Source of the DNA: Bacteroidia bacterium
Lineage (GTDB): Bacteria > Bacteroidota > Bacteroidia > NS11-12g > UBA9320
Length of the DNA: 64,000 bases
Assembly (NCBI GenBank): GCA_018402155.1
Contig: JAGYJG010000001.1
Location: 2,004,501-2,068,500, forward strand
Reading direction: 5' to 3'
Notes under the pieces: generated by a model
Database searches by the model: none
Told to the model about the DNA's origin: nothing
What the model saw: the letters and a program-made list of their open reading frames with translations, nothing else
In this document: piece after piece, positions 1-64,000 of the stretch
How positions within the stretch are numbered: position 1 is the first letter of the stretch
Layout of the letters: each line of letters begins with the position of its first letter
Made by a program: the position numbers and the translations under genes

Positions 1-1
1 A

Positions 2-361
2 CAGGTAGAGAGTAAGTCATGGACTGGTCCTAGAATTTATGCTGGAACCCACGGTATGGGTATTTGGGAAAGTAAATCGCTGCTCACCAATGTGAAAAAA
101 GATAAAAATAGTGAGCCAACTAATGCTAGCGTTACTGCGTACCCAAATCCTGCCGATTCTTATGTAAACATTCAAACATCAGTGAAAGGCGAGTATCGTA
201 TCAATTTGTATGGCATTGATGGAGTACTACACTATACCAACAAGGGAACTAGCAACGGTACTATTCGCATAAGTACAAACGATTTTGCCTCTGGAAACTA
301 TTTTGTAGAAGTCATAGGTAATAGCGAAAAAGCAGTATCTAAAATCATAGTACAACACTAA
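2..361 (+). CDS. C-terminal fragment of a T9SS-secreted protein (5' end outside window)
   Basis: The reading frame is open from base 2, so this is the end of a longer gene whose start lies outside the window; the first internal ATG at 56 is not a believable start. The last 75 or so residues form a type IX sorting domain: a YPNPADSYVNI motif, a short beta-rich stretch, then GNYFVEVIGNSEKAVSKIIV at the extreme end. In this family the domain takes a protein across the outer membrane and is usually removed on release or anchoring. Nothing visible identifies the cargo. A strong terminator follows at once, so this ends a transcription unit. Confidence 0.85.
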   Translation, partial: QVESKSWTGPRIYAGTHGMGIWESKSLLTNVKKDKNSEPTNASVTAYPNPADSYVNIQTSVKGEYRINLYGIDGVLHYTNKGTSNGTIRISTNDFASGNYFVEVIGNSEKAVSKIIVQH

Positions 362-383
362 AAAAGTTAATCAATAAAATAAT

Positions 384-417
384 AAGCCCCTTACCCCATT
401 GGTGAGGGGCTTTTTTT
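384..417 (+). terminator. Rho-independent terminator of the T9SS cargo gene
   Basis: A 12-bp stem (AAGCCCCTTACC paired with GGTGAGGGGCTT) around a short loop is followed by a run of T. It starts 22 bases after the upstream stop codon. The T run ends directly at the ATG of the next gene. Confidence 0.9.
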
Positions 418-1083
418 ATGAATGTTAAAAAAAATCTACAAAAAATAGCTTCCTTCGTGTGGGACGTGCCCATAGAACGCTCATCCTCTGCAGAAAATAA
501 CTACCTCGAAGTAGTTTGGAGTAACGGAATCAAAATGCTTAATACCAAAGAAGCCAATTTCTCTTTTGGCAACGGTTATATGGTTTTTGAAGAAGCCATG
601 AAATACACTACAACAGCTATATCCAAAGCTAAAAATATACTTATACTTGGATTTGGATGCGGTAGTATTCTACACCTCCTAGAAAAAAAATTTAAGTATA
701 CAGGCAATCTTGTTGGGGTGGAGTACGATAAAGAGATACTGCGATTATTTCACAAACACTTTGCACAAGCCTACACCTTAAAACCTGTGCTACACACTAA
801 AGATGCACTCGATTTTTTAGAAAAAAGTACAGAAACCTATAGTATGCTATTCATTGATCTATTTCATGAACTAGACAATTCTCCACTATTAAATTCTCTA
901 CAATTTAGAAATGCTTTGATGAATGCCTGTACGCCAAATACTACACTAATATTCAACATAACATCTAAAGACCAAGAGGGGAAAAATGCAAATGCTAGCC
1001 TAAATTTATGGCTCAAACAAAACTTCAAAACAGTGGATACACATCCATTTCAGAATTTTAACCATATAATCATAGCACAATAA
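418..1083 (+). CDS. Spermidine synthase-like SAM-dependent methyltransferase
   Basis: A 221-residue Rossmann-fold protein. The SAM-binding glycine loop ILILGFGCGS is at about residues 74-83, the acidic end of strand 2 (VEYDKE) at 101-106 and a FIDLFHE segment at 145-151. The N-terminal part, with LNTKEANFSFGNGY near residue 41, resembles the beta-stranded head of spermidine-synthase-like proteins. The substrate cannot be read from sequence; such proteins are often annotated spermidine synthase without being polyamine enzymes. The ATG at 418 directly follows the T run of the previous terminator, and I keep it because the conserved head needs these residues. The next ATG, at 535, would remove the head. 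Confidence 0.75.
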   Translation: MNVKKNLQKIASFVWDVPIERSSSAENNYLEVVWSNGIKMLNTKEANFSFGNGYMVFEEAMKYTTTAISKAKNILILGFGCGSILHLLEKKFKYTGNLVGVEYDKEILRLFHKHFAQAYTLKPVLHTKDALDFLEKSTETYSMLFIDLFHELDNSPLLNSLQFRNALMNACTPNTTLIFNITSKDQEGKNANASLNLWLKQNFKTVDTHPFQNFNHIIIAQ

Positions 1084-1197
1084 CATGACATTTTGGCCAT
1101 TTTTTAAATGTTTTACATGTAACTTACGCCAAAAAGTCGTTCTTTCGAGTCTGGTTTGTAAATTGATATAAATCAGTACATAGAAATATTTATAAAA

Positions 1198-1635
1198 ATG
1201 AACACACTTAAAACAACACACAGACCAACACCAGCATTACTATCAGATGCTTGGGCAAGTAATTTCGGACAATTGGTACATGAAATTCTACAAGAACCAT
1301 TACACCAAAGCACAATAACCCCAAGGATAAGCTTGACAGAAAAACATAACGGATATGAATTAAAGGCTACACTACCCGGAATAAGCAAAGAAAATATTAA
1401 CCTAAATATTGAAGATGGTATTCTTACCTTAGTTGCTCATAAAGAAAGTACACCCCTCGGTGATACCGAAAAAGTACTCATCAATGAACTACATCCTGAA
1501 AACTATAAGCGTTCGCTACGTCTACCTAAAAACGCTGATACTGAAAGTACGGACGCAACGCTAGAAAATGGAATACTTACAGTAATTCTTTCCAAACGAA
1601 AAGAGAGTTTACCTAAACAAATCGAAGTGAAATAG
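1198..1635 (+). CDS. Small heat shock protein, Hsp20/alpha-crystallin family
   Basis: A 145-residue protein with a short variable N-terminus and an alpha-crystallin domain from about residue 42 to the end. Typical segments are YELKATLPGISKENINLNIE, the edge strand DGILTLVAHKE, and NGILTVILSKR near the C-terminus, which contains the family's A-x-x-x-n-G-v-L pattern (ATLENGIL). Members are ATP-independent holdases that bind unfolding proteins in the cytoplasm. The gene stands alone, with 114 bases before it and a terminator after it. No CIRCE-like element or clear TAnnTTTG box was seen upstream. Confidence 0.92.
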   Translation: MNTLKTTHRPTPALLSDAWASNFGQLVHEILQEPLHQSTITPRISLTEKHNGYELKATLPGISKENINLNIEDGILTLVAHKESTPLGDTEKVLINELHPENYKRSLRLPKNADTESTDATLENGILTVILSKRKESLPKQIEVK

Positions 1636-1670
1636 ACACCTCAGAGGTGAATATCTGAAAAAGCGTACTG

Positions 1671-1704
1671 AAGGGCACAGCTAGTTTTGCTGCTGCCCTT
1701 TTTT
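1671..1704 (+). terminator. Rho-independent terminator after hsp20
   Basis: AAGGGCA plus CAGC pairs with GCTG plus TGCCCTT, with one bulged base, around a short loop, followed by six T. It lies 36 bases after the hsp20 stop. Confidence 0.8.
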
Positions 1705-1758
1705 ATAAATTAACGACTACACGCGCCAAAATAATGCTGAATAATTAAGAGGTAGCAG

Positions 1759-2613
1759 ATGAATAAGAACCAAGGAGAGGTGTTTAGAATATCTAACTGC
1801 CTAAAAAGTGGGGAGATAAGATTTTACTATAAGAGCTGTAGCTGTACAGAAAATTACCAAGGTAAATACTCACAGATATTTTAATCCTGTTTAAGTCTCA
1901 TGTCGCCTATATCAGAGACTATATTTCATAGACTCTAATCTGTACATACAATAGGCGATCTAAATAGTCTTTAATAAGTGCGACTGCCAAAAGTATATCT
2001 GCGGAGCAATTACGAAAAACAGTATGAATAAACAGAAGATCTGCATTGCTATTTCACTATAACGTTCACGCAGTAATGACCAACGATGGCAGAGTACAAT
2101 AAACGAAGAATTAAAAACTGAAGTGAAGAAGTTTAACTGATTGATTGAGAAGGGCAGATGGTATCATAAAAAGCACTAGTAGCAATGGCTGTAAAAAATA
2201 AGTAAGCAATAGATCTGAACGTATGTATGATGTAGTTTTAAAAAAACCTAGCACTAGCGAGCTACAAATTGTTGCCAGTCACATCTCACGAAGGGCCATC
2301 ATATAAAATATAATTGGCGCTCGAACATTAGGATGAGTGAACAGTTTAGCAATACGCAAGAAAAAAGTGAACCAAATAAAAACTTCAAACCAATGCATCG
2401 AGCCATATAACAACTCAAGAGTTGGATTAACGGAATCCATCATGGCGCAGGTAGAAATTATCTTCAAGTATACCAAAACGAATTCTGCTCTAGAATCAAT
2501 AGACCAACCTATAAAGAGAACATTTTTGACACCTTTTTACAAATAGTAATAACTACTAAATCTATGACTAAAAAATATGGAAAATTACTACTTGCCCTGA
2601 GTGGGTTGCACTA
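1759..2613 (+). pseudogene. Decayed IS1595-family (ISXO2-like) transposase
   Basis: No continuous reading frame remains, but pieces of one protein appear in order across three frames. KERCLEYLTA (from 1772) and KSCSCTENYQGKYSQ (about 1834) resemble the N-terminal zinc-ribbon region. SATAKSISAEQLRKT, a stop, then INRRSALLFHYNVHAVM (1974-2102) resembles the helix-turn-helix region. RMYDVVLKKPSTSELQ (from 2220) resembles the DDE core. KNFKPMHRAI, a stop, then LKSWINGIHHGAGRNYLQ and NEFCSRINR (2336-2480) match the C-terminal family signature. At least two frame changes and several stops make it inactive. No terminal repeats or target duplication could be identified. The family assignment comes from remembered signatures, not a search. 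Confidence 0.8.
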
Positions 2614-2721
2614 AGAATATAATACATAGCTTAATTAATACTAAACTTCTAGAAGCGGATGCAGTCTTAGAGTATGAGGCTGTCAACAGCAAATCAAAGG
2701 AACAACAAAAATCATTTAGAT

Positions 2722-3453
2722 TTATTTTTGAATCAGATTACCACTACCCGTTCGGTCATTTATTATGCTATATTCAGAAGCTTGGCCATACTGCTCTATG
2801 TTTCCATCGTTATAAATATTTATAAAAAAGCCTTTTGTTGCATTCATTTTACAATCTAGCTGAGTGTGAGTGTCAATAAAGACCTCTTCGCAAACCAACT
2901 GACGTGCATCTAAATCGGAGATTTCTTCCACGCTTGCTTTCAAGACTTTTAGTTTGCCACGCAACACCGAAGACGCAGTATTTCGTGACCTCACAAACAC
3001 TTCGCGTCCTTTAAGCAACAAATCTATATCTGAAAGTGCGTTGTGCGTCACTTCGAGCTTATCTATAAGCACAGAGTCTTTGCACCTTACTTCTGCTATA
3101 GATTCTATATTTAGTTGTGTTAATTCCTTAAAATAGACATCAACTTCTAAGGCATAATCAAAGGATCGAACAAAGTTACACGTGTTATCATTAGTTAGTT
3201 TAAGTTCACCGTCATTTACGCTAAAACCTATATGTGACAGTATATTTTCTGGGCCACGAAGCACTAGTTTTCCTGCTTGCAATGAATCTTGTATCAGTAA
3301 TACCTTTATTCTGTCTTCTACATACAACTTTGTAAACTCTGCTGTCAAAGTTCTTTGCAACGAGGTTTCATCTCCCAATGATTTAAGACAGCGATTATCT
3401 TCACCACAACCTAGCACTAGAACAAACATCACTATGTAGCTATATTTTATCAT
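2722..3453 (-). CDS. DUF2807 (head GIN domain) putative lipoprotein
   Basis: A 243-residue protein. The N-terminus MIKYSYIVMFVLVLGC is a lipoprotein signal with its lipobox ending at Cys16. The rest is a run of short beta-strands rich in alternating hydrophobic and charged residues (KVLLIQDSLQAGKLVLRG, LDARQLVCEEVFIDTH), the pattern of the DUF2807 beta-helix found widely in Bacteroidota. The family's function is not established; an adhesin or envelope role is usually suggested. Its start overlaps the end of the lipid A deacylase-like gene by 4 bases, so it is probably the last gene of the operon that includes gldAFG. Confidence 0.75.
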   Translation of the reverse strand: MIKYSYIVMFVLVLGCGEDNRCLKSLGDETSLQRTLTAEFTKLYVEDRIKVLLIQDSLQAGKLVLRGPENILSHIGFSVNDGELKLTNDNTCNFVRSFDYALEVDVYFKELTQLNIESIAEVRCKDSVLIDKLEVTHNALSDIDLLLKGREVFVRSRNTASSVLRGKLKVLKASVEEISDLDARQLVCEEVFIDTHTQLDCKMNATKGFFINIYNDGNIEQYGQASEYSIINDRTGSGNLIQK

Positions 3454-4511
3454 AATGTATATCCCACTCCTATCTCAAAAAAATCTGCAACACCCCTATG
3501 AAAACGAAGCGTACCCTGTGTAGATAGATGTTTAGTCACTCTATACGCTAAGCCCAAACGTTGACTTATTGGGTTTTTGAGTTGTGCTGGTTTGTACACA
3601 TACAATCCTGCCTCTGCAATAACGTCTACTTTGCCAAAGGACCACTGGTAACCGCCTGCTATAGCTACTTCACTTTGATCAATCAGAGGAATATTTTCTA
3701 ATGAATTTGTAGGATCCTCTGCGTACATATACGTTTTATCAGCTGTATAATCTATACCCATACGCCACGCCTTTACGAGTGATTTACTATGCACTGCACG
3801 CAACTGCACGCCCACATTATAAAAGTCTACAGGGTTAGCAAAATTGCGTTGTTTTTTACCATAAATTGCTGTAGCTCGGTATGACCATTTTTGGTTTTCT
3901 ATCCCATCTTCATGGATTTGTTTGGTTTGATCCACATGCAAACCGTACCTAGCTGTAATACTAGGAATATTATACCCTAGATTTGGCACTTTAAAAGCAG
4001 CGTTAGAGTAATGTGTAATACTAAGACCTAGCTCCAAGTAATCTTTCTTTGCCAACTTAATATGACCAATCAGGCCAAATTGCATGGTGCCGTTAAGATG
4101 ACTTCCAATAGCTTGATTTCGTCTATTATCAAAAGGGTCAAACTTTTGGGATAGGTAGGCCATGCCTGCGCCCATTCGAAAGCGAACATCTACTTTGGAA
4201 TTTTGCCATAAACCTAATTTTACGTGTGTCATTCCCCCAAAAGCGTGGCCAGTGACTTTCTGGCCAAAATTATAATATAAAAGACCAAATCCTATGGAGG
4301 GTCTTCTGTAAAATTTGCCCCAAGTTGCATTTGTTCTATCCAATTCGTAAGACAGGTCGCATCCAAAATTGTGGGCTGCCAAATTTTTTATATCTGCACG
4401 GTGTGCTAGTAAAAATCCCGGAGTAATGGACGAGCTAATAAAGTGCTCACTTTGCGCATTGCTATGCACCACAGCCCACACCAAAATTAGTATGACGAGG
4501 TACTTTCTCAT
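3450..4511 (-). CDS. Acyloxyacyl hydrolase / PagL-like lipid A 3-O-deacylase
   Basis: A 353-residue outer-membrane beta-barrel with a Sec signal (cleavage near SNA at residue 19). The PagL-type catalytic pair is visible as H167 and S169 in ITHYSNAAFKVPNLGYN. PagL proteins remove the 3-O-linked acyl chain of lipid A at the cell surface. PagL itself is about 150-180 residues; this Bacteroidota form is longer, with barrel strands continuing to the C-terminal aromatic end. The gene starts on the base next to the gldG stop and overlaps the DUF2807 gene by 4 bases, so it is probably co-transcribed with the gliding ABC genes. Activity on lipid A is inferred from the motif. Confidence 0.75.
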   Translation of the reverse strand: MRKYLVILILVWAVVHSNAQSEHFISSSITPGFLLAHRADIKNLAAHNFGCDLSYELDRTNATWGKFYRRPSIGFGLLYYNFGQKVTGHAFGGMTHVKLGLWQNSKVDVRFRMGAGMAYLSQKFDPFDNRRNQAIGSHLNGTMQFGLIGHIKLAKKDYLELGLSITHYSNAAFKVPNLGYNIPSITARYGLHVDQTKQIHEDGIENQKWSYRATAIYGKKQRNFANPVDFYNVGVQLRAVHSKSLVKAWRMGIDYTADKTYMYAEDPTNSLENIPLIDQSEVAIAGGYQWSFGKVDVIAEAGLYVYKPAQLKNPISQRLGLAYRVTKHLSTQGTLRFHRGVADFFEIGVGYTL

Positions 4512-6293
4512 TTATTTCCATCTATTGCGTCGATACAATGCATTTAGTAATCCAAATAATACGACTGCTACTAATGGCAAGGTCATATTCAGCAATTGCC
4601 AAAAAAACCGTTCGTTTCTAATTTTACTCTTATTTAACAAGCGCAGCACTACTTCTTTGCTGCGCACCTCTATCAAGTTAGCTTCGTCGCATAGGAAATC
4701 TACACAATTCAGAAAAAACTTTTTATTAGCAAACTCTACGGGCTGACCAATGTGTTTAGAAGCATATCTATCGTAGCCCAAAGGATATACCTGACCATCA
4801 CTAGTTACCTGGTTTCTAATAAGATCTCCGTCACCAATTACAATCATCGCGTTATTTTTTACGCCCTCTACAAATGGGATATCAAATGCTCGTTTTATAC
4901 CTTCCCTATACCTAAAAGGACTAGTAAACTCTCCTTCAACCAATACAGCAGATATATTATTTCCGCGGGTAAAATTAGCTGGTATCGGTGGAGTTTCGAG
5001 CATATTTAGAGATATGAAAACTGGATTTGCTGCTATACGTGATCTTTTCGACGAACGAAGTAGGACTGTTTTTTGTAGGCTTTTTCTAGCCGTTGTATCC
5101 AACGTACTACAAAATCTACCCCACACATTTTCCAAATTTTTGCTAACGGGATTATCATCAACTGCATTAAACAAGGGGTAAAATATCCAAGGATAGAAAT
5201 CTGGTCTATTGGTTTTTTGATTAATGGCTGGAATTCCATGACACTGCATATCTTGTACGAGGGTGTTTTGTACCTTCACACCATAATGAAAGAGCAAATC
5301 GTCTAAATTATGTCGATGATTGCTAGTAGATACTTCACCATACTTGGCTACCGAATCCATATCTGCCACCAAACTTTCTATCAAAAAAATAATTTTTCCG
5401 CCGCCCATAACATATTGATCTAGCACAAATTTTTCGGGTTCGGTAAACTCCAAGGTGGGCTTCGCTACTATGATTCCACTATAGCCTTTCAGTTTTTTTA
5501 CAAGACCCTCAACCAATGTGCTAAAAACTGGTTTAGTTGGATTATCTACAACATCTTTTGCAAATATTTTATAGCAATTACTATCCTCTAGGTTTAAGTT
5601 TATTCTTTCTAAGCTGTAGAACTCTCCAAGGGTCGCAGATATATCAGCCGTTTCTATATCAGTCAATTCTCCGTGTCCTGCGGTGAAAGCTAATTTTAAT
5701 TCTTTACCCGCCAACGCTTTTCGCACAGCTGTACCAATCTCATATTCTAATAATTCTACAGAGCTATTAATCTCTACTTCTAGAGGCTTTCCAAATTCTC
5801 GCTTGAGCAAATTTAGCGGATACTCTTTGCCTTTATAAAAAACAATACCAGAAGGGATAATATACTTTTCAGTAGGAGCCTCATCTGGTTTAGTTTCCGG
5901 TATTTCTATTTTTAAACCTTTGGAATACAACTCTTTTAAAATGCTTTCTTTTTCTTTGAGTTCTTTATCTGCCAATACATCTTCAAACTCAAAATGTATT
6001 TTACCCGCAGACGCATACTTAAATTCATTGAGCATATCTCGCGTAGCAGATTGTAGGCGCTTGTACTCTAGCGGTAGTTCTCCATCCAAAAACACGGTAA
6101 CATAGACGTCATCATCAAGTTTATTTAGCAAATTTTTAGTAGAAGCTGAGAGTGTAAAGCGTTTTTCTAGGGTAAGATCTATACGCGCATAAAAGTGAGA
6201 GGCTATACCATTTATAAGTGCAATAGTTAACAAAAAAAACAAAGCCCTTTGAAGCTGTATTTTCCTTGAAAAATTAGATTTCTGACTTACCAT
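4512..6293 (-). CDS. gldG: Gliding-associated ABC transporter substrate-binding-like protein GldG
   Basis: A 593-residue protein with one membrane helix near residues 15-34, a large extracytoplasmic region resembling ABC-type uncharacterised transport proteins (FTAGHGELTDIET, then the GGGKIIFLIESL segment), and a second helix near the C-terminus (about 568-587). This is the expected layout for GldG. In Flavobacterium johnsoniae GldA, GldF and GldG form an ABC complex needed for gliding, though homologues occur in non-gliding Bacteroidota. The start overlaps gldF by 7 bases and the stop abuts the next gene, so translation is probably coupled. Whether this organism glides cannot be told from this window. 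Confidence 0.9.
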   Translation of the reverse strand: MVSQKSNFSRKIQLQRALFFLLTIALINGIASHFYARIDLTLEKRFTLSASTKNLLNKLDDDVYVTVFLDGELPLEYKRLQSATRDMLNEFKYASAGKIHFEFEDVLADKELKEKESILKELYSKGLKIEIPETKPDEAPTEKYIIPSGIVFYKGKEYPLNLLKREFGKPLEVEINSSVELLEYEIGTAVRKALAGKELKLAFTAGHGELTDIETADISATLGEFYSLERINLNLEDSNCYKIFAKDVVDNPTKPVFSTLVEGLVKKLKGYSGIIVAKPTLEFTEPEKFVLDQYVMGGGKIIFLIESLVADMDSVAKYGEVSTSNHRHNLDDLLFHYGVKVQNTLVQDMQCHGIPAINQKTNRPDFYPWIFYPLFNAVDDNPVSKNLENVWGRFCSTLDTTARKSLQKTVLLRSSKRSRIAANPVFISLNMLETPPIPANFTRGNNISAVLVEGEFTSPFRYREGIKRAFDIPFVEGVKNNAMIVIGDGDLIRNQVTSDGQVYPLGYDRYASKHIGQPVEFANKKFFLNCVDFLCDEANLIEVRSKEVVLRLLNKSKIRNERFFWQLLNMTLPLVAVVLFGLLNALYRRNRWK

Positions 6294-7015
6294 TTTCTAC
6301 TTCCCAAGACAAGATACGTTAACCCTAAAAAAACACTCATAAGCGATATAAAATATGTTAAATCTCTGGTATCTACTACACCTCTACTAATAGAATCGTA
6401 ATGATATTGTATACCTAGAGACTGCACAAAACTATCCCAAGAGCCAAATAGCGACAAACTACTAAGTTGCTGAAATCCAACATAAATAAAGAAACACAAA
6501 AACATGCTTAGAATAAATGCCACAATTTGGTTTGGCGTAATAGAAGAGGCAAATAGGCCAATAGCACAATATGAACCACCAAGCAATACTAGGCCAATAT
6601 AGGAGCCCCAAGTAGCGCCTACATCAATATTTCCTTTTGGCAAACCAAGCTGATAGATAGAATAAAAGTACAACAAAGTAGGAAGTATAGCAAAAATCAC
6701 TAAAACTACAGCAGCAAAAAACTTACCCATAATAATTTCCAAATCTGTAATTGGTTTAGTGCTCAAAATCTCGAAGGTACCCTGTTTTATTTCTTCAGAA
6801 AAAGAACGCATGGTAATGGCTGAAATTAAAAAAATAAACACCCAAGGTGCCATAAAAAATAAAATATCGAGATTTGAATATCCCTGAGTAAGAACGTTCC
6901 CTTCTGCAAAAACCCAAGTAAAAAGACCAATAACCAGTAAAAATACAATGATTACCACGTAAGCAATCAATGAGCTAAGAAAGCTTCTTATTTCTTTTTT
7001 AAAAATACTATACAT
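6287..7015 (-). CDS. gldF: Gliding-associated ABC transporter permease GldF
   Basis: A 242-residue polytopic membrane protein with about six hydrophobic segments. It starts MYSIFKKEIRSFLSSLIAY and carries the ABC-2 permease pattern SFSEEIKQGTFEILSTKPI after the second helix. Length, layout and position between gldA and gldG match GldF, the membrane partner of the GldA ATPase. It overlaps gldA by 8 bases and gldG by 7. In F. johnsoniae gldA is reported at a separate locus from gldFG; here all three are contiguous in the order A-F-G. Confidence 0.92.
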   Translation of the reverse strand: MYSIFKKEIRSFLSSLIAYVVIIVFLLVIGLFTWVFAEGNVLTQGYSNLDILFFMAPWVFIFLISAITMRSFSEEIKQGTFEILSTKPITDLEIIMGKFFAAVVLVIFAILPTLLYFYSIYQLGLPKGNIDVGATWGSYIGLVLLGGSYCAIGLFASSITPNQIVAFILSMFLCFFIYVGFQQLSSLSLFGSWDSFVQSLGIQYHYDSISRGVVDTRDLTYFISLMSVFLGLTYLVLGSRKW

Positions 7016-7922
7016 TGTTGGTCAGCTGCTGAAAAACCGATTCTAGTGTTTCTTCTTTTTCTCTTTGTTCTGCGATCACGGTTTTAGAATCTATGGCAAA
7101 TTGGAACAAGACAGAAGCTAAGTCTACTTCTTTTTTAGCTGTAACCACAAAGCCATTTTGGCCGTCTGCAACCACGTTCTGTATTGAGTTCAATTTTAAC
7201 ATCTCCTCTATATTTATTGTATTCTTGAATTTGATGTATATTTCTTGACTACCGTTTGACAGGTGTTTTTTTATGTTTTCTACTGAGTCGTCTGCCACTA
7301 TACGACCTTTGTTGATAATAATAACACGGCTGCACATAGCTTCTACTTCTTGCATAATGTGGGTAGATAGCAAGATTGTTTTGTCCTCACTAAGGTTTGC
7401 AATCAACCTACGTATTTCTCCCATTTGGTTGGGGTCTAGTCCATTGGTAGGTTCGTCTAATATCAGTACTTCCGGATTATTGAGTAAAGCCTGAGCTATA
7501 CCTACGCGCTGTCTATACCCCTTAGAGAGCTGTCCTATTTTCTTTCGTCGTTCCGCAGTGAGACCTGTTTTCTCTATTACGCGTTCTATTTCCTCTTTTG
7601 CATTTCTTAGCCGATATATATCTGCGTTAAACTGTAAGTACTCCACTATATACATGTCGTCGTAAAGTGGGTTTAGCTCGGGCAAATAGCCAATTTTTTG
7701 CTTAACTGCCAATGGGTTAGCTGCCACATTTATACCCATAACTTCTGCGGTGCCCGTTGTTTGAGGAATATATCCACTCAAAATTTTCATGGTCGTGCTT
7801 TTGCCTGCACCATTGGGGCCCAAAAAACCAACTACTTCACCAGCTTTTATACTAAATGAGATATTGTCTATAGCTTTTTGCTGGCCGTAGAGCTTTGTTA
7901 GATTGTTTATTTCTATCGACAT
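7008..7922 (-). CDS. gldA: Gliding-associated ABC transporter ATP-binding protein GldA
   Basis: A 304-residue ABC ATPase. Walker A is GPNGAGKST (about 35-43), the signature is LSKGYRQR (132-139), Walker B is VLILDEP (152-158), followed by a D-loop and a switch histidine in LLSTHIMQE. The C-terminal 80 or so residues are the extension common to GldA and related ABC-2 exporters. It should power the GldF/GldG complex at the cytoplasmic membrane. The start lies 13 bases after the stop of a T9SS cargo gene, so that gene may be the first of the operon. Confidence 0.93.
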   Translation of the reverse strand: MSIEINNLTKLYGQQKAIDNISFSIKAGEVVGFLGPNGAGKSTTMKILSGYIPQTTGTAEVMGINVAANPLAVKQKIGYLPELNPLYDDMYIVEYLQFNADIYRLRNAKEEIERVIEKTGLTAERRKKIGQLSKGYRQRVGIAQALLNNPEVLILDEPTNGLDPNQMGEIRRLIANLSEDKTILLSTHIMQEVEAMCSRVIIINKGRIVADDSVENIKKHLSNGSQEIYIKFKNTINIEEMLKLNSIQNVVADGQNGFVVTAKKEVDLASVLFQFAIDSKTVIAEQREKEETLESVFQQLTNNV

Positions 7923-7935
7923 AAGCGGCTAGAAA

Positions 7936-10809
7936 TTAACGTTTTATGACCACATTAAATCCAATACTACTGCTTTCTGTGCTTAATACTAGCTTATACA
8001 GACCCGCGGATACACTGCTAACATTTAGCTGAGCAGCGCCATTCATTTCTTTTTGAATGACCACTTTTCCTTGGTTGTCCACCAATTGTATTTCACCTTT
8101 CAAGGTGTTTCCTCTTGCCATTATATATAATGTATTACTCACTGGGTTGGGATACACAGAGAAATCTACTCCTTTAAGAGCCTGTGTACTAGCGGCACTT
8201 AAAATTTCCATTTCATCAAAACCAATACATCCGTTAGAATCGGTCACTGTTACAGAATAAACTCCTTTATCTTTTACGGCAATAGTTTCTGTAGATTCAC
8301 CCGTACTCCACGTGTAAGTCAGAAAACCAGCACCTGGAGTTAAAATCAAGGGATCTTGGGTTCTGAGTGAGGTATCTCTGCCTAAACTTATCGAGGGGCT
8401 TTTATAAACTTCTACGAATATACTATCGGTAAAAAAGCAGCCTTGCTGGCTTTCTATCTGCAAAAAGTAAAGACCAGCAGCATTGACATTATACGCTTGA
8501 TTTGTAGATCCATTGAACCACGTGTACTTTTTCATACCCATAGGGCCACGCAATTGCAAGGCTATTTGATCACACGCACCTGTGTCATTACCTAAGGAAA
8601 ACTCAGGAAGCGGAACCATAAATAACTCTACGGTATCATAACTAGGACAGCCAAAACTATTGTAAGCTTCGGCGGCATAGGTACCCGCTAGAGTTGCCGT
8701 AAACTCTGAGTTGTTGGTTTGAACTCCATTCCAGGTATATCGAGTAAGCACCGAATTCCCAAAAAACACTACAGATTCTCCTTCGCATACGGTAGAATCA
8801 GGACCTAGGTCAAACGGAGAATTTGGATTAGTAAGCACCTGTATTTCATCTTCAAACTCACATCCAAAAGTATCTTTGACCCTTAGAATATGAATTTGCG
8901 ACACGTTGGTAGTGAGGGTTCTATTGCTAGAGGATATCCCATTCCATTTATACTCATCCATACCTGCTGGCCCATTAAGTGTTAGGCTCAGATTTTCGCA
9001 GATAGTAGTATCATTCCCCAGAGAAAATAAGGGCAACTCCGTACTCAAAACCGATAATGTGTCGAAATATAAACATCCGTTGTTATCAATAAGGCGCAGC
9101 GAAAGTGTATCAGAAGTTGTAAGAGTTCTCGTAGCACCACTCGTTCTGCCAGTACTACCTGACCACTCATAAAAATTCATATTGGACGGTGCCGTAAGGG
9201 TGATAGAACTTCCCATACAAAAAGTAGTATCACGAAGAGGAGCAATAATTCTACGAGGATTTACCCGCACAAAAACCTCAGCGCTGTCTGATATGCATAG
9301 GCCGTCAGCAGAAGTCACCACTAGTTTATATAATGTACTTTGAGTAGGCGACACAGCTGGATTAGCATTTGCACTGGTATAGCTTGTAGCTGCTGTCCAA
9401 GCGTACTGATATCCTGACACACTAGTCCTACCCAAATTGGCTACTTCACCTTGGCATATAGTAATAGTATCAGCGCTTACTCTTGCTTCCAATTGGCAGC
9501 AAAACGTTGTATCGCTATTGGTGACTGATGTTCGTGTAAGTGATATAGAATTATTAATAATGAGTGAATTATTAGTAGTTGTAAACGTATCGGATAAAAA
9601 TAGAAGTGAGCCAAAATCCAATGATTCCATTCCAGGCAAGCAGCTTATGGTATTTTGCAAAGATGATTTAGCAAGATAAAGATTATCGCTGGTAGTACTT
9701 CCAAAAGATTTACCTGCACTAAACAAGGCGTATCCGGTACTTTGTCTACCGGTTATGGCTAAACGCCCTCTTCCATCGTCCATAGTACCACCCACAGAAA
9801 GCGCCGGAGGCACTCCGCTTGTAGTACTTACCTCAAAAAGCAGTGAAGTCATTGTTCCCATTGCTGACTGTGAAAGTGAGGCTACCATCCATCTATTATT
9901 GCCTAGGGATTTAATGTCTTCCACATCATCATTTCCTGGTGCACCAAAGTGAAGAGTCGTTGATATATTGAAATTAGTATCTATAGCAGCCAAAAAACCG
10001 TCGAAACTTCCGCTAATCCCTCTATCAATATTTCCAGCTACAATGTATCTATTGGCGGATTCCTGCACTATGGTTTTGGCATATTCTTTATTGACGGTTC
10101 CTACATTTTTTTGATTGAGCAAAGTACCACCGCTATTTAGCGCTAGCAGACAAATATCCTGATCGCCCGATCCACCCAAAGCTATGGAGTCATTTTTTGT
10201 ACTTCCTACCACTATTACTCTTCCTCTTTGGTCTTCTATCACACCATGACCAATATCTTCACCTACACCACCAAAGTGTTTAGCCCATAGAAATGTACCG
10301 GTATTGGCAAACCGAGCGACCAAAATATTGAACCCCATAGTATCTTGGTCTACAAAACCAGTTGCGTAAATATCTCCATTTATACTTACAGCTACATCCA
10401 AAAATTGTTCTACACTATCTGTACGCACTGATCTAGTCCACTCTAGTGCGCCCGTACTATTTATTTTTGTTACAAAAGCATCCGTTGATGTACTAAACCC
10501 ATCGGAGTATCCGCAAATAACCATACCATTATCTGACGTAGGCGCCATAGCGGTAGCCACATCATCTGCTGTTGTACCATAGGTGAAACTCCAAAGTACA
10601 ATGCCAAGTCCGTTAGTTTTGGTAACTTGAAAATCTGAATGGCCCGAACGTTTGGTGTTGGAGAGCAGAAAGTAATCACCGTTTGTACGCTGAAAGGCAT
10701 CTGCCGAAACATCTGCAGAATCGTTATTTATTGCTCTAAAAAAGCTGGTACTTTGAGCATTTACAAATGCTGAAAATGCAAGGCATAATGCAAGAATATT
10801 TTTTCTCAT
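7936..10809 (-). CDS. Large T9SS-secreted protein with propeller-like and Ig-like repeats
   Basis: 957 residues with a Sec signal (MRKNILALCLAFSAFVNAQ). The first 400 or so residues contain repeats such as NDGMVICGYSDGF and NGDIYATGFVDQDTMG, the SBBP-like beta-propeller pattern. From about 440 to 860 there are repeated modules of roughly 75 residues, each with a variant of SLGNDTTICENLSLTLNGP followed by YKWNG, which look like Ig/PKD-like domains. The C-terminus (VYPNPVSNTLYI to FNVVIKR) is a T9SS sorting domain. It is probably secreted or anchored on the cell surface; adhesion is a reasonable guess but not shown. It lies 36 bases after the FMN reductase gene and 13 before gldA. Confidence 0.85.
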   Translation of the reverse strand: MRKNILALCLAFSAFVNAQSTSFFRAINNDSADVSADAFQRTNGDYFLLSNTKRSGHSDFQVTKTNGLGIVLWSFTYGTTADDVATAMAPTSDNGMVICGYSDGFSTSTDAFVTKINSTGALEWTRSVRTDSVEQFLDVAVSINGDIYATGFVDQDTMGFNILVARFANTGTFLWAKHFGGVGEDIGHGVIEDQRGRVIVVGSTKNDSIALGGSGDQDICLLALNSGGTLLNQKNVGTVNKEYAKTIVQESANRYIVAGNIDRGISGSFDGFLAAIDTNFNISTTLHFGAPGNDDVEDIKSLGNNRWMVASLSQSAMGTMTSLLFEVSTTSGVPPALSVGGTMDDGRGRLAITGRQSTGYALFSAGKSFGSTTSDNLYLAKSSLQNTISCLPGMESLDFGSLLFLSDTFTTTNNSLIINNSISLTRTSVTNSDTTFCCQLEARVSADTITICQGEVANLGRTSVSGYQYAWTAATSYTSANANPAVSPTQSTLYKLVVTSADGLCISDSAEVFVRVNPRRIIAPLRDTTFCMGSSITLTAPSNMNFYEWSGSTGRTSGATRTLTTSDTLSLRLIDNNGCLYFDTLSVLSTELPLFSLGNDTTICENLSLTLNGPAGMDEYKWNGISSSNRTLTTNVSQIHILRVKDTFGCEFEDEIQVLTNPNSPFDLGPDSTVCEGESVVFFGNSVLTRYTWNGVQTNNSEFTATLAGTYAAEAYNSFGCPSYDTVELFMVPLPEFSLGNDTGACDQIALQLRGPMGMKKYTWFNGSTNQAYNVNAAGLYFLQIESQQGCFFTDSIFVEVYKSPSISLGRDTSLRTQDPLILTPGAGFLTYTWSTGESTETIAVKDKGVYSVTVTDSNGCIGFDEMEILSAASTQALKGVDFSVYPNPVSNTLYIMARGNTLKGEIQLVDNQGKVVIQKEMNGAAQLNVSSVSAGLYKLVLSTESSSIGFNVVIKR

Positions 10810-10845
10810 TTTATTTTATTTTACGTGGCCGCAAAATAAAAATTT

Positions 10846-11415
10846 CTATGAATTTACGTGCCATCTTTTAGCAACTTTCAACGAATAATCCAAAAAATCC
10901 TTAAAACCTTGGTTAAACATCTCGTTTTCCAGTAAATTCCCGTCCTTGTCTATGCACTTAGTCACTTCTTGAGCCTCGAAGGTGCGCGGGCTAGTGATAC
11001 TATTCAAATCGAAGACATTAAATATTTTATTAAATACATAACCAAGCTGTACTGCAGGCATTCGGCCCCCTCTGCCAGTACTCACGCCTACAGTAGCTAC
11101 TACTTTATTATCAAAAATGTGTTTGTAGTTTGCCCCAGCCAGCTGATGTATTGTATTTATTATTTCGGCACTTGGAAACCAGTTATATTCAGGTGTGAGA
11201 ACGAATAGCAAATCACAATCATTTACAGTTTTTATGAGATGCTTTTGAAACGGTGTTTCTGCTTTCGGATCTACCCACCCTTCAGAGAAATTAGGCAGAT
11301 CATACTCCTGAAAATCAACTATTTCTCCCGCGTTTAATGCCATTTTTATAGCGTGTGCAACGCGTACTGTATTATTCCCTTTTCGGGCAGACCCCGATAA
11401 TATTCCTATGTTCAT
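10846..11415 (-). CDS. NADPH-dependent FMN reductase family protein
   Basis: A 189-residue flavodoxin-like oxidoreductase. The FMN phosphate-binding loop GSARKGNNT is at residues 7-15, and the flavin-ring loop TPEYNWFPSAEIINTIH follows the third strand. Members use NAD(P)H to reduce FMN, quinones, azo dyes or metal ions in the cytoplasm, and the substrate cannot be predicted here. It overlaps the preceding membrane-protein gene by 4 bases and belongs to the tyrS-led run of minus-strand genes. Confidence 0.85.
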   Translation of the reverse strand: MNIGILSGSARKGNNTVRVAHAIKMALNAGEIVDFQEYDLPNFSEGWVDPKAETPFQKHLIKTVNDCDLLFVLTPEYNWFPSAEIINTIHQLAGANYKHIFDNKVVATVGVSTGRGGRMPAVQLGYVFNKIFNVFDLNSITSPRTFEAQEVTKCIDKDGNLLENEMFNQGFKDFLDYSLKVAKRWHVNS

Positions 11416-11945
11416 TTATCTTTTTTTATGAAAGTAGCTAACGTCTTAACAGTTTTATAGTTTCGCGCAAAATCTATAAACCACCATGGAGCGAATGGCT
11501 TACTCGACAGAGTAAACACTCCATTCTCTTTGGTAATGGCCACTTTATCGGCACTAAGAAAATGAACTTTCTTTCGTGCGTTCACAAAGTCTTGGCCAAG
11601 TACCACTTGAGTATATTTCTTGTTTTCGGCAAGCCACTGATGTACCTCTTTCAAGGTTTTTTCACTTTTCACGTATACCACTTGATGGCTTTTCATGTAG
11701 TTCTGGTCTGGCGCACCCTCTACCTCATCAAAACTAATGGCATGGTACATACTCACCAAAAAACCGATAGCAAAAGACACAAAAAAAGCAACACTAAGAT
11801 TATTTTTTATGAATGTAAATCCGTATCGCCATCCGTCCTCTTTGGTCACTACCACAACAAGAGCCACCGGCAATATGAGTAACGATACCCTTAAGAGATA
11901 GGTTAAGATAATAATAAATTTAAATGCTAATTTCTGAAAATTCAT
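11412..11945 (-). CDS. Uncharacterised membrane protein (177 aa)
   Basis: Not recognised. Two hydrophobic segments near residues 8-34 and 48-68 are followed by a soluble domain of about 105 residues with alternating strands and helices (HQVVYVKSEKTLKEVHQWL, KKVHFLSADKVAITKENGVF). The N-terminal MNFQKLAFKFIIILTYLLR fits an inner-membrane insertion signal. The start abuts the stop of the flavin reductase gene and its end overlaps the FMN reductase gene by 4 bases, so it is probably translated with two flavin enzymes. A role linked to them is only a guess. Confidence 0.7.
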   Translation of the reverse strand: MNFQKLAFKFIIILTYLLRVSLLILPVALVVVVTKEDGWRYGFTFIKNNLSVAFFVSFAIGFLVSMYHAISFDEVEGAPDQNYMKSHQVVYVKSEKTLKEVHQWLAENKKYTQVVLGQDFVNARKKVHFLSADKVAITKENGVFTLSSKPFAPWWFIDFARNYKTVKTLATFIKKDK

Positions 11946-12791
11946 TTACAATACTCGAGTTAAAACAGCATAAGCTTGCTGAGGTTTATTTTGTGCGATA
12001 AGTTCTTTTGCCAACGACAGTGATGGGGTGTCAGTAATTGCTAAAATTGATTTGATTTCTGCTTCGTTCGGTAACTTTTGCAAATTTCCTAGTATGCCCA
12101 AATCGTTTCCTGTGAGGTGTTTACTAGTTCGTATCTGTTTTGGTAATGCATCTATTCCTACTGCAACAGTAGTTATTGGTTTATCTACTTCGAAAAGCGA
12201 ATCTCCCTTTGCTCGGCAATACCAATTGCCACCCATTCTACTTACTAAATCTATTTTTTGTTGATCAACAAAGTTATTTTCGTCTAGAACTGTTTCATTT
12301 ATATGTATTCGTTGCACCTCACAAATAACTAGATTTCCTGCTCCACCATTTTGTCCTAATTCTCTTACTTCCAACACTTTACATTCCAATTGAATAGGAG
12401 ATTCTAACACTCTAAAGGGACGAATAGTTTCGGAAGCAATAGGAGTGAAGCCAGCTTTTTCGAATTCATCAACACCAGCTTCAAAAGGTGAACTTGCCAA
12501 ACTCATCTGATGCACCATACCATACGTAACCACATTAATAACTACCTCAGCCACATCTTTTACATTATCGTGCGTGTTTTTTGTGGTATTAGTTCTACCA
12601 CTTCTAGCTGGCGAAAAAATAAGAATAGGAGGGTTAGCACTGAATACATTAAAAAAACTAAATGGTGCTAAATTCCTGTTTCCTTTACTGTCTATAGTAC
12701 TTGCAAAAGCAATAGGGCGCGGCCCTATACTACCCAATAAATAGTGGTGTAACGTAGGAATAGATAGTTCTTTTGGGTCTAACGTCAACAT
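11946..12791 (-). CDS. Flavin reductase-like FMN-binding protein
   Basis: A 281-residue protein with the split-barrel flavin reductase domain in its first 190 or so residues: GPRPIAFASTID, NLAPFSFFNVFSANPPILIF and the later GRTNTTKNTHDN, which surround FMN in this family. Members include flavoredoxin-like proteins and NAD(P)H:flavin oxidoreductases. The C-terminal 80 residues are helical and less familiar. It is two bases from the end of tyrS and adjoins the membrane-protein gene. A redox role is likely; the electron donor and acceptor are unknown. Confidence 0.85.
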   Translation of the reverse strand: MLTLDPKELSIPTLHHYLLGSIGPRPIAFASTIDSKGNRNLAPFSFFNVFSANPPILIFSPARSGRTNTTKNTHDNVKDVAEVVINVVTYGMVHQMSLASSPFEAGVDEFEKAGFTPIASETIRPFRVLESPIQLECKVLEVRELGQNGGAGNLVICEVQRIHINETVLDENNFVDQQKIDLVSRMGGNWYCRAKGDSLFEVDKPITTVAVGIDALPKQIRTSKHLTGNDLGILGNLQKLPNEAEIKSILAITDTPSLSLAKELIAQNKPQQAYAVLTRVL

Positions 12792-12793
12792 CT

Positions 12794-14104
12794 TTATTTT
12801 TTTAAAATTACTATAAATTTATTTTTTTTTCCCCGTTGTAGCAAAATATATTTTCCGTTTATGGCGTCTTCAGAGGAAAACACAAAATCGCCCGCAACTT
12901 TTTCACTATTCACAGTTAGAGAGTTCTCTTTTAGAGCTCTATGAGCTTCACTTTTACTAGCTAAAAAACCTGTATTGTAGCACATTTCAACAATTCCAAT
13001 ACCTTCTAAATCATCGACTTCTGCACTTTTTACACCATCAAAAACCGAAAAAAAATCTTTTTCGGATAATCTTTTCAAGCTTTGTGTTGTCGCATTTCCA
13101 AAAAGTATTTCAGTAGCGGCAAGCGCAGCAGAAAAGCCGTCATTACCGTGAACCCAGGTGGTAACATAGGCAGCCAATTCTTTTTGCAATGTTCTGCGAT
13201 GAGGTGCCATTTTGTGTTCCTGTATTAAATCGTCTATGTACCTCTGCTCATGAAGCGTAAAAATTTTAATATACCGTTCTGCATCATCGTCAGAAGTGTT
13301 CATCCAAAACTGATAAAATTCGTATGGGCTAGTTTTTTCTGCATCCAGCCAAACGTTACCGCCCTCGCTTTTACCGAACTTAGATCCGTCAGCTTTAGTT
13401 ATAAGTGGTGCAGTCAGGGCATACGCTTTACTTTCTGAACCAATTGTATCGGTACTCGGGTTGCCTTTTCTGCGTATGAGCTCAGTACCAGTGAGTATAT
13501 TTCCCCATTGATCGCTTCCGCCCATTTGAAGTTTGACGTTTTTTTCTTTCCAGAGATAGTAAAAATCATACCCTTGTACAATTTGGTAGCTAAATTCTGT
13601 AAAACTCATTCCATCTTCCAAGCGATTTTTCACTGAATCTTTAGCCATCATATAGTTTACCGAAATATGTTTACCAACGTCTCGTATAAAGTCAAGAAAA
13701 TTAATAGATTGGAACCAATCATAATTATTGACTACTTCGGCACTATTTATACCACAATCAAAATCAAGAAACTGCTGTAGCTGTTTTCGTACACATGTTA
13801 CATTATGGTTTAATGTGTCTACGTCCAAAAGCGTTCTTTCGGCCTTTTTTCCACTCGGATCACCCACCATACCAGTAGCTCCACCTACTAATGCAAAAGG
13901 TTTATGACCAGCACGCTGCAAGTGAACTAACAATATTATGGGCACCATATTTCCTATGTGAAGAGAATCTGCAGTAGGGTCAAAGCCCACGTATCCTCCT
14001 ACCATTTCTTTTGAAAGAAGCTCTAGAGTACCGGGCATATCTTGGTGAAAGAGACCTCTCCATTTGAGCTCCTCTATCAGGTTATATCTGGGTATAAATG
14101 CCAT
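12794..14104 (-). CDS. tyrS: Tyrosyl-tRNA synthetase
   Basis: A 436-residue class I aminoacyl-tRNA synthetase that charges tRNA-Tyr. The HIGH-type motif is HIGN at residues 49-52 and the KMSKS-type motif is KFGKS near residue 240. The tyrosine-binding GGSDQWGN segment is complete, and an S4-like RNA-binding domain ends the protein (ALKENSLTVNSEKV). It heads a minus-strand run with two flavin proteins and a membrane protein. A TACCTTTG box lies about 20 bases before the ATG. Confidence 0.96.
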   Translation of the reverse strand: MAFIPRYNLIEELKWRGLFHQDMPGTLELLSKEMVGGYVGFDPTADSLHIGNMVPIILLVHLQRAGHKPFALVGGATGMVGDPSGKKAERTLLDVDTLNHNVTCVRKQLQQFLDFDCGINSAEVVNNYDWFQSINFLDFIRDVGKHISVNYMMAKDSVKNRLEDGMSFTEFSYQIVQGYDFYYLWKEKNVKLQMGGSDQWGNILTGTELIRRKGNPSTDTIGSESKAYALTAPLITKADGSKFGKSEGGNVWLDAEKTSPYEFYQFWMNTSDDDAERYIKIFTLHEQRYIDDLIQEHKMAPHRRTLQKELAAYVTTWVHGNDGFSAALAATEILFGNATTQSLKRLSEKDFFSVFDGVKSAEVDDLEGIGIVEMCYNTGFLASKSEAHRALKENSLTVNSEKVAGDFVFSSEDAINGKYILLQRGKKNKFIVILKK

Positions 14105-14123
14105 ACAAATTTCAGAAAGGACA

Positions 14124-14131
14124 CAAAGGTA
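14124..14131 (-). promoter_or_regulatory. Candidate -7 promoter box of tyrS
   Basis: TACCTTTG on the minus strand, a full match to the Bacteroidota TAnnTTTG consensus, 20 bases before the tyrS ATG. No TTG at the usual -33 distance was found. Confidence 0.5.
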
Positions 14132-14259
14132 GGATTTTGATGGACTATTTCATTTTTAGCACAATTATTCGTACTTATTTTCACAGCACATGGGCTTTTA
14201 GAAATATTTTTCAATTTCAGAAAAGTATTTGAATTACGTCGATATTAAGGATATAGTTT

Positions 14260-14267
14260 TACATTTG
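14260..14267 (+). promoter_or_regulatory. Candidate -7 promoter box of polA
   Basis: TACATTTG, a full TAnnTTTG match, ends 10 bases before the polA ATG. Transcription would start within a few bases of the start codon. The -33 TTG at the expected spacing is absent. Confidence 0.5.
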
Positions 14268-14277
14268 ACCGTACATC

Positions 14278-17073
14278 ATGGCAACCGAAAAAAAACTATT
14301 CCTTCTCGATGCGTATGCACTTATATTTCGCTCTTACTATGCGTTTATAAAAAACCCAAGAATAACGTCTTATGGGCTAAATACCAATGCTATATTTGGA
14401 TTTACTACAACTCTTTTGGAAGTATTAGAAAAATACGAGCCAACGCATATAGCAGTCTGTTTTGATCATAAATCTGAAAACGTACGCAAGCAAGAATATC
14501 CGCTTTACAAAGCCAATCGTGATGAAACCCCAGAGGACATAAAGCGCTCAGAACCGTACATCCGACAGATAATCGAAGCTTTCAACATACCAATTTTAGA
14601 AAAAGAAGGCTATGAGGCTGACGATGTTATTGTAACCCTTGCTACTCGTGCTGAAAAAGAGGGATATACTACCTACATGATGACACCCGATAAGGATTTT
14701 GGCCAAGCTGTTACTGAAAATATTCTCATGTTTAAACCCGCCCGGGGAGGAAATGCGCCAGAAATAATGGGACCTAAAGAAGTGTGCGATAAATTTGAAT
14801 TGGATCATACGGCACAAATAATAGACTACTTGGGGCTAATGGGCGATGCCGTAGATAACATTCCTGGCGTGCCTGGTGTAGGTGCCAAAACAGCCTCGAA
14901 ACTACTAAGAGAGTATGGAAGCATGGATGGTATCTATGCCAGCGTAGCGGAAATAAAAGGTAAACTTGGTGAAAAACTTAATGAACACAAAGAGCAAGCA
15001 TACCTCAGTAAGCATTTAGCAACTATAATCACCGATGTTCCGGTAGAATTTAGTGAACAATCACTGCTTCGTGAAGCGCCAAATAAAGAACGCATAAATC
15101 AGCTTTTTATAGAACTTGAGTTTAGAGCACTAAGCAACCGTGTATTTAAAGAAACAATGAGTACGCCGGCAGCTCTTCAAGGGGACTTATTTGCCACTAG
15201 TAGCCAAAATATCAATACATCTTTACCAAATACTTCTATTGCAGATGCCGACCTAGAGCTAAAAACCATTGCTAATAAAAAACACGACTACCAGCTTATT
15301 GATACTTTCGAAAAAAGAAAAAATCTAATAAGTATATTGGCAAAACAGAAGTCATTTTGTTTTGATACTGAAACCTCTTCGCTCAACGAGATAGATGCTG
15401 AAGTGCTTGGGCTTGCGCTATCTTACCGCGAAGGTGAAGCCTACTACGTATCTATGCCGGCAGATTTTAATGAAACGAAGTCTATTTTAAATGAATTTCA
15501 AGACCTGTTTGTATCTCCTAAAATTGAAAAAATAGCGCAAAATTTAAAATATGACTTAAAAGTGCTTGTAAAGTACGGCATACAAATAAATGGACCTCAG
15601 TTTGATACAATGTTAGCCCATTATCTTGTAAATCCGGATGGTAGACACAATATGGATATACTTTCAGAAAAATACTTGCATTACAAGCCAATTTCTATTT
15701 CCGAACTTATAGGAAAAAAAGGCAAAAATCAACTCAATTTTAGAGATGTACCACTAGATAAAGCTACTGAATATGCCGCTGAAGATGCAGATATCACGCT
15801 ACAACTGAAAGGTAAATTGTACGAAGAATTGATAGATAAAGAGGTAGCCCACCTAATGCATCGATTGGAAATGCCACTTGTACCCGTACTGGGTGCTATG
15901 GAATTGGAAGGGATACGTATAGATGATGTTTTTTTGAGTGACTACTCTAAAGAATTGGAAAAGATGTCAGCCGATTTGGAAACAAATATATACAAGCTGT
16001 CTGGCGCTAATTTTAATTTAGCAAGCCCAAAACAAATGGGGGAGGTCCTTTTTGACCATATGAACCTAGATGCAAAAGCGAAAAAGACTAAAACAGGACA
16101 ATATAAAACCGATGAAGCAACGCTACAAAAACTAGCAGCCGAACATGAGATAGTAGGAAAGATAATGGACTATCGAAAAATCAACAAACTAAGGTCAACC
16201 TACGTAGATGCGCTGCCCAAACTAATACATCCAAAAACTGGACGTGTACATACCAACTATGCACAAGCGGTGGCTGCCACAGGAAGACTGAGCAGCACAA
16301 ATCCAAATTTACAAAACATTCCAATACGCACAGATTTGGGTAAAGAAATACGTAAGGCCTTTGTACCTAGAGACGAAAATCATACGCTGTTGGCAGTAGA
16401 CTACTCACAGATTGAGCTTCGAATTGTAGCATCAGTAGCAGAAGACAGCGGTATGATGGAGGCGTTTCATGCAGGGATAGATATCCATACCGCTACTGCT
16501 GCCAAAGTTTTTGGAATAGCCGTAGAAGATGTCAACAAGGAGCAACGTTACAAAGCTAAAAGCGTAAACTTTGGTTTAATATACGGGCAAGGAGCTTTTG
16601 GTTTGGCTCAAAATCTTGGTATAAACCGTGGAGAAGCAAAAGATCTTATAGACGCATACTTTGAGCAGTTTGGTGGGGTGAAGACATATATGGACAATTC
16701 CATTGCTTTTTGCAGAAAAAATGGTTTTGTAAAAACAATAATGGGGCGAAAGCGATTTATTCCAGACATTAATTCTAGCAACCAAACAGTTGTAGGTTTT
16801 GCGGAAAGAAATGCTATAAATGCACCCATACAAGGAAGTGCTGCTGATATGATTAAGTTAGCTATGATTAATATTCACAAGCGTTTTAGTAAAATGAATA
16901 TAGGTACTAGAATGCTTCTTCAGGTCCATGACGAGCTTCTTTTTGATGTCCCAAAAACAGAGCTTGAAGAAATAATAGTAGTTATAAAACACGAAATGGA
17001 AAACGCTATGCCACTAAAAGTACCTGTAGTAGCAGAGGCTGGACACGGAGCTAACTGGCTAGAAGCCCACTAG
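14278..17073 (+). CDS. polA: DNA polymerase I
   Basis: 931 residues with all three classical domains. The 5'-3' exonuclease covers about residues 1-290 (YEADDVIVTLA, then GDAVDNIPGVPGVGAKTA). The 3'-5' proofreading domain (about 330-520) keeps its acidic residues in FDTETSS, LKYDLKVL and YAAEDADITL, so it should be active. The polymerase domain has motif A (AVDYSQIELRI), motif B (RYKAKSVNFGLIYGQG) and motif C (QVHDELLFDV). It fills gaps and removes RNA primers in replication and repair. It is a single gene divergent from tyrS. Confidence 0.97.
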   Translation: MATEKKLFLLDAYALIFRSYYAFIKNPRITSYGLNTNAIFGFTTTLLEVLEKYEPTHIAVCFDHKSENVRKQEYPLYKANRDETPEDIKRSEPYIRQIIEAFNIPILEKEGYEADDVIVTLATRAEKEGYTTYMMTPDKDFGQAVTENILMFKPARGGNAPEIMGPKEVCDKFELDHTAQIIDYLGLMGDAVDNIPGVPGVGAKTASKLLREYGSMDGIYASVAEIKGKLGEKLNEHKEQAYLSKHLATIITDVPVEFSEQSLLREAPNKERINQLFIELEFRALSNRVFKETMSTPAALQGDLFATSSQNINTSLPNTSIADADLELKTIANKKHDYQLIDTFEKRKNLISILAKQKSFCFDTETSSLNEIDAEVLGLALSYREGEAYYVSMPADFNETKSILNEFQDLFVSPKIEKIAQNLKYDLKVLVKYGIQINGPQFDTMLAHYLVNPDGRHNMDILSEKYLHYKPISISELIGKKGKNQLNFRDVPLDKATEYAAEDADITLQLKGKLYEELIDKEVAHLMHRLEMPLVPVLGAMELEGIRIDDVFLSDYSKELEKMSADLETNIYKLSGANFNLASPKQMGEVLFDHMNLDAKAKKTKTGQYKTDEATLQKLAAEHEIVGKIMDYRKINKLRSTYVDALPKLIHPKTGRVHTNYAQAVAATGRLSSTNPNLQNIPIRTDLGKEIRKAFVPRDENHTLLAVDYSQIELRIVASVAEDSGMMEAFHAGIDIHTATAAKVFGIAVEDVNKEQRYKAKSVNFGLIYGQGAFGLAQNLGINRGEAKDLIDAYFEQFGGVKTYMDNSIAFCRKNGFVKTIMGRKRFIPDINSSNQTVVGFAERNAINAPIQGSAADMIKLAMINIHKRFSKMNIGTRMLLQVHDELLFDVPKTELEEIIVVIKHEMENAMPLKVPVVAEAGHGANWLEAH

Positions 17074-17442
17074 TGCTTTTGCAGATTTCTTTTGCTCAAT
17101 TGAGAGCTGTATTTTATAAAAAAAGGGATTTAATATAGTTGTTATAGGTTATTTAAATGAGTATTTCATTTATGCCTGTGGTAGTCGAAGCCCTTTATGC
17201 ACGATAACCCATAATAAGTACTGAATTAGAATGTACACTACGTGATTTTAAAAACATGAAGCATAATCTATGCTTTACCAAAGAGAGTGCTACGACGATG
17301 TATCACTTAGACCACGATAATACATTTTACTGTGGACTCATCGTTTTAGTGAAATATACCCCTCTCTGTAAATCGTAAAAACATTGCTCTTTTTTCAATT
17401 AATCGTCACAAATCTTTGAAATTAGTCCTTTTATATTACCCA
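17074..17442 (+). other. Intergenic region with no recognised gene
   Basis: 369 bases between the converging polA and SprT-like genes. I see no convincing reading frame and no strong terminator. A small perfect hairpin (AAGCATA, loop ATC, TATGCTT) lies at 17259-17275, and an imperfect inverted pair ACGATG/CATCGT at 17295-17344. Neither can be given a function. Confidence 0.4.
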
Positions 17443-18042
17443 TTAAGAAACGAGTTCTACAATAGCAGCTTTATTGATTGTATACTTCCTGTTATTCGAT
17501 AAGTTGAGACATAAAACACGTGTGCGCCGATTCTCTAATTTTTGATACCTGTGGTTTTTAAAAATAAAAGTTTCCCCTAGAGGAACTTCCTCAAGATGAA
17601 TACCCACTTGCTCATCGTAAATGGAAAATGCGCGCTCAACATCTAGGTTTACCCCACTACATGCCTTAGGGTTGAGCAATTCCTTTTGAGCCACAGCATA
17701 AATGTGTGGCTCTCTTTTAAACTCCTCATCCACTCCAAAAGATATAAATAGTTCTCTAAAATTTATTTTCCACTCTATACCGTGAGGCTGCACCTTGTTT
17801 TTGTATTGTAAATAGGTTTTCAAATGGGCGATTTCATGCACAAAGGTGAATAAAAAACGAAAAGTATTGGTATCGTGATTTACTGATATACTAAGGTGAG
17901 GTCCATTTTGCCTAAAATCTCCACGTTTTGTTTTTCGAGGCCTTGTTATTCGAAGTGCACATTTGTGTTTTTCCAAATACGCCAATATTTCCATGGCCTT
18001 TACCGTTGGGAGATGTCTTTCAAGATAATCTAGTGTGGTCAC
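17443..18042 (-). CDS. SprT-like zinc metallopeptidase-domain protein
   Basis: A 199-residue protein with an HExxH zinc motif in FVHEIAHLKT (H69, E70, H73) and a later PHGIEWK segment that supplies the third ligand histidine (H87), the SprT-family arrangement. The region after 130 (FIFKNHRYQKLENRRTRVLC) may be the beta-rich C-terminal part of SprT proteins. Eukaryotic Spartan uses this fold to cut DNA-protein crosslinks, but the bacterial role is little known. The gene follows psd by four bases and probably shares the gdhA-psd transcript. Confidence 0.8.
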   Translation of the reverse strand: MTTLDYLERHLPTVKAMEILAYLEKHKCALRITRPRKTKRGDFRQNGPHLSISVNHDTNTFRFLFTFVHEIAHLKTYLQYKNKVQPHGIEWKINFRELFISFGVDEEFKREPHIYAVAQKELLNPKACSGVNLDVERAFSIYDEQVGIHLEEVPLGETFIFKNHRYQKLENRRTRVLCLNLSNNRKYTINKAAIVELVS

Positions 18043-18046
18043 CGTA

Positions 18047-18703
18047 TCATTTTAAAACAGCTAATAAAGTATCTGCAGCAGATACTTTTTGTTCTAGTTT
18101 CACTTTTATTTCTGAGCCCAAAGGTAAGTAAACATCTACTCTAGAGCCAAATTTAATAAAGCCCATTTCGTGGCCTTTAGTTACTTTATTTCCTTCTTTA
18201 ATATACCAGCGTATGCGTCTTGCTACTGCACCTGCTATTTGTCTAAAAAGAATCTCTTCACTGTTTTCTGTCTTGATTACGGTCGTTGTTCTTTCGTTTT
18301 CAGTACTACTTTTGGGGTGCCAAGCTACCAAATATTTGCCGGGGTGATACTTAAAATAGCTAACAATACCAGATATTGGATTTCTATTAACGTGGACATT
18401 AAGCGGTGACATAAAAATAGAAACTTGTATTCTTTTTTCATTAAAATACTCTGGTTCGTACACCTCTTCTATTACCACAACTTTCCCGTCACACGGTGCC
18501 ACCACTCCATTTTTAGTTTGGTCTGCATGTCGCAATGGATTTCTAAAAAACCGAATAATAAGAACAAATAGCACTAGAAGTGGGGCTCCAAATAGGGCTA
18601 TGAGCCACTGTGGAATACCAATTTCAGATATACCCAAAAGGATGCAGCCCAACAGCAGCGTGGAAATAAGTATAATTTTATAGCCTTCTCTATGCAACTT
18701 CAT
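18047..18703 (-). CDS. psd: Phosphatidylserine decarboxylase proenzyme
   Basis: A 218-residue PSD-A-type proenzyme that converts phosphatidylserine to phosphatidylethanolamine at the inner membrane. Two hydrophobic segments occupy residues 10-50. The self-cleavage site is GS in FIKFGSRVDVYLPLG (S187), where serine becomes the pyruvoyl cofactor. VAPCDGKVVVI and FMSPLNVHVNRNPISG are family signatures. The short length and the FGS rather than LGS(T) site fit the archaeal/Bacteroidota subgroup. It starts one base from the gdhA stop. Confidence 0.93.
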   Translation of the reverse strand: MKLHREGYKIILISTLLLGCILLGISEIGIPQWLIALFGAPLLVLFVLIIRFFRNPLRHADQTKNGVVAPCDGKVVVIEEVYEPEYFNEKRIQVSIFMSPLNVHVNRNPISGIVSYFKYHPGKYLVAWHPKSSTENERTTTVIKTENSEEILFRQIAGAVARRIRWYIKEGNKVTKGHEMGFIKFGSRVDVYLPLGSEIKVKLEQKVSAADTLLAVLK

Positions 18704-18704
18704 T

Positions 18705-19982
18705 TTAAAAGATGCCTCGAAGTTTAGAAGTAGCTGCTACTTTGTCAATAGCTACTATGTATGCTGCGGTGCGCAATGTACATTTGTATTTTCGAGCTGT
18801 CTTGTACACGTTGTCAAATGCTTGTTTCATGATTCTGTCAGCACGTCTATTTACACGTTCTTCTGTCCAAAAGTAACCTAATCTGTTTTGTACCCACTCA
18901 AAATAAGATACTGAAACACCTCCGGCATTAGCTAAAATATCAGGCACTACCATGATACCATTTCTATCTAAAATAGCATCAGCATTTGATGCGGTTGGTC
19001 CATTTGCTCCTTCTACTATAAGCCTTGCTTTTATTCGCGAGGCATTTTCCTCGGTAATTTGGTCTTCTAGCGCAGCAGGTATCAAAATATCTACGTCCAA
19101 TTCTAGTAGTTCTTCGTTGCTTATTATATCTCCACCTTTAAAGCCTTCTAAACTTTTTTTATTCGCTACGTATTCAATCGCCTTTTCTATGTCTATACCC
19201 TGCGGATTGTAGTATGCTCCAGAAATGTCTGAAATTGCTACAATTGTTACTCCTTGTTGCTCTATTAGTTTTGCAGATATACTACCCACATTACCAAAAC
19301 CTTGCACTGCGCAAGTAGATGCAGTAGGATTCATTTTTAGTTTAGCCATTGCACTTCGTGTACTCACCATAACCCCTCTACCGGTAGCCTCTACCCTACC
19401 TAGTGATCCACCAAGGACAAGAGGTTTTCCAGTAACAACCGCTGGACTTGCCTGACCAACAAGCTTAGAATATTCATCCATAATCCAAGCCATTGTTTGC
19501 GGATTGGTTCCCATATCTGGAGCGGGTATATCTCTCTCTGGGCCAAAAACATCGCGCATAGCGCCTGTAAATGCTCGTGTCAATCTTTCTAGTTCTCCAT
19601 CAGACATCGTACGCGGATCACACTGTATACCTCCTTTTCCACCTCCATATGGTATACCTACTACCGCACATTTCCACGTCATCCATGCTGCAAGAGCCTT
19701 CACCTCATCTAAATTTACTCCCATAGAATAGCGAATACCCCCTTTACTAGGTCCCAATTTAGAAGAATGCACAACTCGATATCCCTGAAAAGTCTGCACT
19801 AATCCATTGTCCATAGTTACGGGCAAACTAACAATAACCGCCTTTTCGGGAGATTTTAATGCGTTGTAGGTAGATTCATCTAGGCCGAGTATTTGCGCCG
19901 CTTCGTTAAATCTCTCCATCATAGACTCCAGAGGATTTAATTCATCCGTAATAGGAGCTGGCTCTTTGAACTTTAAAGTCAT
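18705..19982 (-). CDS. gdhA: Glu/Leu/Phe/Val family dehydrogenase (glutamate dehydrogenase)
   Basis: 425 residues, the length of hexameric NAD-type glutamate dehydrogenases. The substrate-domain segments GPSKGGIRY and PYGGGKGGIQCDP carry the conserved lysines, PAPDMGTNPQTMAW the catalytic aspartate, and GFGNVGS begins the dinucleotide-binding domain. The enzyme interconverts glutamate and 2-oxoglutarate plus ammonia. A TACATTTG box lies about 33 bases before the ATG. It probably heads a gdhA-psd-sprT-like operon. Cofactor preference was not determined. Confidence 0.93.
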   Translation of the reverse strand: MTLKFKEPAPITDELNPLESMMERFNEAAQILGLDESTYNALKSPEKAVIVSLPVTMDNGLVQTFQGYRVVHSSKLGPSKGGIRYSMGVNLDEVKALAAWMTWKCAVVGIPYGGGKGGIQCDPRTMSDGELERLTRAFTGAMRDVFGPERDIPAPDMGTNPQTMAWIMDEYSKLVGQASPAVVTGKPLVLGGSLGRVEATGRGVMVSTRSAMAKLKMNPTASTCAVQGFGNVGSISAKLIEQQGVTIVAISDISGAYYNPQGIDIEKAIEYVANKKSLEGFKGGDIISNEELLELDVDILIPAALEDQITEENASRIKARLIVEGANGPTASNADAILDRNGIMVVPDILANAGGVSVSYFEWVQNRLGYFWTEERVNRRADRIMKQAFDNVYKTARKYKCTLRTAAYIVAIDKVAATSKLRGIF

Positions 19983-20014
19983 TGTGCTATTGTTTAATTA
20001 ATGTTAAATTATGG

Positions 20015-20022
20015 CAAATGTA
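20015..20022 (-). promoter_or_regulatory. Candidate -7 promoter box of gdhA
   Basis: TACATTTG on the minus strand, a full TAnnTTTG match about 33 bases before the gdhA ATG and after the end of cdsA. No well-spaced -33 TTG was found. Confidence 0.45.
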
Positions 20023-20066
20023 TTTATTCTATTCAATGCTTTTTCACGTAGAATCCTATTTTTTCA

Positions 20067-20858
20067 TCATATAAGTAACAATATGCACAAATACGGTAAT
20101 GCTGATAAGTAAATTGAATCCATTCTATCTAATGCTCCACCATGCCCAGGTAATATTTTTCCACTATCTTTAATCCCTAGCTTGCGTTTCATATATGACT
20201 CTACAAAATCTCCAAAAATGGCAAAGAACACTACTACCAAAGTAAGAGCGAAAGCTGCTTCAGGAAGTTTTAGCCAGTAGTAGTTTAAAACTTCCATAAT
20301 TACGATTGTAACCAAAACACCTCCAAGCGTACCTTCTATCGTTTTTTTAGGAGAAATACGTGGAAAAATTGGCCGTTTCCCTATCGCTTTTCCTACTACA
20401 TACGCCATTGAATCGTACGTCCAAATGGTCATAAAATAAAATAAAATATATTGAGTCGCATTCTGCTCGTTTTGTATAAACCACACTGCTAAACCAAATA
20501 AAGGAAGAGCCAAATAGAGTGTGCCGGTAATATAGTTTAGGGTGTTTTTATTGCGCAATTGGCTGTGAGTAAGGTATAAGCACAGTAGCTGAAGAAGCAA
20601 CAACAGTGCATACGCCTCTAAGCCCAATGGCCTAGCACCTTCAAAAGTAAGATACAGCATTACCCCTCCAAATACCGCAGGATTTACCCACAAATGTTGA
20701 GCAGAAGTTTTTTTTGCTAAAACAGCCAACTCATTGATAGACACAAATAAAATTATAGAAAGTAGTACACCAAAAGCCGGATGACCCCAAACAGTAGCTC
20801 CTACCATAAGTGCTACATACACTGCGCCAAAAATGAGACGTAAAACAAGATTAGACAT
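20067..20858 (-). CDS. cdsA: Phosphatidate cytidylyltransferase
   Basis: A 263-residue membrane protein with about eight hydrophobic segments. It forms CDP-diacylglycerol from phosphatidate and CTP. The family signature is near the C-terminus: GDFVESYMKRKLGIKDSGK, then LPGHGGALDRMDS, with SPKKTIEGTLGG before it. Its start overlaps the CPBP protease gene by 8 bases. Psd, a later step of the same pathway, lies two genes downstream beyond gdhA. Confidence 0.95.
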   Translation of the reverse strand: MSNLVLRLIFGAVYVALMVGATVWGHPAFGVLLSIILFVSINELAVLAKKTSAQHLWVNPAVFGGVMLYLTFEGARPLGLEAYALLLLLQLLCLYLTHSQLRNKNTLNYITGTLYLALPLFGLAVWFIQNEQNATQYILFYFMTIWTYDSMAYVVGKAIGKRPIFPRISPKKTIEGTLGGVLVTIVIMEVLNYYWLKLPEAAFALTLVVVFFAIFGDFVESYMKRKLGIKDSGKILPGHGGALDRMDSIYLSALPYLCILLLI

Positions 20859-21813
20859 AGAAATTTTGTGTTTTGGTATGCGAATGTGTTTGAATATACC
20901 TGAATATAAATGTAGCTGCAGCCAGCAAGATTAAGCTAACAGCCAATGGCACAGTAGCTCCTTGCTCTACAGCGCGAGTATAATCACCATCTGTGAAGAA
21001 GTAAAGTTGTGCAACGGCAAGTGCATTATTTATAAAATGTGCTGTGATAGATGTCCAAATAGACCCAGACCAATAGGCAGCGTAACCGAAGACCACTGCC
21101 AAAAAAAACATAGGAATAAATTTAGTAAACTGAACATGTATAAGACTAAAAAGCAGCGCGGTAACTAAAATGGCCACGTGCATATTTCTGAACACTCCAT
21201 GAAAGGCGTTCATCAAAAAACCCCGAAAAAACAACTCTTCGGCTATGGCTGGTGCTAGCGCCATAAAAACCAAACTAGTGATAAACGAAAATGTATTTTT
21301 ATCTCCAACCATAGCTTCGTACATAGCAATATTTGTTGCATCTTGGGCTTTCAGCCACGCATAAAACTCAGGCCATTGACTAAAATCCACTAAAGAGTTG
21401 ATATCTAGCATAAAGCCCATAAGTGGTACACATACTACCACAAAGGCTAATGAAGAAAAAAACCACATCTTGCTTTTAGGCGCATGAAGAGAGAGATAGT
21501 GTATTGGCGTCGCTTTTATAAAAATGCAGGCCAATAAAGCGGCAACAATAAGCGGGAGAGAGGAGCTCACAAAAACAAATATTTTAAGCGCCAATTCATT
21601 GGTTTTTAAATCATTGACTAAACTTCCAAGCTGGGATGCATCTCCCATCTGACCATATATAAAAAACGATCCTAATGCCATAGCTATACCACCCAAAAGA
21701 GCAACAGAACCAAAAAAAAACACAACCCCCAGCAACAAATGAAACAAAGCTTGCATTCTATGTGGTCGAAAATTCATGCTTTCCGTATCTTTGTCGTCTT
21801 GTAAATCGTCCAT
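20851..21813 (-). CDS. CPBP-family intramembrane glutamic endopeptidase
   Basis: About 320 residues with around eight hydrophobic segments. The family motifs are complete: EELFFRGFLMNAF (EExxxR), FSLIHVQFTKFI with its histidine, and HFINNALA (HxxxN). Homologues include Rce1, the CAAX protease, and bacterial Abi-type proteins of varied or unknown role. A longer frame reaches an ATG at 21912, but that would overlap dusB by 76 bases; I prefer the ATG at 21813, where DDLQDDKDTESMNFRPHR precedes the first helix. It overlaps cdsA by 8 bases. Confidence 0.85.
   Translation of the reverse strand: MDDLQDDKDTESMNFRPHRMQALFHLLLGVVFFFGSVALLGGIAMALGSFFIYGQMGDASQLGSLVNDLKTNELALKIFVFVSSSLPLIVAALLACIFIKATPIHYLSLHAPKSKMWFFSSLAFVVVCVPLMGFMLDINSLVDFSQWPEFYAWLKAQDATNIAMYEAMVGDKNTFSFITSLVFMALAPAIAEELFFRGFLMNAFHGVFRNMHVAILVTALLFSLIHVQFTKFIPMFFLAVVFGYAAYWSGSIWTSITAHFINNALAVAQLYFFTDGDYTRAVEQGATVPLAVSLILLAAATFIFRYIQTHSHTKTQNFYV
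21786..21793 (+). promoter_or_regulatory. Candidate -7 promoter box of dusB
   Basis: TATCTTTG, a full TAnnTTTG match 43 bases before the dusB ATG. It lies inside the 5' end of the oppositely directed CPBP gene. No -33 TTG at usual spacing. Confidence 0.4.
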
Positions 21814-21836
21814 ACCTTCTAATATTTTGGGCAAAT

Positions 21837-22829
21837 ATGGTAAAAATAGGCAATATAGAACTCGGAGATTTTCCGCTACTTCTCGCTCCGATGGAGGATG
21901 TGAGTGATCCACCCTTTCGTGCGGTGTGCAAAGAAAACGGTGTAGACGTAATGTACACGGAGTTTATCTCTAGCGAAGGGCTCATTAGAGATGCAGCAAA
22001 AAGTGTACAAAAACTCGACATATTTGAGTATGAAAGACCTATTGGTATACAAATATTTGGATATGACATAGCTTCTATGAGAGAAGCTACTGAAATAACA
22101 GCAGCAGCACATCCCGACATTATAGACATAAACTACGGCTGTCCAGTAAAAAAAGTAGCTTGCAAAGGTGCTGGGGCAGGGATTCTTCAAGATATACCCA
22201 AAATGGTAGAAATGACTTCCGAAATAGTAAAAAGTACCACACTACCCGTTACCGTGAAAACGCGATTAGGGTGGGATGATGATACCAAATATATAGAAGA
22301 AGTAGCCGAAAGACTGCAAGATGTAGGTATAAAAGCGCTAAGTATACACGGACGTACCCGCAAGCAGATGTATAAGGGTGAGGCCGACTGGACACTAATC
22401 GGGAAAATAAAAGAAAATCCACGTATCACTATACCCATTTTTGGCAATGGGGATATAGATAGCCCAGAAAAAGCCAAGCTTTACAAAGAGCGCTACAATG
22501 TAGATGGCATTATGATAGGTAGAGCTTCCATTGGCTACCCCTGGATTTTCAATGAAATAAAACACTATCTATCTACAGGACAAAAACTTGCTGCCCCTTC
22601 TATTTCACAACGTGTGGAAGTATGTAAAAAACACTTTGATTTTAGCATAAAATGGAAGGGAGATGTACTTGGTATAGTGGAGATGCGTAGACACTACAGC
22701 AATTATTTCAAAGGTATAGACCATTTTAAAGAATACCGAACACAGCTAGTAACCGCTACAACTGCACAGGATATAACTGACATACTCAATGAAGTAGCTG
22801 TCACGTATGAAGACTATGCGTTTGTATAA
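21837..22829 (+). CDS. dusB: tRNA-dihydrouridine synthase
   Basis: A 330-residue FMN-dependent TIM-barrel enzyme that reduces uridines in tRNA D-loops. Family segments are LLAPMEDVSDPPFRAVC at the N-terminus, DINYGCPVKKVACKGAGAG with the catalytic cysteine, and SIHGRTRKQMYKGEADW. The IFGNGDI and GIMIGRASIGYPW loops bind FMN. I use the ATG at 21837, giving MVKIGNIELGDFPLLL; the frame continues upstream to 21762, but those residues do not fit the family. DusB is the closest match in length, though the DusB/DusA distinction is uncertain. Confidence 0.93.
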   Translation: MVKIGNIELGDFPLLLAPMEDVSDPPFRAVCKENGVDVMYTEFISSEGLIRDAAKSVQKLDIFEYERPIGIQIFGYDIASMREATEITAAAHPDIIDINYGCPVKKVACKGAGAGILQDIPKMVEMTSEIVKSTTLPVTVKTRLGWDDDTKYIEEVAERLQDVGIKALSIHGRTRKQMYKGEADWTLIGKIKENPRITIPIFGNGDIDSPEKAKLYKERYNVDGIMIGRASIGYPWIFNEIKHYLSTGQKLAAPSISQRVEVCKKHFDFSIKWKGDVLGIVEMRRHYSNYFKGIDHFKEYRTQLVTATTAQDITDILNEVAVTYEDYAFV

Positions 22830-23082
22830 TTTCTTTTTTTAGTTCACCTTCTATTCGTAAGTTTTAAATTTAGATAGGCGGCTGAATCTCTATTTTTATA
22901 TTTCAGACAATAGTGTGTCTTCAGCTAAAATAAGACCGTATTCTTATTAGAAATGTATTAGAAAAAAGGGTTAAAAAGTTGAAATATTTTGTTTTCGTAC
23001 GGTACCCATACGCTTACTTCTCAACTCTTTTTTGTCTCATATATTTTTGAACATGGACGCAAATCAATACTACAACTCTCTA

Positions 23083-24093
23083 CTATAGTTTTACCGAAAA
23101 ATCCATTTTTTGATTAGCAGATTTCAGAATAAGGTCCCTATTGGTAGTATAGAAATCATGACGAATACGCTCTGCCTGCCCACTAATATTTATAGATTTG
23201 GACAGCATAGCGGTAAGCCAGTGGCGGTACTCCCCTAGCAGACGGGAGTCTGTGGTGTGCAGAGAATTAAAACTATTGAAACCCGTAGCCAAATACATCG
23301 GTTGGTCTGTTTCTAGATAAATACTATTATTTTCTAGCGAAAGCTCGCAAAGGTGGAGCATAAACGATCCTCCATTTAATTCAGACACACCCATTTTATT
23401 AGACAAACGAGCATCATTGGTCACATCATTTAGTAGTTTTAGTAAGTCCACAAAAACCAATTTTAGCTCTTCGTTCGATTTTACCAAGCCACAGTCATAA
23501 AAATAATCCACTTGACTCAGCGTATTGCTGATGGTTTTAGCCGTCCATATTTCTACAGATGGAATCTGTGTATAAAGTTTGTAAACTTCCTCAGCCAACA
23601 TTAGAGTTTCGGCCGGGATAGCATCAGTAGAGAACTTTTGGGCCACAAACTCGGGTTCTTGCAAGATAGAATGTTTCCAGTAAAACAGCTTAAAAGCGGC
23701 CAGATGAGGGTAGCCTAATTGCCTAAAAAACGGAAGATCTTCACATACGTTGAACGTAGTACTCTGTCTCACGTGAGCCAGTTTTTTAAATCGTATAGTA
23801 ATATCTTTGAGGTATGCATCTAGTTGTAGCGGTTTATCATACAATGGTTTAAAGGAAAAAGCAATATTTTCTGTTCCGTCTACCAGTTCATCAAGAGAGA
23901 TGCCCAACACTTTTCGCAAGGTAAGCAGCTCTTCTAGGGTAAACGAAGTCTCACCTCTGAGTCTTCTATACACCCCTTCTTTGCTCACGTTTAGCAAAGG
24001 AGCTAGGGTAATCGCCACTAGTTTAGTAGACCCGATAGCAGATCCCAGTCTATTTTTGAGTTTTTTTAAATGTGCATTGCTACTTATTGTCAT
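23083..24093 (-). CDS. Helix-turn-helix transcriptional regulator (Bacteroidota type)
   Basis: A 336-residue protein with an XRE-like helix-turn-helix in the first 75 or so residues (LAPLLNVSKEGVYRRLRGE, then FTLEELLTLRKVLGISLDEL). The remaining 260 residues are mostly helical with no recognised domain, a common layout in Bacteroidota. It is transcribed away from the accessory block starting at 24273, with 179 bases between them, so it may control that block; this is inferred from position only. The stretch before dusB's end (22830-23082) holds no gene. Confidence 0.8.
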   Translation of the reverse strand: MTISSNAHLKKLKNRLGSAIGSTKLVAITLAPLLNVSKEGVYRRLRGETSFTLEELLTLRKVLGISLDELVDGTENIAFSFKPLYDKPLQLDAYLKDITIRFKKLAHVRQSTTFNVCEDLPFFRQLGYPHLAAFKLFYWKHSILQEPEFVAQKFSTDAIPAETLMLAEEVYKLYTQIPSVEIWTAKTISNTLSQVDYFYDCGLVKSNEELKLVFVDLLKLLNDVTNDARLSNKMGVSELNGGSFMLHLCELSLENNSIYLETDQPMYLATGFNSFNSLHTTDSRLLGEYRHWLTAMLSKSINISGQAERIRHDFYTTNRDLILKSANQKMDFSVKL

Positions 24094-24272
24094 TTTGATT
24101 TTGCAAAGTTTTCATTTTGTCAAATATCGTTATTTTTTTTATTTTACAACCAACGAATGTGTATATCCTGTAAAAATTTGATTCAATACGTTTTCGAAAG
24201 ATTGAGAATGACAGTATAGAGCTTTTTATTCAAGGAAAACGCATACACCTTTGATGAACAAATTTATAGACT

Positions 24273-25364
24273 ATGATAAACTACTTCAAAAATGGAATCG
24301 CCCTTTCACTTATATTAGTGTATAGCGGGATGACCACACAAGCACAATTACCAACCGACTATGTTACTAAGGTCAGTTTTTATGAAAAGAAAGAGGTGAC
24401 CTATTCGCTACCATCTGAAGAATCCGTCAAATGCCTAAGTTTAGCAGAGCTAGCCCAGTACCATAGCTACTTGCAAAGATATACGATGGACGAATACGTA
24501 GATACAGATGGAGACCTGCTCACAGACCAAAACTTCATAGAAGAGCAAAATGTACGAGATGAATGGATGGAGGGATACGAGAGGATAACCGTAGGCAAAG
24601 AAACCATTGATGTTTATACTACAGAAAGTGGACTACGAACCCAAATTCCTGTAGAGCAAGATACGGATGATATATTTCTCAGTTATGAGCAAGCTCTTAA
24701 CTATGGCTTTTTTGACTTGAATGATGCGTACTATCTTGCCTTAAAAGACGAATTGCACGAGCTTGGCTTATCGGTGGTAGAAAATGGACCACTAGTATCT
24801 GCTAAAAATGATTTAACAAATATTACGTACGATCACAGTACTAAAACAGCAAGTGCTGTAGAGTATGATTCCTCAGGGCTCAAAACCAAAGAATCTGTGG
24901 TACAATATGCTTTAAATGAGGAAGGGGATACCTACTACCCTCAAACAGAAACTGAGATAGAATGGATAATAGGAAAAAATGGATGCTGTATACGCAAAAC
25001 CACCATATATACGAGGCATACCTACAGCCGCGAGGTAACCCAAGAAGGGGGCCAGGCACGCAAAGAAGAAGGTGAGGGCACATTATTGGGTGCCGACAGA
25101 AACACAGATTATGAGGTGCACGCTCAGCAAAATAGTGATATTTTCAGAATAGTTAGCAAGAAATTTCATAAAAAAGAAATAGAAATCATCGTGTACGATA
25201 TGGCAGGAAAGCTAGTATTACAAACCAACGTACTAGAAGGCGAAGCTGTAAAACTGCCTACAGAAGCTAGAGCTGGAATGTATCTGGTACATATAGTGAG
25301 TAAAAACAGACATAGTCCTATAGTAGGTAAAGTAATAAAGAGCAATACTGGTAATCAATTTTAA
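24273..25364 (+). CDS. T9SS-type secreted protein of unknown function (363 aa)
   Basis: An N-terminal signal (MINYFKNGIALSLILVYSG to TQAQ, about 24 residues) is followed by an acidic region of 260 residues with no domain I recognise. The last 75 or so residues, from KEIEIIVYDMAGKLVLQTN to AGMYLVHIVSKNR, fit a type A T9SS sorting domain, though the usual YPNP motif is missing. It stands 49 bases before the hydrolase gene and opens the accessory block. Confidence 0.7.
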   Translation: MINYFKNGIALSLILVYSGMTTQAQLPTDYVTKVSFYEKKEVTYSLPSEESVKCLSLAELAQYHSYLQRYTMDEYVDTDGDLLTDQNFIEEQNVRDEWMEGYERITVGKETIDVYTTESGLRTQIPVEQDTDDIFLSYEQALNYGFFDLNDAYYLALKDELHELGLSVVENGPLVSAKNDLTNITYDHSTKTASAVEYDSSGLKTKESVVQYALNEEGDTYYPQTETEIEWIIGKNGCCIRKTTIYTRHTYSREVTQEGGQARKEEGEGTLLGADRNTDYEVHAQQNSDIFRIVSKKFHKKEIEIIVYDMAGKLVLQTNVLEGEAVKLPTEARAGMYLVHIVSKNRHSPIVGKVIKSNTGNQF

Positions 25365-25413
25365 GCAGATAGGATTTGGCACATAAAACATGAACAACTT
25401 AGAAAGAAACGAA

Positions 25414-27021
25414 ATGAAAAATAGCATTAAAACAATAAAACAAGCGGTACTAGGTATTATATTTACCGCATTGACAATCTCTGTATACGCCCAACCACCA
25501 CATTGTGATACGTGCGTATATGACTATGACCATACTAGGAAAGGCCATATGATAGACTCCGTTTTGCCGTATACTCCGCCGCAAATACTAACGGAATACT
25601 TAGGCTGTCCACAAGGAATAAATGGCGAACGCAACATTTCTTTCATACACGGCCTTGGCGGCAGCATAGCATCGTGGAGTAAACAATCAAAATTTACACG
25701 AGATAATTATGAAACGAGTTCTTTTGGCGTAGATTATACTTCATCAACTTATGAAGTTAATTTTGATGAGGTAACTCTGAAAATAAATACTGATTTATAT
25801 GCGCGGCTTTCGTCTGGCGTAGACCAGTCATTTCCAAACAGGTGCAATCAAGCAGATTTTGCGATAGCACATAGTCAAGGAGGATTAGCAGGCAGACACT
25901 TAGATAGATATTGGGACTTACAAAACAGTACTTACGGAACAAGAAAGATTTTCGGACTAGTAACATTTGCAACGCCACATTCGGGTGCAAACATATCTCT
26001 CACAAAGGAAAGTCATAAGGAATTTGTGCAACAAGCCGTAAGCACTGTAATTTTAGCCCCAATCAACGAAGCAGCTTACGACCTTACAGAAAAGTTTGGT
26101 TTTCTTTTTGGCAAATCCGCATCCGATATCTTAGATAATCTGGATACCTTAATAAAAAATCAACTCGCACCTTTAATGCTCTCTTCTGTTCATAGGCCCA
26201 CATTAGATGAGATGATTCCAGATGGACCACAGATGAACGCAATAAACAATCACCAATCACGATTGAGGAAAGTAGCATTCTACGGCACAGAAGATGCTCC
26301 AGAGTGCTGGAAAGTAATGACAAATATTACAGATACTGCGGCAGAGAATTATCCCTTGTGGGGTGCGCAGGCTGATCATTATTTTCAAGACAAAATGGAA
26401 TTAGTAAGAGACGAGCATATTGCAAAGATTAGTACAAATAAAGGAAAATTGAAGAGTCTTGAAATGCAAGCAAATGCGCCTGTTTGGGGATTTATCCGAA
26501 GCATTTTTGGTATCTCTAAGCAAATAGATGTCCTCCAAAAAAATACAAATCACAGGGAAAAAGCTGTGACTTATCTAAATAACGCCAATACTGAATGGCG
26601 ATACCTGATTGGTTCGTACCACATAGATTCATTCGATGTAGTAACCGAAACAAAACACAAAGTAACATGGAGAGAAAAATACGGCCATTTGAGTAAATGG
26701 TATAACCAAGAGCGAGGAGATTTTAACAATTGGTGGGAGGCACAAGCCCATTATAACAACGTAAAAGTTTTCGAGAAAGACAACATGCAACTATCTACCT
26801 ATACGGTAACCCACAAGACGTTAAAATTCTTCCCCTCAGACGGGGTAGTGCTTGTAAAATCTCAAAAAGCCTTCCCTGGTGTAGGCGATAGAACAGATCA
26901 CTTACCAGGCGACAACCACTTCCAAATAAGGAATAGTGAAGAAACGGAAAGGGTTTTGGAAAAGCTCTATCTTGGTGGAAATCAGGGTTATGATGATTTT
27001 TTTACAACACCTGAAAGATGA
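25414..27021 (+). CDS. Secreted alpha/beta hydrolase, lipase/PGAP1-like
   Basis: About 535 residues from the ATG at 25414, chosen because it begins a clear Sec signal (MKNSIKTIKQ to SVYAQ); an ATG eight codons upstream is also open. The hydrolase core has the oxyanion loop FIHGLGGS (about 77-84), nucleophile elbow IAHSQGG (S154), acid in SDGVV (D476) and histidine in PGDNHFQ (H502), so the triad is complete. A helical insertion of roughly 150 residues precedes the acid. Lipases and GPI-deacylase-like PGAP1 share this layout; the substrate is unknown. The stop overlaps the next ATG by 4 bases. The tail from residue 455 or so is duplicated at 29156. Confidence 0.8.
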   Translation: MKNSIKTIKQAVLGIIFTALTISVYAQPPHCDTCVYDYDHTRKGHMIDSVLPYTPPQILTEYLGCPQGINGERNISFIHGLGGSIASWSKQSKFTRDNYETSSFGVDYTSSTYEVNFDEVTLKINTDLYARLSSGVDQSFPNRCNQADFAIAHSQGGLAGRHLDRYWDLQNSTYGTRKIFGLVTFATPHSGANISLTKESHKEFVQQAVSTVILAPINEAAYDLTEKFGFLFGKSASDILDNLDTLIKNQLAPLMLSSVHRPTLDEMIPDGPQMNAINNHQSRLRKVAFYGTEDAPECWKVMTNITDTAAENYPLWGAQADHYFQDKMELVRDEHIAKISTNKGKLKSLEMQANAPVWGFIRSIFGISKQIDVLQKNTNHREKAVTYLNNANTEWRYLIGSYHIDSFDVVTETKHKVTWREKYGHLSKWYNQERGDFNNWWEAQAHYNNVKVFEKDNMQLSTYTVTHKTLKFFPSDGVVLVKSQKAFPGVGDRTDHLPGDNHFQIRNSEETERVLEKLYLGGNQGYDDFFTTPER

Positions 27022-28241
27022 GAAACAAAATGAAACTATTATTCATCACCATGCTTGCAGCCAATATATTTGGCTGCAAGCCAGATGAGGTGCCACCAGT
27101 CCCTCACACAGAAGAAACACCTGTAATATGGAGCCATCGCCTTCAAACATCAGGCTCATCAAGTACACCCCATTACTATAACGGAAATCTGATTTTTGGC
27201 CACCCCGCAAAAGAGACCAACAATTATCTTGTATATTGCTTGGATGCAGAAACAGGAGATAGTATTTGGCAAACTCAAATTAAGACTCCTTTTATATTTA
27301 ATCCATTTGGTAAGGAGAGTTCTGTACTATATGATAATAAAATTGTTTTCTCAACAAGAAAACGGATGTTTGTATTAAATGCAGACAATGGAGAAATTCT
27401 ATGGAAGTACACTGATCCAGAAAACTATGCTGGAATATGCATCATTGATAATTATATTTATTTAGCCGATGGAGTCAATTACCAACCTAGCACCATGTAC
27501 AAGTTTGACATCAATACTGGGACAAAACAAGCACTATTCACCATCAAACACGGCAAGGATGAACCAGGTGGCGATTTTACGCCTAATCTCTTAATGCCCG
27601 TACAGTGGACACACCCTAGCGGCGATGAAATATTAGTTTTACAAAATAGGAGTTATGGCTATGACAAAATAGGCCCAGACGGTATGTTTGGCTACAGCAA
27701 AATGGACCTTATGGCGTATAATGTAACGGCAGACAGCATCTTATGGTATCGTTACGAGGTGGATAATTTTAGCAGTGGTGCACGCCCTGCTATAGATGGG
27801 GATAAAGTGTATTTCTTTGGTGGGCAAACCGTGTATTGCGTACACGCAGGATCTGGGGAAACACTTTGGGAATATAGCATCGGCACGGGTAATGGAGATA
27901 ATTTTTTTGATGCCAATGTGCTGGTCCATGGCGATAAGCTCATCGCAAAACCCAACAATAGCACCATGCATGCCCTTGATAAAAACTCGGGCGCCTTAAT
28001 TTGGAAAAATACCGACCTACTGTCTATGCCGAGCATGCTTACTGTAAAAGACAATGTCATATGGTTTAGTACGTATGGTATTTGGGCTATAGATGCTACT
28101 ACTGGCAAAACCATCATAGAAGGTCATAAGGGAACAAGTGGTTCTTGGATATTCCCCATAGCCCACCATCCTACGAATGGGCATATTTACACCAGCGATG
28201 GTTGGACGTTTTATTGCTTGGATCCTAAGAAGTTGAAATAA
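27018..28241 (+). CDS. PQQ-like beta-propeller lipoprotein, copy 1
   Basis: 407 residues. The lipobox NIFGC ends at Cys20, so it should be anchored in a membrane. The rest has repeats of the PQQ-binding-like propeller pattern: LVYCLDAETGDSIWQTQ, MFVLNADNGEILWKY, VYCVHAGSGETLWEYS and MHALDKNSGALIWKN, about one blade every 45-50 residues. It resembles BamB-type scaffolds rather than PQQ dehydrogenases, since no catalytic residues stand out. The start overlaps the hydrolase stop as ATGA, which suggests coupled translation and a shared function. A second family member lies at 30076. Confidence 0.8.
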   Translation: MRNKMKLLFITMLAANIFGCKPDEVPPVPHTEETPVIWSHRLQTSGSSSTPHYYNGNLIFGHPAKETNNYLVYCLDAETGDSIWQTQIKTPFIFNPFGKESSVLYDNKIVFSTRKRMFVLNADNGEILWKYTDPENYAGICIIDNYIYLADGVNYQPSTMYKFDINTGTKQALFTIKHGKDEPGGDFTPNLLMPVQWTHPSGDEILVLQNRSYGYDKIGPDGMFGYSKMDLMAYNVTADSILWYRYEVDNFSSGARPAIDGDKVYFFGGQTVYCVHAGSGETLWEYSIGTGNGDNFFDANVLVHGDKLIAKPNNSTMHALDKNSGALIWKNTDLLSMPSMLTVKDNVIWFSTYGIWAIDATTGKTIIEGHKGTSGSWIFPIAHHPTNGHIYTSDGWTFYCLDPKKLK

Positions 28242-28242
28242 T

Positions 28243-29154
28243 ATGAGAAATATAATCTTACTACTACTGATGCTATTCCCTTTTGCAACCACTTTTGGGC
28301 AGCAAAAAACAATACATTGTCTACCTGATAGTGTTCAGCTGTCATTGGAATTTGCGTCCTTTGATAAACTAGGTAAGAGCTATAAATTGGGGGGTGACTT
28401 TATCTCAAAAAATCGCTTTATCAAGCAATTGTCAACTAATCCGTTAGCAAAAAAGGATTTTAAATATGGTCAACTACTGCGAAGAGGAGCGGGAATTCTT
28501 GCCACAGTATCAGCCGTGGGATTAGTTTATTTTGGGAATGAATTTTCTAATAATCCGGATGAATTATTTCCTTCTGGAGGATTGTCCTATTCTTTAATGG
28601 CTCTTATGGGAGCAGCACTTTTAAACCAAAGGGGTAAACATAGAATGCAGCGCGGTATAGGTTCTTATAACCTAAATATAGTATCAGAAGAAAACCCTAT
28701 AGCCATATCTGTAATGACCGGTTACCCAGCTTTTGGGCTATGGAAAATGTCAGAGGTTAGAGAATCACGTGCGTTTGGTATCGGCATTGAAAGCCATTTG
28801 TACAAGCGTTTTTTTGGGTTTGTAGATCTATACAACCAAAGTCTATCCACTATCCCTGATATTTTGGTTTATGACGAAAAAGGGTATAGTGCTATTATAG
28901 GAATTGGTCTTGACTATGAGGTTGCCAAAAATTTACACCTAAGAGGAAAGTATGGTTACGGATTTAGTTCTTTTAACACTGAGATTTATTATGATAATAA
29001 ACTTTGGGACGAAGAGAAATATGAGTCCTTGCCAACCACACAACTTGGAGTAGGATTGCGTTATTTTCCACTAAAATCATTTGGTGTTGGAGCAAATGCA
29101 AATTTAGCGTTCAGTACTCCAACGTTTAATTTTGAAATAACAGGACGATTTTAG
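28243..29154 (+). CDS. Predicted outer-membrane beta-barrel protein (303 aa)
   Basis: Not assigned to a named family. A signal peptide (MRNIILLLLMLFPFATTFGQ) precedes a region with two hydrophobic stretches (GILATVSAVGLVYFG, GLSYSLMALMGAALL). The second half consists of alternating strands ending in an aromatic residue (FNFEITGRF), typical of an outer-membrane barrel. It starts two bases after the propeller gene stop. Together with the propeller lipoprotein it may form an envelope complex, inferred from spacing only. Confidence 0.65.
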   Translation: MRNIILLLLMLFPFATTFGQQKTIHCLPDSVQLSLEFASFDKLGKSYKLGGDFISKNRFIKQLSTNPLAKKDFKYGQLLRRGAGILATVSAVGLVYFGNEFSNNPDELFPSGGLSYSLMALMGAALLNQRGKHRMQRGIGSYNLNIVSEENPIAISVMTGYPAFGLWKMSEVRESRAFGIGIESHLYKRFFGFVDLYNQSLSTIPDILVYDEKGYSAIIGIGLDYEVAKNLHLRGKYGYGFSSFNTEIYYDNKLWDEEKYESLPTTQLGVGLRYFPLKSFGVGANANLAFSTPTFNFEITGRF

Positions 29155-29155
29155 A

Positions 29156-29441
29156 ATGTATATCAACGACATCAATGTATACAAAAAAGACAACATGCAA
29201 CTAACTACCTATACGGTAACTCACAAGACGTTAAAATTCTTCCCCACAGACGGGGTAGTGTTTGTAAAATTTCAAAAAGCGTCTCCGGGTGTAAATCATA
29301 AGAACATAGATAAAATGCCCGGAGACAACCACTTCCAAATGAGAAATAGTCCAGAGACGAAAACAGTAATTGAAACTATATAGCAGCGAATATGATATAT
29401 TTTTTACAGCCCATAAATTTCAAAATCAACTAAAACAATGA
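29156..29441 (+). pseudogene. Duplicated and frameshifted C-terminal tail of the hydrolase
   Basis: This fragment repeats the end of the hydrolase gene. Bases 29186-29280 match 26776-26870 at 90 of 95 positions by eye. The open part encodes 75 residues and keeps the acid (TDGVV) and histidine (PGDNHFQ) of the triad but has no nucleophile or signal peptide. It stops at 29383. In another frame the homology continues as KLYSSEYDIFFTAHKFQ (compare KLYLGGNQGYDDFF in the full gene) and ends at 29441, where the stop overlaps the next ATG as ATGA, as in the intact copy. Two missing A in the run at about 29371-29375 would explain the frame change. Confidence 0.85.
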
Positions 29442-30079
29442 AAAAATACACTATTGCTCTATTCACATTCTTGCTACTTTCCCATTCTCTGAGTGCACAG
29501 AATGATCCCCCAAGTGGAACATGGTTTAACCATATCAAACTTGGTACGTTTGCTGGTTTTAAAGCCTATGGAGTAGAAGAAGAGTATTTCCAACTGAAAG
29601 ACCAAAGCCTTACCACCTTATATTTGGCAGAAATTGCTATTTACTCTGAACCCAATAGCATAAGCTATAGCATATATGGCGAGTATATCAATCAACCAAT
29701 GATGTCTAAAACCGCAAGTGGCGAAGGATTCACATTTCAACCTATTTTTAGAAATACTGCCTACCTCTACGAGGCTTTTATACGTTCTAGAGGGTACACC
29801 TTAGGAAGCACTATCAGCGCTTCATTTAAAAAAAACTGGGACATCGGTCTCAAAATGGGCGCAGGCCAAACCTACAACGAAGTAAGGGAATACCTCACAG
29901 ATAAAAGCGAGCTCTCTACTACAACACTTGAAACCAGGGACACCATGACTAATTTTTCGATTGGCATGTTTACCCACTACACACTACCGAACAACATTGG
30001 ACTTTATGCTGAGGCCGCCTTTGCATTAAAAGTACCTGTATTTAGAGCTGGATTCACCTATACTATAAAATCAAAATGA
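29438..30079 (+). CDS. Predicted outer-membrane beta-barrel protein (213 aa)
   Basis: 213 residues with a Sec signal (MKKYTIALFTFLLLSHSLSAQ). The rest alternates polar and hydrophobic residues in strands of 8-12, with glycines at turns, and ends FRAGFTYTIKSK, which fits a small outer-membrane barrel. I do not recognise a family. Its stop overlaps the ATG of the second propeller lipoprotein, so the two are probably made together. It occupies the place in the second set that the larger barrel gene holds in the first. Confidence 0.65.
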   Translation: MKKYTIALFTFLLLSHSLSAQNDPPSGTWFNHIKLGTFAGFKAYGVEEEYFQLKDQSLTTLYLAEIAIYSEPNSISYSIYGEYINQPMMSKTASGEGFTFQPIFRNTAYLYEAFIRSRGYTLGSTISASFKKNWDIGLKMGAGQTYNEVREYLTDKSELSTTTLETRDTMTNFSIGMFTHYTLPNNIGLYAEAAFALKVPVFRAGFTYTIKSK

Positions 30080-31350
30080 AAAATATCTTTTACATACTAC
30101 TTCTCTTTCCTACATTCTCGTGCCAAAAAGAATTTCCTGCTCCTACCGATGTGCAGCTCACAACGGTTACACTAAACGAAAAATGGCGATATCAATACCC
30201 TGAAAACGAACAACTTATTTGGGTTTCGGCAATAGAAGATAGAGTAATTTACATAACTATAAAAAAAGACATTGCAGATGAAATACACGTTTACATCTTT
30301 TCATCTGCGGGCACCTTACTTTCTAAAACACCCGTTACAGGCGTTGAACTCCCCACCCAAATTGGATATTTCGAAAAGTTTATAGTATCAGGCGATTGGA
30401 TAAACATATCGTCAAGCTTTGCCAGCTCATTAATAAACACACGAGAAGGAACCTATTACTATTTTCCTTCCTATTGGAGTTCGGTAGACTCCAATCCCTT
30501 CGATCTTTATCTGAGTGTTAAAAACACAGCATTTTTTCAGCAAAAATTAAACAGCAACCAAATAGGTGTTTATCAATGGGATTTGAACACGAACCAAAAA
30601 ACAATCATTGATACCCTTATGATCAATGAGCAAGAAATAACCCACCACTGGAAGGCAATATCTGCGAGTAGTACCCATCACGGTGCTTCTCTTTCATACT
30701 CTCACAACATGATTTACGTAAAGTCAAATTATGAATGGCAGACCGCTAGTTATACATATGGACTATATGGAATATCTAGCGACGAACACTGGGGTATAAA
30801 CACCTGGCACAAAGACGATATTTTTGGGGGAAAGAGGCATTCCGGGGAATTTAGAGCCGAATTGAAAGTTGATCTCATTTATATGTACACGAGTAGTGAT
30901 ATCTATTGCATAGACATGGTTCAAAACAAGCTGAAATGGCATCATCCGCTAAACGACTATCTACTCAGCCAGGTAAAAATAGACAACAAGGGCTTGTATT
31001 ATTTTAGGCATAATCAACTGGTTTGCTTGAATCCTTCCAACGGTACAACAGAGTGGAGCACAACGTCAGACCTAAGTAGAAAAGCACTTGGAATATCCCA
31101 AACATATCTAGCTAGTGTGGACTATGTAAAGCTAGATAAGAACGTGTTCTTTGGTTCAGTTACCAATCATTTGAAGATTTTTGATAAAAGAAATGGCAGG
31201 CTCCTTTTTAGCAATGATAATCCGTTTGGCAATGGTATAACAGTCACTGATAATTACCGCTATGGTATGCAAAGACCTTTAGACCTACAAGGCAATACAC
31301 TCTACGCTGCAGACGACAAAGTTTTTGGAGCTTTTGAAATTCACCAGTAA
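30076..31350 (+). CDS. PQQ-like beta-propeller lipoprotein, copy 2
   Basis: 424 residues with lipobox PTFSC (Cys16). Propeller-type repeats are weaker than in the first copy but present: VYQWDLNTNQKTI, IYCIDMVQNKLKWHHP, LVCLNPSNGTTEWS and LKIFDKRNGRLLFS. The architecture and place in the set match the gene at 27018, but little sequence identity is visible, so it may be an old paralogue or a separately acquired one. It ends the accessory block. Confidence 0.75.
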   Translation: MKNIFYILLLFPTFSCQKEFPAPTDVQLTTVTLNEKWRYQYPENEQLIWVSAIEDRVIYITIKKDIADEIHVYIFSSAGTLLSKTPVTGVELPTQIGYFEKFIVSGDWINISSSFASSLINTREGTYYYFPSYWSSVDSNPFDLYLSVKNTAFFQQKLNSNQIGVYQWDLNTNQKTIIDTLMINEQEITHHWKAISASSTHHGASLSYSHNMIYVKSNYEWQTASYTYGLYGISSDEHWGINTWHKDDIFGGKRHSGEFRAELKVDLIYMYTSSDIYCIDMVQNKLKWHHPLNDYLLSQVKIDNKGLYYFRHNQLVCLNPSNGTTEWSTTSDLSRKALGISQTYLASVDYVKLDKNVFFGSVTNHLKIFDKRNGRLLFSNDNPFGNGITVTDNYRYGMQRPLDLQGNTLYAADDKVFGAFEIHQ

Positions 31351-31370
31351 GACGGTGTACTTTAAGAAGC

Positions 31371-31523
31371 TTAGCCAAATTGTTTTGCCAAAAACGCCAA
31401 TACCACAGCAAAAAGCAACAGTAAAAAAATAAAACTGCGCCAAAACCCGTAGCCTATATTTTTGGCATTTTTTGCCACTGCATAGGAAACGAGGGTAGCT
31501 ACAGTAACATAGACTAATAACAT
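31371..31523 (-). CDS. Small membrane protein (50 aa)
   Basis: An unlisted short frame of 51 codons starting MLLVYVTVATLVSYAVAKNA. A first hydrophobic stretch covers residues 1-17, a polar linker NAKNIGYGFWRS follows, and a second membrane helix runs from 31 to 46, before the ending LAKQFG. The gene begins three bases after the GH3-like gene stop and should be co-transcribed with it. The linker pattern, with glycine-tyrosine-glycine and arginine before the second helix, resembles small two-helix membrane proteins common in bacteria. The function is unknown. Confidence 0.55.
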   Translation of the reverse strand: MLLVYVTVATLVSYAVAKNAKNIGYGFWRSFIFLLLLFAVVLAFLAKQFG

Positions 31524-31526
31524 GGT

Positions 31527-33065
31527 TTATTTATTGGCCTCTATATAGTTGTGCCAGTTGTCCATTTGTTCGTTTTTCAACACGCGCGGAAACTTCACTT
31601 GCGCACCCTCTTTTCCATTACTTCGAAGCCACCCGTAAAATAAGTTACTCGGAATTAGATTTACAAAGATATCTTTGAGTGCTGCGGAACGCTCTACACG
31701 GTAGTCATCATTTAACACTTTAAGCGTCATATCCAATTTATTCCGAATTTCCACTTTACGGCCTTGCAGAGTTTCATCATCGCATGCGATATACCATACG
31801 TGGGCAAAAAACCCTTGGTGAGGAACTCCACAAACTGTAAATTCATCCATAGAAATACCAAACTCGTTAGATACCAATTCTATCGCTTGATTCATGTTAT
31901 CTACAGAAAGATGCTCACCACACAAGGATAAAAAATGTTTTGTGCGACCAGTTATTTTTATTTCGCACCTATCTAGACTTGTAAACTTTATGGTATCTCC
32001 TATAAGATATCTCCAAGCACCACTGCATGTAGAAATAATAAGAGCATACTCATCTTTATCATTCACCTGAGACAACATAAGCGATTGCGCATTGGGTCTT
32101 AGCTCTCCACTTTCTGTGAAATTTTCTTCACTGAACGGCACAAACTCAAAGTATATTCCATTGCGTATGAGTAATCGCATACCACCATCACTATCTACCC
32201 TAGTTTGGTAAGCCAGAAAACCCTCTGAGGCCAAATAGGTTTCAAAATATTTGATGGGCCTACCCATGAGGCTATCAAGCGATTTTTTATACGGTGAGAG
32301 AGAAACACCACCGTGTATATAGGCTTCAAAATGCGGCCATATATCATGGATGGTATCTAAGTTATATCTATCTATAATGCTTTCCATCAACAACTTTACC
32401 CAAGCTGGGACACCGGCGACCATTCCTACATCCCAATCTTTTGCCTCTTCCGTCATTTTGGCAATTTTGTCCGTCCAGTTTTTTTCTTTTCTGATGTGTA
32501 TACCCGGCTTAGACAAGCGTTGGAAAAGTACTGGAACCGAACCAGTTGTAATGCCACTCAAATCTCCACTGTAATAGATTCCATTATATTCTAGCTCGGT
32601 ACTTCCACCTATCATCAGCCATTTTTTAGCAATGTGGTCTTTTGGCACGTCAGTCTGAATGATACTTAGCACTTGCCTCAAACTTGCACGTTTTATTTGT
32701 CGAAGCATTTGTTCACTCACTGGTATATACTTACTACTTCCGTCTGAGGTACCGGAGCTTACCGCATAATTTTTTATCGGCTCGGGCCACGTCACGTTTT
32801 CCTCACCTAGTCTCATTCGAGTCCACCAAGGTAGCATGTGTAGATAGTCTCCTTTTTGTATTCCCTGCTGAAAATCTAAAAGTAAAGTATCGCTATCTAC
32901 CATCTCACTAAAATAATGTAAACGCCCAAAAGCCGTATCTTGAGCCTTCAAAACAAGTTTATTTAGTGTTTTTTGTTGGATGGCCTGTCCTTCCTCAATA
33001 TTAACTTTTGAGAAAACTCCACGGTTTTTAGCTTCTATGAGTAATCTTTGCATCAGCGTTGACAT
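31527..33065 (-). CDS. GH3 auxin-responsive promoter family protein
   Basis: 512 residues, the usual length for bacterial GH3-like proteins. Acyl-adenylate-forming family features are YAVSSGTSDGSSKYIPVSEQ (nucleotide loop), YLASEGFLAYQT and the later IKITGRTKHFLSLCGEHLS hinge. Plant GH3 enzymes join amino acids to jasmonate or auxin; Bacteroidota members are common, but their substrates are not known. A TAAATTTG box is five bases before the ATG. A 50-residue membrane protein gene follows directly. Confidence 0.88.
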   Translation of the reverse strand: MSTLMQRLLIEAKNRGVFSKVNIEEGQAIQQKTLNKLVLKAQDTAFGRLHYFSEMVDSDTLLLDFQQGIQKGDYLHMLPWWTRMRLGEENVTWPEPIKNYAVSSGTSDGSSKYIPVSEQMLRQIKRASLRQVLSIIQTDVPKDHIAKKWLMIGGSTELEYNGIYYSGDLSGITTGSVPVLFQRLSKPGIHIRKEKNWTDKIAKMTEEAKDWDVGMVAGVPAWVKLLMESIIDRYNLDTIHDIWPHFEAYIHGGVSLSPYKKSLDSLMGRPIKYFETYLASEGFLAYQTRVDSDGGMRLLIRNGIYFEFVPFSEENFTESGELRPNAQSLMLSQVNDKDEYALIISTCSGAWRYLIGDTIKFTSLDRCEIKITGRTKHFLSLCGEHLSVDNMNQAIELVSNEFGISMDEFTVCGVPHQGFFAHVWYIACDDETLQGRKVEIRNKLDMTLKVLNDDYRVERSAALKDIFVNLIPSNLFYGWLRSNGKEGAQVKFPRVLKNEQMDNWHNYIEANK

Positions 33066-33069
33066 AAGA

Positions 33070-33077
33070 CAAATTTA
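33070..33077 (-). promoter_or_regulatory. Candidate -7 promoter box of the GH3-like gene
   Basis: TAAATTTG on the minus strand matches TAnnTTTG and lies five bases before the GH3 ATG at 33065. A transcript would begin at or inside that codon, so either it is leaderless or the ATG at 33053 is used. Confidence 0.35.
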
Positions 33078-33091
33078 ACCCAACAATTGAA

Positions 33092-33445
33092 ATGAATGAA
33101 ATAAAAGAAAGTAACATAAAAGATAAGTGGTTTAAAATAAGAGAGTTATTTGAAAAAAGATTCAATAAAACTCCAGATTTGAGTGCAATTTTATATGTAG
33201 TAGGTATGCGAGAGCTCGGCTCCACACAGCAAAAATTTAAAAAAGAAGAAAAGGTACAACTTATGCACATCGCCACATGTAGAGTGCTCAGTACCTCCGG
33301 ACACTACGAATTGGTAGGCAAGGATGAAAATGACTGGCCGGTATGGAAACTAAGAGAAAAGTTACCCAATCAAGATATGCTTGAGCAAGAGATGTATCTT
33401 CGGCATCACATTGTTAATTATTTTGAAGAGGAAGAACTCATATAG
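33092..33445 (+). CDS. Conserved-looking protein of unknown function (117 aa)
   Basis: A 117-residue soluble protein, mostly helical, beginning MNEIKESNIKDKWFKIREL. A distinctive middle part (LSAILYVVGMRELGSTQQKF) and an aromatic segment (DWPVWKLREKLPNQD) give it the look of a conserved cytoplasmic protein. Acidic residues end it (YFEEEELI). It is divergent from the GH3 gene, with 26 bases between. No domain was recognised. Confidence 0.65.
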   Translation: MNEIKESNIKDKWFKIRELFEKRFNKTPDLSAILYVVGMRELGSTQQKFKKEEKVQLMHIATCRVLSTSGHYELVGKDENDWPVWKLREKLPNQDMLEQEMYLRHHIVNYFEEEELI

Positions 33446-33634
33446 TACATAATAACCTAGATATAGTGAACCCTTAGCTATGAAGATCACTAGTTTTTCA
33501 GTTCGCATATTGCTATGGGGTTATTGTATAAAATCATTTTCTATAGTTGATAAAACCAAATTACATTTACCAATGAGTTAAGGAGTCAGACTGAGACGAC
33601 ATCCATTAAATCAAAGCCACCTTTTCCACAAAAT

Positions 33635-33664
33635 TTGTACCCTCGGTTTAATGCTATAACTTTG
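33635..33664 (+). promoter_or_regulatory. Promoter of carB (-33 TTG, -7 TAACTTTG)
   Basis: TTG at 33635-33637 and TAACTTTG at 33657-33664 are 19 bases apart, matching both Bacteroidota promoter elements. Transcription should begin about 10 bases before the carB ATG. Confidence 0.7.
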
Positions 33665-33681
33665 CCCAATTTTAAATTAAA

Positions 33682-36504
33682 ATGCCTAAAGACACGAGCA
33701 TAAAACATGTATTAATTATTGGGAGCGGACCTATAATCATAGGACAAGCTTGTGAGTTTGATTATAGTGGTAGCCAAGCCGCACAGAGCCTAAGAGAAGA
33801 AGGTATCACAGTATCGCTGATAAACTCTAATCCAGCTACCATAATGACTGACCCAAGTATGGCAGAAAACATATACTTACTGCCAATGACTGTAGAAAGT
33901 ATAGAAAAAATACTAAAAGAACAACCAACCATAACACACGTGCTTCCCACTATGGGCGGCCAAACGGCTCTGAACCTTGCCATAGAGGCTGAGGACATAG
34001 GGCTATGGGAAGACCACTCCGTAAAGATAATAGGCGTTGACACTGCTGCTATAGAAAAGACTGAAAACCGTGATTTGTTTCGTTCGTTTATGATAGATCT
34101 CGGTATACCAATAGCTACATCAAAAATAGCAAATTCCTATTTAGAAGCAAAAGAAGTAGCCCAACAAATAGGTTATCCTTTAGTCATTCGTCCGTCTTTT
34201 ACAATGGGCGGATACGGCGGCGGTTTTGTGCACAAAAAAGAAGAGTTTGACGAAGCAGTAAAACGTGGCCTAGAAGCGTCACCAACACACGAGGTCCTCG
34301 TTGAGCAAGCTGTTTTAGGTTGGAAAGAATACGAATTAGAATTACTCCGAGACGCAAATAACAATATTGCTGTTATATGCACTATCGAGAATTTTGATCC
34401 TATGGGTATTCATACTGGCGAAAGCATCACTGTAGCTCCAGCACTCACCCTAAGTGATACTTGTTTCCAACAAATGCGCAACATGGCATTTGATATGATG
34501 CGAAATCTAGGCAATTTTGCTGGAGGATGCAACGTGCAGTTTTCAGTAAATCCTGAGGATGAAACCATTATAGCAATAGAAATAAATCCACGCGTATCAC
34601 GCAGTTCTGCGCTAGCTTCTAAAGCAACCGGTTATCCAATAGCCAATATAGCAGCCAAGCTTGCCTTGGGTTACTACCTAGATGAGCTCAAAAATCCTGT
34701 TACAAAAACAACTTCCGCATTTTTTGAACCCAGCATAGACTATACTATAGTCAAGATTCCTCGTTGGGATTTTAAAAAATTTAAAGGTGCTGACACTACT
34801 CTCGGTTTGCAAATGAAATCTGTGGGTGAGGTTATGGCTATTGGTAGAAGTTTTCAAGAGGCACTACAAAAAGCCTGTCAATCATTGGAAATCAAACGTT
34901 TGGGAATAGGAGCAGACGGATACGAGCTGAAGCAACTCGACCCAATTCTACATAGTTTAGAAAATCCAAGTTGGGATAGGATATTTCATATCCGCGATGC
35001 AATGGCCTTGGGAATGCCAATTACTAGTATACAAAAAATAACCAAAATAGACCGATGGTTTTTAGAACAGATCTATGAAATAGTAAAAATGGAGCGTGAA
35101 ATCAAAAAATACACGCTTGAAAATATTGACGCAGAGACTATGAGACTAGCTAAGCAAAAAGGATTTGCTGACGCTCAAATAGCTTATTTACTTGGTGGCA
35201 ATGTCACTGATATGGACGTTTATGCCAAAAGAAATGAACAAGGCGTTCATAGAGTATATAAGATGGTAGACACGTGCTCCGCAGAATTTACATCCCCTAC
35301 TAATTATTTTTATTCAACATTTGATGGAGAGAATGAAAGCAGCGTTTCAGATAAAAAGAAAATTATTGTTATTGGTTCTGGCCCAAATAGAATAGGGCAA
35401 GGAATAGAATTTGACTATAGTTGTGTACATGGAATAAAAGCAGTACAAGAATCTGGTTACGAAGCTATTATGATAAATTGTAATCCTGAAACTGTGAGTA
35501 CTGATTTCAATACTGCTGATAAACTTTATTTTGAACCTATATTCTGGGAGCATCTTTGGGATATTATTCAATTGGAAAAACCAGAAGGTGTTATAGTCCA
35601 ACTTGGTGGACAAACCGCTTTGAAACTCTCAGAAAGACTAAGAGATGAGGGTATAAAAATCATTGGAACTTCGTTTGAAAATATGGATCTTGCCGAGGAT
35701 AGAGGTTCTTTCTCTAGACTTCTCCAAAAACTTGAAATTCCTTATCCTGCTTTTGGCGTAGCCGAAAATGCTTTTGAAGCAATTGAAGTAGCAAAAGAGG
35801 TTGGGTACCCTGTACTGGTCAGACCTAGCTATGTACTTGGCGGTCAAGGTATGAAAATTGTGATTAATGATGAGGATCTTCAAAACGCTGTGATTGATCT
35901 TTTAGGTGATTTACCCGGCAACAAAGTACTCATTGATCACTTTTTGGATCGAGCAGAAGAAGCAGAAAGCGATAGTATAAGTGATGGAGACGATTGCCAC
36001 ATTATCGGTATAATGGAACACATAGAGCCCGCTGGTATCCACTCCGGTGACTCTTCAGCAGTACTGCCACCATTCAGCTTTAGCAATAAGGTAATTGAAA
36101 AAATTGAACAATACACCAAAAAAATTGCAAAGGCTATGGATGTCCGTGGACTTCTTAACATTCAGTTTGCCGTGAAAAATGAAGAGGTTTTTGTAATAGA
36201 GGCAAATCCGCGCGCTAGTAGAACAGTGCCTTTTATTTGCAAAGCTTACCGAGTTCCGTATGTCAATATCGCTACTAAAGTAATGCTAGAATATAAAAAA
36301 CTTAAGGATTTTGATATCAAACCATATCAACATGGATACGCTATAAAACAGCCTGTTTTTTCCTTCAACAAATTTCCTAACGTAAATAAAGAATTAGGAC
36401 CAGAAATGAAATCTACTGGTGAAGCGATTTTGTTTGTTGATAGCATTAAAGACCCAGTTTTCCGAGACTTATACAATCAAAAATCAATGTATTTGAGTAG
36501 ATAA
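33682..36504 (+). CDS. carB: Carbamoyl-phosphate synthase large subunit
   Basis: 940 residues with two ATP-grasp halves. The first begins with GSGPIIIGQACEFDYSGSQA and the second with GSGPNRIGQGIEFDYSCVH; each has a glycine-rich loop (MGGYGGGF, LGGQGMK) and a metal-site segment (EINPRVSRSSALASKATG, EANPRASRTVPFICKA). It makes carbamoyl phosphate from bicarbonate, ammonia and two ATP for pyrimidines and arginine. E. coli CarB is about 1,073 residues; the missing C-terminal part is the MGS-like allosteric domain, and a short form is common in Bacteroidota. carA is not in the window. Confidence 0.95.
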   Translation: MPKDTSIKHVLIIGSGPIIIGQACEFDYSGSQAAQSLREEGITVSLINSNPATIMTDPSMAENIYLLPMTVESIEKILKEQPTITHVLPTMGGQTALNLAIEAEDIGLWEDHSVKIIGVDTAAIEKTENRDLFRSFMIDLGIPIATSKIANSYLEAKEVAQQIGYPLVIRPSFTMGGYGGGFVHKKEEFDEAVKRGLEASPTHEVLVEQAVLGWKEYELELLRDANNNIAVICTIENFDPMGIHTGESITVAPALTLSDTCFQQMRNMAFDMMRNLGNFAGGCNVQFSVNPEDETIIAIEINPRVSRSSALASKATGYPIANIAAKLALGYYLDELKNPVTKTTSAFFEPSIDYTIVKIPRWDFKKFKGADTTLGLQMKSVGEVMAIGRSFQEALQKACQSLEIKRLGIGADGYELKQLDPILHSLENPSWDRIFHIRDAMALGMPITSIQKITKIDRWFLEQIYEIVKMEREIKKYTLENIDAETMRLAKQKGFADAQIAYLLGGNVTDMDVYAKRNEQGVHRVYKMVDTCSAEFTSPTNYFYSTFDGENESSVSDKKKIIVIGSGPNRIGQGIEFDYSCVHGIKAVQESGYEAIMINCNPETVSTDFNTADKLYFEPIFWEHLWDIIQLEKPEGVIVQLGGQTALKLSERLRDEGIKIIGTSFENMDLAEDRGSFSRLLQKLEIPYPAFGVAENAFEAIEVAKEVGYPVLVRPSYVLGGQGMKIVINDEDLQNAVIDLLGDLPGNKVLIDHFLDRAEEAESDSISDGDDCHIIGIMEHIEPAGIHSGDSSAVLPPFSFSNKVIEKIEQYTKKIAKAMDVRGLLNIQFAVKNEEVFVIEANPRASRTVPFICKAYRVPYVNIATKVMLEYKKLKDFDIKPYQHGYAIKQPVFSFNKFPNVNKELGPEMKSTGEAILFVDSIKDPVFRDLYNQKSMYLSR

Positions 36505-36695
36505 TGTTTAAATATGTATTGGTAACATTAATAGCCTATTGGTTAATAAAAAGGGTTTTTAGAGTAGCTGATGCTATAAAGCGTGATTCACCTAAACAGC
36601 CCAATTATACAAAAGAAGCAGACCATACTACTAGTAAATCTAGTGTAGACCACTCTAAAGGTGGCGAATATATAGACTTCGAGGAAGTGGAATAG
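36504..36695 (+). CDS. DUF4834-like small membrane protein (63 aa)
   Basis: 63 residues: one membrane helix at 3-20 (KYVLVTLIAYWLIKRVF), a polar linker rich in lysine, threonine and serine, and an acidic end GGEYIDFEEVE. The single helix and terminal GEYxDxEEV-type motif fit DUF4834, a small Bacteroidota family of unknown role. Its ATG overlaps the carB stop by one base, so it is probably translated from the carB message. Confidence 0.75.
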   Translation: MFKYVLVTLIAYWLIKRVFRVADAIKRDSPKQPNYTKEADHTTSKSSVDHSKGGEYIDFEEVE

Positions 36696-36806
36696 TCTTA
36701 ATTTCTCTTTGCCTATCGTTACAAAGACAAATTTAAAGATTGCCGTGTTATAGTCAAATCAAAGAATTTATAGTGCCGTTCTATTTACATTTGAAATATC
36801 GCACTA

Positions 36807-37814
36807 TCAAAAAAAATAGAAGTAATCTCGGTTATTTACTTTGCCTAACTTTTCAAGAAGTTTTCGTGTATCTTGTTGATCTTTAGGCGAAGAAAAAGCT
36901 ATTGCAATCTGAGAATTATCTAAATCCATTACGTTATCTAGCTCCACTTTTACGCCATAAATATCTTTACCTACCTTGTTTATATTGCTAGTTATCCAAG
37001 TAAAACCTACATTGTGAAGTAAAAATTCTTTTGCTATTAGCTTACCTTTTTTTCCTGTGCCCCATAAAATAAGCGTCTTATTTACGTCTCTATGAAGTTG
37101 CAAAAAATAATGAACCTTCAACGGCACATAGGCTACAGGGAAATAATGTGTGAGATGGCGAGAGGTGCGAGCGGCACTGTCCCTCCAGTAGTGTAAAACT
37201 ACATCGAGCCTTATGACCTCCAACTGATGCTGAAGCATTCTGAAGCACAAATCGTAATCTTCGGGCATAAGTGAAGAATGAAAACCACCAATTCTATCAA
37301 AATCTGACCTATGCAAGAGCCATGCAGCAGAAGGCACATTGCACTCTCGGTAGACATCTCTCCAAAAATCACCACCATCCATCAACGCATTAATCCACTT
37401 CGCGTACTTCACAAATCCCTGACCCAGTTCATACTCATCACAAAAGTACATTACTTTACCCGTCACTACTTTTCCGGGCTCAGCAACGTGACGCATAGAT
37501 TGGAGTTTATTGACCGGCATCAGATCGTCTGCGTCCATTCTATGTATCCACTCACCTTCAGAGTGGTTATAAGCCGTACACAAAGCATCCACTATTCCTT
37601 GACCTGTATTGTTAAAAAATTTGATCTTTTGAGATTTAGTTGCATAATTAGCCAATAATTGAGCTGATCCGTCTGTGCTTCCATCATTAACCGCTATAAG
37701 CTCCCAATTTGTATACGTTTGTTTTATGATAGAATCTAGGCAAGGTTTGAGGTATGGACCAGCATTCTTTACTGGCATTAGGATGCTGATCAAATTTCTT
37801 AAATTATAGTGCAA
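36807..37814 (-). CDS. Family 2 glycosyltransferase with a C-terminal Rossmann-like extension
   Basis: 335 residues. The GT2 domain has SILMPVKNAGPYLKPCLDSI, the nucleotide-binding VNDGSTDGSAQLL and a metal-site MDADD; MPEDYDLCFRM contains the likely catalytic acidic residues. From about 240 a second unit begins with TLILWGTGKKGKLIAKEF, a Rossmann-like loop of the type seen before PglD-like acyltransferases or in nucleotide-binding domains. It probably transfers a sugar to a cell-surface glycan, but neither donor nor acceptor can be read. It stands alone. Confidence 0.85.
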   Translation of the reverse strand: MHYNLRNLISILMPVKNAGPYLKPCLDSIIKQTYTNWELIAVNDGSTDGSAQLLANYATKSQKIKFFNNTGQGIVDALCTAYNHSEGEWIHRMDADDLMPVNKLQSMRHVAEPGKVVTGKVMYFCDEYELGQGFVKYAKWINALMDGGDFWRDVYRECNVPSAAWLLHRSDFDRIGGFHSSLMPEDYDLCFRMLQHQLEVIRLDVVLHYWRDSAARTSRHLTHYFPVAYVPLKVHYFLQLHRDVNKTLILWGTGKKGKLIAKEFLLHNVGFTWITSNINKVGKDIYGVKVELDNVMDLDNSQIAIAFSSPKDQQDTRKLLEKLGKVNNRDYFYFF

Positions 37815-37854
37815 GGTATGAAACTAAAATGGAAAAAAAATTGTTACTAAAATG

Positions 37855-38042
37855 AAGGGACTGTCCAATTTGAAAAATTTACACCGATTACATTTCCGGC
37901 TGTACCAAAGCGTATAAGAACAGGCCTTAAATCCAGACTTGTCGGTAAGACTCGCCGTTGGCGAGAAACGTTGGAAGTTCGTGATGCAGAGGAGGCCAAA
38001 TCCTATCATTTTTTGAAGTTTTTCAAAAAATTTCAGTCCCTT
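37855..38042. repeat. MITE-like element with imperfect terminal inverted repeats (188 bp)
   Basis: Both ends carry AAGGGACTG reading inward, followed after 5-6 bases by TTTGAAAAAnTT, so about 25 bases form an imperfect inverted repeat. The interior holds no credible gene. The GGGACTGTCC-like end resembles insertion-sequence termini. The flanks show no clear target duplication. The 320-base gap between the glycosyltransferase and mnmA genes (37815-38134) holds nothing else recognisable. Copy number in the genome is not visible here. Confidence 0.5.
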
Positions 38043-38134
38043 TTTTTAATCTCTTTTAAAATTATGTTCCCAGCCTTTTTACAAATAAACTCCAGAAAAC
38101 ACTTGATAAACATCTTTTTTGCGGATTCCAGCTC

Positions 38135-39277
38135 TCAAGCTATTACTCCGCTACCCACTAGCACATCTCCTAAATACCAAGCAGCAAATTGTCCTTTGGC
38201 TATAGCTTTCTGCTCCTCATCAAATTTTATTTCTAAACCAGTATCTAGTTTTGTGAGCCTAGCTCCAAACAATGGTTGCCTATAACGTATTCGCATATTA
38301 AAGGTTTTTATATCTCCTGGTTGCATTCGGTCTTCGTCCTTCATCCAATGCATATCTTCTTCTTTAATAAATAGACCTGGCCTGCACAGTGCAGGATGGT
38401 CTTCACCCTCACCAACATATACCGTATTGGTCTCTATATTGGTTTGCACTATAAAAAGCGGATTCACATGACCGCCTATATTTAATCCTCTTCGTTGCCC
38501 TATAGTATAAAAATGAGCACCACTGTGATGACCTAATTGCTTTCCATCACTCTCACGAAAGTGGTATTCAGCTATTGTGTTCAATGGCTTGTCAAATCCT
38601 TCCCAGTTTCGAGCTATTTCCACAACATTGCCTTTTTTCTCTTTCAGTTGTTGCTTCAAAAAGTCTGGCAATTTAACTTTTCCAATAAAACAAAGTCCTT
38701 GACTGTCCCGTTTTTCAGCTGTTATCAAATCTTGTTTTTTGGCAATCTTTCTAACTTCACTTTTTTCTAATTCGCCTATCGGAAAAAGTGTTTTTGCCAG
38801 TTGTTCTTGATTCACTTGGCACAAAAAATAGCTTTGATCCTTGTTACCATCTTTACCGGCAAGCAGTTCAAAACCAGTAGGCGTTTCTCGTTTTCTACAA
38901 TAGTGGCCAGTAGCCACATAATCTGCTCCTAGCTTTAGAGCGTGGATCAAAAAAGAGTCAAATTTAATTTCTCTATTGCATAGCACGTCGGGGTTTGGTG
39001 TCCTACCGTTTTGGTATTCTTTAAACATATAAGATACTATACGATCGTAGTACTCCTTACTAAAATCTATAGTATGGAATGGGATACCTATCTTTTCAGC
39101 TACCAATAACGCATCTTTACTATCCTCTTCCCAAGGGCACTCTTCACTTATCGTAACATCGGTATCGTGCCAGTTTTTCATAAAAACGCCAATGACGTTA
39201 TGACCTTGCTTCTTTAGCAGATAAGCAGCTACTGATGAGTCTACTCCTCCCGATAATCCTACCACTACTGTTGCCAT
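38135..39277 (-). CDS. mnmA: tRNA-specific 2-thiouridylase
   Basis: 380 residues. The PP-loop ATP motif is [14 protein letters not shown] at residues 8-21. The first catalytic cysteine is in [16 protein letters not shown] and the second in [15 protein letters not shown] and DQSYFL are further family signatures. The enzyme places sulfur at C2 of the wobble uridine in tRNAs for Lys, Glu and Gln. The gene stands 6 bases from the metalloprotease gene, which ends at 39284, so the two could share a transcript. Confidence 0.95.
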
Positions 39278-39283
39278 TTTGTC

Positions 39284-41761
39284 TTATTCTAACACTGTGA
39301 TTTTATGCGTAATCGTTTCTTGCGCAGCATTTAGTACCAATAAGAACAGCCCAGAGGACGAAACGTTTAGGGTTAATTTTCCAAGATTAGCTCTGCCTTG
39401 CTGCACCAATTTTCCATTTTGGTTGTATAGTTTGTAGCTTTCAAATATTGCGCCGTCTATCGTTAGTTCTTGACCCATTCTAAGCGGATTGGGAAATATT
39501 CTTGGATTTTTAGACTGTTCTGCTATGCTTGCTCCATAAGCTGCCATCACTTCTTTTTCTACGATCGTTTGGTTGCACCTATTATTTGCAGTCAATTTTA
39601 CACTATAATCTCCTTTGTCCGCAAAACGGTGGGATGGATTTTCTTCATCTGTAAAGCCTCCGTCGCCAAAATCCCACAAAACAGACTCTGTATATTTCAA
39701 TTCACTTTCAAAATTTAGGGTAATACTAGAGCCTGAGAATGTAAAATCCGCAATTGGCTCTGAAAGTACGAAGATGGTATCTGCTTGTATTGGTCCGTCT
39801 TCACAATCGCCCAAAGCTTTCACCGTTATGATATGCATACCTGTATCTTGCCACTCGACGGTCACATTTGATATGGCATTAGCCACAATAGAGCCACCAC
39901 TAATAACATTCCATTGATAATTATTGGCACCTAGCACAGGCTCTATGGTGTATTTTACTCGTTCTTTACAGGCGGTATCTTGCAATACAAACGCCATTGG
40001 TTTATTCAGTTCGCCCAATTTAACAAGAATAGTCTTTGTAACCGTATCGGCTCCAGCATCATTACTCACTATTAGCTCTACAGTTTTACTGCCGCTTGTA
40101 GTATACGAGATGGTGTGCGGTCCTTCAGTAGTAGCAGAATCTATGGTAGCACCATCGCCAAAAACCCATCGCCATTGATTTATTTGCCCTACAGAAACAC
40201 TACTAAACGTTGTAGGATCCTTCGGACAAACAGGATTTTCGCTTACATCAATGACAGCAATAGGTGGAACATTTGGGCAGGAAGCACGAGTCATCTTTCC
40301 CCTGCTACATATTGCTGTCAAAACACTTTTATCTTTAACATAATTTCCGGCAGCAATATCAGTATCCACTAGATTGGGTTTTCTTTGTCCATTTCCTATG
40401 CTATAGTGCATCACTTTAGCGCTGTTTCGCACATGACCAAGCTGATGTCCGTGGCCCAATTCGTGTGTAGCAACACTTTCAAAATCAAATTGATTACTAG
40501 AAGGAGAAAGTACACCAAAATACCAGCTTCTTGTACTATCAAACTCTATATCTATTTCTCTCACATACCAGGACATGTCTGTACCTCCAGCGGTAAAACA
40601 TCCTTGGTATCGACTGTAGCATACACCCAGTCTACTGTCGCTATAACTCGTCCATCGTACTGTATTTACTTGGTCATTTGCAAGGTCGTGATTTGTCGTG
40701 TTAGCACCTAGTGTCCAATTCATTTCTGTTTCGCATTTCCACTCATTCATGGAGCGCGTAAAAGCTGCTACCGCAGGTTGATTGTTAGCAAAACCCGCCG
40801 TCATACTCCACGTGTATCCTCCCGCATTATTACTATTAACATGTTGCAATTCAAAAAACGGTGTATCGTTAGTATTGAGTGGGTAAGTCAAATTTAGATG
40901 AGACCAATCTATGGTGAGATTGGCAGCAGATTCGCCAGATTCGCCACTGTTATTAATTACTTGTACTGCACCAGTACCAGCTCGCGAGGGTATGGTGACT
41001 TTTATTTGTGTATTACTCCATGAGACGTAGGACCAACTTGTAGGAGAGTAGTAATAGCGTCCGTCACCAAAGTTTGCATCTTTGAAACCTACTTTTCCAG
41101 AGCCACGAGCAAACCCGAAATTGCTACCAAATATAGTAAGTTCAGTACTAGTGCCACTACTAGAAGTATCTAATGAAAAAGATGAAATAATTGGTGGAGA
41201 TAAAGCTCTTATCCGTTTGTTTCCCGCTTCAGCATCAAACTCTTTTACTTCTGTAATTACTTCTCCTGTAATAGCTTGTATATCAACATATAACTCGTTT
41301 TTTATATCCGTATATATATATTCTCTGTCATAGGCTTCTACCTGATGTAAATCATACAAAATAAAAGACTGAACGGATGCCGCTGGTTTATACATTGCAG
41401 TCAGGTTTTGAAAAGGAACAGTGTTGGCAGTTAGTAAAAAAATTCCAACCTGCCCATGTTGCAATTCTAAAGAAGGAGAAACATTAAGCATTTCTAAGCC
41501 TACTCTACCTCCCTCTGTCACAAGGATTATCGTAGAACTATGCACTGTTCCTTTTAGTACTTTATAAACTTCTATGGTATTTATAGTGTAAATATTTTTC
41601 CTCGCCATGTCCCAGATTCCGTACTGATCTACAAGGCGCCCCTCCACTACAACTGTGCTCTGATTTACACGCTTGGTGAGAGACCAAGGTTCTATCATAC
41701 ATTGCCCGTAAACTAATATATTAGACCATAAAATAATACTTAATGCGAAAATTGATTTCAT
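39284..41761 (-). CDS. Secreted metzincin-like metalloprotease with TIG, PKD and T9SS domains
   Basis: About 825 residues. I use the ATG at 41761 because MKSIFALSIILWSNILVYGQ is a clean signal peptide; an in-frame ATG lies eight codons earlier at 41785. Order: an N-terminal region, an IPT/TIG-like domain (PPIISSFSLDTSSSG to FGSNFGFARGSG), a protease domain with ESVATHELGHGHQLGH and a later VMHYS Met-turn, two PKD-like domains (RWVFGDGATID, LWDFGDGGF) and a T9SS sorting domain (RIFPNPLRMGQELTI to ITHKITVLE). The zinc motif has all three histidines and the glutamate, but the usual glycine is Q. It is probably secreted. Confidence 0.85.
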   Translation of the reverse strand: MKSIFALSIILWSNILVYGQCMIEPWSLTKRVNQSTVVVEGRLVDQYGIWDMARKNIYTINTIEVYKVLKGTVHSSTIILVTEGGRVGLEMLNVSPSLELQHGQVGIFLLTANTVPFQNLTAMYKPAASVQSFILYDLHQVEAYDREYIYTDIKNELYVDIQAITGEVITEVKEFDAEAGNKRIRALSPPIISSFSLDTSSSGTSTELTIFGSNFGFARGSGKVGFKDANFGDGRYYYSPTSWSYVSWSNTQIKVTIPSRAGTGAVQVINNSGESGESAANLTIDWSHLNLTYPLNTNDTPFFELQHVNSNNAGGYTWSMTAGFANNQPAVAAFTRSMNEWKCETEMNWTLGANTTNHDLANDQVNTVRWTSYSDSRLGVCYSRYQGCFTAGGTDMSWYVREIDIEFDSTRSWYFGVLSPSSNQFDFESVATHELGHGHQLGHVRNSAKVMHYSIGNGQRKPNLVDTDIAAGNYVKDKSVLTAICSRGKMTRASCPNVPPIAVIDVSENPVCPKDPTTFSSVSVGQINQWRWVFGDGATIDSATTEGPHTISYTTSGSKTVELIVSNDAGADTVTKTILVKLGELNKPMAFVLQDTACKERVKYTIEPVLGANNYQWNVISGGSIVANAISNVTVEWQDTGMHIITVKALGDCEDGPIQADTIFVLSEPIADFTFSGSSITLNFESELKYTESVLWDFGDGGFTDEENPSHRFADKGDYSVKLTANNRCNQTIVEKEVMAAYGASIAEQSKNPRIFPNPLRMGQELTIDGAIFESYKLYNQNGKLVQQGRANLGKLTLNVSSSGLFLLVLNAAQETITHKITVLE

Positions 41762-41804
41762 AGTGATGGTTTTTAAAAATGACAAATGGAGTAGAATATA
41801 GTAA

Positions 41805-41835
41805 CAAAGTTAGGGACATTCACCTTCTAGTCCAA
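41805..41835 (-). promoter_or_regulatory. Promoter of the secreted metalloprotease gene
   Basis: On the minus strand TTG (41833-41835) and TAACTTTG (41805-41812) are 20 bases apart. Transcription would start near 41798, giving a leader of about 13 or 37 bases depending on which ATG is used. Confidence 0.55.
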
Positions 41836-41872
41836 TTTATTATTGACATTTGCAGACAAAAGAGATAGAGGA

Positions 41873-43030
41873 ATGTCGAAAACAATAGGTGTATTAGGAG
41901 GTGGGCAGCTAGGAAAAATGCTTTTTGAAGCTGGATCTCCTAACAATGTGAACTATATTTTCTTGGAAAACACGTCTGAATGTCCTGCCGCATTGGTTTG
42001 TAAAAATCAGGTGCACGGCAACTTACAAGACAATACCAAGATAAATGAACTTGCACAAATAGCTGATGTGCTTACTTATGAAATAGAACATGTAAACGTA
42101 CAAGCTCTTGCAAACTTAGAAAAAGAAGGAAAACTTGTTCTTCCAAGACCCTCCGTACTCTCCATTATACAAGACAAAGGATTGCAAAAGGAATACTATG
42201 CCAATAACGGTGTGGCAACACTAGACTTTGCCCTTGCTACCATAAAAAACCTATCCGATAAAGTAGCTGCTTGGCCAGAAGATAGATTTGTACTAAAACA
42301 CCGAAAAGGTGGATACGACGGCAAAGGAGTACAGCTGCTCACTAAAGAAAAATTTGCTGCATTGCTAGCTGCCCAAGACAATAGCCTGAACAGTGAGCAC
42401 GGTTACGTTATAGAAAAACTTGCCAACAAAGCCATAGAAGTATCAGTGATAGTAGCCGTAGCACAAGACGGAAGTACTTCTACGTACCCGCCGTGTGAGA
42501 TGGTTTTTGACCCACGGAGTAACCTAATGGACTACCTCATAGCACCCAGCAGCCTGAGTGAAGAAACCAACGCAGCGTGTGAGTCACTTGCACTTCAAGC
42601 GGTAAAAGGATTTGACAGTGCAGGACTATTTGCGGTAGAGCTCTTTGTAGAAGCTAATGGCGGTGTATATGTGAATGAAATAGCACCCCGCCCACACAAT
42701 AGCGGACATCACACCATAGAAAGCTCTTACACCTCACAGTATGAGCAACTGAATAGGATTTTGCTCGGACAACCTCTTGGTAGCACCGCTCTAGTAAAAC
42801 CCGCTGCTACCTGCAATATAGTAGGACCACAAGACGTAAATGGAGCTTATGAACTAGCAAACCTAGATAAAGTACTCAGCATAGAAGGAGTATACATCCA
42901 TATGTATGGCAAAACCACGACTTCACCCGATAGAAAACTGGGACACTTTACGGTGCTTGCTGATACACGAGAGGCGGTGGTGGAGAAGATGGAGAAGGTG
43001 AAGAGGTTGTTGGAGGTGGTGGGGGTATAA
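41873..43030 (+). CDS. purK: 5-(carboxyamino)imidazole ribonucleotide synthase
   Basis: 385 residues from the ATG at 41873, which begins MSKTIGVLGGGQLGKM; the frame is open ten codons further up without family resemblance. It is an ATP-grasp enzyme (HRKGGYDGKGVQL, VNEIAPRPHNSGHHTIE) that adds carbonate to AIR, making N5-CAIR for PurE. The last 20 or so codons, after ADTREAVVEK, use G-ending codons unlike the rest of the gene. purE is 5.7 kb downstream on the same strand rather than adjacent. Confidence 0.95.
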   Translation: MSKTIGVLGGGQLGKMLFEAGSPNNVNYIFLENTSECPAALVCKNQVHGNLQDNTKINELAQIADVLTYEIEHVNVQALANLEKEGKLVLPRPSVLSIIQDKGLQKEYYANNGVATLDFALATIKNLSDKVAAWPEDRFVLKHRKGGYDGKGVQLLTKEKFAALLAAQDNSLNSEHGYVIEKLANKAIEVSVIVAVAQDGSTSTYPPCEMVFDPRSNLMDYLIAPSSLSEETNAACESLALQAVKGFDSAGLFAVELFVEANGGVYVNEIAPRPHNSGHHTIESSYTSQYEQLNRILLGQPLGSTALVKPAATCNIVGPQDVNGAYELANLDKVLSIEGVYIHMYGKTTTSPDRKLGHFTVLADTREAVVEKMEKVKRLLEVVGV

Positions 43031-43033
43031 ACG

Positions 43034-43062
43034 CATTAAGACCCGCGGGGCGGGTCTTAATG
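43034..43062. terminator. Perfect 12-bp hairpin between converging genes
   Basis: CATTAAGACCCG and CGGGTCTTAATG flank a five-base loop, directly after the purK stop and before the stop of the minus-strand T9SS gene. It lacks a T run immediately after the stem on either strand, so intrinsic termination is likely but not certain. Confidence 0.6.
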
Positions 43063-43077
43063 ATTACTTAGCTTTTT

Positions 43078-46023
43078 CTAATATTTAACAATTTTCTTTA
43101 CCAAACGAGAACTATTTGACCCTGCAACCTTTACGAAATATATGCCGCTTTGATTGCCGCTAATATCAATAAATATAACGTTCATATCTGCGGGCTTGTG
43201 TATTTCTTGAACTACCCTTCCAAAAACATCCAAAACTTCTAAATAGACATCTTCATTGGAGCCAGCAAACTGCACTTCAAAAATTCCAGTATTTGGGTTT
43301 GGGTAGACATTAAAGTCCCAATTTGAAAGATTCTTATTAGTTTTCTCTTGTTCATCTATCACATCTCTTTTATGAAGAGCTCTTTGTTTATATATCTTAG
43401 AACCACAAAATGTACCGATTTCATCTGAATTCATTTCTAGTGATTGATAATCGTAGTTAGAGCAATCATGTGTAATAGAACCAGTGCCTGCTATTTCAAT
43501 TCTTACATCGTTCTCAATTTCGGTATCATTCGCTAAATCTATTTCTACTTCAGAATATATTTGACTTCCTGTGCCAATTACTACTTGTTGACCAATATCT
43601 ATTGCTCCCCCAGCCCTTAGAACTGTGTTAGGTGGAATATATGTCCCATCTGGCACAATAATTGTACCAATTGCTGTTAAGCTACCCCCTCCATTGTAGA
43701 CTTGATTGTGTGGCTTAAAGTAATCCCAATTATAAGGAGTATGATTCAGGGTTATTTCCTCTAAATATCTGTAATTCTCTATTTCTGCTGATCTAAAAGT
43801 CATTGCAGTTCCGCATTTGTAGCAACATCTAGGTTGTGTAGACCAGTTTTGGCCCCAGATGGTTGTAGAGTAGCTTCCTGTCTCTGGCCTTTTTGTGGCC
43901 GACTCAAGTTTATTAGTGATGTCATATAAAAAAATCAAAGTCACAGGATCTAATTCTGGATTATTCTTATGTCGAAGTCTCACAATAACCTTAGCATAAA
44001 TATTGCCAAAGTTATTGTTACCCAGCACAGTAAAACTTAATTTATCAAAACAAGTGTTAGGTAAATAATCAGTTCTTAGATGAAGCTCAGACGAATCTTC
44101 ACTCGGATACGTAGGAGTAGCCATTTCTAAGGTTAAATCAGTATTTTCTATTATTGACTTTAATCTCTCAACACTTGCCCTTTTTACACCCGTTTTGGGT
44201 ACTTTTGACAGATTAACAGAAAATGATCCATCCAGATTTTTAAGACCACTCTCGTTTGTAAACGACCCTAATGGATTAGGAGTAAAGTCTTTAATAATTA
44301 GGCCAGGGGGCTCCCAAGCATCGCTCATTAAAGTATCATTACGACTAGAATTGAAAATAAAAGCGTTATACGGAATTGCCTTAACCGAGCTATATTCTGA
44401 AGGCTTTTCTATAAACAAATTATCTTGACCCAAGTACTCAAGAACAATCGCCGCTTCTACAGATTCTATTTCAAGGTTGGATGCAGGGTTTAGTACATAC
44501 TTCAATTTTTCTTTGGGTTTGTACTGTTTAAAAATGACATCATTAGCACCGTCTAAATTATGAAAGTCGCTGTAATTTCTCTTACAAGTGTTGCCCAAAT
44601 GAGCTACACTTTCTGTTAGGTTAGTTACGTTCGGTTGTATTTCAAAGTATTCGAAATCAGGTAATTCTAGCACATTAAATACGCCTAAAATGTTATTGTA
44701 CGTCGGTATCCAATTTAACTCCTCTGAATTGGTAGTATAGCCAGGAGTAAAAAATAATGCACCATCTAGACCCCCTTGCTGTACAATTTTACCCTCTAGT
44801 TTTAAACTTACATCATAGACTGTTGGTCCGCTTGGTGCAGGTGTAGCTGTGCCGCCATCATTTACAAATAAATCAATAACACCTAAAGCGGTTCCTACAT
44901 AAGGAAATATACTAGCGAATGCTTTTATAGAAGAATAATTAGTATTTAGCCAAGAATTATCTCGTGGTGTTAAAAATGCAGTAGGATCAGTATAATAATT
45001 GCCATTTATGAAATCATCGTAGTTGCAAGTAGTCTGTCCAATAAGATCTTGAAGAAGTTCATCATAAAAATCTTGATCTAACTCTCTAGATGCTTCTAAC
45101 CCTCTCCATAATTGGTCACGGTACATAGAGTCTGTAAATTGATTTAATTGGGTATTGTACCAAGTCTTGTATCCACTCCACGTTTTATATCCTTTTTGGC
45201 CAGCATCCACAACCTTCTTTACCTTGTCAAAACTATTTAGGGCAAAGGAAGGATTACTATTTGACGGTTTCTTATTTTCAGTTACTCGTTCAGCAAATGT
45301 ACCTCCTATAGTAGCGTTAATATCTGATTCATTAATAATGAAATAATCAAAATTAAGCCATGAATGTATAGTAGGCTCACCTAAATCCAAACACGTACAG
45401 GGGTCATATGCTACTACAAACTCAGAGAAAAGCCAAAAATTGCCTACATTTTTATATTCATTTGGAAGTTCCGCATTTAAATCCAAATCAAAATTCTGTA
45501 CTGCCTGGCCAATTGGTTTCATATGTTGATACAGTGCGGTTGTCCTACCGCCTTCAAAATTCGCTTTCAATAATGCACCACTTACAACAGTATTAGGTGC
45601 ATTTGACACTAGTAAAAATGCTCTTAACTTTCCTGTATTCCTATTGTACAAAGCGTAAAAAGGGTTGTCAACAGGACTTCCGGGTTCGCCAAAATTTTTC
45701 ACAAGCAACTCCCATCCATCTTCAGGGTGAAAGTCTTTATCGCCACGGTTTGTATATACTTGAAATGGAGCTAATACAAGGTTTCGACCCGCTGAACTAC
45801 TAGGGGACCAAAAAGGTGAGAAGGGACCTGGACTGACCGGATTTGACTGTCCGACTATATACATGTCATAATATCTTTCTTGAGTCCAATCCCAAGTATT
45901 GCTCGTATTGGAAGCACGCCAATCGGTAGTAATCGTATTCGGGTCCAAAGGGTCCCAACATTGTGCTCTTGTGTATGTGAAGGCTGCAAAAAATGCAAGC
46001 CCAATTAATATTATCTTTTTCAT
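43078..46023 (-). CDS. Large T9SS-secreted protein of unknown function (981 aa)
   Basis: A signal peptide (MKKIILIGLAFFAAFTYTRAQ) is followed by about 770 residues without a recognised domain, then a tract at about 790-860 with short repeated strands (LTAIGTIIVPDGTYIPPNTV, GAIDIGQQVVIGTGSQIYSE), resembling a small beta-helix. The C-terminus (VYPNPNTGIFEVQFAGSN to RLVKKIVKY) is a type A T9SS sorting domain. It is the last gene of a four-gene minus-strand set with seven bases to the lipoprotein gene. A surface location is expected. Confidence 0.8.
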   Translation of the reverse strand: MKKIILIGLAFFAAFTYTRAQCWDPLDPNTITTDWRASNTSNTWDWTQERYYDMYIVGQSNPVSPGPFSPFWSPSSSAGRNLVLAPFQVYTNRGDKDFHPEDGWELLVKNFGEPGSPVDNPFYALYNRNTGKLRAFLLVSNAPNTVVSGALLKANFEGGRTTALYQHMKPIGQAVQNFDLDLNAELPNEYKNVGNFWLFSEFVVAYDPCTCLDLGEPTIHSWLNFDYFIINESDINATIGGTFAERVTENKKPSNSNPSFALNSFDKVKKVVDAGQKGYKTWSGYKTWYNTQLNQFTDSMYRDQLWRGLEASRELDQDFYDELLQDLIGQTTCNYDDFINGNYYTDPTAFLTPRDNSWLNTNYSSIKAFASIFPYVGTALGVIDLFVNDGGTATPAPSGPTVYDVSLKLEGKIVQQGGLDGALFFTPGYTTNSEELNWIPTYNNILGVFNVLELPDFEYFEIQPNVTNLTESVAHLGNTCKRNYSDFHNLDGANDVIFKQYKPKEKLKYVLNPASNLEIESVEAAIVLEYLGQDNLFIEKPSEYSSVKAIPYNAFIFNSSRNDTLMSDAWEPPGLIIKDFTPNPLGSFTNESGLKNLDGSFSVNLSKVPKTGVKRASVERLKSIIENTDLTLEMATPTYPSEDSSELHLRTDYLPNTCFDKLSFTVLGNNNFGNIYAKVIVRLRHKNNPELDPVTLIFLYDITNKLESATKRPETGSYSTTIWGQNWSTQPRCCYKCGTAMTFRSAEIENYRYLEEITLNHTPYNWDYFKPHNQVYNGGGSLTAIGTIIVPDGTYIPPNTVLRAGGAIDIGQQVVIGTGSQIYSEVEIDLANDTEIENDVRIEIAGTGSITHDCSNYDYQSLEMNSDEIGTFCGSKIYKQRALHKRDVIDEQEKTNKNLSNWDFNVYPNPNTGIFEVQFAGSNEDVYLEVLDVFGRVVQEIHKPADMNVIFIDISGNQSGIYFVKVAGSNSSRLVKKIVKY

Positions 46024-46030
46024 AATTATG

Positions 46031-46918
46031 TCATTCTGTTATTACGTCGTTTGAAATTTTTGTTGCAATGAAAGTTTTACTCACCCGAAGTATAGGTTCA
46101 GCCTCCCTTTCTTCTCTATTTAGCCAGCGTTGATAGGGCGTGTCATTATAAGAGTAATCGATGGTAACTTGGTTTCCATCTCTATGGCATACCGCTTCTA
46201 ATCCAAATCCATCAAAATCCCAATATTGTCCTATTGTATTTCTCATTACCAAAGCATTATATCCCACATGAACGTCAATCTGGGCCGATTTAGAATGGTT
46301 GCCATTATAAAATGGAATCTGCTTTCCTATTCCTTTTGGCAAGCCGACAAAATCCATTTGAGCTTCAATAGGGCTTACCTCACCTTTTACGTACCCGTAA
46401 GAAACTGTAAACTTATCATCAGGAGCGCCAGTATTATAGCCTTCCCAAGTACCCCACCAAGGTGAGGCCTTATAAGTGCTACTATCTGATAAGGCAAATG
46501 GAAGTACAAAAAATTGCTTAGTTACCGTATCTGCTCTTTCTGCCTCGCTTAGGCAAGCCGAAGGATTCATATTAGCAATCATGGTAACTTCTATTGTTCC
46601 AAGAGGATACCCTTTTCTAAATAGCTCTTTCTCGTTTACTACTTCAGAACCCAATAGCCAAGTTATACTATCTGCTTCGTATTTTGGCTTAAACAATGTT
46701 CCATTTATTCGATATATAGTATCTGTCTCATAATAGAAATCGGTGAAATTTATCTGCTCATTTATGGTAAAATCAGCATTGGCAGGTTCGCTATTGTGGC
46801 AAGGGTCGTAATTCTCGCAATCTGGGTTAGTAGGGTCGTAACATTCCTTTTTGCAACTATAAAAAGAAACCACGCCGCATAGTAAACCAATAATAATTAT
46901 TAAATATTTCGCTTTCAT
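46031..46918 (-). CDS. Predicted lipoprotein of unknown function (295 aa)
   Basis: The start MKAKYLIIIIGLLCGVVSFYSC is a lipoprotein signal ending at Cys22, followed by KKECYDPTNPDCENYDPC, an acidic cysteine-rich linker. The mature part has strand-rich segments and a PKD-like beginning (PANADFTINEQINFTDFYYE). I do not recognise the rest. It overlaps the barrel gene upstream by 4 bases and precedes the 981-residue secreted protein by 7, so the three probably work together at the surface. Confidence 0.7.
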   Translation of the reverse strand: MKAKYLIIIIGLLCGVVSFYSCKKECYDPTNPDCENYDPCHNSEPANADFTINEQINFTDFYYETDTIYRINGTLFKPKYEADSITWLLGSEVVNEKELFRKGYPLGTIEVTMIANMNPSACLSEAERADTVTKQFFVLPFALSDSSTYKASPWWGTWEGYNTGAPDDKFTVSYGYVKGEVSPIEAQMDFVGLPKGIGKQIPFYNGNHSKSAQIDVHVGYNALVMRNTIGQYWDFDGFGLEAVCHRDGNQVTIDYSYNDTPYQRWLNREEREAEPILRVSKTFIATKISNDVITE

Positions 46919-47523
46919 GTTTTTCTCTTTTTAAAATTATATCCGATAGAAACACCTCCGTAAAACTGAAAATTGGGGTCTGTAAATCTACTAACAATAG
47001 GACTCAATGTGGCCCGTACTAGTAGCCCATTATCTCCTGTGAATCTATAGCCCAAGTTGGGTGAGAAATACACCGTATTGCCCCAGGCTAATTGAATCTC
47101 CATATTGTCTGAAAAGGATATAGAGGATATTGGAGAACTTGCTGTATAATACGTTGCACCGATTCCCGCTTCTAAATGATGGTTACTGTTTTTATGACTA
47201 ATCCAGCCTATCCTCAAAGGAAAAAACGATGTTTCCAATCTTCGTTTGTTTACAGTATTACCTCCAATAGAGTAAAGATTTCCATTATCTAAATCGGGCA
47301 CTTGAAAACCAATGCTTTGTACAAGGATGCTGTTTTTTAGCTCTTTTAGTTTATACTCATAATTAAACGAATATATAACTGCATTGCCTCCCATTTCTAA
47401 AAACGTAGAATGATCAGAACGTTTTACAGAGGTGGAATCTTTAGCTTTAACAACCAAAGGGAAGCAAAAAAGTAGAGCAAACCAGGCTAAACAAATACCT
47501 CTATAGCGTATAAAAACTTTCAT
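46915..47523 (-). CDS. Predicted outer-membrane beta-barrel protein (202 aa)
   Basis: 202 residues with an N-terminal hydrophobic signal (CLAWFALLFCFPLVVKAK). The mature part is a series of amphipathic strands with glycine turns (SILVQSIGFQVPDLDNGNLY, LRIGWISHKNSNHHLEAGIG) ending FQFYGGVSIGYNFKKRKT, the pattern of a small barrel. No named family. It starts 13 bases after the disrupted S74 gene and overlaps the lipoprotein gene by 4 bases. Confidence 0.65.
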   Translation of the reverse strand: MKVFIRYRGICLAWFALLFCFPLVVKAKDSTSVKRSDHSTFLEMGGNAVIYSFNYEYKLKELKNSILVQSIGFQVPDLDNGNLYSIGGNTVNKRRLETSFFPLRIGWISHKNSNHHLEAGIGATYYTASSPISSISFSDNMEIQLAWGNTVYFSPNLGYRFTGDNGLLVRATLSPIVSRFTDPNFQFYGGVSIGYNFKKRKT

Positions 47524-47536
47524 AACTAAACTATTA

Positions 47537-48249
47537 TTATTTGCCTACTCTAGTTTGTAACTCTACTATTTTAGCTTCTAACAGTTCTATTTTTCTGTTT
47601 TGCTCCTGTAGTGCTGCAACTAATTCAGGGATGAGTCCGATATAGTTTACAGAGTACTTATCTTCCACTTCATCATGCTTTACCAGATTAGGAAAATCTT
47701 TCATTAAATCTTGTGCTTTAAACCCAATGTGGTTCTTGGAAGCTGCTTCAACTTCTTGATTAGTGGTTTCATCTACTTCCTCATCAGGAGTAAAAATGAA
47801 ATCGTATGTGTATGGTTTTAGATTCATCAGTTTGGGTAGTGATCCTGTAACCGGAACAATGTTTGTCTTCAATCGTTCGTCAGAGGTTAGCAGAAGTCCA
47901 TTGGCGTATACCTGGTTAGAATACACTCTCCAGAAAGGTGAGCTTGCGTTACCAAGCCAATAGTTATTTCCCCATTGCGGTTCAAAAATTGGCCTGTAAA
48001 CGGTACTTCCACCTACTTGATAACTGTGGTTGGTGAACCAACGTAGCCCCATCCAGGCACTCCATTCCGTGGACTGTGGCTTACAAACATTTCACCACGT
48101 ACATCAAACTCTTTGTAAGCGTTTTGACCCCAATGCTGGCCAACTAATACATTGTTGCTCGGGTCAATTCTGAGTTGACCATAGCTAGAAAAGGTAAAAG
48201 TCAGTGCTGTCAGAAATAAAAGTGTTTTCGATAAAATTGTTTTTTTCAT
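47537..48249 (-). pseudogene. S74-chaperone (tail-fibre-like) secreted protein, frameshifted
   Basis: Two overlapping frames form one gene. The first (from 48249) gives a signal peptide and QLRIDPSNNVLVG to GVPGWG; the second continues from LRWFTNHSYQVGG and carries the C-terminal intramolecular chaperone domain of peptidase family S74 (SDERLKTNIVP, HIGFKAQDLMKDFP, YIGLIPELVAALQEQ) with a coiled-coil end. Adding one G to the GGGG run (minus strand, 48047-48050) joins them as VPGWGLRWFTN. This is either a true frameshift, phase variation or a base-calling error. S74 domains cleave themselves after trimer folding. Confidence 0.8.
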
Positions 48250-48735
48250 AATGTTTTCTTTTAATTTGGTTGCTCTTTTGGTTTAGACGAACCTCTCTGA
48301 CTGCACAATATATGCATATTTTCGGTGACCGTCTTGTGATTTAAATATATAGCGCTTTACGTAGCCAAAACTGACAAACACTGTGTCATTTCGTCTTAGG
48401 CAAATATATAGATTCTATTTTTGAATAAAAAAAGTTTGAATAAAATACGCAATATTTTAGCAATAAGCAAGTTATGACGGTGACAATTCTAAAAACATGA
48501 CAATTGAGCGGTAGCAGAACTCTCATGTTTAGACAAAATTGTCCCAAAATTAGCGGATTTGCCTTTGCCGTATTCTCGCTTCTATCACCGTATAAGAAAC
48601 AAAGAATAGTGGTTATGTCGCTGAAAACTATGTTGTAAATTGTGAACCTAAGCTCCAGATTAACCCCAGCACCTTAAACCCCACTTTTCATTTCTCACAT
48701 TCTCTTATCTACACCTTACTAAATTATTTTGATGT
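48250..48735. other. Intergenic region before purE with an imperfect inverted repeat
   Basis: 486 bases without a recognised gene. At 48482-48543 an imperfect inverted repeat of about 20 bases per arm (GACAATTCTAAAAACATGA against TCATGTTTAGACAAAATTGTC) closes on an inner GAG/CTC pair. A TATATTTG box on the minus strand (48401-48408) could serve the S74 gene, with a long leader. I cannot assign the rest. Confidence 0.45.
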
Positions 48736-48743
48736 TACCTTTG
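48736..48743 (+). promoter_or_regulatory. Candidate -7 promoter box of purE
   Basis: TACCTTTG, a full TAnnTTTG match, ends 7 bases before the purE ATG; the transcript would be nearly leaderless. It gives purE its own promoter, separate from purK. No -33 TTG at usual spacing was seen. Confidence 0.5.
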
Positions 48744-48750
48744 CCCTACA

Positions 48751-49263
48751 ATGGCAGATATATTAATAATAATGGGGTCTGACTCAGACCTACCGGTAAT
48801 GGCCGAAGCCGCCAAAGTGCTAGAAGAGATGGAAGTATCTTTTGACCTCACCATAGTATCAGCACACCGCACCGCAGATAGAATGTATGAATGCGCTAAA
48901 AAAGCCCATACTAAAGGCTATAAAAGCATCATAGCCGGAGCAGGTGGTGCCGCACATTTGCCGGGAATGGTAGCTTCGCTTACTCCACTACCTGTGATAG
49001 GAGTACCTATAAAATCAAGTACTATGAGCGGTATAGACTCATTGTATAGCATTGTGCAAATGCCTCCGGGTATACCCGTAGCTACCATGGCTATCAACGG
49101 AGCAAAAAATGCAGGTATACTAGCAGCCAAAATGTTGGGTGCCCATGATACAAGTGTTCAGAAACGCGTACTAGCACTCACCGACGCCATGGAAACCTCC
49201 GTACTAGAGAAAGCCAAACGATTGGAAGAAATAGGGTATAAAGCGTACTTAGAAAGCAAGTAA
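48751..49263 (+). CDS. purE: N5-carboxyaminoimidazole ribonucleotide mutase
   Basis: 170 residues. The class I PurE motifs are complete: [12 protein letters not shown] at the N-terminus, [11 protein letters not shown] with the catalytic histidine, and [31 protein letters not shown] and [12 protein letters not shown] complete the active-site floor. It rearranges N5-CAIR, the PurK product, into CAIR for purine synthesis. The stop overlaps the DUF3109 ATG by one base. Confidence 0.96.
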
Positions 49264-49841
49264 TGATAAAAGTAGACAACTGCCTTATATCCGAGGACAT
49301 CGTAGAGAAAGCTTTCGCATGCAATGTGACCGCCTGCAAAGGGGTATGCTGCATAGAAGGTGATGCCGGAGCTCCATTGGACGAGGATGAGATTCCTATT
49401 TTAGAGAAAAACCTAGAAGCTATAAAGCTAGAAATGGATGAAACAGGTTTAAAAACCTTAGCTGAAGACGGTTTTGCAGAAAAAGATCCGTTTGATCAGA
49501 TGATGGTAACCACCTGTAAACCAAATAAGGAATGTGTATTTGTAGTGCGTAAGGACGGCATACTCAATTGTGCGGTCGAAATTGCAAACAAGAAAAAAGA
49601 TTTTGATTTTCCAAAGCCCATTAGCTGTCACCTCTACCCTATTCGCATGGATAGTTACAATGAATACAAAGCTCTAAACTATCACCGTTGGAGCATTTGC
49701 GCAGATGCTTGCACCAAAGGAGCCAATGAGGACATAAAGATCTATCAATTTGCCAAGCCAGCCCTGCTACGTGCATTTGGGCCGGAGTGGTATGCACATC
49801 TAGAAAAGGCAGTAAAAGAATATCTGTCAACTAATCTTTAG
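49263..49841 (+). CDS. DUF3109 family cysteine-rich protein
   Basis: 192 residues with the family's CNVTACKGVCCIEGDAGAPL near residue 20 and later cysteines in TTCKPNKECVFV, LNCAVEIA, PISCHLYPIR and WSICADACTKG. The spacing suggests a bound metal or iron-sulfur cluster, like the YkgJ-type cysteine cluster proteins, but the function is not established. It is translationally coupled to purE by a one-base overlap. Such pairing may be chance, since no link to purine synthesis is known to me. Confidence 0.85.
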   Translation: MIKVDNCLISEDIVEKAFACNVTACKGVCCIEGDAGAPLDEDEIPILEKNLEAIKLEMDETGLKTLAEDGFAEKDPFDQMMVTTCKPNKECVFVVRKDGILNCAVEIANKKKDFDFPKPISCHLYPIRMDSYNEYKALNYHRWSICADACTKGANEDIKIYQFAKPALLRAFGPEWYAHLEKAVKEYLSTNL

Positions 49842-50214
49842 CCTTGGATTGGTTTTTATTGCTAACAACTGAGCACAGACCTATATTCTTAGGTATAAAA
49901 AGCATGTACAGTATAGACCTATCATTTTTTTCAGTGCCACATGAGCGTATCGTGATAAGCTTGAAGCAATTAACGTACGAAAATTACTTACAAACAACCA
50001 CTCGCTCAGCCAAAATTGGTTAATTGACGGCTCTAAAATAATTGCGTATTGAAACTTTCAAAAAGCACACATGAATCTTTCAGCCAATTGACTCCTTAAA
50101 TTTTTTCTGCTTATGGTTCACTACGCACCTAGTAAATTGAACACTAGAAAATATGAAAGTCAATTCAGTGCTTTCTGGTTCTAAATCATCTTCTTACCAC
50201 GACAGAATTTATCT
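49842..50214. other. Intergenic region with no recognised gene
   Basis: 373 AT-rich bases between converging genes. No open frame, obvious hairpin with a T run, or repeat stands out. Confidence 0.4.
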
Positions 50215-50595
50215 CTAAAACTTTCTATCAGCAATAAGTTTTCCGTTACAGTAGACTTTGCGTGCTGTTAGTAATCCGCTTTGATCCCACTCCTCTAAAA
50301 TTCCATCTAAAAATCCATTGCAATAGCTAGCACTCATTTTTTTTGCCCCACACTTATAATAGTTTATTGTACGTCCCCTTTTTTTGCCATCGGTGTAAAG
50401 CGCCGCTTCTTTTATTTCCCCACTCTTATAAAATTTCTTTTGAATACCGTTAAGTTTACCATCAACGTATTTTTTTTCACTATTTACAACTTTATTCTCA
50501 CTTTGCAACGTACCACAATATGGCACACCATCTAGAAACAACCGACCTTTTTCTTGGTGCATTCTTGATAGGATATCGCTGCGATTTACTTTCAT
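50215..50595 (-). CDS. MORN-repeat protein (YwqK-like)
   Basis: 126 residues containing about four MORN_2-type repeats of 22-23 residues: KYVDGKLNGIQKKFYKSGEI, ALYTDGKKRGRTINYYKCG, SYCNGFLDGILEEWDQSG and VYCNGKL. No signal peptide is visible. Database entries often call such proteins YwqK family antitoxins, after one Bacillus member; no toxin gene is next to it here, so that label should not be taken as function. The gene stands alone. Confidence 0.75.
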   Translation of the reverse strand: MKVNRSDILSRMHQEKGRLFLDGVPYCGTLQSENKVVNSEKKYVDGKLNGIQKKFYKSGEIKEAALYTDGKKRGRTINYYKCGAKKMSASYCNGFLDGILEEWDQSGLLTARKVYCNGKLIADRKF

Positions 50596-50704
50596 AGGTA
50601 ATAGTGTACGAAACTATTTGAATTTTCTAACATATACGCCTTAGGGTAAATTATTAACATTTTAATAACTATTTAAGAAGACATGAAAGTCGAAATCTTA
50701 TAAA

Positions 50705-50806
50705 ATGTCATCTACGCAAGAAAAGTCAGAGAACATACAACTCAACCGTAATTTATATGCTACTTTATCTGCCTACAGCTGCTGCGTATCACAACCTGAA
50801 ATATAA
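50705..50806 (+). CDS. Possible 33-residue peptide ending at a terminator
   Basis: ATG at 50705, 33 codons, sequence beginning MSSTQEKSENIQLNRN and ending YSCCVSQPEI, with the stop directly at the base of a perfect terminator hairpin. It has no signal peptide, and a paired cysteine near the end. Such a short frame may be chance; the only support is its position, which gives it a self-contained unit of its own. It is divergent from the MORN gene. Confidence 0.3.
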   Translation: MSSTQEKSENIQLNRNLYATLSAYSCCVSQPEI

Positions 50807-50837
50807 AAGAGGGACAACCTTTGGTTGTCCCTCTTTT
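50805..50837. terminator. Perfect bidirectional terminator hairpin
   Basis: AAAAGAGGGACAACC and GGTTGTCCCTCTTTT form a 15-bp perfect stem around TTT, with A and T runs in the stem ends giving terminators on both strands. It serves nrdJ on the minus strand and the short frame on the plus strand. Confidence 0.9.
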
Positions 50838-50885
50838 ATTATGTGATATTACCGCACTAGTTCCGTACGGTATTTTTTACAAGTA

Positions 50886-53800
50886 CTAGCTACACCCGGT
50901 AGTAGTGCCGCAGTTAGTACACAGGTGACAAGTACCATTTCGCACTAAATCAAGGCTACCACAATTACTACATGGCAGTGCATCGCCAGACGTTGCACGG
51001 TGTTGCGGAGCAGACTGCGCAGCCATCGCCACAGGCTGCACTTCTTTTATGGTATTTGCCGAGGGCGAAACTGAAAGTGGTGCAACCTCTGGACGGCCTT
51101 CTACACTGTCAGATATTCTATTTTGGTTTGCTACTAACTTTGCTTGAGCTTCTTCCTTGGTTGGTTTTATGTGTACCAGGTCAGTTCTATTCAAATATTC
51201 AAATCCTAACAATCTAAATATATAATCAATAATAGATGTTGAATTTTTGATATTTGGGTGACCCTCCACCATACCACTTGGCTCAAATCGAGCGAAAGTA
51301 AATTTACTTACGTACTCGTCTAGTGGCACACCATACTGTAGACCAATAGAGACAGCTATAGAGAAGCAGTTCATTAATGACCTGAACGTAGCACCTTCTC
51401 TGTGCATATCGATAAATATCTCACCGAGTGTTCCGTCATTGTACTCACCTGTTCTCACAAATAATGTTTGACCACCTACTTTCGCTTTCTGAGTGAATCC
51501 TCTTCGTTTCCAAGGAAGCTTCTTACGCTCTACTATACCTGATAGCTGACGCATAAACTCTGTGCTTTTCGAATTGTCGAGAATCTTTTGAGCTGCCTCT
51601 AGCACCTGTTCTTGTGTCAACTCATCGATGCTCAAGAAAGCAGCATTACCAAGAACTTTATCTACTGCAGTGATAGTGTCATCTTCTGTTTCTTCTACGT
51701 CAGACTTGTTGCTCAATGGCTGAGAGAGTTTACAACCGTCTCTGTAGAGTGCATTTGCTTTAGTGCCCAATTCCCAACTTAATTGATAGCATGATTTAAT
51801 GTCATCTTCTGTAGCCTCATTGGGTAGATTTATAGTTTTAGAAATAGCTCCCGACAAGAATGGTTGGGCTGCAGCCATCATTCTAATGTGTCCGTGCGCG
51901 TGTATGTATCGCTCACCAAGCTGACCGCACTTGTTAGCACAATCAAATACAGGCAAGTGCTCCTCTTTCAAATGAGGGGCTCCCTCTATGGTCATTGTAC
52001 CACACACCCAAAGGTTCGCTTCATTAATCTCTTTATTACTATAACCAAGCGCCTTCAAAACACTAAAACCTTCTTTGTTGTACTGCTCTGGGGAGAAACC
52101 AAGACGCTGCATAGTTTCTTTACCAAGAACCCACTGATTTATAGCAAATCCAATTTCGAATGCTGCCAACAATCCACCTTCTATTTTTTCTAAATCCGCT
52201 GCATTAAGACCTTTAGCTAGCAGAGATTCGGTATTAATAGCAGGTGCATTTTTAAGTGTCGCCGTTCCTTTTGCATAGTTAACTATTTCTGTTATTTGAG
52301 TTTCAGAATAGCCTAAATTTCGGAGCGCCTGTGGCACAGCTTGGTTTACTATCTTAAAATATCCTCCACCAGATAGTTTCTTGAACTTCACAAGTGCAAA
52401 ATCTGGCTCTATTCCAGTGGTATCACAATCCATCAGAAGACCTATTGTACCTGTAGGAGCTATCACTGTAGTTTGTGCATTGCGGTAGCCATATTTTTCT
52501 CCCCACTGTACAGCTTTATCCCAAGTGCTAGTGGCTTCACTAAGTAAATAATCGGGACAGTATGCAGGATCTATACCTACCGGTTTAATGCTCAGTCCAT
52601 CATACTCATCAAGATTGTATGCAGCGTATCTATGATTATTCATCACTCGGAGCATGTGCTCTTTATTTTTCTCGTACTGCTGAAAAGTTCCCAAGAAACT
52701 CGCCATTTCTGCTGATGTGGCATAAGCAGTACCAGTAAGTACCGCTGTGACTGCACCCCCAATAGCTGTAGCTTCTGGACTATCGTACGGTATACCGCTC
52801 ACCATAAGTACAGCGCCCAAGTTGGCATAGCCTAATCCCAGTGTTCTGTACTGGTACGATAGCTCTGCTACTTCTTTGCTAGGAAACTGAGCCATCAGCA
52901 CTGATATTTCTAAAACAACGGTCCAAAGTCTTGATGCATATTTAATAGCCTCTACATCAAATGTTTTCGTCTCTTGATTAAAATATTTACTTAAATTTAG
53001 TGATGCTAAGTTGCACGCAGTATTGTCAAGAAACATATACTCTGAGCAAGGATTACTTGCATTTATACGGCCACCTTCCGGACATGTATGCCACTCATTG
53101 ATTGTGGTATCATACTGTACACCTGGATCTGCGCATGCCCAAGCAGCGAAAGCTATATCATTCCATACTTTTTGAGCAGGCACACTTTGCACTGGTTTTC
53201 CATTTGTTCTAGATATGAGTTCCCACTCTCCATCATTTTTCAAAGCCTCAAAAAACTTATTTGGGATTCGAACAGAGTTATTTGAATTTTGACCCGAAAC
53301 AGTTGCGTATGCTTCCCCTTCATAACCAGAGTCATAGCCGGCATCTATTAATGCTTTTACTTTCTTCTCTTCTTCTTTTTTCCAATTGATAAACTCAATT
53401 ATCTCTGGGTGATCTAAATCTAGGCATACCATTTTAGCAGCCCTACGAGTAGTGCCACCAGATTTTATAGCACCAGCCGCCCTATCGCCTATTTTGAGAA
53501 AACTCATAAGACCGGAAGAATTTCCTCCACCGCTCAATTTTTCATTTGCACCACGTATACTAGAAAAGTTTGTACCAACACCAGAACCATATTTAAATAT
53601 ACGTGCTTCACGTACCCACAGATCCATTATACCGCCTTCATTTACCAAGTCATCATCTACGGAAAGTATAAAACAAGCGTGTGGTTGAGGTCTTTCGTAA
53701 GCAGAGGTACTAAAGTTCGTTTCACCTGTATCGGGATTTACAAACATGTGGCCTTGGGCTTTTCCAGTAATTCCGTAGGAGTTATATAAACCAGTGTTGA

Positions 53801-54218
53801 ACCATTGTGGGCTATTAGGCGCAGCCATTTGACCCAATATGCTGTAAACCAACTCGTCATAAAAAACTTGCGCATCTTTTTTGCTTGCAAAGTAGCCATA
53901 GCGCTCTCCCCAGGTTTTCCAGCAATCTGCCAACCTATGTGCCACTTGTTTTACAGAAGTTTCAGAGCCGGTAGTTCCGTCTTCTAATGGGACACCTGCT
54001 TTTCTAAAATACTTTTGTGCTAAGATGTCTGTTGCCACTTGCGACCAATCTTTGGGCACTTCCACATTTTCCATTTTGAAGACTTCGTCTCCAGCAGGAT
54101 TTTTGATCACGGATTGTCTATACTCATATGTATACAAATCTGTCGGGGCAACACCTTCTTTGGTGTTAAAACGTTTAAATTTTAAGGCGTTTTTTCTGTA
54201 CTGTGGTTTTTGGCTCAT
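50886..54218 (-). CDS. nrdJ: Adenosylcobalamin-dependent (class II) ribonucleotide reductase
   Basis: 1,110 residues. RNR features are ACFILSVDDDL (redox cysteine), NPCSEYMFLDNTACNLASLN with the catalytic N-x-C-x-E, and VIAPTGTIGLLMDCDTTGIEPDF. The large size, LDEYVSKFTFARFEPSGMV near the end and a C-terminal zinc ribbon (CSNCGSLDLVRNGTCHLCTN) mark the B12-dependent NrdJ group. It makes deoxyribonucleotides without oxygen dependence and needs cobalamin. No small subunit or class I pair is in the window, and no cobalamin riboswitch was recognised upstream. Confidence 0.94.
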   Translation of the reverse strand: MSQKPQYRKNALKFKRFNTKEGVAPTDLYTYEYRQSVIKNPAGDEVFKMENVEVPKDWSQVATDILAQKYFRKAGVPLEDGTTGSETSVKQVAHRLADCWKTWGERYGYFASKKDAQVFYDELVYSILGQMAAPNSPQWFNTGLYNSYGITGKAQGHMFVNPDTGETNFSTSAYERPQPHACFILSVDDDLVNEGGIMDLWVREARIFKYGSGVGTNFSSIRGANEKLSGGGNSSGLMSFLKIGDRAAGAIKSGGTTRRAAKMVCLDLDHPEIIEFINWKKEEEKKVKALIDAGYDSGYEGEAYATVSGQNSNNSVRIPNKFFEALKNDGEWELISRTNGKPVQSVPAQKVWNDIAFAAWACADPGVQYDTTINEWHTCPEGGRINASNPCSEYMFLDNTACNLASLNLSKYFNQETKTFDVEAIKYASRLWTVVLEISVLMAQFPSKEVAELSYQYRTLGLGYANLGAVLMVSGIPYDSPEATAIGGAVTAVLTGTAYATSAEMASFLGTFQQYEKNKEHMLRVMNNHRYAAYNLDEYDGLSIKPVGIDPAYCPDYLLSEATSTWDKAVQWGEKYGYRNAQTTVIAPTGTIGLLMDCDTTGIEPDFALVKFKKLSGGGYFKIVNQAVPQALRNLGYSETQITEIVNYAKGTATLKNAPAINTESLLAKGLNAADLEKIEGGLLAAFEIGFAINQWVLGKETMQRLGFSPEQYNKEGFSVLKALGYSNKEINEANLWVCGTMTIEGAPHLKEEHLPVFDCANKCGQLGERYIHAHGHIRMMAAAQPFLSGAISKTINLPNEATEDDIKSCYQLSWELGTKANALYRDGCKLSQPLSNKSDVEETEDDTITAVDKVLGNAAFLSIDELTQEQVLEAAQKILDNSKSTEFMRQLSGIVERKKLPWKRRGFTQKAKVGGQTLFVRTGEYNDGTLGEIFIDMHREGATFRSLMNCFSIAVSIGLQYGVPLDEYVSKFTFARFEPSGMVEGHPNIKNSTSIIDYIFRLLGFEYLNRTDLVHIKPTKEEAQAKLVANQNRISDSVEGRPEVAPLSVSPSANTIKEVQPVAMAAQSAPQHRATSGDALPCSNCGSLDLVRNGTCHLCTNCGTTTGCS

Positions 54219-54484
54219 CTTTATTAAGTTTATTCTGGTTTTAAAAAATATGGAGAACTTGTATGATAGAATGTTTGAACAACTCTAAACAAGTTAAGGT
54301 TCAAAAATATGTTATAATTGTATCAAGAATAAAGTGGTGTTTTCCACACTCAGACAATAAAATTTTTCGTTTGCCCAATTTTTTATGAGATTTGCACTGT
54401 TGATAACATATAATCACAAAATTAATTAGGATTTAACCGAAATAGAATGTTGAAAAACACAGCAAATTTCACAAATAAAAGACT
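54219..54484. promoter_or_regulatory. Divergent region between nrdJ and the GGGP-synthase gene
   Basis: About 266 non-coding bases. On the minus strand TATTTTTG (54302-54309) fits the -7 consensus and would give nrdJ a leader of about 77 bases. I saw no riboswitch-like conserved core and no further repeat; the plus-strand promoter was not identified. Confidence 0.35.
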
Positions 54485-54532
54485 ATTAGCATCTTACAAA
54501 AAATAGCGTTTGCAATACACAACCATCAAAAA

Positions 54533-55237
54533 ATGGTTGCGGTACTGATAGACCCCGACAAATCAACTGAAGACCAGCTCAATAAACTTATTTTTCATCC
54601 CAAATTCAGCGAAATTGATTTTTTATTTGTGGGAGGAAGTTTGTTGACTGACGGCAGCATGAAATTTTGTATTGCCGAGTTAAAAAAACGGACAAATAAG
54701 CCTATCGTTATTTTTCCCGGCAGCCCAAATCAGATAGACAAACGAGCAGATGCTATATTACTTTTAAGTCTTGTAAGTGGTAGAAATGCAGATTTGCTGA
54801 TAGGAAGACATGTAGAGTCTGCGCACAAATTAAAACGTTCGGGATTAGAAATTCTGCCTACGAGTTATATTTTGATAGACGGCGGACGTACCACTACCGT
54901 ATCCTACATAAGTGGCACTACACCCATACCCAACGATAAACCAACTATAGCAGCTGCTACTGCGCTAGCCGGAAGCCAACTAGGGCATCAGCTCACCTAC
55001 CTAGACTGCGGCAGTGGGGCAAAAAATCACGCGTCACTGCCACTCATTGAAGCAGTAAAAAAAGAGGTCTCTACACCCCTAATTGTAGGGGGAGGAATTA
55101 CTACAAAGGAGCAGGTAGAGGCAGTATTTGGTGCAGGTGCAGATGTCGTAGTAGTAGGAAATAGGCTTGAGGAAAACCCTGAATTTTTGAGTGACTTAGT
55201 AGCAGCTAAGCTGGAATTTAGGCTAAGTGCACTTTAA
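54533..55237 (+). CDS. Geranylgeranylglyceryl/heptaprenylglyceryl phosphate synthase family protein
   Basis: 234 residues from ATG 54533: VLIDPDKS, FLFVGGSLLTDGSM, VIFPGSPNQI and late phosphate-binding loops YLDCGSGAKNHA, IVGGGITTKEQVEAVFGAGA and VVVGNRLEENP, which are the GGGP synthase/PcrB signatures. It joins glycerol-1-phosphate to a polyprenyl diphosphate, the first step of archaeal-type ether lipids, and such enzymes occur in Bacteroidota. The frame is open to 54482, and ILQKIAFAIHNHQKM directly before the ATG fits the missing N-terminal helix, but this stretch has no ATG, GTG or TTG. The true start may be a rare codon such as ATT at 54485. Confidence 0.88.
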   Translation: MVAVLIDPDKSTEDQLNKLIFHPKFSEIDFLFVGGSLLTDGSMKFCIAELKKRTNKPIVIFPGSPNQIDKRADAILLLSLVSGRNADLLIGRHVESAHKLKRSGLEILPTSYILIDGGRTTTVSYISGTTPIPNDKPTIAAATALAGSQLGHQLTYLDCGSGAKNHASLPLIEAVKKEVSTPLIVGGGITTKEQVEAVFGAGADVVVVGNRLEENPEFLSDLVAAKLEFRLSAL

Positions 55238-55472
55238 ATAAGACACAGTACGAAAACTTTAGAGCTGATTTATGATTTTAAAGGCAAACTGTTGAGATAT
55301 TTCAAACTTCCTATTTCGAGTTTTACTGTTACAAGCAGCAGATCCGTAGCTAATCAGTCTTACAAATTTTATCATTGTACGTTTATGCTCCAAGGATCTC
55401 AGTATAGTTTTCTACTTTACAAATTTAGACTTAAACTTGCATCACTAAAAAAAGAAATGCCACATAGCCACT

Positions 55473-57524
55473 ATGCATATAAAGAAAACAGTATTTGAAA
55501 ATGCCTTAAAACATATGTTTACTGCTAGAGCGATGGCAGCTATATATGATGCCAACAGGCCTATTACTAGCTATGTGCATTCCACCTCAAAAGGCCACGA
55601 GGCAATACAACTAGCTGTAGCATATCACCTAAAGGAAATAGACTGGGTAGCGCCATACTACAGAGATGAGTCCATTCTGCTTGGCATAGGAATGAACCCT
55701 TATGATCTTATGCTTCAGCTATTGGCCAAAAAAGCTGACCCTTTTTCTGGAGGAAGAACGTATTACTCTCACCCATCTTTGCTTCAGGCTAACAAGCCCA
55801 AAATAGCCCATCAAAGTAGTGCTACAGGGATGCAAGCTATACCTACTACTGGAATAGCTCACGGCTTGCAATATTTGAAAAACAACAAGCTCAATGATCC
55901 CGGCACTAGTGGCTCTATCGTGGTGTGCTCTATTGGCGATGGGTCTATGACAGAAGGAGAGGTATCTGAAGCACTACAAATGGCTGTCTTGCATCAGCTA
56001 CCTATTCTATATTTGGTACAAGATAATGATTGGGGAATATCAGCTAGTGGGGCAGAGATGCGCACCATGAATGCATACGAATTTGCATCGGGTTTCAAAG
56101 GTTTGAGGAGAGCAAAAGTAAATGGTAGTCGTTTTTCGGAAAGCTATAATGAAGTGGGAAAAGCGGTAAGATGGGTACGTATGAATCAAAAACCAATGCT
56201 ACTGCACGCCAAAGTACCCTTGCTTGGTCATCACACTAGCGGGGTAAGAAGCGAGTGGTACAGAGATGATTTAGAGGAAGATCAGAAAGAAGACCCACTC
56301 GTTTTTTTACTTCAAGAAGCTTTGAACAAAGGAATAAAGCAAAGCAAAATAGATGAGTGGGAACAAGAAGCCAAACAGCACGTTGAAGCAGCTTTTCAAA
56401 AAGCTGTAGAAGCTGAATCACCAAGCACTACCACACTAAAAGATCATATACTAGCGCCCACGCCAATTACCGAAGAAAAAGGTGAACGTAGCCCCGCAGG
56501 AAACGAGAAAATAATACTTGTAGACGCAGCATTGCACGCAGTAGACGAGATACTCTCTGACCATCCCGAAGCACTTCTCTATGGCCAAGATGTTGGACAC
56601 CGGCTTGGTGGTGTGTTTAGAGAGGCTGCTACTTTAGCCCAAAAACATGGCAAACACAGAGTATTTAATACACCAATACAAGAAGCCTATATCATAGGGT
56701 CCACAGCTGGTATGAGCGCTGTAGGCTGCAAACCCATAGTAGAAGTACAGTTTGCAGACTACATATGGCCAGGAGTAAACCAACTGGTGACAGAATTGAG
56801 CAAGAGTAACTACCTCAGTGGCGGTAAATTTCCTGTACAAAGTTTAATACGCGTGCCTACAGGTGCATATGGTGGTGGCGGGCCTTACCACAGCGGCACA
56901 AATGAAAGTAGTATTCTGCCAATTAAAGGAATAAAAATAGTTTACCCTAGTAATGCAGCAGATATGAAAGGTCTAATGAAAGCAGCTTTTTATGACCCAA
57001 ATCCAGTGGTAATGTTTGAACATAAAGGAATATACTGGAGCAAAGTACCCGGTACCGAAGGTGCAAAGAGCATAGAACCTAGCAAAGATTATATAATACC
57101 TCTAGGCAAAGCCCGCACACACCTGCAAGCCAGCCAAGAGGCTGTAAAAAATGGTGAAACTTTAACTATTATAACCTATGGTATGGGCGTTTGGTGGGCT
57201 ACCAATGCCGCAGTTCAATTTCCTGGCCAAATAGAAATAGTTGATCTACGCACTTTGAGCCCTTGCGATGATGAGGCCATATACGCGAGTGTGCGCACTC
57301 ACGGAAAAGTGATTGTTCTAACTGAAGAAACACTCAATAATTCATTTGCACAAGCTATAGCTGGACGCATACAAGAGCACTGTTTTCAGTTTTTGGACGC
57401 TCCTATAAAATGTATTGGCTCTGAGGATGTACCTGCTGTACCTCTCAATATAGATTTAGAAAAAGAAATGCTTCCCAATGCTAAAAAAGTAGCCGAAGCC
57501 ATACAAAACCTTTTAGATTATTAA
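55473..57524 (+). CDS. 2-oxoacid dehydrogenase E1, fused alpha and beta subunits
   Basis: 683 residues. The N-terminal half (to about 330) is an E1-alpha unit with the thiamine-diphosphate motif GDGSMTEGEVSEALQMAVLH to DNDWG. The second half (from about 345) is E1-beta: LYGQDVGHRLGGVFREAA, PIVEVQFADYIWPGVNQL and the C-terminal transketolase domain TIITYGMGVW. This fused form in Bacteroidota is usually annotated as branched-chain 2-oxoacid dehydrogenase E1; acetoin or pyruvate type cannot be excluded. No E2 or E3 gene is in the window. The 235 bases before it hold no gene. Confidence 0.9.
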   Translation: MHIKKTVFENALKHMFTARAMAAIYDANRPITSYVHSTSKGHEAIQLAVAYHLKEIDWVAPYYRDESILLGIGMNPYDLMLQLLAKKADPFSGGRTYYSHPSLLQANKPKIAHQSSATGMQAIPTTGIAHGLQYLKNNKLNDPGTSGSIVVCSIGDGSMTEGEVSEALQMAVLHQLPILYLVQDNDWGISASGAEMRTMNAYEFASGFKGLRRAKVNGSRFSESYNEVGKAVRWVRMNQKPMLLHAKVPLLGHHTSGVRSEWYRDDLEEDQKEDPLVFLLQEALNKGIKQSKIDEWEQEAKQHVEAAFQKAVEAESPSTTTLKDHILAPTPITEEKGERSPAGNEKIILVDAALHAVDEILSDHPEALLYGQDVGHRLGGVFREAATLAQKHGKHRVFNTPIQEAYIIGSTAGMSAVGCKPIVEVQFADYIWPGVNQLVTELSKSNYLSGGKFPVQSLIRVPTGAYGGGGPYHSGTNESSILPIKGIKIVYPSNAADMKGLMKAAFYDPNPVVMFEHKGIYWSKVPGTEGAKSIEPSKDYIIPLGKARTHLQASQEAVKNGETLTIITYGMGVWWATNAAVQFPGQIEIVDLRTLSPCDDEAIYASVRTHGKVIVLTEETLNNSFAQAIAGRIQEHCFQFLDAPIKCIGSEDVPAVPLNIDLEKEMLPNAKKVAEAIQNLLDY

Positions 57525-57678
57525 ATCTAATTTGCGCAATTCAATACAGTTTCTTTTAGCCATTTTAGCATCGGCCTCAGACAACGAAAACTACACTATT
57601 TTCTGTTTGAAAACTTTTTTAAATTACTTAACTATAGCTTCTTCGCACTAAATTTAGGTTACGATAAAAATAAAGTGC

Positions 57679-58638
57679 TTATTTTTCTACAGCCAAGGTT
57701 AATTTCAAATTATCCAGCATATTAACAACTAATTTTTCAAGGTTGTACTTGGCATTCCATCCCCACTGCTGGTTAGCCACACTGTCATTTATACTTTGTG
57801 GCCAGCTGTCGGCTATTTTTTGTCTGTGGTCTGGCGCATAGGTTATACTAAAGTCTGGAATGTGTTTTTGTATTTCAGCAGTAAGCTGATCTGGGTTAAA
57901 AGATACTCCTGCAATATTATAGCTGCTTCTTATCTTTATTTGCGTAGTAGGAGCATCCGTTATTTCTAAGGTGGCTCTTACTGCGTCTTCCATGTGCATC
58001 ATAGGTAGGGTAGTTTCGTTGTTTAGATAACATTCGTATTTTCCTTGATGTAGCGCTTTATGAAAAATATCTACGGCATAATCAGTAGTACCGCCTCCTG
58101 GTAGTGATTTCCAACCAATAAGGCCAGGATATCGTATAGAGCGAACGTCTAAGCCGTAGCGTGCGTGGTAGTATTCGCAGTATCTTTCACCTGCTAGTTT
58201 AGTTATTCCATAAATAGTATTAGGTTCTAAAATGGTGCTTTGGGGAGTCATAATTGCGGGCGTAGTAGGACCAAACACGGCGATAGAACTTGGCCAGAAA
58301 ATACGTTTTACGTCATACTCTATGCAGGCATCAAAAATAGAGAAGGTACCATCCATATTAAGTTGCCAACCGAGTTTAGGATTAGCTTCAGCTGTAGCGC
58401 TGAGCATAGCAGCTAGGTGATAAACTATGGTAGGTTTGTGAGTAGCAAAAACAGTGGCAATTTGCTTATTATCTAGCACATCTAAAATCTCAAAAGGGCC
58501 GTTATCAAAAAGTGGATTGTCTGATTTTCTAATATCACTAGCAACTACATTTGCTCCGCCATGTACTTTTTGTAGATTTTCTACAAGCTCAGTTCCAACC
58601 TGCCCACAAGCGCCTATTACAAGAATTTTTTCTGCCAT
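57679..58638 (-). CDS. L-threonine 3-dehydrogenase, short-chain epimerase-like type
   Basis: 319 residues, extended SDR fold. The NAD loop is VIGACGQVGTELV (residues 6-18), the catalytic segment is FWPSSIAVFG with YGITK providing tyrosine and lysine, and SIRYPGLIG is typical of this family. LPGGGTTDYAVDIFHKAL and LPMMHMEDAVRATLEI match the UDP-galactose-4-epimerase-like threonine dehydrogenases, which make 2-amino-3-oxobutyrate. UDP-sugar epimerase is less likely. A well-formed promoter lies just upstream. Confidence 0.88.
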   Translation of the reverse strand: MAEKILVIGACGQVGTELVENLQKVHGGANVVASDIRKSDNPLFDNGPFEILDVLDNKQIATVFATHKPTIVYHLAAMLSATAEANPKLGWQLNMDGTFSIFDACIEYDVKRIFWPSSIAVFGPTTPAIMTPQSTILEPNTIYGITKLAGERYCEYYHARYGLDVRSIRYPGLIGWKSLPGGGTTDYAVDIFHKALHQGKYECYLNNETTLPMMHMEDAVRATLEITDAPTTQIKIRSSYNIAGVSFNPDQLTAEIQKHIPDFSITYAPDHRQKIADSWPQSINDSVANQQWGWNAKYNLEKLVVNMLDNLKLTLAVEK

Positions 58639-58654
58639 ACCCTATATATTCCTG

Positions 58655-58683
58655 CAAAAGTAGCAAAAGCATACAGACTTCAA
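58655..58683 (-). promoter_or_regulatory. Promoter of the threonine dehydrogenase gene
   Basis: On the minus strand TTG (58681-58683) and TACTTTTG (58655-58662) are 18 bases apart. Transcription would start about 10 bases before the ATG. The -33 element reaches into the end of the DUF1684 gene. Confidence 0.6.
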
Positions 58684-59318
58684 TACCACTTCTTTTCACC
58701 TGCAGGTATAGGCACTTTCAAGTGATTTTCTGCAGGCGGTATAGGGCATGAAAACTCTTTATTATAGGCGCAATACGGATTGTACGCATAGTTAAAATCT
58801 ATAACGGGATTTTGCAAATCTGACAGTTGAAAATCTAAGTACCTGCCAGCGCCGTATGTAGTCTCTGTATTGGTAAGGTCCTTGAATGGACAAAAGAGGT
58901 AATCGGGCTGTTCTACATTTTGATAAAGTGTGAGTTGTAGTGAGGCGTCGCCCAAGGAGAAATGTAACACCCCGTAGCGCTTATATTCTGGTAAGCGATC
59001 GGTGCTGGTTTTCATTTCAAAAACTTCTCCGTTTTCTATGGGTTCGAATATTGCTTTTACCCTGAAAACTTCATCTGGTGAAAAAAACGGCAGTTTGCCT
59101 GTAGGAGAAAGTTTATTTTTGGGCAATACACCATTTGCTCCGCTCAAAAACATTGCACTAGTGCTATCTCTGTGGCGCATCACTTTTTGGGCATAGGGTG
59201 AAAGATCGTTATACGTATCTCCTTGATCTATTACTTCTTGATTGGGTTTCCATTTGCTTGAAGTATCGCAAGCAACTAGTAAAACGACTAAGGATAAAAG
59301 TTTGATTACTTTATTCAT
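58680..59318 (-). CDS. DUF1684 lipoprotein
   Basis: About 212 residues from the ATG at 59318, chosen because MNKVIKLLSLVVLLVAC forms a lipoprotein signal ending at Cys17; a longer frame begins at 59342. The mature part has the family segments FLSGANGVLPKNKLSPTG, DYLFCPFKDLTNTETTYGAGR, and FNYAYNPYCAYNKEFSCP, PIPPAENHLKVPIPAGEK at the end. DUF1684 has no established activity. It overlaps the preceding transporter-like gene by 8 bases, so the two may be co-translated. Confidence 0.85.
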   Translation of the reverse strand: MNKVIKLLSLVVLLVACDTSSKWKPNQEVIDQGDTYNDLSPYAQKVMRHRDSTSAMFLSGANGVLPKNKLSPTGKLPFFSPDEVFRVKAIFEPIENGEVFEMKTSTDRLPEYKRYGVLHFSLGDASLQLTLYQNVEQPDYLFCPFKDLTNTETTYGAGRYLDFQLSDLQNPVIDFNYAYNPYCAYNKEFSCPIPPAENHLKVPIPAGEKKWY

Positions 59319-60141
59319 GATTAGAGTTAAATAAATGTGCATAGCCTAATTGTATGTTGAGATTTCTTGGCATAAAAAAATTAGAACCCAGTAAAGAACC
59401 AATTGTAATATCAATTGCATCTCGTTTTGAAACTATATACTGACTTGAAATATTTAAGGTTCTAAAATATGAGTTATACCTAATATTTTCAAAATGATAG
59501 CTTTCTGACACGGCTTCTGCTTGAAGCCATATACGGTCATTAATTTTACTGCCAAATAGTATTGCACCATTGAGGTAGTATGAGTCTTTAAGGTTACCAA
59601 ATCCGCATGTACCTGCTATTTTTGACTTGTCATTAAGTCTATACTCCCAAATCAAATCATTGTAAAGTCCGAAAGTTAATTCTCTTTCAGATTCGGCAAA
59701 AGCATCTCGTTGACTTCTGAGTGTTATTAAACTAGAAAGTGTAAACCTATCGGTAGCTAAAATTTTATGTTTTAACCCTATACCTACTTGTCTATTCCAT
59801 GGTTCTCTGTTATATCTAGACATCGAATCATTGGAAAATTTAAAGCGAGAAAAAATAAATTGGGGCACTTCGCATCTGATTTCAGTTTGGCTCGAAATAC
59901 CGTATCTAAATACGGTTTGTGCTGCTGAAAATGTTTCTAATCGCTTTAAGTATAGAGCAGTGTTTGCTACTGGAATTAGTGTATTTACTTTTACATTATA
60001 TCCAAATCCTCCTTCAAACTGCAATGCATTTTTTGGCACTACGTTCACACTATTTGTATATGCGGGCCTATCCGTGTCTATTTGAGCAAAAACCGCAAAA
60101 GACGAAGCCAAAAGGATAAAAATAAATGCTGACTTGGACAT
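59311..60141 (-). CDS. Outer-membrane transporter-like beta-barrel protein
   Basis: About 276 residues. The ATG at 60141 gives a signal peptide (MSKSAFIFILLASSFAVFAQ), then IDTDRPAYTNSVNVVPKNAL and QFEGGFGYNV, the start of the transporter family related to the phenol-degradation MetA barrel (PF13557). The remaining strands end FNSNHE. The frame extends to 60207, but a TATTTTTG box sits at 60146-60153, so the shorter start is preferred. The substrate is unknown. Confidence 0.8.
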   Translation of the reverse strand: MSKSAFIFILLASSFAVFAQIDTDRPAYTNSVNVVPKNALQFEGGFGYNVKVNTLIPVANTALYLKRLETFSAAQTVFRYGISSQTEIRCEVPQFIFSRFKFSNDSMSRYNREPWNRQVGIGLKHKILATDRFTLSSLITLRSQRDAFAESERELTFGLYNDLIWEYRLNDKSKIAGTCGFGNLKDSYYLNGAILFGSKINDRIWLQAEAVSESYHFENIRYNSYFRTLNISSQYIVSKRDAIDITIGSLLGSNFFMPRNLNIQLGYAHLFNSNHE

Positions 60142-60145
60142 AGCG

Positions 60146-60153
60146 CAAAAATA
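60146..60153 (-). promoter_or_regulatory. Candidate -7 box of the barrel transporter gene
   Basis: TATTTTTG on the minus strand, five bases before the ATG at 60141. It supports that start and suggests a leaderless transcript. Confidence 0.4.
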
Positions 60154-60219
60154 AAGATAATAAGGTACACCGCTCATTTTTGAATATAAGTAAGTCTTTA
60201 TAATCAACTTGTTGCCAGA

Positions 60220-62265
60220 CTAGTGGTCTATTCCTTCGAGCATAAACAAAAAGGCAAAATCTTTAGCTGTTTCTTTAAGGGCTTCAAATCTGCCACTTGC
60301 ACCCCCATGGCCAGTATCCATATTGCATTCCATAATGAGGATGGTATCATTGGTTTTCATATCTCGTAATTTAGCTAGCCACTTTGCTGGCTCCCAGTAC
60401 TGTACTTGACTATCGTGTAACCCTGTGGTAATAAACATGTTGGGATAATCTTTGGCCGCCACATTATCATACGGGGAGTAGCTCTTCATGTAGTGATAAT
60501 ACTCTTGGTCATTGGGGTTTCCCCACTCATCATACTCACCAGTAGTGAGTGGTATAGTATCATCAAGCATTGTAGAAACCACATCCACAAATGGCACTTG
60601 GGCTATTACCCCATTCCATAGATCGGGTCTGTAATTTACTACTGCACCCATTAGCAGACCGCCTGCGCTTCCACCTTGTGCATAGAGCTTGCTTTTGATT
60701 GTCCATCCCTCATTGATGAGGTGCTCGGCACAGTCTATAAAATCAAAGAATGTATTTTTCTTTTTGAGTAATTTGCCGTCTTCATACCATTGCCTTCCCA
60801 AGTCTTCTCCCCCGCGTATATGAGCTATCACGTAGACAAAACCTCTGTCTAGCAAGCTCAAACGTATAGAACTAAAATAGGGATCTAACGAGTGGCCATA
60901 CGAACCGTATGCATAAAGCAACAACGGACTTTCACGGTTTTCTGTTCCTTTTTTGTAGACCACACTCATCGGCACTTTTACGCCATCTCTGGCAGTGGCC
61001 CATATTCGTTTGCTTTCATAATCGTCTTCATCATAGCCTCCTAGCACTTCTTGTTCTTTTAATAGGACTTTATGGCGAGTATCCATATGATAATCATATA
61101 CACTACTTGGGGTTGTCATACTGGTGTACCCAAAGCGAAGTATCTCGGTATCAAACTCAGGATTTGTACTACTCCAGCAGTCATACGTTTCTGAGTCAAA
61201 AACCATGTAGTGCTCATCTTGGGTAGTTTGATTAATGATTCGAATATGGTTTTGTCCGTTTTTTCTTTCTTCTATCACCATATGATTTTTGAAAGGTGAC
61301 ATTCCTTCTAGCAGTGTATCTTCTCTATGGGGTATAACTTCTTGCCAATGTTCTCTATCTGTGAGTATCTCGTCAGTACTCATAAGTCTAAAATTTTGAG
61401 CCTTCCAATTAGTGAGTACATACCATATATTTTTATAATGAGTAATGGAATACTCCATACCGCGTATACGTGGCTGAAATAATCTAAAAGCTTTATCCGG
61501 TTTGTCAGCTGGCAAAACTTGATACTCGGAAGTGATACTTGCTCCACTACTGATGATAATATACTTTTCACTTTTGCTTTTGTAAACACCACAGTTGAAA
61601 GTATCGTCTAGCTCCACATACCGTACGTTGTATGCTTTGGTAGTTATGTTATAGGACAGTATTTTATAGCTTCTTAGTGTTTTCTCGTCTCGTTTTGTAT
61701 AAAATATAGTTTGATTATCTGCCGCCCACGTGGCACCACCAGTCGTGCCGGTGATTTCCATTTCTAGTTTTTCTCCTGTTTTCAGATTTTTTAGGTGTAG
61801 CGTATAGATTCTGCGACTCACAGTATCTACAGAGTACACACAAAGCTCATTATTTGGGCTTATAGTAAAACTCCCCAACTTGAAATAAGCATGATCTTTT
61901 GCCATTTCATTTACATCAAAAACTATTTCTTCTTGCCCAGCTTCTTCTAGAGTACCTGTTCCTTTTTTGCGGCAGTGTATGGGGTATTCTCCGGTCTCTA
62001 CAAACCGAGTGTAGTACCAGTAGCCGTTTTTGCGATAAGGCACAGATGCATCGTCTTTTTTGATACGACCCACCATCTCATCATACAAAGTGCTTTGAAG
62101 ATTTTCTGTTGGTTTTAGCACCGAGTTGGTATATTCATTTTCAGCGTTCAGATAGTCTATCACTTCTTTGTCTTCGCGCTGATTTAGCCAGAAGTAATTG
62201 TCTATACGTGTATCTCCATGTATTTTAAGTTCTTTGGAAATTTTTTTGGCTTTAGGTGCTTGCAT
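60220..62265 (-). CDS. S9 family peptidase, oligopeptidase B-like
   Basis: 681 residues from ATG 62265 (MQAPKAKKISKEL); the frame reaches 62283. The N-terminal seven-bladed propeller (about 60-400) is followed by a hydrolase domain with YAQGGSAGGLLMGAV (catalytic serine), VPFVDVVSTML, a late aspartate in TGLHDSQVQYW and a histidine in DTGHGGASGR. IRGGEDLGRQWYEDGK is a family signature. Oligopeptidase B cuts short peptides after Lys or Arg; the propeller shields the active site. It is probably cytoplasmic, as no signal peptide is visible. Confidence 0.92.
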   Translation of the reverse strand: MQAPKAKKISKELKIHGDTRIDNYFWLNQREDKEVIDYLNAENEYTNSVLKPTENLQSTLYDEMVGRIKKDDASVPYRKNGYWYYTRFVETGEYPIHCRKKGTGTLEEAGQEEIVFDVNEMAKDHAYFKLGSFTISPNNELCVYSVDTVSRRIYTLHLKNLKTGEKLEMEITGTTGGATWAADNQTIFYTKRDEKTLRSYKILSYNITTKAYNVRYVELDDTFNCGVYKSKSEKYIIISSGASITSEYQVLPADKPDKAFRLFQPRIRGMEYSITHYKNIWYVLTNWKAQNFRLMSTDEILTDREHWQEVIPHREDTLLEGMSPFKNHMVIEERKNGQNHIRIINQTTQDEHYMVFDSETYDCWSSTNPEFDTEILRFGYTSMTTPSSVYDYHMDTRHKVLLKEQEVLGGYDEDDYESKRIWATARDGVKVPMSVVYKKGTENRESPLLLYAYGSYGHSLDPYFSSIRLSLLDRGFVYVIAHIRGGEDLGRQWYEDGKLLKKKNTFFDFIDCAEHLINEGWTIKSKLYAQGGSAGGLLMGAVVNYRPDLWNGVIAQVPFVDVVSTMLDDTIPLTTGEYDEWGNPNDQEYYHYMKSYSPYDNVAAKDYPNMFITTGLHDSQVQYWEPAKWLAKLRDMKTNDTILIMECNMDTGHGGASGRFEALKETAKDFAFLFMLEGIDH

Positions 62266-62324
62266 GGTGCAATGATAAAACAATTAGCTTGCAGGAGAAT
62301 GCCCCTTATAAATGATTAATAAAG

Positions 62325-62332
62325 TATATTTG
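62325..62332 (+). promoter_or_regulatory. Candidate -7 promoter box of the alpha/beta hydrolase
   Basis: TATATTTG, a full TAnnTTTG match, 28 bases before the ATG at 62361. No -33 TTG at the expected distance. Confidence 0.4.
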
Positions 62333-62360
62333 TTACCTATTTTTAAAAATAATAGGGTCT

Positions 62361-63137
62361 TTGTTACACTTTCAAACACATCTACACAGCAAAACCGCAG
62401 AATGGGTAACATTCGTGCACGGTGCTGGTGGCAGTAGTAGTATATGGTATAAACAAGTGCGGGCTTTTCAGCAGCACTATAATGTGCTATTGGTAGACCT
62501 ACGTGGCCATGGAAAGTCGAAAAAACCAATTTATGAAAAACTAAAGCGCTATCGTTTTGACACTATAGGAGATGAAGTGATAGAAGTGCTGGACCACCTC
62601 AGTATAAAAAAAACACACTGGGTGGGTATATCTCTAGGCACCATTATTATTCGTGAAATAACAGCGCGCTTCACAGAGCGCACTAGTAGTATGATAATGG
62701 GAGGTGCCATAATGAAAATGAATCTACGGGGCCAAGTACTCATGCGTGTAGGTGTATTGCTTAAATCTGTTGTGCCATACTTGCTACTTTACCGTCTTTT
62801 TGCACACATTATAATGCCAAAAAAAAGCCATAAAGAGAGTCGAAATCTTTTTATAAATGAAGCAAAAAAATTATACCAAAAGGAATTTAAACGATGGTTT
62901 ACATTAGTGGCAGATATCAATCCGCTATTAAAACATTTTAGATTTAATGAGGCTGCAGTGCCTACCTTGTACATCATGGGCAAAGAAGACCATATGTTTT
63001 TACCTAGTATTACCAAGATAGTGCAACATCACCAGAGTGCTACGCTATATGTCATTCCTGCTTGTGGCCATGTAGTAAATATAGAACAACCACATATTTT
63101 CAATGAGGTTTCTGTAAGTTTTTTAAAGGGAATATAA
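62361..63137 (+). CDS. Alpha/beta hydrolase
   Basis: 258 residues. The oxyanion loop is TFVHGAGGSSS (about 17-27), the nucleophile elbow is VGISLGT (near 89-95), the likely acid is in MGKEDHMFLP and the histidine is in IPACGHVVNIEQP near the end, so the triad is complete. It lacks a signal peptide. Substrate unknown; the fold covers esterases, epoxide hydrolases and thioesterases. It diverges from the oligopeptidase gene. Confidence 0.85.
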   Translation: MLHFQTHLHSKTAEWVTFVHGAGGSSSIWYKQVRAFQQHYNVLLVDLRGHGKSKKPIYEKLKRYRFDTIGDEVIEVLDHLSIKKTHWVGISLGTIIIREITARFTERTSSMIMGGAIMKMNLRGQVLMRVGVLLKSVVPYLLLYRLFAHIIMPKKSHKESRNLFINEAKKLYQKEFKRWFTLVADINPLLKHFRFNEAAVPTLYIMGKEDHMFLPSITKIVQHHQSATLYVIPACGHVVNIEQPHIFNEVSVSFLKGI

Positions 63138-63148
63138 AATACACTTTA

Positions 63149-63772
63149 TCACAAAAAAGTTAATCCTATAGGGACATCTGTTATCCACCCTGTAAGGCTG
63201 TATCTTCTTACCTGAGTTGGTAGCACTTCGTGTTCCGTTTCAGATAAAAAAATAAGGAAGGTGCCAGCTTTAGGTTTTATTTCTATACTCCCGTTCTCCG
63301 TATACAGCACAAGCTCACCCCCATCACCAGGTTGCCAATCTGTAAGGTAAAGCACCACAGTGAAAAAACGGTGCTGATGGCTCTCAAATCTATCACGATG
63401 CCTTTTATAAAAACTCCCTTTTTCATATATAGCATACATGAGTTCTATATCTTTTAACGGTAAAAAAAAATGTCGATTAAGCTGTGGAATAAGCTCCTGT
63501 AGAAATGAGGAATAAGCTGCTACTGCTTTATGTTGAGGTTGTTTTTCTACCCAGCGTATAGAGTCATTGCGTATAGATTCGTCTATCACTAACGAAGCAC
63601 CTTTACCCACGCCTGCCCTTTTAAATTGATTCATCTCATATAGCGCGTTCAGGTGCGTTCTCATACTTGCAGCTATAGAGGTAGACACGGTCTTAGTGCT
63701 AGCGTAAAAACCCTCACGCTCTATGGCCAATAGCATTTCTGAAACGCCAACTGACAATCCTATACTGCTCAA
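63149..63772 (-). CDS. 2-oxoglutarate/Fe(II)-dependent oxygenase, prolyl 4-hydroxylase-like
   Basis: 207 residues. The iron triad is visible: H125 and D127 in FYKRHRDRF and H181 in SETEHEVLP. The arginine that binds 2-oxoglutarate lies in VRRYSLTGW (R189 or R190). GDGGELVLY and PKAGTFLIFLS are typical strands. Such small proteins hydroxylate prolines or other residues in proteins or small molecules; the target is unknown. It converges on the hydrolase gene with 11 bases between stops. Confidence 0.85.
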   Translation of the reverse strand: MSSIGLSVGVSEMLLAIEREGFYASTKTVSTSIAASMRTHLNALYEMNQFKRAGVGKGASLVIDESIRNDSIRWVEKQPQHKAVAAYSSFLQELIPQLNRHFFLPLKDIELMYAIYEKGSFYKRHRDRFESHQHRFFTVVLYLTDWQPGDGGELVLYTENGSIEIKPKAGTFLIFLSETEHEVLPTQVRRYSLTGWITDVPIGLTFL

Positions 63773-64000
63773 TTAGTATTAAAAATATTTGGTGTAAAAA
63801 TAAACGAAAACAATACGCTAACAACTGCTTAGTTTCACGCTACCCTACACTGCTTCAACTAACCTATATCTAGCTCGGTATCTTTAATGTTTATCGCTGC
63901 CATTATTTTAAAAAACAACTAAATCATAAAAATTACATATTCGATTTGCGTTTTATAATCACATGTTATAACATATGTCATTCTTTTTTTAAAAATTATA

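What the first reader, a model, noticed from the sequence alone, without database searches (positions are those of the whole stretch)
25414..31350. Duplicated hydrolase, propeller lipoprotein and barrel set in one tightly packed block
Six coding units follow each other with 4-base overlaps or one-base gaps: hydrolase, propeller lipoprotein, barrel, hydrolase tail, barrel, propeller lipoprotein. The second half repeats the kinds of protein in the first. Lipase effectors with tandem lipoprotein protection genes (the Tle/Tli systems of type VI secretion) show similar duplications, but here the hydrolase has a Sec signal. A secreted hydrolase guarded or escorted by a membrane-anchored propeller, or an envelope lipid-processing set, would fit. 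No such system is known to me with this composition.
Basis: partly seen in the sequence, partly recalled or inferred. Interest (0 to 1): 0.65.

Follow-up and report, generated by a model that had tools for sequence, protein, structure and literature searches.

The report
Duplicated surface-lipase operon of Bacteroidota
This is an undescribed bacterial gene set: an exported lipase-like enzyme always followed by an outer-membrane propeller lipoprotein and preceded by a secreted protein predicted to have a lipid-carrier fold. This genome also carries the broken leftovers of a second copy, much as bacterial toxin loci do.

Summary
The block is real. The hydrolase and propeller lipoprotein stay adjacent in all 13 loci that could be tested, from several Bacteroidota families. 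It is conserved in the same place and carries a type IX secretion (T9SS) sorting tail. Its modelled N-terminal domain resembles the LolA/LolB lipid-carrier fold. The full module is a divergent HTH regulator, a LolA-fold/T9SS protein, a Sec-exported Ser-Asp-His hydrolase, a propeller lipoprotein and usually a small barrel.

The "hydrolase tail" is not a new gene. It is the frame-shifted 3' end of a second hydrolase copy, whose original stop codon overlaps the start of barrel 2. So the window holds one intact module plus the remains of a second (hydrolase', barrel 2, propeller 2), an arrangement like orphan Rhs toxin/immunity cassettes.

Membership in T6SS Tle/Tli is not supported: the genome lacks the Bacteroidota-type sheath gene TssC, and the enzyme has a Sec signal. 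Most likely this is a fast-evolving accessory lipase system acting at the outer membrane, with the propeller as the enzyme's partner. Whether it processes the cell's own lipids or attacks neighbours is undecided.

The parts
23083..24093 (-). Divergent HTH (XRE/CI-like) regulator
   Evidence: HTH_3 7.5e-5; homologue divergent and next to ORF0 in G030, G033, G034, G035, G289 and two Saprospiraceae loci
24273..25364 (+). ORF0: Sec signal, LolA/LolB-like half-barrel domain (about residues 31-256) and C-terminal T9SS type A sorting domain (about 279-357)
   Evidence: TIGR04183 27.5 bits against cut-off 23, 10 of 13 homologues match; AlphaFold2 pLDDT 78.7; VIA Z 10.2 to P. gingivalis LolA3 9tp6 and Z 9.6 to T9SS NucA CTD 8glk
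25414..27021 (+). Sec-exported alpha/beta hydrolase (lipase / palmitoyl-thioesterase / PGAP1-like), triad Ser154 with conserved Asp (SDGVV) and His (GDNH)
   Evidence: Alignment of 13 homologues; Palm_thioest in 9 of 13, DUF676 8.8e-9; fold Z 12-13 to bacterial lipases, PGAP1 and PPT2 also listed
27018..28241 (+). Propeller 1: BamB/PQQ_2-type beta-propeller lipoprotein, 4-base overlap with the hydrolase
   Evidence: PF13360 8.9e-27; lipobox FGC, Cys20 invariant; adjacent to the hydrolase in every testable locus
28243..29154 (+). Barrel 1: signal peptide and probable outer-membrane beta-barrel, C-terminal Phe
   Evidence: OMP_b-brl 0.0056, below curated cut-off; homologue after propeller in G030
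29156..29441 (+). Remnant of the 3' end of a second hydrolase gene: 75-aa open frame (29156-29383) with the Asp and His but no nucleophile Ser, then frame-shifted homology up to a stop overlapping barrel 2's ATG
   Evidence: Direct repeat; alignment, dN 0.22, dS 0.64; shifted-frame reading and mismatch clustering
29438..30079 (+). Barrel 2: signal peptide and probable small beta-barrel, unlike barrel 1 in sequence
   Evidence: Homologue in G017 directly after a propeller-1 relative and before propeller 2
30076..31350 (+). Propeller 2: divergent propeller lipoprotein, 4-base overlap with barrel 2
   Evidence: PQQ_2 1.1e-4; lipobox CQKEF; homologue paired with barrel 2 in G017

Best explanation
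The window carries an accessory, fast-evolving lipase module of Bacteroidota plus the 3' remains of a second copy. Shown: the genes form one conserved unit in a fixed order; the enzyme keeps a Ser-Asp-His triad and a Sec signal; the propeller is a lipoprotein whose gene overlaps or abuts the hydrolase gene; the preceding protein carries a T9SS sorting domain; the tail is a frame-shifted relic of a second hydrolase whose downstream genes (barrel 2, propeller 2) remain intact. Inferred: the hydrolase cuts an acyl ester or thioester of envelope lipids or lipidated molecules. The outer-membrane propeller is its dedicated partner, holding, folding or restraining it so that it acts only at the right place. 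The T9SS-exported LolA-like protein binds the hydrophobic substrate or product at the cell surface. The barrel is an accessory outer-membrane component. New allelic copies recombine in through the hydrolase 3' end and displace the old copy downstream.
For: Propeller directly after the hydrolase in 13 of 13 readable loci, and ORF0 directly before it in 14 of 14, the Bacteroidales one (L033) being weak. Triad conserved in all full-length hydrolases; lipase fold. LolA-like fold plus T9SS domain in ORF0; own genome encodes SprA, 2459 bits. Duplicated propellers in G064 and G289, and a propeller 1/barrel 2/propeller 2 array in G017. Repeat and remnant: as few as 4 mismatches in one 80-nt stretch, reached by 9 of 5000 shuffles, so recombination or conversion is likely. 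Sporadic: 9 of 108 genomes of the order, 2 of 19 of the genus, 5 of 395 sampled from the class. Fast divergence: hydrolase 62-68%, propeller 40-48% and ORF0 33-46% identity between genomes whose nearby ClpC is 94-97% identical.
Against: No physical interaction between hydrolase and propeller was modelled or tested. The hydrolase model is only moderate (pLDDT 67.5). Fold matches to LolA do not prove lipid binding. The propeller's surface-export signal is only partly met (against PMC5080379), so its side of the membrane is unknown. Barrel identity rests on sub-threshold matches and weak amphipathicity (z 1-1.8). Two related genomes carry lone propellers without a hydrolase beside them.
Confidence: 0.5

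Rival explanations
1. Antibacterial effector-immunity locus: the hydrolase is a lipase toxin that reaches neighbours through the T9SS with the help of ORF0, the propeller lipoprotein (perhaps with the barrel) is the immunity protein, and hydrolase'-barrel 2-propeller 2 is an orphan cassette kept for immunity.
For: Displaced 3' fragment followed by intact downstream genes, as in orphan Rhs loci (PMC3967940); Tli3 is an outer-membrane lipoprotein that blocks a lipase (PMC9860674); propeller gene arrays; hydrolase broken but propeller intact in G033 and G031; sporadic, fast-diverging distribution.
Against: Sec signal and no T6SS sheath gene of the Bacteroidota type; the remnant keeps the same enzyme tip rather than a different toxin domain, so the polymorphism of Rhs/CDI is missing; the T9SS has no shown route into other cells; the broken frames come from metagenome assemblies and may be errors.
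Confidence: 0.25
2. T6SS Tle/Tli lipase effector system.
For: Lipase fold related to PGAP1, adjacent lipoprotein, duplication.
Against: No TssC of the Bacteroidota type in the 99.6% complete genome, while 9 of 198 phylum genomes had it; Sec signal; no Tle model matched.
Confidence: 0.02
3. The 75-aa tail is a functional small protein, for example a regulator or a complementing half of the enzyme.
For: Open frame starting one base after barrel 1; overall dN/dS about 0.35 against the intact copy.
Against: Frame shifted before the conserved C-terminal motif, lacks the nucleophile, and homology continues out of frame to a stop overlapping barrel 2; no such lone tail in any relative read here.
Confidence: 0.07
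4. Co-operonic genes with unrelated envelope jobs (ordinary accessory secretion or lipid-degradation genes) and no direct partnership.
For: All components belong to broad families; function untested.
Against: Same order over several families with overlapping stop/start codons.
Confidence: 0.15

Closest known systems
T6SS lipase/immunity pairs (Tle/Tli)
   Same: Alpha/beta hydrolase with GxSxG-type nucleophile motif next to an outer-membrane lipoprotein gene; Tle3 is held by Tli3, an OM lipoprotein (PMC9860674)
   Different: Sec signal, no Bacteroidota-type T6SS sheath gene, extra T9SS/LolA-fold gene and barrel, propeller instead of the described Tli folds
Orphan Rhs-CT/RhsI cassettes
   Same: Main gene and its partner followed by a displaced 3' gene fragment with its own downstream partner and a near-identical stretch for recombination (PMC3967940)
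   Different: The fragment encodes the same enzyme C-terminus, not an alternative toxin; much shorter near-identity; fragment is frame-shifted
T9SS-linked polymorphic toxins with TANFOR domain (BaCT)
   Same: Bacteroidota gene neighbourhoods joining T9SS substrates with candidate toxins and immunity genes (PMC7073777)
   Different: No TANFOR protein seen here; hydrolase carries its own Sec signal
LolA/LolB lipoprotein carriers of Bacteroidota (LolA3, LolB)
   Same: Predicted fold of ORF0 N-terminal domain (Z 10.2 to 9tp6; PMC13103446, PMC11885536)
   Different: ORF0 has a T9SS domain fused at its C-terminus and sits in a lipase operon; sequence identity 7%
BamB / PQQ_2 propeller lipoproteins
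   Same: PF13360 propeller on a lipoprotein anchor
   Different: Far below the BamB equivalog cut-off (52 against 285 bits); operon with hydrolase

Membership tests
Tle/Tli (T6SS lipase effector and immunity) | Genome encodes a T6SS that delivers the lipase | tested here: not met
   PF17541 TssC (Bacteroidota type) absent in own genome (99.6% complete), found in 9 of 198 phylum genomes; other T6SS types were not searched
Tle/Tli (T6SS lipase effector and immunity) | GxSxG-type alpha/beta hydrolase with Ser-Asp-His triad | tested here: met
   AHSQGG, SDGVV and GDNH conserved; lipase fold
Tle/Tli (T6SS lipase effector and immunity) | Lipoprotein gene next to the lipase gene | tested here: met
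   13 of 13 loci
Tle/Tli (T6SS lipase effector and immunity) | Lipoprotein binds and inhibits the lipase | not testable with these tools
Polymorphic toxin with orphan cassette (Rhs/CDI) | Displaced 3' fragment plus its downstream gene(s) after the main gene | tested here: met
   Repeat and remnant
Polymorphic toxin with orphan cassette (Rhs/CDI) | Fragment carries a different, swapped toxin domain | tested here: not met
   Fragment is 65% identical to the same hydrolase C-terminus
T9SS substrate (ORF0) | C-terminal sorting domain in a genome with T9SS | tested here: met
   TIGR04183 over cut-off; SprA present
LolA/LolB family (ORF0 N-terminal domain) | LolA/LolB fold | tested here: met
   Z 10.2, 163 residues aligned, 4.3 A, on a predicted model
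LolA/LolB family (ORF0 N-terminal domain) | Carries lipoproteins or acyl chains | not testable with these tools
   Needs a binding assay
BamB | Equivalog score and role in BAM complex | tested here: not met
   52 bits against cut-off 285
Surface-exposed lipoprotein (LES, C-X-K-(D/E)2) | Export motif after the lipidated Cys | tested here: inconclusive
   Window CKPDEV and CQKEFP are partial; Saprospiraceae CQKEEI fits

The most novel reading that the evidence does not exclude
A T9SS-coupled lipase weapon or self-recognition system unrelated to the T6SS: a Sec-exported lipase working with a T9SS-secreted LolA-fold carrier, with propeller lipoproteins as cognate immunity, evolving by displacement of old copies into orphan cassettes.
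Probability: 0.2. Interest if true: 0.85.

Novelty: new variant of a known kind. Interest (0 to 1): 0.5.

Why it matters
A lipid-carrier fold joined to a T9SS sorting domain, always next to a lipase and an outer-membrane propeller lipoprotein, suggests that some Bacteroidota move or process lipids at the cell surface with a dedicated kit. No such gene set turned up in the literature searched here. The relic copy gives a concrete handle on how the locus evolves, and the pairing of enzyme and propeller can be tested with two proteins.

Tried and rejected
T6SS Tle/Tli membership: rejected on delivery system and signal peptide. Anti-phage defence: no PADLOC hit of weight. 'PLuB system' name seen on a weak NCBIfam propeller hit: no paper found. 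Tail as a coding gene: judged a remnant. Fresh tandem duplication as the sole origin: the two halves differ in order and barrel 2/propeller 2 lack close similarity to barrel 1/propeller 1, so joining of two diverged copies fits better. Searches that led nowhere: single-sequence genome scan, plasmid collection, PDB sequence search. A uniform 'immunity evolves fastest' trend was not found: in G064/G078 the propeller is more conserved (63%) than the hydrolase (50%). Contig breaks inside the locus in several metagenome genomes (G017, G030, G032, G004) were considered as a sign of strain variation, but those assemblies are fragmented anyway. In L033 the gene after the propeller does not look like a barrel.
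Full report
Observation. The six open frames are present. Hydrolase and propeller 1 overlap by 4 bases, propeller 1/barrel 1 and barrel 1/tail are separated by one base, tail and barrel 2 by 54 bases, and barrel 2 and propeller 2 overlap by 4. The tail repeats the hydrolase 3' end: 129 nt at 87% and 68 nt at 75% identity. So the description is right except for one loose junction, and the repeat is far beyond chance.

The unit is larger than described. The gene before the hydrolase (24273-25364) and a divergent HTH gene (23083-24093) belong to it. In G030 (same genus), G034, G035 and G033 (same family) the order HTH(-), ORF0, hydrolase is the same, followed by the propeller wherever the contig continues. 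The same ORF0-hydrolase-propeller order is found in G064 and G078 (another family of the order), in G198, G407 and G289 (same class), in a Saprospiraceae genome and in a Bacteroidales genome. Counting only loci whose contig continues past the hydrolase, the propeller is next on the same strand in 13 of 13, often with overlapping stop and start codons. ORF0 precedes in 14 of 14, although in the Bacteroidales locus its similarity is weak. A small barrel-like gene follows the propeller in the window, G030, G064, G078 and G004. Propellers are duplicated in G064 and G289 as well. In G017 a propeller-1 relative is followed directly by relatives of barrel 2 and propeller 2, on a contig that starts inside the first propeller.

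The enzyme. Thirteen homologues share HGLGG, AHSQGG (Ser154; GSSQGG in Saprospiraceae), a late SDG/SDA and an NH/SH motif, which together read as oxyanion loop, nucleophile, acid and histidine of an alpha/beta hydrolase. Pfam matches are below curated cut-offs for the window protein but agree in kind: palmitoyl thioesterase in 9 of 13 members, DUF676, PGAP1. The model (pLDDT 67.5) aligns best with bacterial lipases (Z 13.0 to 5h6b), with PGAP1 (11.7) and palmitoyl thioesterase 2 (11.5) close behind. The substrate cannot be named from this.

ORF0. Ten of thirteen homologues match the T9SS type A sorting domain, and the window protein scores above the curated cut-off. The model (pLDDT 78.7) has two domains. 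Residues about 31-256 resemble LolA/LolB-type half barrels (Z 10.2 to P. gingivalis LolA3, 9.8 to 3bk5, many LolA and RseB entries). Residues 279-357 resemble T9SS sorting domains solved on their substrates (8glk Z 9.6, 8gl6 Z 8.7). Z near 10 is only just above the level the tool calls common, but both halves point to consistent families. The own genome encodes the T9SS translocon SprA.

The tail. Its 75 residues contain the Asp and His motifs but no nucleophile. Past its stop, homology to the hydrolase C-terminus goes on in another frame (KLYSSEYDIFFTAHK; compare LYxGxxxxFF in the family), and that frame's stop overlaps the ATG of barrel 2. Hence a second hydrolase once ended in a 4-base overlap with barrel 2, the same style of junction as hydrolase/propeller 1 and barrel 2/propeller 2. 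Mismatches between the two copies are clustered: only 4 in the best 80-nt stretch, reached by 9 of 5000 shuffles. That points to recombination or conversion within the repeat. dN 0.22 and dS 0.64 mean the copies are old or came from different strains. The simplest history is that a module (hydrolase, propeller 1, barrel 1) was joined to, or recombined into, an older one, leaving its hydrolase stump with barrel 2 and propeller 2 downstream. Orphan Rhs toxin/immunity pairs have this layout (PMC3967940), with the difference that here the stump encodes the same enzyme end and no alternative toxin tip.

Distribution and rates. The hydrolase occurs in 9 of 108 genomes of the order, 2 of 19 of the genus and 5 of 395 sampled from the class. 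Between G033, G034 and G035, where the nearby ClpC proteins are 94-97% identical, hydrolases are 62-68%, propellers 40-48%, ORF0 33-46% and the HTH proteins 29-31% identical. In G033 the hydrolase has an internal stop and in G031 a frameshift, while the propellers are intact. These are metagenome assemblies, so errors are possible. In G034 and G037 a lone propeller exists elsewhere without a hydrolase.

Function. A Sec-exported lipase whose gene is translationally coupled to an outer-membrane lipoprotein makes the propeller its likely partner: anchor, chaperone or inhibitor. The LolA-fold protein sent out by the T9SS fits the handling of lipid at the surface. An antagonism reading is supported by the relic cassette, propeller arrays, patchy presence and broken hydrolases beside intact propellers. 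It is weakened by the missing delivery route and by the absence of domain swapping. I put the lipase-with-cognate-propeller system at 0.5 as stated and the weapon reading at 0.2-0.25. T6SS Tle/Tli membership fails: no TssC of the Bacteroidota type in a 99.6% complete genome, in a search that found it in 9 of 198 phylum genomes.

Literature. Tle3/Tli3 shows that an outer-membrane lipoprotein can block a lipase (PMC9860674). TANFOR toxins show that T9SS substrates and toxin genes cluster in Bacteroidota (PMC7073777). LolA3 and LolB of Bacteroidota are described in the passages read without a T9SS-fused form (PMC11885536, PMC13103446). No paper describing this gene set was found, within the limits of the held library.

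Noticed in passing
L033:6827-11462: In a Bacteroidales genome the module sits inside the ribosomal-protein operon, between map/infA-side genes and rpsM (named from the sequences by eye), an odd place for an accessory set.
   Followed up: no
L011:235-735 and 2337-3787: G030 carries a broken second copy of the HTH regulator (90-92% identical) and two tandem lipoprotein genes (54% identical) just upstream of its module, so duplication at this locus recurs.
   Followed up: partly
L014:8917-10620 and L015:970-2674: Hydrolase frames interrupted (one TAG; one frameshift) while the adjacent propellers are intact.
   Followed up: partly
L012-L015: In four genomes of the related genus the module lies beside rpmA/rplU and clpC, a fixed chromosomal site with rapidly diverging content.
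   Followed up: no
31527-33065: GH3-like protein (judged from its sequence by eye, no search run) right after the block on the opposite strand; not seen next to the module in the other genomes.
   Followed up: no
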